Virus record (IMG/VR): IMGVR_UViG_3300026292_000011
Coordinates: 1 to 38,569 of that record
Strand: one strand, 5' to 3'
DNA from: a virus
DNA length: 38,569 bases
The position numbers were made by a program, and so were the translations under genes. Shown here piece after piece: positions 1 through 38,569 of the stretch. The notes beneath the pieces were generated by a model. The model had not been told where the DNA came from, did not search any database, and worked only from the letters and a program-made list of their open reading frames with translations. Every line of letters starts with the position of its first letter. The stretch's first letter is position 1.

Positions 1-138
1 TGTCATTAAAATAACATGGCATGATCTTAGACATTATGTTGCTAGTAAATTAATTGTTACTAATGGCTTTGGTGAAGAAGATCTAAAAAAGATCTCTAAT
101 TTTTTAGGCCATGAAGAAATATCTACTACTCAAAGAGT
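1..138. repeat. Terminal direct repeat, left copy (circular closure)
   Basis: Bases 1-138 match 38432-38569 except at base 97 (T here, C at 38528). The mismatch is the third base of a Ser codon (TCT/TCC) in the integrase, so it is silent. The repeat lies inside a coding gene and joins its two halves in frame, so it is best read as the overlap of a circular or permuted assembly and not as a physical end of the virion DNA. Confidence 0.95.
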
Positions 139-208
139 GTATGCTCACCTTATTGCCTTACAAGGACACCAGGATGAGAAGACACAGGAGATGGTAGCAA
201 GTTTATAA
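1..208 (+). CDS. int: Tyrosine integrase, C-terminal part (continues from 37371-38569)
   Basis: This is the 3' part of the integrase that begins at 37371; the reading frame uses bases 2-208 and stops at TAA 206-208. It carries the end of the catalytic domain: the HxLRH box (bases 20-34), the LGH motif, and the nucleophilic tyrosine in VYAH, encoded at 140-142. Only the left copy reaches that tyrosine, because the right window end stops two codons earlier. Joined over the 138-base overlap, the protein is 422 aa, normal for a phage tyrosine recombinase. An inverted repeat and a strong terminator follow at once. Confidence 0.93.
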   Translation, partial: VIKITWHDLRHYVASKLIVTNGFGEEDLKKISNFLGHEEISTTQRVYAHLIALQGHQDEKTQEMVASL

Positions 209-220
209 TGAACATGTTAC

Positions 221-242
221 TGTAAGATAGTTTTGTCTTACA
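221..242. promoter_or_regulatory. Inverted repeat after integrase, possible operator
   Basis: TGTAAGA, eight bases, then TCTTACA form a perfect 7-bp inverted repeat between the integrase stop and its terminator. The left arm is part of TGTAAGATA, a 9-mer also found upstream of the integrase start (37344-37352) and, on the minus strand, at the nuclease promoter (3602-3610). It may bind a phage regulator or form an RNA hairpin. The function is inferred. Confidence 0.4.
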
Positions 243-254
243 ATGAAACGGAGG

Positions 255-284
255 AGAGGGATTGAAAGATCCCTCTTTTTTTTT
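255..284 (+). terminator. Rho-independent terminator of integrase
   Basis: AGAGGGAT and ATCCCTCT form an 8-bp stem around a 6-base loop, and the right arm runs into nine T. It ends the integrase transcript 47 bases after its stop codon. A methionine codon at 243 would give a longer reading frame through this terminator, which argues against that start for the next gene. Confidence 0.9.
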
Positions 285-293
285 GGAGAAAAT

Positions 294-491
294 ATGACTG
301 ATAAATTATTTACAGTAGTAATGAAAGTACACGGAATAATTCCTGTGAAGGAAGAGCAAGAATATATTGATGCTCTTCAGTATTTATTGGACCGTGGAAT
401 GTCATATGATCTAAATGACTTCGTTACGGATGTAACAAATTTGTATTTAAAAGAAAATCGACTGAGCATCCCTCCAGAAATCATAAATTGA
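294..491 (+). CDS. Small hypothetical protein, 65 aa
   Basis: I do not recognise this protein. It starts at ATG 294, behind a GGAG ribosome site at 285-288, and not at the in-frame ATG 243, which would run through the terminator hairpin. The product (MTDKLFTVV...PPEIIN) is acidic and soluble, with an amphipathic middle (EEQEYIDALQYLLDRG) and no membrane segment. It stands alone between the integrase and the convergent leftward operon, a place where phages often carry accessory genes. No promoter of its own is obvious, so it may be reached by read-through of the integrase terminator. Confidence 0.65.
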   Translation: MTDKLFTVVMKVHGIIPVKEEQEYIDALQYLLDRGMSYDLNDFVTDVTNLYLKENRLSIPPEIIN

Positions 492-682
492 GAAATTTGG
501 ATCTCCAGGAAGCCCATAGATACGATTTAAGTAATATGGGAATAGTAATCCTCATAAAACACATGATTTTGTTCTATGGTCTTTAAAATGGTTTTTAGCA
601 ATGGCGACAGATTTTGGTCTGGAGATTCGGACTCTCTAGCTCCCCAGGAGACTATCAATGAGGTAATAATAAAACCTTGGTC
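492..682. other. Non-coding gap between convergent units
   Basis: This 191-base gap separates the rightward 65-aa gene from the end of the leftward recombination operon. I see no convincing gene. An imperfect inverted repeat around 624-657 (GTCT/AGAC plus CTCC-rich arms) could slow transcription, but it has no T tract, so I do not call a terminator. Confidence 0.4.
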
Positions 683-787
683 CTAATCCTGTTTCTTCCT
701 AACTCCTTTATTCTTTAAATATTCTTTTCCTCCTGGAAGAGTTATAGGTTTGTCTTTTCTGTTATTTGCTCTTTGGCTCATCGCCAT
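683..787 (-). CDS. Mini-protein, 34 aa, basic
   Basis: This is the last small frame of the leftward operon (MAMSQRANNRKDKP...KKQD), rich in Lys, Arg and Asn, with no membrane segment. It overlaps the end of the preceding 50-aa gene by 26 bases in another frame. The site before the ATG (GATAAAG) is weak, so translation would depend on coupling. It could be a chance frame. Confidence 0.35.
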   Translation of the reverse strand: MAMSQRANNRKDKPITLPGGKEYLKNKGVRKKQD

Positions 788-914
788 CTTTATCTGACTT
801 CGTTTCATTTAATTTACCCCTAATCTCTTCCCATGTATTTACACCCCAATTTCTAAAAACTTTAGCCTGGCGGTTATGAGAATATTTTCCCTTACTGTTT
901 TTTTCTTTAGCCAT
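762..914 (-). CDS. Small basic protein, 50 aa
   Basis: The frame reads MAKEKNSKGKYSHNRQAK...DEPKSK. It is lysine-rich at the start and contains an NWGVNTWEEIRGKL segment. It begins inside the stop of the upstream 45-aa membrane gene, with the 8-base overlap ATGGCTAA. That arrangement recurs at other junctions of this genome and supports true coupled translation. The function is unknown; the charge and size would suit a nucleic-acid-binding accessory protein. Confidence 0.55.
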   Translation of the reverse strand: MAKEKNSKGKYSHNRQAKVFRNWGVNTWEEIRGKLNETKSDKDGDEPKSK

Positions 915-1044
915 CGATATTTACACATTCCACTTGTTCATGTTTCTTGAATGGCTTTGGTGCCATTGCATTAATGAGTGCTAAAAACACTAGGACCATT
1001 ATTAATTGAACCCTAATCCATCCCCATTCATTCTTTTTTGTCAT
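907..1044 (-). CDS. Small membrane protein, 45 aa
   Basis: The frame reads MTKKNEWGWIRVQLIMVLVFLALINAMAPKP... and contains one clear hydrophobic segment at about residues 10-28, followed by a short polar tail with one Cys. It is translated in the leftward operon, overlapping the 3' end of the 39-aa gene before it and coupled to the gene after it by ATGGCTAA. It is unrecognised. A single-span mini-protein in an early operon could act on host membrane processes or superinfection, which is inference only. Confidence 0.55.
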   Translation of the reverse strand: MTKKNEWGWIRVQLIMVLVFLALINAMAPKPFKKHEQVECVNIDG

Positions 1045-1147
1045 TGCTTCTATTTGCCCTTATTAAAAATTCTTCAGCTTTCTGAAGCATGAATTTTTTC
1101 GATACTTCCATTTGATAGACCTTGCCCTCTACTGCTACCTTGACCAT
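1028..1147 (-). CDS. Small protein, 39 aa, nested in the end of the HTH gene
   Basis: The product starts MVKVAVEGKVYQME and has an amphipathic helix (FMLQKAEEFLIRANR). The ATG at 1147 has a good ribosome site (GGAG, five bases upstream) and lies inside the 3' part of the 93-aa HTH gene in another frame. The frames overlap by 74 bases. The same frame is open much further upstream, but only this end looks protein-like. It is a member of the leftward early operon; I do not recognise a family. Confidence 0.55.
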   Translation of the reverse strand: MVKVAVEGKVYQMEVSKKFMLQKAEEFLIRANRSNDKKE

Positions 1148-1355
1148 GTTCTCCGTTGGGATTATCAACAAATCTAAGTAGTGCGTTTTTACTATAGTAG
1201 AATCTTGATCCTTGCTTAAAGTTTGGAATTTTGTTTCCTCTAGCAAGACGGACAGTTCTTTGTTGATACTTTTTTTCTGACGAAGCAAAGAGGATAAGCG
1301 AAGCTTCTTTAGTCGTAATAATGTTCGGCCATTCATCTGTTTCATAAACTCCCAT
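1074..1355 (-). CDS. Winged-helix/excisionase-like HTH protein, 93 aa
   Basis: The middle of the protein (about residues 12-60: IITTKEASLILF... QQRTVRLARGNKIPNF... RFYYSKNALLRFV) has the layout of the MerR/excisionase-type HTH_17 fold: recognition helix, then GxIP-type turn, then a wing ending in aromatic residues. The start chosen is ATG 1355, behind GGAG with six-base spacing; a longer in-frame ATG at 1406 would overlap the previous gene heavily. It could be an excisionase (recombination directionality factor) for the integrase or a regulator. Its place in the recombination operon fits either. The C-terminal 30 residues are Gly/Ser-rich and probably disordered. Confidence 0.7.
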   Translation of the reverse strand: MGVYETDEWPNIITTKEASLILFASSEKKYQQRTVRLARGNKIPNFKQGSRFYYSKNALLRFVDNPNGEHGQGSSRGQGLSNGSIEKIHASES

Positions 1356-1356
1356 A

Positions 1357-1644
1357 TTATTCTCCATTTGAAAACAAGGTACATCCAGCTCGTTTTTCAT
1401 AACCATTGCTAGTTTTCTCTTGTAAGCTAAAATTCAGGTTTACCTCATTTCTTGCACACCAATTTGCAAACCCATCTATAACTTCTTGCTCCTGGGCCGA
1501 GAAATCATCTCCACCTTTTTTATTTGGAAATAAGCTGGCAGAAAAAACTGTGTTGCCTATATTATCTGTTCCATCCCAATTCTTGGATAGATCTTTGTGT
1601 ATTGTAAATCTTTTTGAATTACCGAATATTGGTCTTTGTCCCAT
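1357..1644 (-). CDS. Hypothetical protein next to ERF, 95 aa
   Basis: The sequence runs MGQRPIFGNSKRFTIHKD... to ...AGCTLFSNGE, with an AGGAG ribosome site just upstream. It ends two bases before the HTH gene starts. No motif I know is visible. Short beta-rich stretches (GNTVFSASLFPNK, VNLNFSLQEK) directly downstream of a single-strand annealing gene make a small ssDNA-binding protein one possibility. That rests on position and composition alone. Confidence 0.6.
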   Translation of the reverse strand: MGQRPIFGNSKRFTIHKDLSKNWDGTDNIGNTVFSASLFPNKKGGDDFSAQEQEVIDGFANWCARNEVNLNFSLQEKTSNGYEKRAGCTLFSNGE

Positions 1645-1656
1645 ATTGTCTCCTAT

Positions 1657-2340
1657 TTAAGTTATTGTTAATTTTTTGGTTTCGTATGTATCTTCCAAAT
1701 CCTTCATTAAATCTGGATATTTTTTTTCTACTGCCTTTAAGAAATCACCATTGTTATTCCATAGTGCTTTTAGAGCTGGCATTACCTCTGCTGATTGTAT
1801 TTCAACTTTTAATTCTTCAATGCTTTCCGTGGTAACTTTTTGATCTTTTGTTGCTTTTTTTGGATCTAAAACTTTAGGCTTAATATTTTTTTTCCCAGGT
1901 ACATGGCCGTCAGTATCATTGCCTGTAGCAATGTTAAACATCAGCGAAATAATATATCTTTTTAAATAAGTAATATCAGATCCGAAGCCTTGCATGTCGT
2001 TGCCTTTACCCAGGCTATGCTCTTCTGGAAATTTAACTTTTGTAGCTGGTGATAGAGATCCATTTCGATGAAGGACCTGACATATTAAATAATCACCTTG
2101 TATTGTTGCAAATGGTGTTATGCCACAGTCTGGTGCAACTTCTCTAATTGCATCCACAATATCATCATAAGTGGCATATTCGCCTGTATAGCTGGAACCA
2201 CTTTTTTTTACTCTTCTCATTTTACCTTGAAATGTAACAAGGGCATCGGCTAGTTCTGGATCCATGCGATCTTTGAAATCAAACATTTCAATTTGGTTTG
2301 GATCACCAATAACTAACTCTGTACTATATTCATTTTCCAT
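1657..2340 (-). CDS. erf: ERF-family single-strand annealing protein, 227 aa
   Basis: ERF proteins (P22 Erf type) coat ssDNA and anneal complementary strands, driving recombination and genome circularisation or concatemer repair. Two family hallmarks are visible: YATYDDIVDAIR at about residues 55-66 and GSDITYLKRYIISL... ATGNDTDG at about 120-145, the core that binds DNA in this family. The C-terminal 80 residues are charged and variable, as is usual. It is translated after the 79-aa gene with an 11-base overlap and lies two genes downstream of a PD-(D/E)XK nuclease, forming an exonuclease-annealase pair of the lambda-Red kind. With no phage polymerase in the genome, this pair is the main phage contribution to DNA metabolism. 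Confidence 0.88.
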   Translation of the reverse strand: MENEYSTELVIGDPNQIEMFDFKDRMDPELADALVTFQGKMRRVKKSGSSYTGEYATYDDIVDAIREVAPDCGITPFATIQGDYLICQVLHRNGSLSPATKVKFPEEHSLGKGNDMQGFGSDITYLKRYIISLMFNIATGNDTDGHVPGKKNIKPKVLDPKKATKDQKVTTESIEELKVEIQSAEVMPALKALWNNNGDFLKAVEKKYPDLMKDLEDTYETKKLTIT

Positions 2341-2569
2341 TTGGATAAATTCCTCCCTTGGCTAAAATTTTATTTCTTTCTTTGACTTCAGTACCAGCAA
2401 TTGGATATTGCTCTGCATGTAAAACTTCTTTAAACTTTCGTTCTGCTTTGCACATTGATTCGGCATCATCTTTTGTGAAATGATTGTAAATATCCCAATG
2501 CATTTCTCCATCGGCATCAACCCATACAAAACTGTAATCGTAACTTTCTTTTCTTTTTCTAATTGGCAT
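2330..2569 (-). CDS. Hypothetical protein between nuclease and annealase, 79 aa
   Basis: The product (MPIRKRKESYDYSFVWVDADGEMHWDIYNHF...IYPNGK) begins with a basic cluster and has an aromatic beta-like segment. It overlaps the nuclease gene end by 11 bases and the ERF start by 11 bases, so all three are translationally coupled. I do not recognise a family. Its position suggests an accessory of the recombination pair. Confidence 0.65.
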   Translation of the reverse strand: MPIRKRKESYDYSFVWVDADGEMHWDIYNHFTKDDAESMCKAERKFKEVLHAEQYPIAGTEVKERNKILAKGGIYPNGK

Positions 2570-3569
2570 TAAACCCCCACATAATTCTTGCTTCTTCTAA
2601 AAAATCTGGATTGATATTCTTCCAGGACCAATCACTAAAATCTGGAACAACAGATCTTATGACAGACAATATTAAATCTTCCTTGCTGTAATCGTTTGCC
2701 ATCGCATAATCATAAGAAGCTTTTAGATTATGTTCGTGAGCTTTCAACATGGCCAAAATATTTTCCCAAGCATTTACAAGGCTAGGTTCAGATAATAAAA
2801 ACTCTTCCTCATGCTCATCGAAGATCCTGTACTCATCTTCATTGGCTACTACTAATGATGGCCGTCTTTTGTTGTGTGCGTAATATGCTGAGACCTGATT
2901 GAGCCAACTAGGAGTTAGTATGCTGGGGAGCTTACCTTTGCCAATGGTCCTAGTTCCATCTTTCTTTATGTAAGAAGAAACAGAAGGGCATTTGATTTTT
3001 AGCTCAATCTGGTCTGAAAAATCAGGCTTAAAATTATATGGAAGTGCTATCCCAGGAACATCCTCCATAAAGATATTGGTTTCTCCTCTTAATCTATTTA
3101 TGCCTAATCTTTTCATTGCTTCCAGGATGCCATTAACTGCTTGTTCAACAGTATCGTCTAAGGCATCCAGGCAAGCTTTATGCTTTAAGTCATCATTTGG
3201 TGCATGCTCAAATGGTGTATAATTAATTAATTCTTGTCTTGCGTCTTTTTCAACTTCAATGTTTGTTTGTTTGTATGTTTTTTCTAATTCATCTGGATCT
3301 AATAACCTGGCATCAACAATTTTTTGAACAGTTCTGCCCATTATCATTGGAGCAGAATCGTACTTGTACATCTTTATAATTCTACCAGCTTGTTCCTTAT
3401 TAATTTCGCCATCTTCAATCTCACCTTTAATAATTTTCCAGGCATAATCTACTCTTGGCCTAACATAGCATTTATCAAAAACAGCTCTACTGAAGTGTCT
3501 TGTCCCAGGGTTACTGTGGTGCAGATAATTAATTGTTCTTGCCCAATCTGGTGCTAAATTTTTAACCAC
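2559..3569 (-). CDS. PD-(D/E)XK nuclease, RecB/lambda-exonuclease type, 336 aa
   Basis: This is a likely 5'-3' exonuclease that makes ssDNA for the ERF annealase. The catalytic set can be read: GRTVQKIVDA (about 78-87), E163, KPDF with D183, E189-L-K191 (the D...ExK signature) and Q225 in WLNQVSAYY, the conserved Gln motif of RecB-like nucleases. The start is GTG 3569 with a strong GGGAGG site. A promoter (3603-3630) sits directly upstream. The N-terminal 70 residues and the C-terminal 90 are not recognised. A Cas4-like role is unlikely, since I see no Cys cluster for an iron-sulphur centre. Confidence 0.82.
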   Translation of the reverse strand: MVKNLAPDWARTINYLHHSNPGTRHFSRAVFDKCYVRPRVDYAWKIIKGEIEDGEINKEQAGRIIKMYKYDSAPMIMGRTVQKIVDARLLDPDELEKTYKQTNIEVEKDARQELINYTPFEHAPNDDLKHKACLDALDDTVEQAVNGILEAMKRLGINRLRGETNIFMEDVPGIALPYNFKPDFSDQIELKIKCPSVSSYIKKDGTRTIGKGKLPSILTPSWLNQVSAYYAHNKRRPSLVVANEDEYRIFDEHEEEFLLSEPSLVNAWENILAMLKAHEHNLKASYDYAMANDYSKEDLILSVIRSVVPDFSDWSWKNINPDFLEEARIMWGFNAN

Positions 3570-3768
3570 TTAATCCTCCCTGTAAACTAGATCAATAAAA
3601 ATATCTTACAGAGATTACTAAGAGAATCAACTAGGTGAATCCTAAAGTTATACACAGTTTATAAACAGACCATCTAAATGTAACCATAAGCAATCAGCAT
3701 ATAGTATTTAGGATCATGTTGGTTCATTAATATGCAAATATTTATCCACAACTTTTTTTCTCCAGGGC
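3570..3768. other. Candidate replication origin with DnaA boxes
   Basis: This 199-base AT-rich gap carries two exact matches to the DnaA box TTATNCACA, TTATACACA (3648-3656) and TTATCCACA (3742-3750), plus a one-mismatch copy TTATAAACA (3659-3667). It holds the nuclease promoter at its left end and a terminator at its right edge. Since no phage replication protein is recognisable, a host DnaA-driven origin here is plausible. The boxes are seen; origin function is inferred. Confidence 0.5.
3603..3630 (-). promoter_or_regulatory. Leftward promoter of the recombination operon
   Basis: On the minus strand: TTGATT (-35, 3630-3625), 16 bases, TAAGAT (-10, 3608-3603), followed about 30 bases later by the GTG start of the nuclease. 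The -10 lies inside TGTAAGATA, the 9-mer shared with both flanks of the integrase, so a common regulator could act here. It resembles host sigma-70 promoters. Confidence 0.55.
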
Positions 3769-3796
3769 AAAAAAAAGGGACCAATTAAGGTCCCTT
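3769..3796 (-). terminator. Rho-independent terminator of the repressor operon
   Basis: Read on the minus strand, AAGGGACC and GGTCCCTT form an 8-bp stem with a TTAATT loop, and the right arm continues into a run of T. It lies 23 bases past the stop of the 117-aa gene and closes the repressor transcript before the origin region. Confidence 0.88.
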
Positions 3797-3818
3797 GATT
3801 TGAAAAATTTACATTCTG

Positions 3819-4172
3819 TCATGCATTAAGAATTTTAAATGCATCATAAATACTTCTTGAATCCATTACATGGTCTGCAACCGATTGAGCTTTTATTTCT
3901 TTTAGGTACATCGTAAAAACTCTTTTGAATGTACCAGACTCATTACATGCGTCTTCTAGGTAATCGCCATTTAAAATATCGTTTGTTCGCTGACAAACAA
4001 AAGTATTTAAATCCTCCCAGGTATCAATATTTTCAGCCATATTTTTAATTATATCTCTACCTTCAACATGGCCAGGATTTCTATCAAGATAATATCTTGT
4101 AGTGTAAAAAGGGTACACGGCTACAAGTATCTCAGCATAATCTACAGAAAGCAATTCTGATGGTATGGTCAT
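3819..4172 (-). CDS. Hypothetical protein cotranscribed with the repressor, 117 aa
   Basis: The start is ATG 4172 (MTIPSELLSVDYAEILV...), which shares one base with the repressor stop (TAATG) and has a GAGGAGG site. A longer open frame to 4265 lies inside the repressor gene and is not needed. The protein is helical and acidic with three Cys (VCQRT, LEDACNES and no zinc pattern), and no domain I recognise. Cotranscription with the repressor implies expression in the lysogen, so superinfection exclusion, antirepressor binding or another lysogenic-conversion role is possible. None can be shown from sequence. Confidence 0.65.
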   Translation of the reverse strand: MTIPSELLSVDYAEILVAVYPFYTTRYYLDRNPGHVEGRDIIKNMAENIDTWEDLNTFVCQRTNDILNGDYLEDACNESGTFKRVFTMYLKEIKAQSVADHVMDSRSIYDAFKILNA

Positions 4173-5119
4173 TAGTATTCCTCCTCTACAGATATTGTTG
4201 ACTGCTTCAGAAATACTCCTGATGCGGATGCATTTGTGATTACTGATAAAACAGGAGTGGCCCAATCTAACTCAATACCATTTAAGTTTAATCCTTCTGG
4301 TAGATAAGATTTTTTCATTCCCCAATATGGATCTACTAATTCATATGTTATCGGAGCTTGCTGATTTCTTCTTGGCTTTTCATAAAGCATGCCAGCTAAA
4401 ATATTGTCAGATCCCATTAATTTACAAATACATAGGTTTTGCAAAGATCCCTTGTGAACAATGTTTTGAACAATTGGTGAGTTTAAAAATATCCAATAAT
4501 GATAATCGTCATAGTAAAATTCATCATAATTTTCAAAAGGTTTTGTCTCTTCACCATCTGCGTATATTAAGGCATTAAGTCCCCAATCTTCTGCATTTTT
4601 AAAAATATAGTGATTGTACATTGTTGAAGTTAAACTCATTGGCGGAACAGTATGGTCAAACACTTTAACTTGTCCCTGGCTATGATTAAACTCACCTATG
4701 ACAGGCATCTTTCCTGGAACCAATGTATCATAATACAACTTATCTTTTGGTGTCTGCTTCCCTGTTAATAAACTAAAAGCATCAACCATAATTGCATGAT
4801 TAATAATAAAATACTTAGAATACATTTGAGCCATGTCCCAGCCAATTGGTCCTTTACCATTTCTGTGTTTTGAAATGGTGGCCGTATCAACCTCCAAAAC
4901 TTCGGCTATATGTTTTTGCTCAATCTGGTACTTTAAAATAATGTTGTTGAGTGTGTTTGTATATTTACCCTCAACAGGCTTTGCTAACTTCTTCAGATTT
5001 AAGTCTCCCTCAATAGATAACTGTTTATCATATGTTGACAGCTCCTTCTCAAGTAGATCATCTGCAAAGTTTCTTCTTAAGTTACTTGGGTTCATTTTCC
5101 TAATCCTCTCATCCTCCAT
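4172..5119 (-). CDS. HTH repressor candidate, 315 aa
   Basis: A helix-turn-helix is visible at about residues 64-92 (IEQKHIAEVLEVDTATISKHRNGKGPIG), close to Cro/C1-type HTH. The rest resembles the LexA/S24 C-terminal layout at its start (MPVIGEFNHSQGQVKV), but I cannot find the Ser-Met nucleophile motif, so an RecA-stimulated self-cleaving repressor is not supported. It faces the Cro-like gene across a 120-base divergent region. The promoter at 5153-5182 gives a 27-base leader without a ribosome site for ATG 5119. ATG 5095 (residue 9) has GAGAGG nine bases upstream and could be the true start. The role as lysogeny repressor is inferred from place and HTH. Confidence 0.68.
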   Translation of the reverse strand: MEDERIRKMNPSNLRRNFADDLLEKELSTYDKQLSIEGDLNLKKLAKPVEGKYTNTLNNIILKYQIEQKHIAEVLEVDTATISKHRNGKGPIGWDMAQMYSKYFIINHAIMVDAFSLLTGKQTPKDKLYYDTLVPGKMPVIGEFNHSQGQVKVFDHTVPPMSLTSTMYNHYIFKNAEDWGLNALIYADGEETKPFENYDEFYYDDYHYWIFLNSPIVQNIVHKGSLQNLCICKLMGSDNILAGMLYEKPRRNQQAPITYELVDPYWGMKKSYLPEGLNLNGIELDWATPVLSVITNASASGVFLKQSTISVEEEY

Positions 5120-5139
5120 TAATAAATAAATTTTTAGGC

Positions 5140-5167
5140 TTGTCTTCCTGAGATCTTAGTTTAAGAT
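5140..5167 (+). promoter_or_regulatory. Rightward early promoter
   Basis: TTGTCT (5140-5145), 16 bases, TAAGAT (5162-5167). It points at the Cro-like gene 72 bases on and overlaps the leftward repressor promoter and the operator-like palindrome, the standard layout of a lambdoid switch. Confidence 0.5.
5153..5167. promoter_or_regulatory. Operator-like palindrome in the immunity switch
   Basis: ATCTTAGTTTAAGAT is a perfect 6-bp inverted repeat with a 3-base centre. Its left arm is the -10 of the leftward promoter and its right arm the -10 of the rightward promoter, so one bound protein would block both. It may be the binding site of the HTH repressor or the Cro-like protein. Confidence 0.5.
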
Positions 5168-5182
5168 GAATTTAAATGTCAA
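5153..5182 (-). promoter_or_regulatory. Leftward promoter of the repressor operon
   Basis: On the minus strand: TTGACA (5182-5177, perfect -35), 18 bases, TAAGAT (5158-5153). The expected transcript start is near 5146, leaving a short leader to ATG 5119 that has no Shine-Dalgarno, as in some phage repressor maintenance transcripts. Confidence 0.6.
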
Positions 5183-5239
5183 TCAGATTAGTTCTGAAAA
5201 TATCCCAAAACTGTTGATAACTTATGCAAGGAGATTGCA

Positions 5240-5512
5240 ATGGATTTACAAACTTGGGTTAAGAATCAGGAAAAAAAGTCTGGTAAAAAATTAACCCTCA
5301 AACAATTAGCAAGCAGATTTGGTGTGGCCAATGGATCTATCGTTAGGCGATGGATGCTACCAGCCAACCATAAAGATTTTAATTTTCCAGAACCAGAAAA
5401 CATTGTTGCTGTCCAGGAGTCGACTATGGGCGAAGTAACACCACATGATTTTTATTCCTGGTACGAAGCTACAAGAGAGGACATGACAGATGAACCAACA
5501 ATTAATGGATAA
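5240..5512 (+). CDS. Cro-like HTH protein, 90 aa
   Basis: An HTH is clear at residues 18-39 (LTLKQLASRFGVANGSIVRRWM). The tail (PEPENIVAVQESTMGEVTPHDFY) matches the YdaS/Cro pattern, where a Pro-rich turn is followed by a helix and a V(T)xxDFY ending. It is the first gene of the rightward early operon, opposite the repressor. The ribosome site AAGGAG sits in a mini-hairpin (GCAA/TTGC) seven bases before the ATG, which could tune translation. The likely role is control of the lytic switch. Confidence 0.75.
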   Translation: MDLQTWVKNQEKKSGKKLTLKQLASRFGVANGSIVRRWMLPANHKDFNFPEPENIVAVQESTMGEVTPHDFYSWYEATREDMTDEPTING

Positions 5513-5741
5513 TATTGAAGAAGATATTTTTACTAACCCACTTGATGTAAAGGCCCATGAGAGGTTCTTTATTGTTGCCGAGCAACTCAAGTATTGGGAG
5601 ATGGAAGGATTTACTCCACAGGAAGCTATGGAAGCCCTGGACCTAAAACCCACACGATATACAGGCAAGGGATTTTACCGTGCAAACTTTTATGATGTCG
5701 GCCTGGCAATGATCAAACATTATAAATGGCTGATGAAATGA
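5490..5741 (+). CDS. Hypothetical early protein, 83 aa
   Basis: It starts 23 bases before the end of the Cro-like gene (MNQQLMDNIEEDIFTNP...). The centre (KAHERFFIVAEQLKYWEMEGFTPQEAMEALDLKP) looks like two helices with an HTH-like turn, but no family is certain. It is probably translated by coupling within the early operon. A second regulator is possible. Confidence 0.6.
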   Translation: MNQQLMDNIEEDIFTNPLDVKAHERFFIVAEQLKYWEMEGFTPQEAMEALDLKPTRYTGKGFYRANFYDVGLAMIKHYKWLMK

Positions 5742-5854
5742 CAGGATGTGAGATCTGTAAAATAACGGAAACCAATCCATGTCCAAACTGTAACGAAGAG
5801 ACAATTCTTTCATGGAAGATAGCCGTATCATTTGGAGAACAAAATGGAGATTAG
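5738..5854 (+). CDS. Zinc-knuckle mini-protein, 38 aa
   Basis: The frame reads MTGCEICKITETNPCPNCNEETIL... and has four Cys in CxxC-x7-CxxC spacing (C4, C7, C15, C18), a classic zinc-binding set. It starts in the stop of the 83-aa gene (ATGA overlap). Such early phage zinc mini-proteins may bind nucleic acid or host factors; no partner can be read here. Confidence 0.55.
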   Translation: MTGCEICKITETNPCPNCNEETILSWKIAVSFGEQNGD

Positions 5855-5936
5855 TTACACTCTTACTTATTTTGATGTTTTTGGTATCGCAACATTGATT
5901 GCATTGTATATCAATTATCTCATGTCAAAGAAATGA
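5844..5936 (+). CDS. Mini membrane protein, 30 aa
   Basis: The frame reads MEISYTLTYFDVFGIATLIALYINYLMSKK. Nearly the whole chain is one hydrophobic helix with a C-terminal Lys pair, so it would sit in the inner membrane. It overlaps the end of the zinc-knuckle frame by 11 bases and has a GGAGA site just before it. The function is unknown. Confidence 0.5.
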   Translation: MEISYTLTYFDVFGIATLIALYINYLMSKK

Positions 5937-5937
5937 T

Positions 5938-6207
5938 ATGCCCAGGAAGAAAATAATATGTGTTGGGAAGTGTTTTATTTGCCAGACGAAACACTACGCA
6001 CATTTAGGTGGATGGGTATTCAATGGATCTGGCAAGCTTCTCTGCTACGAGATAGACCATGAAGGACAACTCCGAAGAGACTGCTTCAAAAAGGCCCAAA
6101 CTATCGGAAGATCAGAAATGGATGTTACTTTTCAAGGACCTGGATCTCGGTCTGGAGAAGATGACACCACGGTATTATTGGGATTGCTTAAAGAGGATTT
6201 ACAATGA
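5938..6207 (+). CDS. Cys-rich early protein, 89 aa
   Basis: ATG 5938 directly follows the mini membrane gene; an in-frame ATG at 5899 would overlap it and is less likely. Cysteines at 8, 12, 15, 36 and 49 (CVGKCFIC, LLCYE, RDCFKK) with two His between suggest a zinc-ribbon-like fold. The C-terminal third is acidic and flexible (GPGSRSGEDDTT). It sits in the middle of the early operon. I do not recognise a family. Confidence 0.6.
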   Translation: MPRKKIICVGKCFICQTKHYAHLGGWVFNGSGKLLCYEIDHEGQLRRDCFKKAQTIGRSEMDVTFQGPGSRSGEDDTTVLLGLLKEDLQ

Positions 6208-6536
6208 CTTCAAAATGTGATACTGAACAAGCTAATTATAAGCAAGACACATCTACGACAGAGGGCTTGCTTAAAGCCTTAAACCAAAAACATTCTTATA
6301 AAAAAGCAGATAACAGCAAGCTAATTATTAGCATGCTAAAAGATGCTACGAAACATTGTAGCCCTGATTATATAAAAGCTAAAGATAGAGGACTAAAAGA
6401 GGGCTATGTCCAATCACAAGCCAATAAGAAACTTTCCATAGCAAGCAAGAACATGTCCAGAGATGGCTGGGCCAAATTGGCATACCAAGTATCGAACATG
6501 ACGATTAAGGAGCTTAAGGCTTGGATAAAAACCTAA
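6204..6536 (+). CDS. Hypothetical early protein, 110 aa
   Basis: It begins in an ATGA overlap with the previous gene. The chain is rich in Lys, Asn, Ser and Gln, helical in the second half (GWAKLAYQVSNMTIKELKAWIKT), with no signal or membrane segment. The underlying DNA reuses short strings (AAGC and GCTAATTA types). No function can be assigned. Confidence 0.6.
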   Translation: MTSKCDTEQANYKQDTSTTEGLLKALNQKHSYKKADNSKLIISMLKDATKHCSPDYIKAKDRGLKEGYVQSQANKKLSIASKNMSRDGWAKLAYQVSNMTIKELKAWIKT

Positions 6537-6994
6537 AAGCTCGCATCAAGGATATAACAGATCACGGCATTAAAAAGCTCGATGATCTTTTTGACGAAGC
6601 ATGCCGAACAGAGAGGGGACTTCCATCAGTACGACACAAACACAAGCTCACCTATTGGCCTGACTATAAGACAGATTGGTTAGCCTATGGATATGGCAAG
6701 AGCAAGACACGATTACCGAAGCCATCACCACAAGAGCTGGATAGATATGACATAGCCTGGCAGATCTTATTGCTCTACTGCGAACCAGAAGAGAGAAGGC
6801 TAATATGGTCTGTTAATATGACAGGAGCTTACCGTGATAGAGGACCTAATTGGGCCAAAGTAGCAAAGCAAATGCACTTAGATCCACGAACCGTGAAGAG
6901 ACGCTACCTGGATGCTTTATACAAGCTATGGTATGTCAAGCTACCAACAGCACAAAATGTGTTGCCAATGACACGAAAAAAGGCTACTAATTGA
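6521..6994 (+). CDS. DUF6362-like phage protein, 157 aa
   Basis: The start is TTG 6521 with AAGGAG eight bases upstream, overlapping the previous gene by 16 bases. Residues 20-150 follow the DUF6362 pattern: an acidic helix ending RTERGLPSVR, a Trp-Pro pair (YWPDYKTDW), then a mid-helix (DRYDIAWQILLLYCEPEERRLIW) and an HTH-like end (NWAKVAKQMHLDPRTVKRRYLDALYKL). Members usually sit just before terminase genes. The HTH could serve late transcription or DNA recognition in packaging. The last gene of the early operon fits a late-gene activator, but this is inference. Confidence 0.65.
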   Translation: MDKNLKARIKDITDHGIKKLDDLFDEACRTERGLPSVRHKHKLTYWPDYKTDWLAYGYGKSKTRLPKPSPQELDRYDIAWQILLLYCEPEERRLIWSVNMTGAYRDRGPNWAKVAKQMHLDPRTVKRRYLDALYKLWYVKLPTAQNVLPMTRKKATN

Positions 6995-7139
6995 TAACCT
7001 AGGGCTTTTGTGTCCTCTCCTTCCAGGTTAACTAAAAGACACAACCTTTCTAAAAATATAACCCTCCTCCCTCAAGGCTTGATACAGCCGTAATGCTGTA
7101 TGCTCTAGGCAAGCCTAACACGGAGATAAAGGACAAGAT
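6995..7139. other. Structured non-coding gap before the packaging genes
   Basis: No gene is seen. TTGTGTC (7008-7014) and GACACAA (7038-7044) form a perfect 7-bp inverted repeat with a 23-base loop, and a nested hairpin follows at 7075-7116. No clear promoter was found. It could control the passage from early to late transcription. Confidence 0.45.
7075..7116. ncRNA. Nested hairpin element, copy 1
   Basis: An outer 7-bp stem AGGCTTG/CAAGCCT encloses a 6-bp inner stem ATACAG/CTGTAT with loop CCGTAATG and one 8-base bulge. The string TGATACA..CCGT..TG..GTATGC recurs in shorter form at 7786-7819, before the large terminase. It lies 23 bases before the 38-aa membrane gene that leads into the small terminase. 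It may be an RNA control element or a packaging-protein site; no known RNA family is recognised. Confidence 0.4.
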
Positions 7140-7256
7140 ATGCTAGAGACAATTCAAGACAAGATATTAAATCTATTTCATAACTTAACACCAAGAGGAC
7201 TACAGATCCTTTTAGGTAGCACATTAGCTGGTGCAATAATATTGCTGATCATCTAA
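7140..7256 (+). CDS. Small membrane protein before terminase, 38 aa
   Basis: The frame reads MLETIQDKILNLFHNLTPRGLQILLGSTLAGAIILLII. It has an amphipathic N-terminus and one hydrophobic C-terminal segment ending at the stop. The ribosome site AAGGA is well placed, and the stop overlaps the start of the next gene by one base (TAATG). The size and shape would fit a small holin-like or membrane-targeting peptide, but nothing else supports lysis here. Confidence 0.55.
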   Translation: MLETIQDKILNLFHNLTPRGLQILLGSTLAGAIILLII

Positions 7257-7648
7257 TGGCACGAGTTAACAAGAAGACATTCCAAAAGATATTAGACCGT
7301 ATAGTAGACGGTGAGAGCCTGACACAGATCTGCAAGGATGACGATCTACCATCTGATAGAACAGTCTTAAGACATGTACAAGATAGCGAAGAAGACTTTG
7401 AAGCATACATGAAGGCACGAGCCTTACAAGCTGAGAAGATCCATGACACTATGATGGACATGTGGAACGAAAGCTATCCAATAGATGTTAAAGAGAAACA
7501 CACAGAGATATTGAGAAGAGATAAGACAAGCTATTGGCTAGACAAGAGACGAACACAATTACAACCAAGAGGATCTTTGCGTAACAAAGTAGAAGACAAG
7601 AAAGAGTCTGGTGAGATAACGATTAGATGGGGAGATGACAATGGGTAA
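7256..7648 (+). CDS. terS: Terminase small subunit, 130 aa
   Basis: The start of the chain (TFQKILDRIVDGESLTQICKDDDLPSDRTVLRHVQDSEEDFEAYMKARALQAEKIHDTMMDM) is the HTH of small-terminase-like phage proteins, where a Lxx(I)C..(D)LPS..TV..(W/H) helix pair is followed by a long helix for ring assembly. It should recognise the packaging start on phage DNA and regulate the large subunit. Coupled by TAATG to the membrane mini-gene and by an 8-base overlap to the 48-aa gene. The large subunit follows 366 bases later, after a structured non-coding stretch that may be its binding site. Confidence 0.75.
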   Translation: MARVNKKTFQKILDRIVDGESLTQICKDDDLPSDRTVLRHVQDSEEDFEAYMKARALQAEKIHDTMMDMWNESYPIDVKEKHTEILRRDKTSYWLDKRRTQLQPRGSLRNKVEDKKESGEITIRWGDDNG

Positions 7649-7787
7649 GATGTCTTATGCTAACATGCTTCCTCCAGGACAAAAGCCTACAACTGATCAA
7701 AGCAATACTAGACGAACAGGGCCAAAGGATCTTGGAGGAAGACCAACTAAGTATGCCTTCAAGAGACCAAGCATTAATATTCGATAG
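7641..7787 (+). CDS. Small basic protein, 48 aa
   Basis: The frame reads MGKMSYANMLPPGQKPTTDQSNTRRTGPKDLGGRP...INIR. It is Pro/Arg-rich and likely unstructured. It starts within the small terminase stop (overlap ATGGGTAA), a coupling form seen at several junctions here. Its stop falls inside the first arm of the next hairpin element. The function is unknown. Confidence 0.55.
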   Translation: MGKMSYANMLPPGQKPTTDQSNTRRTGPKDLGGRPTKYAFKRPSINIR

Positions 7788-8013
7788 GGCTGATACACCG
7801 TTGTAGTATGCATGGCCCTGTCGTTGTTCATACGCACATGCGATTGGCGACAGCTCCAGGGGTACGGCTCCCTTAGTTATTGGCTGAGTTCTGCGGTTAA
7901 ATCAATCGCATCAACACATACATCAACATATATACGAAAAACCTGGCACCTACCCCTAAAAAAAGTCGCCTGGGTTCTAGTAGCGTATTACACCGATCAA
8001 GGAGTCACACACA
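7786..8013. ncRNA. GC-richer, hairpin-dense non-coding stretch before terL
   Basis: This 228-base gap is richer in G+C than its surroundings. Hairpin copy 2 (AGGGC 7786-7790 with GCCCT 7815-7819) is followed by CTGTCG/CGACAG (7818-7823/7848-7853) and AGGGG/TCCCT (7858-7862/7869-7873). Longer pairs also exist: GGCGAC 7846-7851 with GTCGCC 7965-7970, and AGGGGTA 7858-7864 with TACCCCT 7951-7957. The 23-base attP-type double motif lies inside (7906-7928) next to TTCTGCGGT (7889-7897). It could be a structured RNA, a packaging start site, or both. A 69-codon open frame from ATG 7812 runs through it but lacks a ribosome site and protein-like character. Confidence 0.5.
7906..7928. repeat. Remote copy of the attP arm-type motif
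   Basis: TCGCATCAACA, three bases (the third T), then ACATCAACA. The same 23-base pattern occurs at 37067-37089 and 37228-37250 beside the attachment core. ACCGCAGAA, which accompanies the attP copies, is present here in reverse orientation at 7889-7897. This site is about 9.1 kb from attP on the circle. Confidence 0.75.
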
Positions 8014-9309
8014 TTGCCTGAGATAGTTATTCCATATACTCCCAGAGAATTGCAAAATGAATTGCATACTAATCTGGATAAGCATAGATGGGCCGTCATA
8101 GTCTGCCACAGAAGATTTGGCAAAACAGTTATGGCTATAAATCATTTGCTTCGAGCAAGTATTCTTTGCGATAGGCCTAATCCTAGATTTGCCTATGTAG
8201 CTCCAACATATAGACAGGCGAAATCTGTGGCCTGGGACTATATAAAACAATTTACGAATAAGATCCCTGGAATAAAATATAATGAAACGGAATTGCGATG
8301 CGATTTGCCCTCTGGTGCCAGGATAACTTTATTAGGATCAGAAAACCCAGATAGCTTAAGAGGTATTTATTTAGATGGATGTGTTATCGATGAGGTAGCG
8401 GATATGCCTGAGAGTATCTTTCCAGAAGTTATCAGACCAGCTTTATCAGATAGAAAAGGGTTCTGTTATTTTATTGGGACTCCTAAAGGTCATAATATGT
8501 TTTTTGATCTATACGAAAATGCACAACAGCAAGAGGAATGGTACTCAGTAGTTTATAAGGCGAGTGAGACAGAAATATTAGATGAGGAAGAATTAGAACA
8601 AGCTTCTCAGACTATGTCCTCTGATCAGTATGCCCAGGAGTTTGAATGTAGCTGGGTAGCAAATATACCTGGTGCCATATACGGCCAGGAGCTAGAACAA
8701 TTGCAAGAGGATGGCATGATCACAACGGTGCCTTATGATCCATCCCAGCGAGTAGATACATGGTGGGATCTCGGACTAAATGATTCGACTGCTATTTGGT
8801 TTACACAAACATCCAGAGGTGGAGCTGTATCGGTAATAGATTATTATGAGGTCCGCAACGAAGGCCTTCCGCATTTTGTACATGTATTAGAACAGAAGGA
8901 TTATTTATACGGTACCCATAATGCACCACATGATATTGAGGTCCGTGAATTAGGGACAGGAAGATCTAGGAGAGAAGTCGCCTATGATCTAGGAATAAAT
9001 TTTCGAGTGGTTCCGAAACTTCCCCTGGAAGATGGGATCCATGCCGTGAAGATGTTACTGCCGAGATGTACCTTCGATGTAAAGAATTGTAAGGATGGTG
9101 TAGAAGCCCTCCGACATTATCATAGAGCATACAATGAACGGACTAGAGCTTTCAGAGCTACTCCTGTTCACGATTGGACCAGCCACGGTGCCGATGCTTT
9201 TCGGTATTTGGCAATAGGTATGAAACAACAAAAGATGGAAAAAATTCCGCAAGCTTATGCAGATAATAAGTGGGAGCCATTAAAAGATAGGAGACAAGCC
9301 ATTGGCTAA
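8014..9309 (+). CDS. terL: Terminase large subunit, 431 aa
   Basis: The ATP-driven packaging motor and headful or site-specific nuclease. Start: TTG 8014 with AAGGAG nine bases upstream. ATPase centre: CHRRFGKT (about 31-38, Walker A in the terminase-specific form), VIDEV (124-128, Walker B), GTPKG (155-159, coupling motif III). Nuclease domain: D252 in WWDLGLNDSTAIW, D307 in PHDIEV, and D394 in HGADAFRY, the usual RNase-H-like acidic set. The length is normal. It overlaps the next gene by 8 bases and starts the late structural operon. Confidence 0.95.
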   Translation: MPEIVIPYTPRELQNELHTNLDKHRWAVIVCHRRFGKTVMAINHLLRASILCDRPNPRFAYVAPTYRQAKSVAWDYIKQFTNKIPGIKYNETELRCDLPSGARITLLGSENPDSLRGIYLDGCVIDEVADMPESIFPEVIRPALSDRKGFCYFIGTPKGHNMFFDLYENAQQQEEWYSVVYKASETEILDEEELEQASQTMSSDQYAQEFECSWVANIPGAIYGQELEQLQEDGMITTVPYDPSQRVDTWWDLGLNDSTAIWFTQTSRGGAVSVIDYYEVRNEGLPHFVHVLEQKDYLYGTHNAPHDIEVRELGTGRSRREVAYDLGINFRVVPKLPLEDGIHAVKMLLPRCTFDVKNCKDGVEALRHYHRAYNERTRAFRATPVHDWTSHGADAFRYLAIGMKQQKMEKIPQAYADNKWEPLKDRRQAIG

Positions 9310-9784
9310 AAAGAAAAAGGTTTATGTGCCTGTTGAATCACAACAGCAAAGTAATAAGAATGATTTATTAGAGCAAGATCCTGTTGCTCCAAAGGTCGAG
9401 CCGTACACAACTCCTTTTTCACAAAAGACAACTTACACAGATCCAACAACAGGCAAGAGCATAATGATTAGGCCTGGGGAAGGTGTAGATCCGACAATGA
9501 TAAATGAAGGTGAAACAGTTATCCCTGATGATGTTGTTATTGTTAAGGATATGGTTCAGCGAACAAAAGAAATGCTGTTAAGAAGGTTTGGCCGTAAAAA
9601 TACTATTGTTACAGGACCGATGGGATTAATGACTCCTGTTACCGTTATGCAAGCCACAGCTTTTGGAACAGAAGAGGGAGCTGATGTAACAGCAACAGCA
9701 GAACAATTAGGCCTAGTAGCAGAAACAGATTTAGATCCAACATTAGATTCTTACTTAGAGAATTACATGTTTGAATCTTCATAG
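9302..9784 (+). CDS. Hypothetical protein after terminase, 160 aa
   Basis: TTG 9302 lies within the terL stop (TTGGCTAA) with AGGAG upstream. The N-terminus is basic (AKKKKVYVPVE), followed by a Pro/Thr-rich region, a helix with RTKEMLLRRFGRK, and an acidic C-terminus (LVAETDLDPTLDSYLENYMFESS). No membrane segment is present. It stands between terminase and the long acidic protein, so a head-related role is likely, but I recognise no family. Confidence 0.6.
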   Translation: MAKKKKVYVPVESQQQSNKNDLLEQDPVAPKVEPYTTPFSQKTTYTDPTTGKSIMIRPGEGVDPTMINEGETVIPDDVVIVKDMVQRTKEMLLRRFGRKNTIVTGPMGLMTPVTVMQATAFGTEEGADVTATAEQLGLVAETDLDPTLDSYLENYMFESS

Positions 9785-9820
9785 GCGGAAAAAAAATTTT
9801 AAAAACGACAAGGAATTAAG

Positions 9821-11974
9821 ATGGGTGCAACAAATATAGATTTGAGTAATATTATTGATCCAAGCCTACTGCAAGCTCAAGTGCAACAGGCTGGGTTAGA
9901 TAGCTCTACTGAAACTTTAGGTGTTGGTCCCAATGCCACAACAGGAGCAACTCTTCTTAATACGGAAGTCGTAGATACTGAAGGAGCCAATGATGAAACT
10001 ACTGACACAAGTTCTCTTGCAAGTAGCCAAGACCTTAATATTAACACCTCTTTACTCTCTCAAACATCAGATCAATCTAGTGATCAAGCTTCTGGTGATA
10101 ACATCTCTACTGCTACTGATAGTGCTAGTATCGATGTTGAGTCTGTAACACCTGATTTTTTAACCGATCAATGGAGATCAGATAACATAGGCTTTGGTGG
10201 AAACAACTCTACCTGGCAAGAAAATACTGACGGCACATTTACACAAACAATGCTGATAGATACAGGAGCTTTTGGAATAACAGGAGATATAGGAGGTATA
10301 TCTGAGCCTATAGATGTTCAATATAAATGGGATGCTGATGGAAACTTTATTGGCCTGGCTGATGGAACGGAACAAGCTAAAGTAACAGATAGTGAATCTG
10401 ACGAAACTGAAGACCTGGATCTTGATAATACAGAGGATTTAGATCTTGATAACACCTCTACGATCAACACAGAGCCAATCACATTAGATGATGGTAACTT
10501 TGCTTATGCATTTGATTCAGATGGTAATGGCGAAATAGACACATATAGAATTACAGACTCTGCTGGTATAGAGCTTGAAACTATATCATCAGATGAATTT
10601 ACAGGAACAGGATATGTTTCTGGTAGCGAAACACAAACAGGAACAGTCGGAGCTGATGATGCTTCAACAGATGCTATGTATCTTGGTCTTGTTGATAGCA
10701 TTAAGGCTGGTTTAGAAAAAGACGAAAATCATAAGACAGGAGTTTGGCTTACAGGATCTACAGATGAAGATGGCGATGGTATACCAGATGGTATTTTAGT
10801 TACAGGACTATCTGCTGATAATATTTCAGAACATACTTTTGCGGATGGATCTAAAGGATTTAAATATTCTATAGACATTCCAGGTAGCTGGTTAACAGGA
10901 GAAGCCACAGCAACTAGCATATACTTTAATGAGAATGGTCAGGTTGTTGGTCAAGATGGTAAAGGCTATGAAGGCATGGATCTGAAAACAACTGTTAAGA
11001 CTGATAGCGATAGTGATACAGAAAACACAACAGATTTAGATTCAGAAACACTTGATGCAATTAGAACAACATTGAATGAAATCCTTGTTGATACAGGATC
11101 AGATGTAACAAATGAATTTGCCGAGCTATATAATGAGATCTCTGGTCTATTTGCTACAGGAGATGATGGTGTATTAACGGCTGATGATGAACAGCAACTT
11201 CTGGCTTTCTTTAATACAATGATTGATCAAGGTACTGATACAGGGGTTGTCTTATCATCCAAAACTATGACGGATTATTTTAATCTGGTTAAGGAATATA
11301 CAGGACAATATAACGGAGTTATATCAGAAGCAGATCTTGATACCTTCCTTGCTGATTGGTTATCTGAATCGAAACTCTTTGTTTCTGGATTAGATAATTC
11401 ACAGAAATGGAGCCTGGAGAATATTACTGATCACGGCCAATATGAAAATTTACAAAACCTTATTGAGCTTGTTTATGGTGAAGGCAGAACATTAACAGCC
11501 GAAGAAGCTATGCGGTATCTCACAAACTACTCATGGAAGTCTGAAGGTAAAGGCTGGTTATATGGTGTAGGTGGAGACAGCATTGCAGATATAGATCTTA
11601 GTGTTACAAACTTCCTTGTTGGTCAGATGGTCCTTAATGCAGAAGGTACTGATCAAGAATATGTAACTAGCTTCTGGTTATCTAATGATGATCTGGACCT
11701 GGAAGCTTATGGCTTAACTTTAGATATGATAGCGGAAGCTTGGGGAACAACTGTAGAAGAATTAAAAGTTAATACAGCCAAAGCTAAAAAAGACAAGAAC
11801 AAGAAAAAATCTACAGGAACATTCTTTGCTCCAAAAGATGTGGTTAGAATTGGAGATGAAGATCCAGGATCCTCACCACAAACAATAACAGGCAAGGGCG
11901 GAAGAAGTAGAACAAAACCAAATACATTATTGGGCGGTAGTGTAATGACATCAACTTTAACAGGATCAAATTAA
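9821..11974 (+). CDS. Large acidic protein with calcium-loop-like motifs, 717 aa
   Basis: The family is not recognised. The first 110 residues are Ser/Thr/Asp-rich; a duplicated EDLDLDNT octamer lies near 197-212. EF-hand or thrombospondin-type loops are visible: DSDGNGEID (232-240) and DEDGDGIPD (315-323). Two further helix-flanked acidic loops are GDDGVLTADDEQQL (about 447-460) and NGVISEADLDTFL (about 498-510). The C-terminal 80 residues turn basic (AKAKKDKNKKKS) and then Gly/Arg-rich. A good AAGGA site precedes ATG 9821. Position between terL and portal suggests a head, portal-vertex or scaffold-associated protein, perhaps Ca-dependent. The acidity would also suit an internal or secreted role. 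No signal peptide is seen. Confidence 0.65.
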   Translation: MGATNIDLSNIIDPSLLQAQVQQAGLDSSTETLGVGPNATTGATLLNTEVVDTEGANDETTDTSSLASSQDLNINTSLLSQTSDQSSDQASGDNISTATDSASIDVESVTPDFLTDQWRSDNIGFGGNNSTWQENTDGTFTQTMLIDTGAFGITGDIGGISEPIDVQYKWDADGNFIGLADGTEQAKVTDSESDETEDLDLDNTEDLDLDNTSTINTEPITLDDGNFAYAFDSDGNGEIDTYRITDSAGIELETISSDEFTGTGYVSGSETQTGTVGADDASTDAMYLGLVDSIKAGLEKDENHKTGVWLTGSTDEDGDGIPDGILVTGLSADNISEHTFADGSKGFKYSIDIPGSWLTGEATATSIYFNENGQVVGQDGKGYEGMDLKTTVKTDSDSDTENTTDLDSETLDAIRTTLNEILVDTGSDVTNEFAELYNEISGLFATGDDGVLTADDEQQLLAFFNTMIDQGTDTGVVLSSKTMTDYFNLVKEYTGQYNGVISEADLDTFLADWLSESKLFVSGLDNSQKWSLENITDHGQYENLQNLIELVYGEGRTLTAEEAMRYLTNYSWKSEGKGWLYGVGGDSIADIDLSVTNFLVGQMVLNAEGTDQEYVTSFWLSNDDLDLEAYGLTLDMIAEAWGTTVEELKVNTAKAKKDKNKKKSTGTFFAPKDVVRIGDEDPGSSPQTITGKGGRSRTKPNTLLGGSVMTSTLTGSN

Positions 11975-11975
11975 C

Positions 11976-13637
11976 ATGGCGGAAGAAATTATAGATGTAG
12001 AGCCTTCTTTAAACGAAGACACTAAAAAAACAGCAACAAAACTTTTAGATAGATTGGCTTCATTAGAAGTAGCAAGAGAGTCATGGGAAGAACATTGGCA
12101 AGATGTGGCTGATTATATTGTTCCAAGAAAAGCAGACTTTACCAGGACTAGATCTGCTGGTGATAAAAGAATGGACAAGATTTATGATGGCACAGCTATA
12201 CATGCATCTGAGCTTTTATCTGCAAGTATTCACGGAATGTTAACTTCTGCATCTACCAATTGGTTTAACTTGTGTTTCACAAACGATATGCTTCAAGCAG
12301 AAGATGAAGCAAAAGAATGGTTAGAGGGTGTTGAGCAAGTTATGTATGCACAATTCCATAGATCTAACTTCCAGGAGCAGATCCATGAGCTGTATCACGA
12401 TCTCATAACATTTGGTACAGGAGTATTATATGTTGAGACAGACGGTGAAAGTGGATTTCGATTTGAAACACGACATATATCAGAATGTTTCCTGGCCGAA
12501 GATCCAGAGGGCCGTGTCGATACTGTCTATAGAAAATACAAAATGTCAGTTAGATCTGCACAAAAATTATTTGGAGAAGAAGCATCTTCCAGGATAAATA
12601 AATTAATGAAACAGGATCCACATGAAGAAATAGAAATTGTTCATGTAGTTATGCCTAGAGAAGATAGAGATGCAGAAAAACTTTCTTCTGAAAACAAACC
12701 CTTTGCATCAATCTATATTGATCCAGAGGAGAAGGTTATTATTAAGGAAAGTGGCTTTGATGAATTTCCTTACATGTGTCCAAGATATTTAAAGGCAAGT
12801 TTTGAAAGAGGTTATGGAAGATCACCAGCCATGCAAGCTCTTCCAGATGTAAAGATGTTAAACAAAATGAGTGAAGTTACAATTCGGTCTGCTGAGAAAC
12901 AAGTGGATCCTCCATTGATGCTTCCTGATGATGGATTTATGTTGCCCATAAGGACTGTTCCAGGGGGACTTAATTTCTACAGAAGTGGTACTAGAGATAG
13001 ATTAGAACCATTACAAATTGGAGCTAACAATCCTTTAGGCCTACAAATGGAGGACCAACGAAGACAAGCGATTAATTCTGCTTTCTATGTCGATCAGCTT
13101 ACCATGGGGGTTGGCGGACCTATGATGACTGCTACTGAGGTGGTGGCCAGGACAGAAGAAAAAATGAGACTTCTTGGTCCTGTATTAGGGCGACTGCAAG
13201 CGGAATTGCTCCAACCCCTAATCAATCGCTGTTACAATATTTTAACCAGGCAAGAGTTATTTGCTCCTCCTCCACAAATTATTAGTGGACAGGATATTGA
13301 TATTGAATATGTATCACCTCTTGCGAAGGCACAAAGGCAAACAGATGTACAAGCAACATTACAGATGCTTCAGATAGTACAGCCTGTTGCTCAGATAGAT
13401 CCTAAGATTATTGATCACCTGGATGGTGATGGTTTAATAAAACATCTTTTAAAATCTCTTTCTATACCAGCATCAGTTACAAGATCAGACAGTCAGGTCA
13501 GATCTATTAGAGCTAAGAAAGAAGAAGAGAAGGTGGTTCAACAAGAACAACAACAACAACTAATTGATTCTGAAGTAGCTAAAAATTCTGCTCCAGCATT
13601 AGAAGCTCTTAATTCAATTCCAGAGGAGGAAATTTAA
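11976..13637 (+). CDS. Portal (head-tail connector) protein, 553 aa
   Basis: T7 gp8-type connector, the dodecameric ring through which DNA is packaged and ejected. The N-terminal region (RLASLEVARESWEEHWQDVADYIVPR... DKIYDGTAIHASELLSASIHGMLT) and the mid-region (YGRSPAMQALPDVKMLNKM, DQLTMGVGGPMMTATEVVAR) match the Head-tail_con family, and the length is typical. The C-terminus is Glu/Gln-rich (VVQQEQQQQLID). The start follows the acidic gene by one base. It overlaps the Bbp19-like gene by one base (TAATG). Confidence 0.93.
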   Translation: MAEEIIDVEPSLNEDTKKTATKLLDRLASLEVARESWEEHWQDVADYIVPRKADFTRTRSAGDKRMDKIYDGTAIHASELLSASIHGMLTSASTNWFNLCFTNDMLQAEDEAKEWLEGVEQVMYAQFHRSNFQEQIHELYHDLITFGTGVLYVETDGESGFRFETRHISECFLAEDPEGRVDTVYRKYKMSVRSAQKLFGEEASSRINKLMKQDPHEEIEIVHVVMPREDRDAEKLSSENKPFASIYIDPEEKVIIKESGFDEFPYMCPRYLKASFERGYGRSPAMQALPDVKMLNKMSEVTIRSAEKQVDPPLMLPDDGFMLPIRTVPGGLNFYRSGTRDRLEPLQIGANNPLGLQMEDQRRQAINSAFYVDQLTMGVGGPMMTATEVVARTEEKMRLLGPVLGRLQAELLQPLINRCYNILTRQELFAPPPQIISGQDIDIEYVSPLAKAQRQTDVQATLQMLQIVQPVAQIDPKIIDHLDGDGLIKHLLKSLSIPASVTRSDSQVRSIRAKKEEEKVVQQEQQQQLIDSEVAKNSAPALEALNSIPEEEI

Positions 13638-13879
13638 TGGAAGAACAAGAAGTAGATCCGCAAGAAGAAATTAAAAGGGTACATGCTGTGTATGCTACCT
13701 TTGCTCAAAATGCGATAGGTCAGCAAGTGTTAGAAGATTTAAAAAGACGATTTCACTACAACACAACAACAGCATCAAATGAAAAAATTGACTCACATGA
13801 ATTAGCATATGCAGAAGGTCAGCGATCTGTAGTGTTATTCCTCATTGGTATGGGGGAGATTGGTAAACAAGCTGAATAA
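13637..13879 (+). CDS. Bbp19-like structural protein, 80 aa
   Basis: The pattern FAQNAIGQQVLEDLKRRFHY... HELAYAEGQRSVVLFLIGMGEIG fits the Bbp19 family found after the portal in Bordetella BPP-1-like and related podoviruses. The role is not established; gene order suggests a head or connector accessory. It is translated by coupling to the portal gene. Confidence 0.7.
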   Translation: MEEQEVDPQEEIKRVHAVYATFAQNAIGQQVLEDLKRRFHYNTTTASNEKIDSHELAYAEGQRSVVLFLIGMGEIGKQAE

Positions 13880-13896
13880 CAACAATAGGAGAAAGT

Positions 13897-14781
13897 ATGT
13901 CTGAAGTAGAAGCAAATGTATCTGAACAGGCAATCCCATCAGAAGCACCAAGTGCGGATGTAGGATCTGTCAGTCAGGAGCAAACATCAGAATCTAGCTG
14001 GAGGGATAGTCTTCCAGAAGATCTAAGAGATCATAAATCATTACAACATTATGGGACTGTAGATGACTTAGCAAAAAGCCATGTACATGCCCAGCAGATG
14101 ATAGGCAAAGATAAGTTAGTTATGCCTGGACAATCTGCAACAGATGAAGAGTGGAGAGAAGTGTATGCCAAGTTAGGTATGCCAGCTACAAGCTCTGAAT
14201 ACAACTTTGATAAAAGTGCTGGGTTAGGTGAAGGCATGGAAGTAGATGAAAATCTACTTGGATGGTTTACTGATACTGCTCATCAAGTAGGTTTAAACAA
14301 TAACCAGATGGCAAAATTAGTAGAGCTTTGGAATGAGAATACAGCAGAGCTAACCAACATGAGCCAAGATGGAGCTAGACAAGCCCAGGAGCAGTCTGCA
14401 TTAGAATTAAGAAAGGAATGGGGAAATGCTTTTGATGATAACTTAAATTTATCAAAAACAGTTCTTAACCAATTTTTTACAGGCCAGGATTCAGATGAGT
14501 TCCTGGACCAACAATTAGTGGATGGTAGCCGTATAGGTGATAATCCAAATTTTATACGGATGATGAGTGGTATAGGATCTTTTATCCAGGAAAGGATAGG
14601 AGAAGATTCTATTAAAGGCCTACAAGGTACAACTGCTAAAAATCCAAATCAATTACAGGATGAATTAGACAGCCTTATGGACATCAATGGTCCTTATGGA
14701 AATCCAAAACATCCTGAACACAAATCTTATGTAAGAAAAGTAGAAGAGCTATTCGCAGAATTGCACCCTGAAACTGAATAG
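13897..14781 (+). CDS. Scaffolding protein, 294 aa
   Basis: It directs procapsid assembly around the portal and leaves before maturation. Acidic and Ser/Glu-rich N-terminus (residues 1-35), then the SWRDSLPEDLRDHKSLQHYGTVDDLAKSHVHAQQMIGKDKLVMPG block and GMPATSSEYNF, both usual in podovirus scaffolds. A helical centre and a C-terminal helix (YVRKVEELFAELHPETE) would bind the capsid. AGGAG precedes the ATG. It sits directly before the capsid gene. Confidence 0.85.
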   Translation: MSEVEANVSEQAIPSEAPSADVGSVSQEQTSESSWRDSLPEDLRDHKSLQHYGTVDDLAKSHVHAQQMIGKDKLVMPGQSATDEEWREVYAKLGMPATSSEYNFDKSAGLGEGMEVDENLLGWFTDTAHQVGLNNNQMAKLVELWNENTAELTNMSQDGARQAQEQSALELRKEWGNAFDDNLNLSKTVLNQFFTGQDSDEFLDQQLVDGSRIGDNPNFIRMMSGIGSFIQERIGEDSIKGLQGTTAKNPNQLQDELDSLMDINGPYGNPKHPEHKSYVRKVEELFAELHPETE

Positions 14782-14860
14782 ATAACCGCAAGGCCTATAC
14801 TTACAAGACTAGGACAAGACGAAAGTCCCCTCCGCAGTAGACGGTATCTACATTAACCTT

Positions 14861-14893
14861 GGTCCATATCTTTATGGGTAACCTATTTTTTTT
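14861..14893 (+). terminator. Terminator-like hairpin between scaffold and capsid
   Basis: GGT plus CCATA pairs with TATGG and, past a 3-base bulge, ACC; then TA and a T run (14886-14893). A short hairpin GTAGA/TCTAC (14837-14841/14847-14851) and a GNRA-type loop (GAC-GAAA-GTC near 14817-14826) come just before. Only 26 bases remain to the capsid ATG, too few for a new promoter, so it may be an attenuator, a processing site or a stabilising 5' hairpin. Confidence 0.5.
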
Positions 14894-14919
14894 AACACAT
14901 TCAAATAATGGAGATAGTA

Positions 14920-15771
14920 ATGAGTAATCAAATTACTACTGCGTTTGTACAACAATTTAGTGCAAACATTCAGCTTCTTTCTCAACAGAAAGTTAGCTTA
15001 TTTAGGAGTGCTGTTAGAGAAGAATCGATAAATGGCGAGAAAGCCTTTTTTGATCAGGTAGGATCAACTACTGCTCAATTAAGGACTTCAAGACATGCTG
15101 ATACTCCTCTAATTGAGACTCCTCATGCTAGACGCATGGTTTTGACATCCACATATGAAGTGGCAGATCTAATTGACGATTCTGATAAAGTTCGTCTTTT
15201 AACAGATCCTTCCTCTACATATGCTAAAGCGATGGCTGGAGCTATGGGTAGAGCAATGGATGATGCTATTATCACAAGTGCAACAGGATCAGCATTAACA
15301 GGAAAAACAGGATCTTCTTCTGTTTCTCTTACTAATACTATTGCACATGGCGGTACAGGACTAACAATTGCTAAATTAGTCGAAGCTAAGAAAAAGCTAG
15401 ACGAAGGCGATGTTGATCCTACGATTGCAAGATATGTAGCAGTATCACCAGAACAAATCGAAGATCTATTAAATAACACTACAGTAACAAGCTCTGACTA
15501 CAATACAGTTAAAGCTCTTGCTCAAGGTGATATTGATACATTTGTCGGTTTTAAATTTATTGTAACCAACAGACTAGGTTTAAGTAACGGAGCAAGAAAT
15601 TGTTTCGCATGGGCGGAAGATGGTCTTCTTCTTGGTGTAGGTAAAAATGTTACCTCACGAATTGAAGAAAGAGCAGACAAGTCTTACTCAACTCAAGTCT
15701 ACTACTGTGCAGACTTTGGAGCTACCAGAATGGAAGAATCTAAAGTGGTACAAGTAGAATGTTCAGAATAG
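14920..15771 (+). CDS. Major capsid protein, 283 aa
   Basis: This is the shell subunit, probably with the HK97 fold. Start: ATG 14920 (MSNQITTAFVQQFSANIQLL) with GGAG six bases upstream; an earlier in-frame ATG at 14908 overlaps that ribosome site. The region FFDQVGSTTAQLRTSRHADTPLIETPHARRMV and the later RYVAVSPEQIEDLLNN... FVGFKFIVTNRL... NCFAWAEDGLLLGVGKNVTSRIEERADKSYSTQVYY are characteristic of podovirus capsid proteins. No accessory insertion is seen. The placement after scaffold and before the tail genes is standard. Confidence 0.92.
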   Translation: MSNQITTAFVQQFSANIQLLSQQKVSLFRSAVREESINGEKAFFDQVGSTTAQLRTSRHADTPLIETPHARRMVLTSTYEVADLIDDSDKVRLLTDPSSTYAKAMAGAMGRAMDDAIITSATGSALTGKTGSSSVSLTNTIAHGGTGLTIAKLVEAKKKLDEGDVDPTIARYVAVSPEQIEDLLNNTTVTSSDYNTVKALAQGDIDTFVGFKFIVTNRLGLSNGARNCFAWAEDGLLLGVGKNVTSRIEERADKSYSTQVYYCADFGATRMEESKVVQVECSE

Positions 15772-15780
15772 GAGATATAA

Positions 15781-16206
15781 ATGGCTAGTGTAAAAGCAAC
15801 AAATATTACTAACATTGATGCATCTCCTTCTGTCTTAGCCAATGCTGGCGATGTTCACGGATCAGTAAGAGTTTTCAAAGACACTTACGAAGCTTCATCA
15901 CTTGGAGCTGGATCAGACATCACAGTAGCGAGACTCCCAAAAGGAGCAAGAGTAGTGGACATTCATGTTAAAGCAGATGCTTTAGGTGGATCAGTTACTC
16001 TGGCCGTTGGGGATTCCGCAGATCCAGACAGATACATAACCGCCACAGCGATGAATACAGGCAACAAGCTTATTTCATTGTCAAGCGATGGTGTTATCGG
16101 ATCTATCGGCTACGAGATTGGTGATGTAACAGACATTCTTGTAACTACTGCTGGAGCAACTGCTTCTGGCACAATTACAAGTGTCGTTTACTACACAGTA
16201 AGTTAG
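15781..16206 (+). CDS. Capsid-associated (decoration-like) protein, 141 aa
   Basis: It is beta-rich and Gly/Ala/Thr-rich throughout (DVHGSVRVFKDTYEASSLGAG... LPKGARVVDIHVKADALGG... VVYYTVS), as expected for a jelly-roll-like decoration or cement protein. AGGAG precedes the ATG; it is 10 bases after the capsid stop and is closed by a terminator, so capsid and this gene form a high-expression unit. It could instead be a small head-completion protein; a family name is not certain. Confidence 0.65.
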   Translation: MASVKATNITNIDASPSVLANAGDVHGSVRVFKDTYEASSLGAGSDITVARLPKGARVVDIHVKADALGGSVTLAVGDSADPDRYITATAMNTGNKLISLSSDGVIGSIGYEIGDVTDILVTTAGATASGTITSVVYYTVS

Positions 16207-16220
16207 TAACCTAAATATAA

Positions 16221-16262
16221 GATATGGGGGCTAGCGATTGCGGTCCTCATATCGAATTTTTT
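16221..16262 (+). terminator. Terminator after the capsid unit
   Basis: GATATGGGGG and TCCTCATATC form a 10-bp stem with two G-T pairs around a 13-base loop, followed by GAA and six T. It ends the capsid transcripts before the tail genes; some read-through is expected, since no promoter fits in the 13 bases before the next gene. Confidence 0.75.
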
Positions 16263-16275
16263 ACAAGGAATTATT

Positions 16276-16866
16276 ATGGCAACATCAGAAGTCGATATAT
16301 GCAATTCAGCTCTCAACATGATTGGAGCTTCAACAATATTAACATTATCAGAAGATTCAAAAGTAGGGCGGATCTGTAACCAAAGATACCCTCATGTAAG
16401 AGATGCGGTTTTTAGATCTCATCCCTGGAATTGTTTAATTAAAAGAGTAGCTTTACCAGCAGATGTAAATTCACCAGAATGGGAATTTGCTTATGCTTAT
16501 ACTTTACCAGCAGATTGTCTGAGAGTTTTAAAATTAGAGTACATGGATAGTGTCTACCAGGTAGAGGGAAGAAAGATTGTAACGGATGAGTCAGCTCCGT
16601 TAAAGATACAGTATGTTGCTCAAATCACAGATCCAATGCAATACGATCAACTACTTGTTGAATCTATAGCATCCAGGCTTGCATCAGATATTTCATATCC
16701 AATAATTGGATCCAATACCCTTTCAGCTCAAATGATGGACATCTATATGATGAAATTATCAGAAGCACGGTTTGTTGATGCAACCGAAGGGATGCCAGGA
16801 GCTACTGAAAATGTAGCTGATGCTGGATCTATACAAGCACACACATTTATAAATTCGAGAAGATAA
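16276..16866 (+). CDS. Tail tubular protein A (T7 gp11-like), 196 aa
   Basis: It forms the adaptor ring between portal and nozzle. The N-terminal signature EVDICNSALNMIGASTILTLSEDSKVGRICNQRYPHVRDAVFRSHPWNCLIKRVALP is that of gp11-type proteins (CN-AL--IG, CN--Y---RD--L--HPW). The middle has YTLPADCLRVLKLEY and PLKIQYVAQITDPMQYD, the usual beta part. The length is normal. AAGGA precedes the ATG. The tail tubular B gene follows after one base. Confidence 0.92.
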   Translation: MATSEVDICNSALNMIGASTILTLSEDSKVGRICNQRYPHVRDAVFRSHPWNCLIKRVALPADVNSPEWEFAYAYTLPADCLRVLKLEYMDSVYQVEGRKIVTDESAPLKIQYVAQITDPMQYDQLLVESIASRLASDISYPIIGSNTLSAQMMDIYMMKLSEARFVDATEGMPGATENVADAGSIQAHTFINSRR

Positions 16867-16867
16867 T

Positions 16868-19432
16868 ATGGCAAAATCAGCACCAGCTTTTAATGCATTT
16901 ACCTCTGGTGAGCTTTCTGAAAAAATGGAAGGCAGAACAGATCTGGAGAAATATTTTACAGGAGCTAGACAGATGAAAAATCTGTTAGTACATCCGCATG
17001 GTGGTGTATCAAGAAGACCTGGAACAATATTTGTTAAGGAAGTAAAAACATCAGCAAATGCAACTAGGTTAATCCCCTTTGAATTTAATGTTGCTCAAAC
17101 ATACATCTTAGAATTTGGAAATAACTATATTCGTTTTTACAGGGATGGAGGAATTATTGTTGATGGTGGAAACTCTATTGTAGAGACGGCTACAACATAC
17201 ACAACCGCACAATTATCAGATATAAAATTTGTTCAATCTGCTGATGTTATGTACATAGTGCATCCAGATCATCCTGTTAGAAAATTAACAAGAACAAGCC
17301 ACATCGATTGGATCCTCTCAGAAGTTAATTTTAAAAATGGTCCAATGATGGATCCTAATATAACTCAAACAACTTTAAGGGCATCATCCAGGACAGGAAC
17401 ACCATATGTATATGCTAGTGATGTTGTAGGTATAAATTCTGATGCTGGATTTAAAAGTACAGATGTTGGAAGATTAATTAAGCTACATGATGGCTATACA
17501 AAAATAACTGCCCAGGTAACAACAACACTATCTTCTGGAATTTCTGATACTGATACAACACTTAACATAGCTTCAAATACAGGATTTCAAACAGACAGCC
17601 CAGGTGGATATTTTCAAATTGGTGATGAAGTAATTAAATATACATCTATTGCTGGTAACTCTGTTAACTCTGGAGTCGCAAGAGGACAGCTTGGAACAAC
17701 AGCAACATCTCATAATAGTGGAGCAACAGTTACATCATTAACTTCAGTAGCAACAACTGTACAAGAAAATGAAGAATATAGAACGGAGCTAATGCCTTAT
17801 GTGGCTAACACAAAAATTTCTGCTGTTGAAGGAGATCCATCTTCTACAGGATTGGAGCATAATGATAGATATGTGAACAGCGAAAAGAATTTTGTTACCG
17901 AAGGATTAAAAACAGGAATGAGTATTGAGGTCGCTGGTTTCTCAACTGCTCTAAATAATGCGACTATAGGTAATGCTAGTTATCCAGAAAAACTTATTGT
18001 CCAAGCAACAGAAGATACTCTTCTTCTTGCTCCCTCAGATGATGTTAATAATGAAGCAGTAGGACAAGCTGTATCAATTCAAGGAGCTTTGATTGATGAT
18101 GAGAATTGGTCCCTGGGAGCTTTTTCATCTACGACAGGCTATCCAAGAGCAATAGCATTTTATGAAGAGAGATTAGTTCTTGCTGGAACATCTTCAAACC
18201 CACAAACATTATTTTTTAGTAAAGGTGGAGATTTTGAAAACTTTGCTACAGGAGTAAATGCTGATGATGGTTTAATTTATACCATTGGATCTAACCAGGT
18301 AAATGTTATTCGATATTTATCATCAAGTAGCTCATTGCTTGTAGGAACATCTGGTGGTGAATTTGCTGTTAGATCTTCTGGATCTGATGCACCTCTATCA
18401 CCAACATCTGCACAGATAAAAAGACAAGCCTATTATGGAACATCAAATGTAGATCCTATCCAGGTAGGAAATGTTACCTTGTTTGTTCAACGGGCCAGGA
18501 GAAAAGTAAGAGAGCTTGTTTATAGCTTTGATACTGATTCATATACAGCTCCAGATCTTACAATCATGGCCGAACATATTACATCATCTGGTATTAAAGA
18601 AATGGCACATGCTCAAGAACCAGATAACACAATTTGGTGTGTTTTAAATAACGGTAAGCTGGCATGCATGACATACAGAAGAGAAGAAAATATTGTTGCA
18701 TGGCATGAACATACATTAGGTGGAACCTGGACAGATACTTCCGTATCTCCAAATGTAACTTATAATTATGGTGTTGTTGAAAGTATAGCAACATTACCTG
18801 GCGAGTTAGATGAAGATGAAATTTATGTTGTAGTAAAAAGAACAGTAGGTGGAGCTACAAAACGATTTGTTGAGAGATTTAATTTCTTTGATTTTGGTAC
18901 CGATGTTAAAGATGCATTTTATGTCGACTCTGGATTATCATCTTATACCAATAGTGCATTTACAACTTTTTCTGGATTAGGACATTTAGAGGGAGAAACC
19001 TTATCTGTACTTGCTGATGGAGCAACACATCCAGATGTAACTGTTTCAAGTGGTCAGGTTACATTAAATAGATCTGCAAAGGCTGTACACTTTGGATTAA
19101 AGTATACCTCAACACTTCAGACTATGAGAGTAGATGCTGGAGCAACCCTGGGAACATCTCAAGGTAAAACAAAAAGAATTTATGATGTAACAGTTCGATT
19201 GTTTAGAACAGTCGGATTAAAGATTGGTCAGAGTCCATCTGTTATAGATCTTATTCCATTTAGAAGTAGTGCCGATGAAATGGATGAAGCTTTAGATCTA
19301 TTTACAGGAGACAAGACTATTGAGTTTACTTCTGGATATGACAGCGATGGGTACATATATGCAATAAGTGATCAACCATTACCTATGACAATATTATCTG
19401 TATTCCCAAGGCTACAAACTTTTGAGAGATAA
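16868..19432 (+). CDS. Tail tubular protein B (T7 gp12-like nozzle), 854 aa
   Basis: It forms the tail nozzle through which DNA leaves. The family start is clear: FNAFTSGELSEKMEGRTDLEKYFTGARQMKNLLVHPHGGVSRRPGTIFVKEVK, then RLIPFEFNVAQTYILEFGNNYIRFYRDGG. Later blocks RAIAFYEERLVLAGTSSNPQTLFFSKGGDFENF and ARRKVRELVYSFDTDSYTAPDLTIMAEHI are also typical. The length is within range. It is followed immediately by the gp13-like gene, whose ATG abuts its stop. Confidence 0.93.
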   Translation: MAKSAPAFNAFTSGELSEKMEGRTDLEKYFTGARQMKNLLVHPHGGVSRRPGTIFVKEVKTSANATRLIPFEFNVAQTYILEFGNNYIRFYRDGGIIVDGGNSIVETATTYTTAQLSDIKFVQSADVMYIVHPDHPVRKLTRTSHIDWILSEVNFKNGPMMDPNITQTTLRASSRTGTPYVYASDVVGINSDAGFKSTDVGRLIKLHDGYTKITAQVTTTLSSGISDTDTTLNIASNTGFQTDSPGGYFQIGDEVIKYTSIAGNSVNSGVARGQLGTTATSHNSGATVTSLTSVATTVQENEEYRTELMPYVANTKISAVEGDPSSTGLEHNDRYVNSEKNFVTEGLKTGMSIEVAGFSTALNNATIGNASYPEKLIVQATEDTLLLAPSDDVNNEAVGQAVSIQGALIDDENWSLGAFSSTTGYPRAIAFYEERLVLAGTSSNPQTLFFSKGGDFENFATGVNADDGLIYTIGSNQVNVIRYLSSSSSLLVGTSGGEFAVRSSGSDAPLSPTSAQIKRQAYYGTSNVDPIQVGNVTLFVQRARRKVRELVYSFDTDSYTAPDLTIMAEHITSSGIKEMAHAQEPDNTIWCVLNNGKLACMTYRREENIVAWHEHTLGGTWTDTSVSPNVTYNYGVVESIATLPGELDEDEIYVVVKRTVGGATKRFVERFNFFDFGTDVKDAFYVDSGLSSYTNSAFTTFSGLGHLEGETLSVLADGATHPDVTVSSGQVTLNRSAKAVHFGLKYTSTLQTMRVDAGATLGTSQGKTKRIYDVTVRLFRTVGLKIGQSPSVIDLIPFRSSADEMDEALDLFTGDKTIEFTSGYDSDGYIYAISDQPLPMTILSVFPRLQTFER

Positions 19433-19882
19433 ATGAGATTAATACCTTTTCATCCTAACCATGTATCATTTCTTCAACAGCCTGTTAGTGGTGTTACAGA
19501 GCAAATGAGAAACCCAATTGTGAATTGGGAGGAGTGGGCCAGGGATCATGTTGATGAAGGATCTGCTTACACAGGATTAGATCAGGATGATAACATTGTA
19601 GCTTGTGGTGGTATTGTAAAACTTTGGGACCAACATGGTGATGCTTGGTTTTATGGAACACACCATTTACCAAACCACATAAAGTCTGTTGTAAAAGTTT
19701 TAAGAAAAAGTATAGAGATTATAGCAGAGCAAAAAGATTACAAAAGAGTGAGTACCCATGTCTTGGCTGATTGGGATGAAGCTCTACGATTTATAAAATT
19801 TTTAGGATTTAAAGAAGAAGGTTTTCATCCAAAGTATGGACCAAATGAAACCGATTATTATTCATATGCAAGGATATTTTAA
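19433..19882 (+). CDS. Gp13-like internal protein with GNAT-type fold, 149 aa
   Basis: It resembles the T7 gp13 family placed after the nozzle gene. The sequence also reads like an N-acetyltransferase: DDNIVACGGIVKLW (beta4-like), then helix and VSTHVLADWDEALRFIKFLGFKEEGFHPKYGPNETDYYSYARIF, the GNAT C-terminal pattern (A--F---LGF---G). The acetyl-CoA-binding loop (R/Q-x-x-G-x-G/A) is not evident, so catalysis is doubtful. In T7, gp13 is needed for ejection-protein assembly. No gap exists to its neighbours. Confidence 0.75.
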   Translation: MRLIPFHPNHVSFLQQPVSGVTEQMRNPIVNWEEWARDHVDEGSAYTGLDQDDNIVACGGIVKLWDQHGDAWFYGTHHLPNHIKSVVKVLRKSIEIIAEQKDYKRVSTHVLADWDEALRFIKFLGFKEEGFHPKYGPNETDYYSYARIF

Positions 19883-19893
19883 AGGAGATTAAT

Positions 19894-20433
19894 ATGGGCG
19901 ATCCAGTAACAGCAATGGTAGCAGTAGGAATGGGAGCTAGTGTAGGCGGTAGCTACATGGCTTATAAAGGAGCAAAGAAGGCTGGTAAAGCTGAACAACA
20001 AGCTCAAGAATTTAATGCTAAAGTAGCTGAAAGAAACGCAAAAGTCGCAAGGCTATCTAAAGAGCAAGTACGAAAACAAACAGAAATAGATATTCTTGAT
20101 TTCAAAAAAGATTTTGAAAACTTTCAAAAAGTTTCAGCTCAAATGTACAGGGTTAATGGATTTGTTGCTGAGACAGGGACACCTCTACAAGTAATGTTGG
20201 ACAATGCATATGAAGCTGAAAAAGAAGTAGCAATGATAAAACACAACAGCCAGATTGAACAGGCCAGACTTGAAGAGCAAGCAATACAAGGTGGTATGCA
20301 AGCTGATATGAACAGAGCTTACGGAAGATCTGCTAAAGATGCTGGTAGATACCAGGCATATGGTAGCCTGTTAAGTGGTGTATCTAATTTAGGTACGCAA
20401 GTGGGCCAAGCCAAAATAGCTGGAATAATTTAG
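19894..20433 (+). CDS. Gp14-like internal virion (ejection) protein, 179 aa
   Basis: A short hydrophobic, Gly/Ala-rich N-terminus (DPVTAMVAVGMGASVGGSYMAYKGAKKAG) is followed by a long helical, Lys/Gln/Glu-rich body, and a Gly-rich end. This is the T7 gp14 pattern, a protein thought to form a channel in the outer membrane during DNA ejection. AAAGGAG precedes the ATG. It is the first of the ejection set. Confidence 0.8.
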   Translation: MGDPVTAMVAVGMGASVGGSYMAYKGAKKAGKAEQQAQEFNAKVAERNAKVARLSKEQVRKQTEIDILDFKKDFENFQKVSAQMYRVNGFVAETGTPLQVMLDNAYEAEKEVAMIKHNSQIEQARLEEQAIQGGMQADMNRAYGRSAKDAGRYQAYGSLLSGVSNLGTQVGQAKIAGII

Positions 20434-20442
20434 GAGATAAAA

Positions 20443-22362
20443 ATGAAAGTACCAAAGTTTACATCGCAAACTAAATCATCAGCTTCAGTAGGTAATACAA
20501 ATTTAAGTATTCAAGCTAACCCAGGAGCCTTAAGTCAGGGTTATAGAGCCAGAGCTAACTTTGGAAATGTAGTATCTCAAGCTGGAGGTGCAATGTTTGA
20601 TATGGGTATTAAGCTCCAGGAGATTAAAAACGCAACGGAAGCTCAAACTGTTGAGAACGAAGTTCATAAAGTTACTGAAGATTTAAAGTTAAGAGCCATA
20701 CATTTGCCAGAAGGTGTTGATGCTGAAAATTGGATGAACACAGAGCTATTAAAAGTAAGAGATGCTTTTGAGAACGGAGGGAATTATACACCTCCACAAG
20801 TCGGTGTAGATAATGAATTTGAACCAAAGACTTATAACTTAGGTGGAAAGACTGATTGGAATAGTGCTGTTAAAAAATCGATAAACACAACATTTGCTAG
20901 TAATGCTAATCTGTCTAGTGTTGCTATGAAAAAAATAAACGCAACAAGATATTATAATCAAATGGTGGCATTGAGAGACGATAAAAAAGCTCATCTGATA
21001 GAATCTATAATAAATAATCAAGACACACCTGAAGGCCAAGTGGCTTTTGATAACCTCTTTGGATCTGAAGAAACAGTATTAGATGATGGAACAGTAGCTC
21101 CTGGTGTTGTTGGTCTACTAGAAAAAAATCTAAATGATGGTGTTTATAAGGACCGCCTTAAAGGTTACCTGGAAGATCTAAGAACAACAGAAACAAAAAT
21201 TGCTGAAGGCTTTGCTAACAATCTTATGATACAGGCTGACATGGCAAGTGATTCAGAAGATTATGATATAGTAGAGGGATCCATGGGATCATTACTTGAA
21301 TATTCAAATAGCTTAAATGATTTTAGTGAAATCCAAGATGGTCAAGGGAATACACTTAAAAGATACAAGTTATTTCCAGAAATGACATTAGCTAAAAGAC
21401 AGGCTATTCAAGATCAACTTATTTCAAAAAGAAGACAAATAAGAGATGATTATTTTTCCTTTCATAAGCAAAAATTTAATTATGACAAAACAGAAAGAGA
21501 GAAAACACAACTAATAAAAACTTCAAGTCTTATTAATGAGATGAAAATTAATCCATCAATGTTCAAGGTGAGCAGTATAGATGATGCATTTAAAAACAAC
21601 GAAATTTCTTATGATAGGCATAAAGATTTAATAAAATATCATAACGACTTAAAGACCAATAAAAACATAAAAGCTGATAATTTAAGCAATATAATATTTA
21701 ACCAGGAAATATCTGATGCTTATGATGAAGCTAGACTTAATCAACTTGAAGTTGAAACTTCATTGCTTTTCCAATCTGATCAAATCGGAAAAGAGGATTT
21801 TGATTTTAGAATTAACGCAATTGATACTTTAAGAAATGGTAATGATTTGCAATTTAATAAGAATGTACAATTCTTTAGAAAAAATCTAAAAAATAGAATA
21901 GGTGCTATTGATGGTATTGTTACCCTGGGAGATCAACAAGACGAAATACTGAATAATACTATAACAAGGTTTAACGAGCTAACTCAGGTCGATCCTGTTA
22001 CCAGGAAAGGCCTAACCTATAGACAGCTTCAAAGTGCCTATAATGTAGTCATACAAGATTTCTTTTCTCAAAATACAGAAGCTATAACACAAATTTTAAC
22101 TTCCAACCAAGCTCCATTGCCTAACAAACAAGTTATGAGTTATGTACAATTGCCTGATGAGACTAAAGACATGCCATATTCAGAAAGAATAGCTATGTTT
22201 ATTGCTAATGATGATGATGTAAGAGAAACAATAGAATCAGCAATAAATACTGTTTACACGGAAGGCACAGTAGAACACACAAACGAAACGATTAAACTTA
22301 ATCAATTGATAAACATGTTCAGGTATTATGATCCTTCAATGAGAGATGATAGAGACGAGTAA
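20443..22362 (+). CDS. Gp15-like internal virion (ejection) protein, 639 aa
   Basis: A mostly helical, soluble protein with many Gln, Asn and Lys; N-terminal block SVGNTNLSIQANPGALSQGYRARANFGNVVSQAGGAMFDMGIKLQEIKNATEAQTVENEV, typical of podovirus core proteins. Length and position (after gp14-like, before a very large protein) support gp15, the tunnel protein of the ejected core. Direct motif evidence is limited. AGGAG precedes the ATG; the next gene begins one base after its stop. Confidence 0.7.
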   Translation: MKVPKFTSQTKSSASVGNTNLSIQANPGALSQGYRARANFGNVVSQAGGAMFDMGIKLQEIKNATEAQTVENEVHKVTEDLKLRAIHLPEGVDAENWMNTELLKVRDAFENGGNYTPPQVGVDNEFEPKTYNLGGKTDWNSAVKKSINTTFASNANLSSVAMKKINATRYYNQMVALRDDKKAHLIESIINNQDTPEGQVAFDNLFGSEETVLDDGTVAPGVVGLLEKNLNDGVYKDRLKGYLEDLRTTETKIAEGFANNLMIQADMASDSEDYDIVEGSMGSLLEYSNSLNDFSEIQDGQGNTLKRYKLFPEMTLAKRQAIQDQLISKRRQIRDDYFSFHKQKFNYDKTEREKTQLIKTSSLINEMKINPSMFKVSSIDDAFKNNEISYDRHKDLIKYHNDLKTNKNIKADNLSNIIFNQEISDAYDEARLNQLEVETSLLFQSDQIGKEDFDFRINAIDTLRNGNDLQFNKNVQFFRKNLKNRIGAIDGIVTLGDQQDEILNNTITRFNELTQVDPVTRKGLTYRQLQSAYNVVIQDFFSQNTEAITQILTSNQAPLPNKQVMSYVQLPDETKDMPYSERIAMFIANDDDVRETIESAINTVYTEGTVEHTNETIKLNQLINMFRYYDPSMRDDRDE

Positions 22363-22363
22363 T

Positions 22364-25354
22364 ATGTTTTATCAAAAAGATGTAGATTCATTAACAGCAA
22401 AAATTCAAGAGAAAGATGATCCTTATAGGGACAACATTATTGCTAATGGCGGTAGCCCAGATTACATAAGAGAACATGACTTAACTCTTTCAGAAACACC
22501 AGCGAATTGGTTAGGTAAACCTCCTCCAAAATGGAGGGCCTTTGGTGTCAAAAATGTGGCAGAGGAAGAAGAAGAAAAGGATGAAGAAGCTTTAATTGAG
22601 GAGTTTACATCTGGTACCATGAACAGAGGTTTTAGTACCTTATGGAATTATGAAGAAGATGGTAATTACCCATTTCGAGATGCTACAAATATTCTATATG
22701 ACTCAGGTGTATTTTTTCCAAAAGTAAATGGAAAACCAATATATGATCCAGAAGCATTAGAGGTAGAAAAATCCAGATGGGGTTTAGAAAATGTTGCTAT
22801 GTTTTCTTTAAATATGACTAAAGGTCTGGTAGATATAGAAAGGTTTCGAGATCTAGATGATGTTACTCAACTTGCTTATTTTCAAGCTTTAGATCTTTAT
22901 AATACAAAAATACCAATGCTTTATTATGATGATAGGGAAGACGGCAATGAACCTTGGTATAAACAAACAAATTGGGATGGAATTTTTAGAGCTGTTCGTG
23001 GAATTGCATCAGATCCAGCCACATATCTTGGCCTAGGTATTTATAACCAAGTACCAAAATTAACAGCTAAATTAGGTGGTAAATCAATTACAACTCAGAT
23101 CTTAAAAGGGTTATTGAGTCCTACTGCTCTTTCAGCCTATGAAGGTGGTACCTGGACAGGGGTAGCCAACTATCAGGCACAGCAAATAGAGATAGGGGGA
23201 GCTGGATTAAATCCTATTGTCCAGGAGCAACTAAAACTAGCTGGGGAAGAAAACATTTACAAAACAGAAACAGACAAAGGCGAGTTAGCTTTTAATGTTG
23301 GTCTTGGAGCTGTTGCTGGACCAGCCCTTGAACAAGGCCTACCATTAATTCCAAAAGCTGGACAAAAGCTTAAAGAAGTTTTTGAGAGAATAGATTGGAG
23401 TAAAATGTCTAGTACGACTCCATCAATAGTACCGCCAATAAATTTAAGGTTAACTAAGCAAGAAAATAATTTAATTAATGATTTAGATATACCAAAAAAA
23501 GATAAAACGAAATTACGAGCTGAAGTAAAAAGAATAAAAGGTAGATTTGCCGACAATGAAGATTTCTCTCCTGTCTTTTTTAAAGGTGTTAAGATTAGGC
23601 GAGGTAAAGATGGCGAGCCAAAATTTAAAATTGAATGGGGAGACAAAGACGGAAAAATAATAAAATATCATTATCATACAACACCTAAAAATATGACTGA
23701 TGATGAGTACAGAGAAAAAATTGTTGGTACAATGTATGATGATATTATGAATCTCTTAGAAAGAGCAAAAGCTGAAGATCCAGAAGCTGAATTAATTCTT
23801 TCACAAGCTAATTGGTATCGAAAAATGCAAAATACAATTAGGTCAGAGTATGGTGGTATTGGTGATGTTTTTGCTGATGTGTTGTCGGCAACATCTGCTG
23901 GAGTAAATGTCAGACAAAATTTTAATAACACTATGACAATTATGAAAAAGTTTTCTCAAGGTGATTACGATAAAGAAATAGAAGCTTTTATAAAACACCT
24001 AGAAGAAGGCGGTAACATTGGTAATGATATACCAAAAGATTTTCCTTTAATTGCTAATGATGCTGGAAAATTATTTAACACTAACTCTCCAAAAGCAACG
24101 ATAGCTTTATTAGGTATGTTCAGAGATATTAAGGCTGGTGGAAATCCTAAAACTATAAACTTCCTAGGTAATTTATTAGGAGTAAATCCAGAAGCTACTA
24201 TAGATGTTTGGGCCAACAGATATATTGGTAAGATAGCTACAGGAAAATGGTACCCTCCATTTGCCGATGTAGAAATATCTGGAGCATACAGAAAAGACGC
24301 AACTTTTGAAAACCCTGATATTGGATCAGAATTTGGATTTGCTCAAGATATGTTCAGATCTACAACGGATAGATTAAATGCCAATTCTGAATTTGTTGAT
24401 TACATGAATATGGATAAAATGGAACCAAGAGATGTTCAAGCTATTGCATGGTTTTTAGAAAAAAATAGATGGGACAAAGGCGGATGGACAACTGAAGCTG
24501 GAGGTAATTATAGTGATGAATTACAGTTTGCTGGCCAAACAGATCAAGCCAGGGTTAAGGAATTAAGAAGAATTATAGGATCTAAAAACACTTCACCAGA
24601 AGATAAACTAAAAGCTGAAGCAGAATTAGATACATTGAAAGTAGATCAAGAAAGATTTGTTGTTGGAGTAAGTGGACAACAAGGTCCTAATAAAACGACA
24701 AATCTTGAGCAAGCTGAATTAAGTGAAAATCTAACCGCACCATTAAAAGATAATGAAATGATTAATGCTTTCCAGGCAAATAATAATTTAGGTGTTTGGA
24801 AAGAAGATAATAAACTTCAATTTGAAAGATCTCTTAATATGGAAATTATAGCTAAACCTGGATGGGATCAGACAGAGTTTGAAAAAACCTTTATTAATGA
24901 ATTACAAACAAATAATCAATGGTCTGGCTTTATTGCAAAACCATTAAAAGAAAATGTGTTTACAGGATATGATGATTTTCCAAATGCATCTCCAGGGTTT
25001 GAATTATTTATGAATAGGCAAGATGGCACAACAGATGTGATAAAAGAAGTTAATCAAATGTTAGCTGATGCCGATGTGCCTTTTTCCTATATAACAGATT
25101 CACGATACAAAGATCTTCCCAGGACACAAACAGGATCTAATATAGAAACTGAAGCTGGTGTTACAGGGATAAGAATGATGTATATTCCAGATTATGATGA
25201 TGCCTTTGATCCGAGTAAAGCAAGTGAAATGAAAATGGATGCATTTAAAAAATTTACAGAAGTGGTAGACAAGTTAAATGAGCTTGGATATATTCAAACT
25301 ACTCAACACTATGAATTTGATTTAAGGGTTTATAATAAAGGAACAGATTACTAA
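22364..25354 (+). CDS. Large internal virion (ejection) protein, about 996 aa
   Basis: ATG 22364 follows the previous stop by one base; an in-frame ATG at 22346 inside the previous gene is possible (1002 aa) and neither has a strong ribosome site. Acidic N-terminus with an EEEEEKDEE run (about 70-80), a segment SDPATYLGLGIYNQVPKL (about 220-235) seen in gp16-type proteins, and a central part (NTNSPKATIALLGMFRDI... WANRYIGKIATGKWYPPF) shared by large ejection proteins. No lytic transglycosylase motif was found. The protein probably enters the cell with the DNA. Identification rests on position, size and these segments. Confidence 0.65.
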   Translation: MFYQKDVDSLTAKIQEKDDPYRDNIIANGGSPDYIREHDLTLSETPANWLGKPPPKWRAFGVKNVAEEEEEKDEEALIEEFTSGTMNRGFSTLWNYEEDGNYPFRDATNILYDSGVFFPKVNGKPIYDPEALEVEKSRWGLENVAMFSLNMTKGLVDIERFRDLDDVTQLAYFQALDLYNTKIPMLYYDDREDGNEPWYKQTNWDGIFRAVRGIASDPATYLGLGIYNQVPKLTAKLGGKSITTQILKGLLSPTALSAYEGGTWTGVANYQAQQIEIGGAGLNPIVQEQLKLAGEENIYKTETDKGELAFNVGLGAVAGPALEQGLPLIPKAGQKLKEVFERIDWSKMSSTTPSIVPPINLRLTKQENNLINDLDIPKKDKTKLRAEVKRIKGRFADNEDFSPVFFKGVKIRRGKDGEPKFKIEWGDKDGKIIKYHYHTTPKNMTDDEYREKIVGTMYDDIMNLLERAKAEDPEAELILSQANWYRKMQNTIRSEYGGIGDVFADVLSATSAGVNVRQNFNNTMTIMKKFSQGDYDKEIEAFIKHLEEGGNIGNDIPKDFPLIANDAGKLFNTNSPKATIALLGMFRDIKAGGNPKTINFLGNLLGVNPEATIDVWANRYIGKIATGKWYPPFADVEISGAYRKDATFENPDIGSEFGFAQDMFRSTTDRLNANSEFVDYMNMDKMEPRDVQAIAWFLEKNRWDKGGWTTEAGGNYSDELQFAGQTDQARVKELRRIIGSKNTSPEDKLKAEAELDTLKVDQERFVVGVSGQQGPNKTTNLEQAELSENLTAPLKDNEMINAFQANNNLGVWKEDNKLQFERSLNMEIIAKPGWDQTEFEKTFINELQTNNQWSGFIAKPLKENVFTGYDDFPNASPGFELFMNRQDGTTDVIKEVNQMLADADVPFSYITDSRYKDLPRTQTGSNIETEAGVTGIRMMYIPDYDDAFDPSKASEMKMDAFKKFTEVVDKLNELGYIQTTQHYEFDLRVYNKGTDY

Positions 25355-25512
25355 TGAGCTACTCACAAGAACAAATAGATTTCATTAAGCAAAGATATGG
25401 CGAAAACTCTCGCACATATAAACTTCTTATGAATACCCTTGAATCTGACGATGGCGATGATCTTGTTGTGACAGGATCTGTAAATTTAAGACCAGGAGAA
25501 GATGAAGAATAA
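25354..25512 (+). CDS. Small acidic protein, 52 aa
   Basis: The frame reads MSYSQEQIDFIKQRYGENSRTYKLLMNTLES... PGEDEE. It overlaps the stop of the large ejection protein by one base (TAATG), so it is coupled. A helical first half and an acidic tail are visible. It may be a partner or chaperone of one of the flanking giant proteins; I do not recognise it. A promoter-like sequence and a terminator follow. Confidence 0.6.
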   Translation: MSYSQEQIDFIKQRYGENSRTYKLLMNTLESDDGDDLVVTGSVNLRPGEDEE

Positions 25513-25519
25513 CCTTTTG

Positions 25520-25548
25520 TTGCTAATGTAACGAAAATAGATTATAAA
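25520..25548 (+). promoter_or_regulatory. Promoter-like sequence before the second giant ejection gene
   Basis: TTGCTA (25520-25525), 17 bases, TATAAA (25543-25548). Transcription would start near 25555, directly before a strong terminator hairpin, giving either very short RNAs or a hairpin-led mRNA for the gene at 25592. Confidence 0.45.
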
Positions 25549-25558
25549 AATATAAGTT

Positions 25559-25585
25559 AAGGATAGCTTTGCTATCCTTTTTTTT
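25559..25585 (+). terminator. Strong terminator hairpin in the ejection block
   Basis: AAGGATAGC and GCTATCCTT form a 9-bp perfect stem with a TTT loop, followed by six T. It separates the two giant ejection genes. The next ATG is only seven bases past the T tract and has no ribosome site. Confidence 0.9.
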
Positions 25586-25591
25586 ACCCAC

Positions 25592-28500
25592 ATGAATGAG
25601 TTAGAAGAGCTGGCTTTAGACTCCGTTGCAACAGGCGGACCTAAAGAGGTACTTACAGAACAGGCGAATAACAATCCAGACATCCCAGAAGTGGATCCTG
25701 TAGAGCCTGGTCCCAGCCCAGAAAAAAAAAGTCAAGATCCTGTAAGTGTAAGTCCTGTAAGTGCGGAAGTAAGTCCAGGAGCTTATGAGGAACCAGGCGG
25801 ATATATTACGCAAAACTCTATTGATAGTATTGATAACCTTGGCGAAGAAGAGTTAGTAAATCCATACCTGGATGATAACTTTGTTCCTAATGATGGTGAT
25901 CCCTTAACAGCCGATAATAGTGATGATATGGATAACCTAGCATTGGCTATGGGTTTTCCATCTGTAAAACCATTTGTTCAATGGCTATCAAAAAATTCAG
26001 AAGATCTTCCTGTATTTGGTAAGTGGGTTAAAGAACACAATTTAGCAAATAAAAAAAGAGAAGAGCTAAACAAGCTTATTTATAATATTTTAGATGATCC
26101 AAATTTATCAAAAGCTGATAAGGACAAGATCATTGCTGAGAACACAAACCCAGAAACAAAGGCATTGTCTGGAGAAGAACAAGCTAAAAAACTAAAAGAA
26201 GAATTAGAAGATGCTGGTGTTACTTATTTATCAGATAAAAATCCATACATCATTATTGGTAATGATGAGATAGACAATGTGACTAAGGAGCTGTTTACAG
26301 ATCCTATGTTAACTGATGGAATAATTGGTGGTGTAAGAGTTATAGGAAAGAAGAAGGGTGCATTAGATCCTGATAACAGAAAGCTTTTAACTGAAGAGAC
26401 ATTTTTACAAAAGATGTCTTATGTTTACTCAAAATATGAAAAAGCATTTCAAGCACAAGGAGGTGGTGTAGAAACACTTACCGAAGACATGAACAGAAAG
26501 CTTGCTGATATTGTAATGCTATCTGATCCTAAAGCCTTACAAAGGATATTATCAACTAAGCCTGGAGAGATGCTTGACTATCCTTATATCCAGGCAATGA
26601 AGTATATGTTTAATGCCGAGAACCACAGACTAGATGTCTTAATACAAAAGGCAATAGAAGAAGACTCTTCCGTTAATATTTTTAATGCCAGGGAACAGTT
26701 TGAAGTAGTAGCAAATATTCATTTAAAAATGAGTGGTATGAAAACTGATATTGGGCGAGCATTAAATAGTTTTAGATTTACTTCTGATCTTGGTCCAGAT
26801 GTTCAAGTTAGGCAGACAAGAGGAAGGCCTAAAGATTGGGAATTTACTAAAGCCGAACAAACAGATGGTGTAAGAACAGAAGCGGATTTATTTGCTGAAC
26901 ATGCTCAAAATTATTTAGATATGAATGGTGGTTCAGTTAAGACATTAGAGTTTTTTAAAAGATTAAAAGATGCTCCATATCATGCAAGATTTAAACTTAC
27001 AAAAGAATATCATAAACATGCAAAAGCTGGAAAGTATCAGATTTTTTTCAAAACCCTAAACAGTCTTTTTGTAAATGCATTATTAAGTTCACCAATAACT
27101 CACATGAGAAACATTATTGGTAATAGTGCAATGCTTCTTAAAAATGTTACTGAAGACTATGCAATAGGTACTATAAATTCAACACTTCAAGTATTAGGTC
27201 GAGAAAATAATGGTTTAAAATTTTCTGAAGTAAATGATTCTACAGGAGCTATGATAATGTCTCTCTGGGAAGCAATGTACTCAATGGCTTCTGTAACCAG
27301 AGGTAAAGATAAACCCAAACAACTTGGAAGTAATACTAAGCTAGAAACTACCAGACGAATAAACGCACAAACTTTTGATATAGATAAAACTCAACAACCT
27401 GTACTTGGACATAGTGTTGATTTCATAGCTGGTGTTATTAATACTGCTACAAACTTATTAGATGCTGAAGATACCTTTTTTAAAGTCTTTGCACAACGAT
27501 ATGAAATTAAAAAGATGGCAATGAGATCTGCAAAAGAAAGAGGTCTTACAGGAGATAGATACGCAAATTATGTAGCAGAGTTTATTGCAGATCCTCCAGA
27601 AGAAGCATTGGTTAGATCTCAAAAAGAAGCAAGCTATATAACCTTCCAGGAAGAATTAGGTGAAACAGCTAAACATGCCCAAAAAGTAGTTAATAATGCC
27701 TGGGGTTTAAAGTATATGGTGCCGTTTTTTAAAACACCATACAACATTGCAAGAGTTACTTTTCGAGATGGAACACCGTTAGGTATGGCTAGTGCAGAAT
27801 TTAGAAGAGTTCTATTTAGTGGCACAAGAGAAGAAAAACAAAAGTTATATGCAAGACAAGCTTCAGCATCATTGCTTATGGGATGGGCTTTTGCATTGGC
27901 CCAGGATAAAGTTATTGTTGATGATGTTGAGCTACCAGGATTAGAAGGCGGTTCTACAAAAATGACATTTAGGGATAAAAATAAATACGAAGCAAAAAAG
28001 ATCCAGGATAAAGTAGGAGTTAAGTCTTACTCCATAAGAGTAGAGAACGATGATGGATCTTATAGTTATAGATCTCTGCAAGGCCTAGAACCTTTTTCAA
28101 GCTGGTTAGGTATATCTGCTGATGTTGCTAAAATACTAAATACACCAGAATATTTTACAGATGAAGAACAGGAAAAAGCTCTAGTAGCTTTAGCCTTTGC
28201 TACGATGAATAGTTTAACAAGTAAGACTTTCGCAACAGGCATTTCTGATATGTTTAATACACTTGCTAATCCAGATGAAAGACTTGTTGATACACTTGAA
28301 AGAATTGCTCTAGGTTTTGTTCCTAATGTCTTGGTCCAGACAGCAAGAGTTAATGATGATTTTGAAAGACAAGCTTATACATTTATCGATAAACTTATGA
28401 AAAGAGTTCCAGGGTTAAGAGAAAACCTACCAGCAAAAAGAACATTGCATGGAACAAAAGTACCAGAGCAAAATACAAACATAATTTGGCCAAGTCAGAA

Positions 28501-28951
28501 ATATGAAGCAAGGACTGGAGAAGCAACTAATTTAGAGAAAAAATGGTTAGCATTAGGTGGTGGGCCAGAAGGTATGAATAATATAATTAATTTTCAAGGC
28601 GGTACCTTTAAGCTAAAAGATCCAAAAGAAATAGATTTCTTGTGGAGAGTTTATGCAAGCTATTACAATCAAGAAGTAGAAAGTCAGTTAAAGAGAAATA
28701 GTGTTTTTAACGGTGCTTATGATGCTTGGATAGATAGTGATTATACTGATACAGAAGCTAGGGATGAAGCGATTAAGGAAGCCAACTCTCTTGTTGTAAT
28801 TAAACTCAGAAAAAAAGCTTTAGCTGAAATATATATGAGACCACATTCTTTTGCTGGTGATGACAAAGAATTAGCAAAGAGTATAAAAGCTCAGATGGAG
28901 GAAGCAATACAAGACAACATTAGGAAAAAACGAAAAAGAGGTAATAGATAA
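25592..28951 (+). CDS. Very large internal virion (ejection) protein, 1119 aa
   Basis: Pro/Glu/Ser-rich acidic N-terminus (about 1-110), then a long helical body. The middle (LFVNALLSSPITHMRNIIGNSAMLLKN; LDAEDTFFKVFAQRYEIKKMAMRSA; WGLKYMVPFFKTPYNIARVTF) matches the hydrophobic central region of large phage core proteins: the SP-TH-(R/K)N--GN block and the F--TP-N block. A hydrophobic stretch (ASLLMGWAFALAQDKVIV) follows. The C-terminus is very basic (NIRKKRKRGNR). It likely forms part of the trans-envelope ejection channel. ATG 25592 lacks a Shine-Dalgarno and lies just past the terminator. It overlaps the tail fibre gene by one base. Confidence 0.68.
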   Translation: MNELEELALDSVATGGPKEVLTEQANNNPDIPEVDPVEPGPSPEKKSQDPVSVSPVSAEVSPGAYEEPGGYITQNSIDSIDNLGEEELVNPYLDDNFVPNDGDPLTADNSDDMDNLALAMGFPSVKPFVQWLSKNSEDLPVFGKWVKEHNLANKKREELNKLIYNILDDPNLSKADKDKIIAENTNPETKALSGEEQAKKLKEELEDAGVTYLSDKNPYIIIGNDEIDNVTKELFTDPMLTDGIIGGVRVIGKKKGALDPDNRKLLTEETFLQKMSYVYSKYEKAFQAQGGGVETLTEDMNRKLADIVMLSDPKALQRILSTKPGEMLDYPYIQAMKYMFNAENHRLDVLIQKAIEEDSSVNIFNAREQFEVVANIHLKMSGMKTDIGRALNSFRFTSDLGPDVQVRQTRGRPKDWEFTKAEQTDGVRTEADLFAEHAQNYLDMNGGSVKTLEFFKRLKDAPYHARFKLTKEYHKHAKAGKYQIFFKTLNSLFVNALLSSPITHMRNIIGNSAMLLKNVTEDYAIGTINSTLQVLGRENNGLKFSEVNDSTGAMIMSLWEAMYSMASVTRGKDKPKQLGSNTKLETTRRINAQTFDIDKTQQPVLGHSVDFIAGVINTATNLLDAEDTFFKVFAQRYEIKKMAMRSAKERGLTGDRYANYVAEFIADPPEEALVRSQKEASYITFQEELGETAKHAQKVVNNAWGLKYMVPFFKTPYNIARVTFRDGTPLGMASAEFRRVLFSGTREEKQKLYARQASASLLMGWAFALAQDKVIVDDVELPGLEGGSTKMTFRDKNKYEAKKIQDKVGVKSYSIRVENDDGSYSYRSLQGLEPFSSWLGISADVAKILNTPEYFTDEEQEKALVALAFATMNSLTSKTFATGISDMFNTLANPDERLVDTLERIALGFVPNVLVQTARVNDDFERQAYTFIDKLMKRVPGLRENLPAKRTLHGTKVPEQNTNIIWPSQKYEARTGEATNLEKKWLALGGGPEGMNNIINFQGGTFKLKDPKEIDFLWRVYASYYNQEVESQLKRNSVFNGAYDAWIDSDYTDTEARDEAIKEANSLVVIKLRKKALAEIYMRPHSFAGDDKELAKSIKAQMEEAIQDNIRKKRKRGNR

Positions 28952-31900
28952 TGACTTTATCAACTACAATAAACAAGGCATCTTATAGCGGAGATGGCAA
29001 TACAACTACATTTAATTATAACTTTAAGATCTTCACAAACTCAGATCTAAAGGTCATCATTAGATCTGCAAGCGGTACAGAAACACTTAAAACTATTACC
29101 ACACATTATACTGTATCTGGAGCTGGATCTAACTCAGGTGGATCTGTAACCTTTACAGGCGGAAACATTCCTACAAATACTGAAACAGTAATTCTTCAAA
29201 GAGTAGTGCCTTTAACTCAAACCCATGATTATGTTGAAAACGATCCTTTCCCAGCCGAGAGCCATGAGCAAGGCCTGGATAGATTAACAATGCATGTTCA
29301 ACAGCTCCAGGAAGAAGTCGATAGATCTATCAAGGCTTCTGTTACAAATGAAATTACTTCAACTGAATTTACTAATGATGCCACAGACAGAGCTAACAAA
29401 TTATTTGCTTTTGACTCTTCTGGTAACATTAATATTGCAACAACGATTGGAAGTAATACAGGCAATTGGGCTACTGCTACTGCATATGCAGAAAGAGACA
29501 TTGTTAAAGACACTTCAACAAATAATATTTTCCAATGTAAGACAGCTCATACATCCTCTGGATCTCAGCCTTTAACTACTAATACTGATTCAGCTAAATG
29601 GGATCTCCTGGTAGATGCAGAATCAGCAACAACTAGTGCGAGTAATGCTCAAACAAGTGCTGTTAATAGTGCAAATTCTGCCACAGCTTCGGCAAATTCC
29701 GCTACAGCAAGTGCGACTAGCGAAGCAAATTCTTTAGCCCATAGCAATACTGCGAGTGGTCATAAAGATACAGCCCTTACCCATAGCAATACTGCAAGTG
29801 GTCATGCTACTGATTCAGGTGAACACAAGCAAACAGCAGAGAGATGGGCTAACCATACAGGATCTACTGTTACGGATGTCGATACAGGGGTTGATAGCGG
29901 AGAGTATTCTGCCAAACATTATGCTCAGCAAACTGCATCTACATATGATGATTTTGATGATAGATACCTTGGTCCAAAATCTTCTGCTCCAACTCAAGAC
30001 AATGACGGTAATTCTCTACAGACAGGCAGTCTTTATTGGAATACATCAAACAATAACTTGTATGTATGGGATGGATCATCATGGGTACAAGGAGCATTTA
30101 GCTCTGGTGGTTTCTTGTCGACAGGCAACAACTTATCAGACTTATCAAACCCTGGAACAGCTAGGACCAATTTAGGTCTTGGAACATCTGCTGTTTTAGA
30201 TGTTGGTACAAGTGCAAATAATATTCCACAACTTGATGGTAATGCAAAACTACCAGCAGTCGATGGATCACAGTTAACAGGAATGGCTTCTGGCGGTACA
30301 ATTGATATGACTATTGGAGCTGGATCATCTGCTGTTTCTGTTGGTGATACTATTACAAGAGAAACTAATGGTGAAACTAAAAAAGTTGAAATATCAACAA
30401 CAACAACAAATCATTCTCTTGCAACAACTTCTGGATTTGCAAGTCTAAGTCTCCCTTCTGATAGAGAGTGGACTCAATGTGGAGCTGATATAGGAGCATC
30501 AAACGATGGTAGATATTTGTATGCTTTCGTTACTGCACAAGCTAGTAATAGTCAAAATTGGTATTGGTATTATCAATCTTTTGTCCATGATGGTAGCGGT
30601 GGATGGACTGTCGGTACTCCAACACAAGTCCAAAGTTATAATGATTGGGGTGGTTATGGGAACAATAAAAGAAATGACAACATCAGGGTTGAGTATTTGG
30701 AAAGTGTCAACTCTGGAGATGGCGGAACATTTGTAATAAATAGTATATATGGTACAGGCTCTTATGGTGGATATGGTAGTTCAAGGTATATGCATCTCTT
30801 CACTATGGATTCTAGTGGAGCAGTAACCTATGAGCATACCCAACATGTTGGAAGCATGATGCTTAGTGATGAAACGGATAGCACATATACAAGTAGTAGT
30901 GATATTTGTTCTTTTGACTATGGCATTATTGATATAAGTGGAAATGTGGCTAATTTTGTTGCTCATGCTTGCTATTCCAGGACTATTCCTTGGGTTGGAT
31001 ATTTTGGTAAGCAATTTTTAGCTGAAATAACTATTACTTACGATCCTAATGCTGATACATATACTTTTCAAAAAATTAGAAATTATGTTGATGGCTCATC
31101 TCCTCCAAATCAGAATGTTGTTTATGCTAGTTCATTGTGCGTAATACGCGATCCTGCTGGTAACGGTACTAATCAAACATTTGCAGTTTTCTCAAGTGGT
31201 GGTAGTACCAGCACATCAGGCAATATGTATATGCAAAGATGGGTAAAACATTCTTCAAATTCATATGCCTTTACATGGCAAGGATCGACAACCTTTATTA
31301 GCGGTCTAGGTTATAACAATAATGGTGGATGGCGAGTGAAAGCACAAAGCGGTAAAGTTTGTGGCTTTATTAATATGGGTACTGATACAAGCGGTGGGAA
31401 TAGCTCTAAAGAGATTAAATATGTTACATATAATGGCGGTCTTGGAAATGTTCAAAGTGCAGTTAATAATAGCTCTACCTATGGAAACGGTATCTATGGT
31501 CCAGCTCCTTCTGGTAAATATGATTACTTTAATGATGCTTATATAACTCTTGGTGATAACCCAGCTCGTAAAGGTCAAAATAACCATATAAGTATTTATC
31601 CAATTTCAACATCAGATAGTGGCTCTAGTATTACAGTAGGATCTGCAACAAATGTAAATGATGCTTCTAATAATGAGCCTACCAAATATAATTTTCTACA
31701 TACTTTAGGTTTTGCTGGAGCTGGATTTAGTAATATGGGACAAACAAGTCTCTCTGGAGCAAATGCTGGATTAGCTAATAGATGGTTATATATAACAACA
31801 GCTAATTATGAAGGTAATCCAGATGGTTATAAGCATGGTGTTATGGAGCTAACAACAAATGTTACAGCAACAAACAAGTCTTTATTCTTTGGATTTGCTC

Positions 31901-32730
31901 AAGAAGCTGGATCTGCTGGAGGATCTATTAAAGTTATGCCTAATGATGCTGAAGGACTTGAGAGCAATGTTAGTGGTTTAACTCATTCCTCCTTATATTA
32001 TGTTGCCGATAATGGAAGCCTAACTGCAACTGCTGGAACAGATAATCCTCTTGCTGGTAAGGCTATTGGAACAGGAGCATTAAGGTTACCTACTGCTTCT
32101 ATATCTGGTGGTGGTGGTAGTAGTGCTTCATCAGACACTTCCAAGATATTTTGTGGAGCTGTTGATTTAAAAAATGACTCAGGAGTGCAATCTAATTTTA
32201 CATTATCAAAACCATCAGGCATTAACGCAGAAGATATTAGGGCATATATAATTGAATATTATGGAATTATGACAAGTACAGGTACAGGTGATTATTATGT
32301 CTTGCAAATGAAACCTTACAATAGTGGTAGTTCTGTTATGAACAGTACCTTTTATGGTGGGGGTTTTTATTATGGGGGTGGCACAGATGGCTCATATAAT
32401 ACAAACATGAGTACCTACTTAAACATAGCTTATCAAGGTGGTGAATCACTACAAGGAGCATCAAGCTCAACAAGAGCTTCAAATGCTATTATGTACAGTC
32501 CATCATGGTCTGGTGTTTGTTTATATGAAAACAACATAAACCAAGCTTCTATAGATTATTGGTCTATCATGCGGTATGGAACTAACAATAATCAGATAAG
32601 AAAAGAATGGTACACAGGCGGAGCAAACAACAATCAGACAACATCTAATTATGCTGATTCATTTTATTTTGAGCCACGAACAGGCACATGGTCAGAGGGT
32701 GTTGTTAGTTTATACGCAATTACTAAATAG
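28951..32730 (+). CDS. Tail fibre protein with T7 gp17-type N-terminus, 1259 aa
   Basis: Receptor-binding fibre. Residues 1-130 (TTINKASYSGDGNTTTFNYNFKIF... ILQRVVPLTQTHDYVENDPFPAESHEQGLDRLTMHVQQLQEEVDRSIKAS) are the T7 gp17 N-terminal domain that docks on the nozzle. Residues about 225-330 are an Ala/Ser/Asn/Thr heptad-like region with imperfect repeats (HSNTASGH twice), forming the trimeric shaft; then the tail-fibre block NNLSDLSNPGTARTNLGL. The last 800 residues are Gly/Ser/Tyr/Asn-rich beta and carry host specificity. No reverse transcriptase or variable-repeat cassette accompanies it. It overlaps its neighbour by TAATG. Confidence 0.93.
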   Translation: MTLSTTINKASYSGDGNTTTFNYNFKIFTNSDLKVIIRSASGTETLKTITTHYTVSGAGSNSGGSVTFTGGNIPTNTETVILQRVVPLTQTHDYVENDPFPAESHEQGLDRLTMHVQQLQEEVDRSIKASVTNEITSTEFTNDATDRANKLFAFDSSGNINIATTIGSNTGNWATATAYAERDIVKDTSTNNIFQCKTAHTSSGSQPLTTNTDSAKWDLLVDAESATTSASNAQTSAVNSANSATASANSATASATSEANSLAHSNTASGHKDTALTHSNTASGHATDSGEHKQTAERWANHTGSTVTDVDTGVDSGEYSAKHYAQQTASTYDDFDDRYLGPKSSAPTQDNDGNSLQTGSLYWNTSNNNLYVWDGSSWVQGAFSSGGFLSTGNNLSDLSNPGTARTNLGLGTSAVLDVGTSANNIPQLDGNAKLPAVDGSQLTGMASGGTIDMTIGAGSSAVSVGDTITRETNGETKKVEISTTTTNHSLATTSGFASLSLPSDREWTQCGADIGASNDGRYLYAFVTAQASNSQNWYWYYQSFVHDGSGGWTVGTPTQVQSYNDWGGYGNNKRNDNIRVEYLESVNSGDGGTFVINSIYGTGSYGGYGSSRYMHLFTMDSSGAVTYEHTQHVGSMMLSDETDSTYTSSSDICSFDYGIIDISGNVANFVAHACYSRTIPWVGYFGKQFLAEITITYDPNADTYTFQKIRNYVDGSSPPNQNVVYASSLCVIRDPAGNGTNQTFAVFSSGGSTSTSGNMYMQRWVKHSSNSYAFTWQGSTTFISGLGYNNNGGWRVKAQSGKVCGFINMGTDTSGGNSSKEIKYVTYNGGLGNVQSAVNNSSTYGNGIYGPAPSGKYDYFNDAYITLGDNPARKGQNNHISIYPISTSDSGSSITVGSATNVNDASNNEPTKYNFLHTLGFAGAGFSNMGQTSLSGANAGLANRWLYITTANYEGNPDGYKHGVMELTTNVTATNKSLFFGFAQEAGSAGGSIKVMPNDAEGLESNVSGLTHSSLYYVADNGSLTATAGTDNPLAGKAIGTGALRLPTASISGGGGSSASSDTSKIFCGAVDLKNDSGVQSNFTLSKPSGINAEDIRAYIIEYYGIMTSTGTGDYYVLQMKPYNSGSSVMNSTFYGGGFYYGGGTDGSYNTNMSTYLNIAYQGGESLQGASSSTRASNAIMYSPSWSGVCLYENNINQASIDYWSIMRYGTNNNQIRKEWYTGGANNNQTTSNYADSFYFEPRTGTWSEGVVSLYAITK

Positions 32731-32738
32731 GAGAAATT

Positions 32739-33020
32739 ATGCCAAAACAACAAGTATATGATGGAACATTAAAAAAGTTTGTTGAAATTGAGGTTGAGGA
32801 TATTGATACCTCTGAAATAGAATTAGAACAAACAACTGCTGGTGTTCGGTTTCGCAGAGATATTGCTTTAAAAAATAGTGATTGGGCTTTAGCTTCTGAT
32901 AGCCCTTTAACAGATGAACAAAAAACTGAAGCTACAACATACAGACAAGCATTAAGGGATTTACCAGAGCAAGAGGGTTTTCCAAATGTTGAGCTTCCAA
33001 CTAAACCAGATTTTATATAG
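32739..33020 (+). CDS. Tail assembly chaperone-like protein (Phage_tail_APC), 93 aa
   Basis: The pattern RFRRDIALKNSDWALASDSPLTDEQKTEATTYRQALRDLPEQEGFPNVELPTKPDF is the tail-fibre assembly motif (RD--L--SDW----D-PL---Q---W--YRQ-LRD-P). Such proteins lie right after the fibre gene and may help fibre folding or attachment. AGGAG precedes the ATG. Confidence 0.88.
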   Translation: MPKQQVYDGTLKKFVEIEVEDIDTSEIELEQTTAGVRFRRDIALKNSDWALASDSPLTDEQKTEATTYRQALRDLPEQEGFPNVELPTKPDFI

Positions 33021-33029
33021 GAGTTTCAA

Positions 33030-33485
33030 ATGAAAGTAGCGACATTAAAAGAGAATAATCAAATAGTGGCTATGGTACAAGATACCGTAACAATAGATTT
33101 TAACGGAGATTTTGGTCAACTAGCTTTAACAGGGGACAGGACTAGAAAAGAATATGTTGGTATGGAAGATGGAAAAGCAAAGTATGAAGAAGTATTAATT
33201 GAAGGAACAGATAAACCATATTTACAATTTGCTAATTATACAGAAGATGAGATCAATATCATTGAGGGTATCGATGACGACACAGCTCCAGAAGGTGTGA
33301 TGGATTTAAGATACTCTTATACAGAAGAAAAAGGCTTTTATGTTTCAGATGACTATTTCGAAGAAGAAGGAACAAATAGTGATGGCAATAAATACATAAA
33401 GTATTCAGATGGTTTTATTCATACCTTTTATAAAGGTGGTGAACATGATGGGTTTATTACCTTTGAGCATGTGGATGAAGCATAA
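33030..33485 (+). CDS. Hypothetical protein after the fibre genes, 151 aa
   Basis: It is an acidic, beta-rich protein (MKVATLKENNQIVAMVQDTVTIDFNGDF... DGFITFEHVDEA), with several Tyr-Asp-Gly stretches (KYIKYSDGFIHTFYKGGEHDGF). No signal or membrane segment is present. AGGAG precedes the ATG; its stop overlaps the next start by one base. A fibre accessory role is suggested by place only. Confidence 0.6.
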   Translation: MKVATLKENNQIVAMVQDTVTIDFNGDFGQLALTGDRTRKEYVGMEDGKAKYEEVLIEGTDKPYLQFANYTEDEINIIEGIDDDTAPEGVMDLRYSYTEEKGFYVSDDYFEEEGTNSDGNKYIKYSDGFIHTFYKGGEHDGFITFEHVDEA

Positions 33486-33679
33486 TGGCTAGAACAACAA
33501 TTGCAGATGTAGATAAAAAGATAGCCGTTATAGAACAGGCTTTAAGATCTCACCAACAAACATGTGAGATCCTCAGTCAAGAAACTTTAATTAGAGTTAA
33601 GAGACTTGAGTATCTACTTTTCGCAACTTTGTTTTCAGTAATAGGCGGAACAATTTTAGTAATAGTACAATCAGTATAG
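33485..33679 (+). CDS. Small coiled-coil membrane protein, 64 aa
   Basis: Residues 8-42 form an amphipathic helix (VDKKIAVIEQALRSHQQTCEILSQETLIRVKRLEYLL), then one membrane segment at about 43-62 (FATLFSVIGGTILVIVQSV). This is the shape of XhlA-type or small holin-associated proteins. It opens a run of membrane and lipid-linked products that probably make up the lysis block. Confidence 0.65.
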   Translation: MARTTIADVDKKIAVIEQALRSHQQTCEILSQETLIRVKRLEYLLFATLFSVIGGTILVIVQSV

Positions 33680-33688
33680 GAGATTAAA

Positions 33689-33826
33689 ATGAAATTATTT
33701 TTATCAATAATTCTTTGTGGATTTTTTGTTGTAGGATGTGCAAGTTCACATATACAAGTATCAAGTTCAATTCCACAAGGACAGAATATTTCAATTCAAA
33801 TAGAAACAACAGACAGCGAAGAGTAG
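33689..33826 (+). CDS. Small lipoprotein, 45 aa (outer-spanin candidate)
   Basis: A signal peptide (MKLFLSIILCGFFVVGC) ends in a lipobox VVGC-A with Cys 17 as the acylation site; the mature part is only 29 residues (ASSHIQVSSSIPQGQNISIQIETTDSEE). The next residues after Cys are not the inner-membrane-retention Asp, so outer-membrane sorting is likely. Size and place next to a holin-like gene suggest an o-spanin-type lysis lipoprotein, though it lacks the usual Pro-rich character. AGGAG precedes the ATG. Confidence 0.65.
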   Translation: MKLFLSIILCGFFVVGCASSHIQVSSSIPQGQNISIQIETTDSEE

Positions 33827-33830
33827 TAAA

Positions 33831-34268
33831 ATTTTTAGTTTACTTGGAAGCCTTCTTGGCTTCGCCAGCTCCACGATTCCGAGTCTCATCGATGTCTGGA
33901 AAACCAAACAGCAAAATGCTCATCAGTTAAAAGTGATGGAATTAAGTGCCAAATATAAAGTGCAAGAGCAAGAAGCAAAAACAGATACAGCAGAAGTCGC
34001 TGGGGTTTATTCCCATGCACAAAGTTTAACAGCCAGGGCTAGTACCTGGGCAGTTACATTAAGCTCTACTGTGAGGCCTATATCAGCTTATCTAATTATA
34101 ACACTTTGGCTAACCGTAAAACTTATGGCTGTCTTACAAGTTTATTTTGATGGTGGACAGATCCATAAAGTGATGGATGTAATCTTTAACGACTATGACA
34201 AAATGCTCATGAGTTCCGTGATTTGCTTCTACTACGGATCCAGAGGAATGGAGAAGATTAGGAAATAA
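33831..34268 (+). CDS. Holin-like membrane protein (3TM holin family), 145 aa or 111 aa
   Basis: From GTG 33933 the frame reads VMELSAKYKVQEQ... and carries a strong membrane segment RPISAYLIITLWLTVKLMAV and an end CFYYGSRGMEKIRK, the pattern of the GTA-type 3TM holin family. The frame stays open for 34 codons upstream and reads like protein (IFSLLGSLLGFASSTIPSLIDVWKTKQQ), giving the expected N-terminal segment, but contains no ATG, GTG or TTG. The start at ATT 33831 is therefore my preferred but uncertain choice; GTG 33933 is the conservative one. It likely makes the inner-membrane lesion at lysis. Confidence 0.6.
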   Translation: MFSLLGSLLGFASSTIPSLIDVWKTKQQNAHQLKVMELSAKYKVQEQEAKTDTAEVAGVYSHAQSLTARASTWAVTLSSTVRPISAYLIITLWLTVKLMAVLQVYFDGGQIHKVMDVIFNDYDKMLMSSVICFYYGSRGMEKIRK

Positions 34269-34271
34269 ATC

Positions 34272-34835
34272 ATGGAAAAAATCATTGAAGCAATAAAAGG
34301 AATTATATCTCCAGAGCAATCCTGGTCAGCCTTTGTAATGAAGATTACCAGCCTTATTGTAGTAGCTGTTATTGGTTATATTGGCTTTCAACAATATACA
34401 AATATTGGTGTTGAAGAAGATACTGAGATCCCAATAGTAGAGGTCTATGAAAGAGATCCTGAGAAGAAAATAAAAGTAGAGGATCTTATTACTAAACTTC
34501 TTAGATCTAACAGAGATATTGAATCAGTATGGTTATATGATTGGATAGACGCAAGAAACATAGTGCCATTATATAATGAGCCAAGAAATAGTGCAGATCT
34601 ATTACCAACAGGATATTGGATGGAAGGAGATGAATATGTCATCGGTCATTTTGTTTTAAGCCAATGTACTTCTCTTGATAGAGATGTGCCTAATACAGCA
34701 TGTCCTATAATGAGTTCAGAAGATGCCTGGGGAGTTCTCCTGGTAACTTATCAAGATGGTATAGCTCCAGACTTGAAAACCACAAAAGCAACAGCAATGA
34801 AGATTTCAGAAATCTTATATTTAATTGAGAGATAA
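34272..34835 (+). CDS. Membrane-anchored periplasmic protein, 187 aa
   Basis: One membrane segment at about residues 21-40 (FVMKITSLIVVAVIGYIGFQ), then an outside domain. That domain (ESVWLYDWIDARNIVPLYNEP... GHFVLSQC... EDAWGVLLVTYQDG) resembles small sensor-type alpha/beta folds such as GAF/Cache, with Cys 132 and Cys 144 able to form a disulphide. No lysozyme, amidase or peptidase motif was seen. It sits in the lysis block, 3 bases after the holin-like gene. Its role is unknown. Confidence 0.55.
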   Translation: MEKIIEAIKGIISPEQSWSAFVMKITSLIVVAVIGYIGFQQYTNIGVEEDTEIPIVEVYERDPEKKIKVEDLITKLLRSNRDIESVWLYDWIDARNIVPLYNEPRNSADLLPTGYWMEGDEYVIGHFVLSQCTSLDRDVPNTACPIMSSEDAWGVLLVTYQDGIAPDLKTTKATAMKISEILYLIER

Positions 34836-35150
34836 ATGAATAAGCCAATATCAGTTAATGAAGACAGTACAATAGCAATTCCTATAAGAAATTTATTTTT
34901 CTTATTAGCTGTATTTGCAACGGCTTTATTTACATACATGGAAATACAAGAAAGATTAAATGTCCTGGATAACACATTAATTATTCAACAAAAGGACATA
35001 GATTTAAACAGCCATTTTAGAGTTAATTGGCCGTTAGGAAACCTGGGATCTCTCCCAGCAGATAGTGAACAATTCATAAGAATAGACTACCTGGAAAAAG
35101 AGATTGATAAGATAAAAATCAATATCGAAGATATTAAAGACAATAACTAG
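34836..35150 (+). CDS. Small membrane protein with coiled-coil end, 104 aa
   Basis: The ATG directly follows the previous stop. A membrane segment at about 18-35 (RNLFFLLAVFATALFTYM) is followed by heptad-like helix, a middle loop (FRVNWPLGNLGSLP) and a charged C-terminal helix (DYLEKEIDKIKINIEDIKDNN). An N-terminal anchor plus periplasmic helix is the shape of inner spanins, so it might pair with the lipoprotein at 33689. This is inference from shape and place. Confidence 0.55.
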   Translation: MNKPISVNEDSTIAIPIRNLFFLLAVFATALFTYMEIQERLNVLDNTLIIQQKDIDLNSHFRVNWPLGNLGSLPADSEQFIRIDYLEKEIDKIKINIEDIKDNN

Positions 35151-35166
35151 ATAAAGGAGAATTATC

Positions 35167-35199
35167 ATGGATAGAGTATTAGGAATTATAGGTAACTAA
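35167..35199 (+). CDS. Ten-codon micro-ORF with strong ribosome site
   Basis: The frame is MDRVLGIIGN followed by TAA. AAAGGAG lies eight bases before the ATG, one of the best sites in this region, yet stops follow in all three frames within 20 bases. It may be a leader peptide for the next gene or the remnant of a lost gene. Confidence 0.25.
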   Translation: MDRVLGIIGN

Positions 35200-35212
35200 C
35201 TAACAGTTAGGA

Positions 35213-35398
35213 TTGCCTAGATTACATAGGCTGTTACTGATCAACATAATTAGTCTTATGTCAGTATTCAGCTACCAATATTTTATCAATGATGAGATCT
35301 CATTGTCCTCTTTTGATGTATGTGTTGCATCGAGTAAAAGAAGAGGGAAGAAAAAACTTACCAACGAATTGGATGACGAAACTTTAATGGGAGGATAA
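35213..35398 (+). CDS. Small hydrophobic-N-terminus protein, 61 aa
   Basis: The frame begins at TTG 35213 (LHRLLLINIISLMSVFSYQYF), which looks like a signal or membrane anchor, then a short polar and basic part (SSKRRGKKKLTNELDDETLMGG). AGGA is too close to the TTG; ATG 35258 is the alternative and would remove most of the hydrophobic part. It is followed directly by the zinc-ribbon gene. The function is unknown. Confidence 0.45.
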   Translation: MPRLHRLLLINIISLMSVFSYQYFINDEISLSSFDVCVASSKRRGKKKLTNELDDETLMGG

Positions 35399-35593
35399 AT
35401 GATAGACTTTGAAGATAGCAACAAAAGCAATGTTCTTACATTCCAAAGACGCAATATCTTTGGCTGTACTGAATGTGGATCTATTGATTTTCAGATAGAA
35501 GCTACAGGCAATAATGCTGAACAGAAAATATCAGCAATAATATGTGCTGATAAATCATGTAGAACAATTTACCAAATGGATCCAGATGCCTAA
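35399..35593 (+). CDS. Zinc-ribbon protein, 64 aa
   Basis: Four Cys at 23, 26, 49 and 54 (CTECGS and CADKSC) make a zinc-ribbon layout with a beta-rich centre (SIDFQIEATGNN). GGGAGG precedes the ATG, which abuts the stop of the previous gene. The stop overlaps the phosphoesterase start by 8 bases. It may bind nucleic acid or work with the phosphoesterase. Confidence 0.6.
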   Translation: MIDFEDSNKSNVLTFQRRNIFGCTECGSIDFQIEATGNNAEQKISAIICADKSCRTIYQMDPDA

Positions 35594-36737
35594 AACTCCT
35601 AACTCAATGTCCTTTGAGGAAGCGGAAGAGCTTGTTGCAAAAGCTAAACAAGTAGGCCGTAATAAACCCTGGAAGAAACAATCAGATCTAGCTTTATCTA
35701 TGGATCTAACTATCGATCAATTAAAGGGTAGGTTAAAGTCAGCCAGACATATTATTAAAATGGAAAGGGATGAAACAGATCATCAGCATTATACAATCCC
35801 TGGTCTTGAAAAGATGCAAGAACATGAAGAGATGTCCGCTAAAGAAATTATTTCCTATGCCCATGAAAATTGGAAAAAGAAAAAAGAAAAAGATGATCTA
35901 CTTGAGCTAGTCCCTATAAAATTTTCTAAAGATTTAGTTACAGGAATATGCGTATGGGGTGATCCACATTTAGATGATGGTGGAGCAAATTGGGATGTTC
36001 TTACATCCTTGATAGAAACCTTAAAAGAGTATGATCCAGATAGAGGATCTGAAAATCCAATTTATTCTGTGAACATTGGGGACAGCCACAATAATTGGAT
36101 TTCGAGATTATCCAAATACTACATTGAGCAAAAATTAACTAAGTCGATGGTGTACAAGGTCATTGAATATTTGATTGAAGAAATTAATTTTATTCTATTA
36201 ATCCGTGGTAACCATGACATGTGGAATCCAGATAACATTAACTACGATAAGATGGATTGGTTTTCACAAGCAACAGGGACACTTGCTGTAGATTGGAGAG
36301 TAAATGTAGATTTTCAATTTCCAAATGGTGTGTCAGTCAAAGGCGATTTCCGCCACGACTTTAGCGGTCATTCGATGTATTCACCGTTACATGCTCTACA
36401 GAAACAAAACTTGTTTCAAACTAATGCAGATATATATGTTGCTGGACACAGACATAATTACGCATCAATGGAAATGCCATCAACTAATAAATCAAACCAT
36501 GAGTCAGGATTTAAAAGCCCAGCTCACATGTTAAGAGTAAAAGGATTTAAAGATATAGATTCATATGCAGATCAGCATGGTTTTCCCAGACAAGATTATG
36601 GACATGCTGGACTGATTGTAATAGATCCATTTACAACTCAACAGAACAGAATAAAGATCTATAGCGACATAGATTATGGAGCAAATATTTTAAAGCTAAT
36701 GAACGATGATTATAGAAAAAAAGGAGTAATCAAATGA
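35586..36737 (+). CDS. HTH-metallophosphoesterase fusion, 383 aa
   Basis: Calcineurin-type metal site: GDPH (D and H ligands, about 127-130), NIGDSHNNW (GD motif), RGNHDMW (GNHD), RHDFSGHS, and AGHRHNY (GHxH). Before it, residues 7-60 (SFEEAEELVAKAKQVGRNKPWKKQSDLALSMDLTIDQLKGRLKSARHII) look like an HTH. The likely reaction is hydrolysis of a phosphodi- or monoester (DNA, RNA or nucleotide). Start ATG 35586 overlaps the zinc-ribbon stop (ATGCCTAA); a longer open frame to 35544 is inside that gene. Late position after the lysis block is unusual for a DNA-repair enzyme. Confidence 0.82.
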   Translation: MPKTPNSMSFEEAEELVAKAKQVGRNKPWKKQSDLALSMDLTIDQLKGRLKSARHIIKMERDETDHQHYTIPGLEKMQEHEEMSAKEIISYAHENWKKKKEKDDLLELVPIKFSKDLVTGICVWGDPHLDDGGANWDVLTSLIETLKEYDPDRGSENPIYSVNIGDSHNNWISRLSKYYIEQKLTKSMVYKVIEYLIEEINFILLIRGNHDMWNPDNINYDKMDWFSQATGTLAVDWRVNVDFQFPNGVSVKGDFRHDFSGHSMYSPLHALQKQNLFQTNADIYVAGHRHNYASMEMPSTNKSNHESGFKSPAHMLRVKGFKDIDSYADQHGFPRQDYGHAGLIVIDPFTTQQNRIKIYSDIDYGANILKLMNDDYRKKGVIK

Positions 36738-36940
36738 CTACATTAATGGGATCAGCCCAACGATCAAAAAAGAAAAAACCAAAGAGGTACGGAGCAACAG
36801 CAAGTGCTGGAGCAGTATCTTTACCTAGTGGTAGCAAGTCTAATTCACCAGCTCAAAGAATAGCTGATAGAGGTAATACTAAAGGTGTTGTTAGAACATC
36901 TGCCCAACCTAAAAAGAAACAAAAGAAAACTAACTATTAA
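36734..36940 (+). CDS. Basic protein, 68 aa
   Basis: Lys/Arg clusters at both ends (RSKKKKPKRYG and PKKKQKKTNY) with a Ser/Gly/Ala centre; probably disordered and nucleic-acid binding. It overlaps the phosphoesterase by ATGA and is the last gene before the tRNA and attP. A DNA-condensing or packaging-related role is possible. Confidence 0.6.
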   Translation: MTTLMGSAQRSKKKKPKRYGATASAGAVSLPSGSKSNSPAQRIADRGNTKGVVRTSAQPKKKQKKTNY

Positions 36941-36947
36941 AAGCATA

Positions 36948-37022
36948 TGGTACTCCCTAGCAGAATCGAACTGCTCTTTTTAGGTTGAAAACCTAATGTC
37001 CTAACCGATAGACGAAGGGAGC
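36948..37022 (-). tRNA. tRNA-Glu (anticodon TTC)
   Basis: Read on the minus strand: acceptor GCTCCCT pairs with AGGGAGT (one G-T), then A73 and an encoded CCA (36950-36948). D arm with GGTTAGGAC, anticodon stem TTAGG/CCTAA with loop TTTTCAA giving anticodon TTC, and T arm with TTCGATT. All parts of a functional tRNA-Glu are present. It lies beside the attachment site. GAA is frequent in this AT-rich phage, so it may support late translation, or it may have been picked up from host DNA next to attB. Confidence 0.93.
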
Positions 37023-37037
37023 AACATATGCATTTTA

Positions 37038-37066
37038 TATATACTGTTGATGCGAGCTAATGTCCA
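37038..37066 (-). promoter_or_regulatory. Promoter of tRNA-Glu, inside the arm-type repeats
   Basis: On the minus strand: TGGACA (37066-37061), 17 bases, TATATA (37043-37038). Its spacer contains one arm of the 11-bp inverted repeat (37045-37055), and the other arm (37067-37077) abuts the -35, so a protein bound to the repeats would block it. Confidence 0.5.
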
Positions 37067-37089
37067 TCGCATCAACACCTACATCAACA
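37045..37089. repeat. Left arm-type sites of attP
   Basis: TGTTGATGCGA (37045-37055) and its reverse complement TCGCATCAACA (37067-37077) stand 11 bases apart; ACATCAACA (37081-37089) follows to complete the 23-base double motif. Repeats of this kind beside an attachment core are expected to be integrase arm-binding sites. Confidence 0.65.
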
Positions 37090-37168
37090 ATCCTACATGA
37101 ATTTATATGTTCTATATAAATTAAAATGGATCTATACAGCGATTTATAAATCTGTATAAATCAAGTCT

Positions 37169-37196
37169 AAGGGTTCGATTCCCCTAGGGACTGCCA
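37169..37196 (+). other. attP core: 3' end of a host tRNA
   Basis: GGGTTCGATTCCC is a T arm, followed by CCTAGGGACTGCCA, i.e. an acceptor strand (AGGGACT), discriminator G and CCA. No 5' part of a tRNA is near, so this is the piece that rebuilds the host tRNA gene on integration. The matching 5' acceptor would be AGTCCCT or GGTCCCT. I cannot name the isotype. Confidence 0.75.
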
Positions 37197-37201
37197 ATCC
37201 T

Positions 37202-37266
37202 ACCGCAGAAAACTGCCATTCTTCTTCTCGCATCAACAAATACATCAACAAAACATACCGCAGAAA
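37202..37266. repeat. Right arm-type sites of attP
   Basis: ACCGCAGAA occurs at 37202-37210 and 37257-37265, on both sides of the double motif TCGCATCAACA (37228-37238), three bases, ACATCAACA (37242-37250). Together with the left sites they flank the core, as integrase and accessory sites do. The CGCA-GAAA-TGCG hairpin (37259-37270) with a T-rich stretch after it could also end rightward transcription. Confidence 0.6.
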
Positions 37267-37309
37267 TGCGATAAAAAGTATTTTTTTTTGTTTTTTCGCA
37301 CGGTACCCC

Positions 37310-37337
37310 TTGAAAGTAATCTAAAAATGATTATATT
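37310..37337 (+). promoter_or_regulatory. Integrase promoter
   Basis: TTGAAA (37310-37315), 16 bases, TATATT (37332-37337). TGTAAGATA (37344-37352) lies at the expected transcript start and may be an operator. The leader ends with GAGGAGG before the ATG at 37371. Confidence 0.55.
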
Positions 37338-37370
37338 AGTCTTTGTAAGATAAAACTTGAGGAGGTTTAG

Positions 37371-38569
37371 ATGAATTACAAAGTAGTACAAAGACAATCA
37401 AGAAAAGTTAAAGGCTGGAAGTCATGGTCTATAGTTTTTGATGACAAGAATCTTAAAAAAGAAAATAAGCATATTTATTATGACACAAGAGATGAAGCTA
37501 GAGAAAAAGCTCAAATTATTACTAAGGCAAAATTAAATAATAGACATGTGCCAAAAGAGAACAATCAGTCTGTAAAGGCTGTTGTTGAGTTATGGAAAGA
37601 GACTATTATCAATAGTGATCTGTCCAGGGACACTATCCATAAACGAGTTCTCTTTGGTGATTTGATGTCTGATTATCCAATTGGCAAATTGATTGTTAAT
37701 GATGTTAAGCCAAAAGATATTGAAGCTTTTTATAGATCTGTAAAAGAAGACAGAGGTATAACTAGAAAAACTATTTTTGGTTATCACAGTCAGATGAAAG
37801 ATTTCTTTCTTTGGTGCATAAGAAATGAATATGCTAGTACGACACCAATACATGAATCAATGATTACAAAAATTTTTCCAAAAAATGATTCAAAGGTATT
37901 TAATGTTGAGAGTATCTCAGATGAAAATATTGCAAAAATACAAAATGCATTATTTGATGACACTTTTACTCAGACAATGTTTTTGACTGCAATAAAAACA
38001 GGCATGAGATTAGGTGAGCAACTTGCATTGACTTGGGCTGATATTGATTTTGAAAACAAGAGCATTAGCATTAATAAAAATATTGGTGAAGGAGAGGGTA
38101 CTAAAGCTGATAAATTAAAAGGCCGTAATTCTGGCTTGGGTAGAGTCATACCTATGAATGTTGAGCTTACTGTTGCATTACAAGAATGGAAAATGGAAAC
38201 CAAGTATAGCAAACCTTCAGATATTGTTTTCACTAGAAACGGACCAAAGTATGAAAATTGGAACAGGAAATTGTGGAAGCAAAGAAACATGAAAGATTAT
38301 CAAGAAGTGGACCATAGAGGTACGATTGGCCATAACTCATCTTTCTATCATAGTGGCCAACCAGCTACATATCAAACAGCTAGATATATTTTAGAGCAAG
38401 CCATCAAGACTGCAAATATGCATGGAGAGGGTGTCATTAAAATAACATGGCATGATCTTAGACATTATGTTGCTAGTAAATTAATTGTTACTAATGGCTT
38501 TGGTGAAGAAGATCTAAAAAAGATCTCCAATTTTTTAGGCCATGAAGAAATATCTACTACTCAAAGAGT
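37371..38569 (+). CDS. int: Tyrosine integrase, N-terminal and catalytic part (continues at 1-208)
   Basis: Site-specific recombinase for integration at the tRNA 3' end. GAGGAGG precedes ATG 37371. An arm-binding N-terminus (about 1-60), a SAM-like core-binding domain (about 66-160, VKAVVELWKETI... TIFGYHSQMKDFFLWCI), then the catalytic domain: R213 in TGMRLGEQLALTW, H361 and R364 in HDLRH, H391 in LGH. The catalytic Tyr 401 is encoded past the window end, in the copy at bases 140-142. Joined length is 422 aa. The frame is intact across the junction, so the gene looks functional. Confidence 0.93.
   Translation, partial: MNYKVVQRQSRKVKGWKSWSIVFDDKNLKKENKHIYYDTRDEAREKAQIITKAKLNNRHVPKENNQSVKAVVELWKETIINSDLSRDTIHKRVLFGDLMSDYPIGKLIVNDVKPKDIEAFYRSVKEDRGITRKTIFGYHSQMKDFFLWCIRNEYASTTPIHESMITKIFPKNDSKVFNVESISDENIAKIQNALFDDTFTQTMFLTAIKTGMRLGEQLALTWADIDFENKSISINKNIGEGEGTKADKLKGRNSGLGRVIPMNVELTVALQEWKMETKYSKPSDIVFTRNGPKYENWNRKLWKQRNMKDYQEVDHRGTIGHNSSFYHSGQPATYQTARYILEQAIKTANMHGEGVIKITWHDLRHYVASKLIVTNGFGEEDLKKISNFLGHEEISTTQR
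38432..38569. repeat. Terminal direct repeat, right copy (circular closure)
   Basis: Right copy of the 138-base end overlap, identical to 1-138 except C at 38528. Closing the circle here restores the integrase frame. Confidence 0.95.

Follow-up and report, generated by a model that had tools for sequence, protein, structure and literature searches.

A candidate second integrase site beside the large terminase gene of a marine phage, with dif sites in the corresponding position of relatives that lack a detected integrase

Why does a double motif that flanks the attachment site of a tyrosine integrase recur directly in front of the large terminase gene, and what would it be used for there? We addressed this question in a window of 38,569 nucleotides (the whole stretch of DNA analysed; IMG/VR record IMGVR_UViG_3300026292_000011), which is a circular phage contig with an end overlap of 138 bp (positions 1 to 138 repeat 38432 to 38569) that contains one mismatch. 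The mismatch (T/C, position 97 against 38528) indicates that the assembly merged two variants or contains an error there. The window encodes an Sf6-like small terminase (TerS), a large terminase (TerL), a T7-like portal, an ERF recombinase, and a tyrosine integrase (Int). TerL is mostly 54 to 59% identical to that of HTVC010P-type pelagiphages and, judged by its sequence, the window phage is a marine phage related to them through TerL. Among isolated phages, none had a window-like integrase of more than ~30% identity, and a search of bacterial genomes for integrase relatives that might reveal the host gave a single weak, uninformative match. The genes that matter here are the following:

1657 to 2340, minus strand: ERF-family recombinase (PF04404)
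7256 to 7648, plus strand: small terminase, Sf6-like (PF20901)
8014 to 9309, plus strand: large terminase, TTG start (PF03237)
36948 to 37022, minus strand: tRNA-Glu(TTC) gene, between the last late gene and attP
37371 to 38569, plus strand: tyrosine integrase (PF00589, phrog_1), continuing over the contig joint to 208; 422 aa in total
1 to 208, plus strand: 3′ end of the integrase gene past the circular joint

A sequence-only reading of this DNA had counted three occurrences of a 23-bp motif and no more, two of them around attP and one in front of terL, and this count was borne out. The motif TCGCATCAACA-NNT-ACATCAACA lies at 7906 to 7928, 37067 to 37089, and 37228 to 37250, exact and on the plus strand in every case, and the pair is confined to attP and terL within the window. 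There was no additional match in the window when up to 3 mismatches were allowed, and the motif was absent from 100 dinucleotide shuffles; a chance expectation of 0.00 rules out a chance repeat as its source. The copies at 37067 and 37228 sit on either side of a tRNA T-arm core, like arm-type integrase sites, and a single half-motif in inverted orientation, missed in the earlier reading, completes the set at attP:

37045 to 37055, minus strand: single inverted arm half-motif TCGCATCAACA
37067 to 37089, plus strand: arm pair, on the opposite side of the core from int
37167 to 37187, plus strand: attP core CTAAGGG-TTCGATT-CCCCTAG (tRNA T-arm), overlap at 37174 to 37180
37228 to 37250, plus strand: arm pair, in the interval between core and int

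A companion 9-mer, ACCGCAGAA, had been reported at all three places as well. It is indeed present three times in the window (7889 to 7897 on the minus strand, 37202 to 37210 and 37257 to 37265 on the plus strand; 0.15 expected), but it is not conserved: the matching terL-side segment reads TCTGTGGGAATAAA or similar in relatives. The 9-mer is therefore probably incidental and was dropped as a functional element.

In front of terL, the arm pair is accompanied by three further elements:

7818 to 7853, plus strand: conserved dyad CTGTCG...CGACAG, directly upstream of the site
7857 to 7876, plus strand: core-type inverted repeat CAGGGG-TACGGCT-CCCTTAG, overlap at 7863 to 7869
7906 to 7928, plus strand: arm-type pair with units CATCAACA at 7909 to 7916 and 7921 to 7928, 12-bp period
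7948 to 7970, plus strand: conserved C-rich box on the terL side of the site, a possible packaging signal

The core-like inverted repeat had been overlooked in the sequence-only reading. It lies ~53 bp from the terL-side arm pair and has a spacer of 7 nt; its arms contain one G-T mismatch in the window and are perfect in a relative (L015). Elsewhere in the window, its arm pattern is found only at the attP core (37167 to 37187), and in 8 of 8 phages a genome-wide search gave two occurrences of the respective core arm pattern and no more, one at attP and the other at terL. The terL core arms match those of the phage's own attP core, with AGGG/CCC[CT]T in the window group, ACGGG/CCCGT in G054, a close variant in G015, and ATCGG/CCGAT in G010, in which a tRNA anticodon arm forms the attP core. 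The 7-nt overlap, in contrast, differs between terL and the own attP in all eight, as exemplified by TACGGCT versus TTCGATT in the window, GATACTG versus TTCGAGC in G054, and TTTATAA versus CTGTTAA in G010. Overlaps of this integrase (int) type vary freely, even among close relatives, and do not correspond to the T-loop or anticodon loop of the att core. The geometry is fixed: in all 27 int-type loci measured, the spacer is 7 nt and the core and arm pair are 51.5 to 55.5 bp apart (centre to centre), and this range is the same in clades with the arm pair downstream of the core and in those with the pair upstream.

Judged from these sequence features, the copy at terL is a complete recombination-type site with core, arm pair, fixed geometry, and private overlap. 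Like lambda-type att sites, it has a core inverted repeat (its 7-bp overlap lies within the 6 to 8 bp of such sites), an arm pair with a period of about one helical turn, and an arm motif in common with the own attP (8 of 8 phages). Unlike them, it is located beside terL, has its arms on one side, and has an overlap that matches neither attP nor the tRNA core. An attachment site has an overlap identical to the integration target; since the terL overlap differs from that of attP (8 of 8), we did not file the site as a lysogeny attachment site. In having a single self-matching copy per genome outside attP, it resembles loxP.

Does the site follow the integrase when the integrase changes? Close relatives keep a pair with a 12-bp period at the same position before terL, with other sequences (CATCGCAA, TGACTCCA, GCAACAC, GTGACGCT, and ATCATCAATT). 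On contigs that include an integrase as well, the terL motif also flanks the attP of the phage's own integrase: GTGACGCT in G004, GCAACAC in G003, GTGACTCC in G002 and G005, TCTTCTCT in G015, and TTGTGACC in G054; in G010, the comparison of the terL pair with attP is GTGGACAA against CTGGACAA. Arm motif and core arms thus differ between phages, yet match the own attP in 8 of 8, the set being all phages with both sites visible. Outside this set are G012 (36.7-kb contig with an int-like ORF and the terL site, but no matching attP found), G020 (contig ends before attP), and G013. When each terL pair was scored against every int region, 2 of 40,320 reassignments reached the observed score, a tie that arises because G002 and G005 have the same motif. 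The search of relatives proposed in the sequence-only reading has thus found the pair at both places and covarying; relatives with such an integrase and no copy at terL were also looked for, and the idea survived. A fossil of an old integration or rearrangement, for which only the likeness to attL or attR half-sites speaks, would not track the current integrase and is contradicted by the covariation in eight phages, and mere coincidence is at odds with both the chance expectation and the permutation result; we find either scarcely credible.

That the integrase uses the site before terL, as had been suggested, is strongly supported by this covariation of motif and attP across the different integrases of the relatives, and it is from the covariation that we infer Int binding there. 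In a comparison of G004 with G005, none of 130 flank positions (core included) differs, 6 of 16 arm positions are changed, and the changed positions agree in each phage with its own attP motif. The integrases of these two phages are 84% identical outside the N-terminal domain and 70% inside; those of G002 and G005, which have the same motif, are 87 to 88% identical in both parts. Although few sequences are involved, this points to the arm-binding domain of the integrase as the reader of the motif. Alternatively, another phage protein (repressor, excisionase, or small terminase) could read the motif at attP and terL, and a common regulator of int and the late genes is conceivable. However, the core arms covary along with the arm pair, the pairs flank the attP core as integrase arm sites do, and the N-terminal domain of the integrase diverges where the motif changes (in the few sequences at hand), and we therefore consider another reader very improbable.

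A dif site takes this position, 135 to 361 bp upstream of terL, in relatives for which no integrase was detected. It consists of a XerC arm, six bases, and the XerD arm TTATGTTAAAT, one per stretch examined; this canonical layout was found in L027, L029, L047, L048, L050, L056, L057, L063, L066, L071, and others, and is absent from the window. In some dif phages the site is upstream of a small gene and not directly before terL. Some terL loci have neither type of site, often with an early contig end or with genes occupying the region. A scan of 50 records for PF00589 gave no match in dif-type records, contigs of 31 to 37 kb included, and was positive for int-type contigs of 31 to 37 kb; the exception, the possibly incomplete 30-kb contig G026, has an int-type site and no integrase match. 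A wider scan turned up dif in at least 120 stretches of viral contigs, of which the 80 listed ones were analysed. Among these, 12 belong to the TerL family of the window, all 12 with the C-rich box nearby. Of 45 other listed contigs with unusual dif centres, 44 had no integrase match. Of these listed contigs, 27 have a Terminase_6N gene, and in 21 of the 27 dif is upstream of that gene at a distance of no more than 1.9 kb (4.8 expected); for contigs of at least 12 kb among the matches listed the ratio was 10 of 15 (1.05 expected). Outside the TerL family of the window, L164, L176, L181, L183, L199, L241, and others have a dif with unusual centre a few hundred bases upstream of terL.

The presence of dif raises the possibility of integration, in which the dif phages would enter host dif via XerCD and the int-type site would be a second or older attachment site with another host target. 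Filamentous phages integrate at dif through XerCD (PMC7307601), and two dif centres of some family members, TATACA and TTTATC, are also found in certain bacterial chromosomes, so that integration into host dif is possible for those phages. In beta- and gammaproteobacteria, most chromosomal dif sites have the centre TGTATA, and two chromosomes of one cell are kept apart by their different centres (PMC2731167); TGTATA was found in 0 of the 12 TerL-family dif sites among the matches listed. Furthermore, the free variation of the int-type overlaps and their lack of T- or anticodon-loop sequences argue against integration, as does the separate attP with a tRNA core in the same genomes, and we regard this explanation as improbable. 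Pelagibacter ubique reportedly has no dif/Xer (PMC2731167).

The sequence-only reading had suggested that the site serves to block packaging or to control late transcription. In that case, Int would bind the core and arm pair without recombining, either as a regulator or roadblock that silences terL and the late genes during lysogenisation or by blocking terminase at a nearby packaging site. The site is intergenic, directly before terL and beside the conserved C-rich box, and a bind-only site would likewise have a mismatched overlap. However, the region before terL has no match to a sigma-70-like promoter (which is weak evidence), a repressor site needs no exact 7-bp spacer of free sequence, the site can precede a small gene instead of terL in dif phages, and dif, whose known use is recombination, occupies the same place in integrase-less phages. 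Binding without recombination is therefore unlikely in our view, and a complete recombination site for which dif substitutes in relatives is better explained by recombination, its probable purpose, than by control of packaging or transcription. A structured RNA before terL (no Rfam match) and an overlap with a promoter (no sigma-70 match) were dropped as readings.

The best explanation, to which we assign a probability of roughly 0.6, is that the terL site is a private lox-like site that lets Int (or host XerCD) close terminally redundant genomes into circles or resolve multimers. The complete site, together with dif at the same place in relatives, points to a genome that recombines with itself. 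In our model, the region before terL would be a second complete Int site with core, 7-bp overlap, and one arm pair about five helical turns away, and because the overlap is private, Int should recombine the site only with its own copies and not with attP or the host tRNA gene. Two copies would meet in a terminally redundant linear genome or in multimers, and Int would circularise the incoming genome or resolve multimers to monomers, like Cre at loxP near pac of P1. Two paired terL sites would provide four core and four arm half-sites, sufficient for one Int tetramer, and the divergence of the overlap from attP would keep the DNA between attP and the terL site from being lost. Integrase-less relatives, which have a XerCD dif in its place, would rely on the XerCD of the host instead. 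It is from this design that we infer strand exchange, terminal redundancy, and benefit. Sf6-like TerS and ERF proteins are those of headful phages with terminally redundant genomes, and ERF-family recombinases are typical of phages that circularise by recombination; the site may therefore be present at both ends of the packaged genome, and by analogy the two proteins suggest terminal redundancy of window-type phages. An excess of contig ends (10 of 23, 1.7 expected, in a test devised post hoc) lies upstream of terL, in the region where the site adjoins terS and terL; this is weak support because assembly breaks could yield the same pattern. The records of HTVC034P and HTVC010P, two isolates of the wider group, contain no terminal repeats. 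What counts against the model is that a lambda-type site with a single arm pair normally depends on a different kind of partner or on accessory proteins. The cases of G012 and G026, and the two dif centres that are also found in chromosomes, speak against it as well.

In P1, Cre-loxP near pac is responsible for the cyclisation of terminally redundant DNA. A role in dimer resolution is also described for it (PMC3556154). The likeness to our model is one self-matching tyrosine recombinase site per genome near the packaging region; however, Cre lacks an arm-binding domain and loxP lacks arm sites, whereas here the recombinase would be the lysogeny integrase with a separate attP, and recombination at terL is proposed from sequence alone. 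XerCD-dif and the plasmid multimer-resolution sites cer and psi are matched by the canonical XerC-N6-XerD dif of the integrase-less relatives, with mostly non-chromosomal centres, but the site of the window belongs to a phage integrase and not to Xer. For phiCbK-like phages, the authors propose multimer resolution by the tyrosine recombinase gp143, likewise a phage enzyme and in a phage not known as temperate, although its target site is unnamed and there is no integrase-attP system (PMC3556154). The literature searched, in which subscription journals were thinly covered, contained no report of a second integrase site beside the terminase and no description of phage dif sites adjoining it; the function proposed here is Cre-lox-like and would be carried out beside the terminase by a lambda-type integrase or host XerCD. 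We lean, by a little, toward a more general model: one integrase acts on two kinds of site whose overlaps are incompatible with each other, on attP in lysogeny and on a one-armed, self-only terL site in circularisation or resolution; the second site is evolutionarily interchangeable with a private dif; and self-recombination sites linked to the terminase form a common module of tailed phages that has gone unrecognised. If true, a widespread group of marine tailed phages would have P1-like genome circularisation or resolution, with its own lysogeny integrase or the host's chromosome-dimer resolvase as the enzyme. This would account for the motif pairs before terL and may flag the packaging region of uncultured phages. 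The arm domain of the integrase and two separate target sites would coevolve, and the private overlaps would be a readable code that separates the two jobs of one recombinase.

The C-rich box (ACCCC...ACCCCCC, with GCGC nearby and then an AT-rich element) is kept upstream of terL in int-type phages, dif-type phages, and several lytic pelagiphages (HTVC010P, HTVC034P, Lederberg, and HTVC204P) and may be a packaging signal. HTVC010P-type pelagiphages thus share the box and a related TerL with the window phage; in contrast to it, the isolates examined have no integrase (a weak HTVC028P match excepted) and no clear int-type or dif site there. In the distant relatives L051, L059, L077, L085, and L088, TGTCAG...CGCGCGCACGAG upstream of terL is the counterpart of the dyad at 7818 to 7853. 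Not far upstream of the C-rich box, HTVC204P (L135) has the inverted repeat TGATAA-CGTTTAT-TTATCA and Lederberg (L132) has GATAA-TGTTTTC-TTATC, both with a 7-nt spacer, and these short repeats could be the site of an unknown recombinase or due to chance. The match in HTVC028P (L160; 8992 to 9585 of MW273921.1) is a diverged protein of the Phage_integrase family (PF00589, E 1.2e-9).
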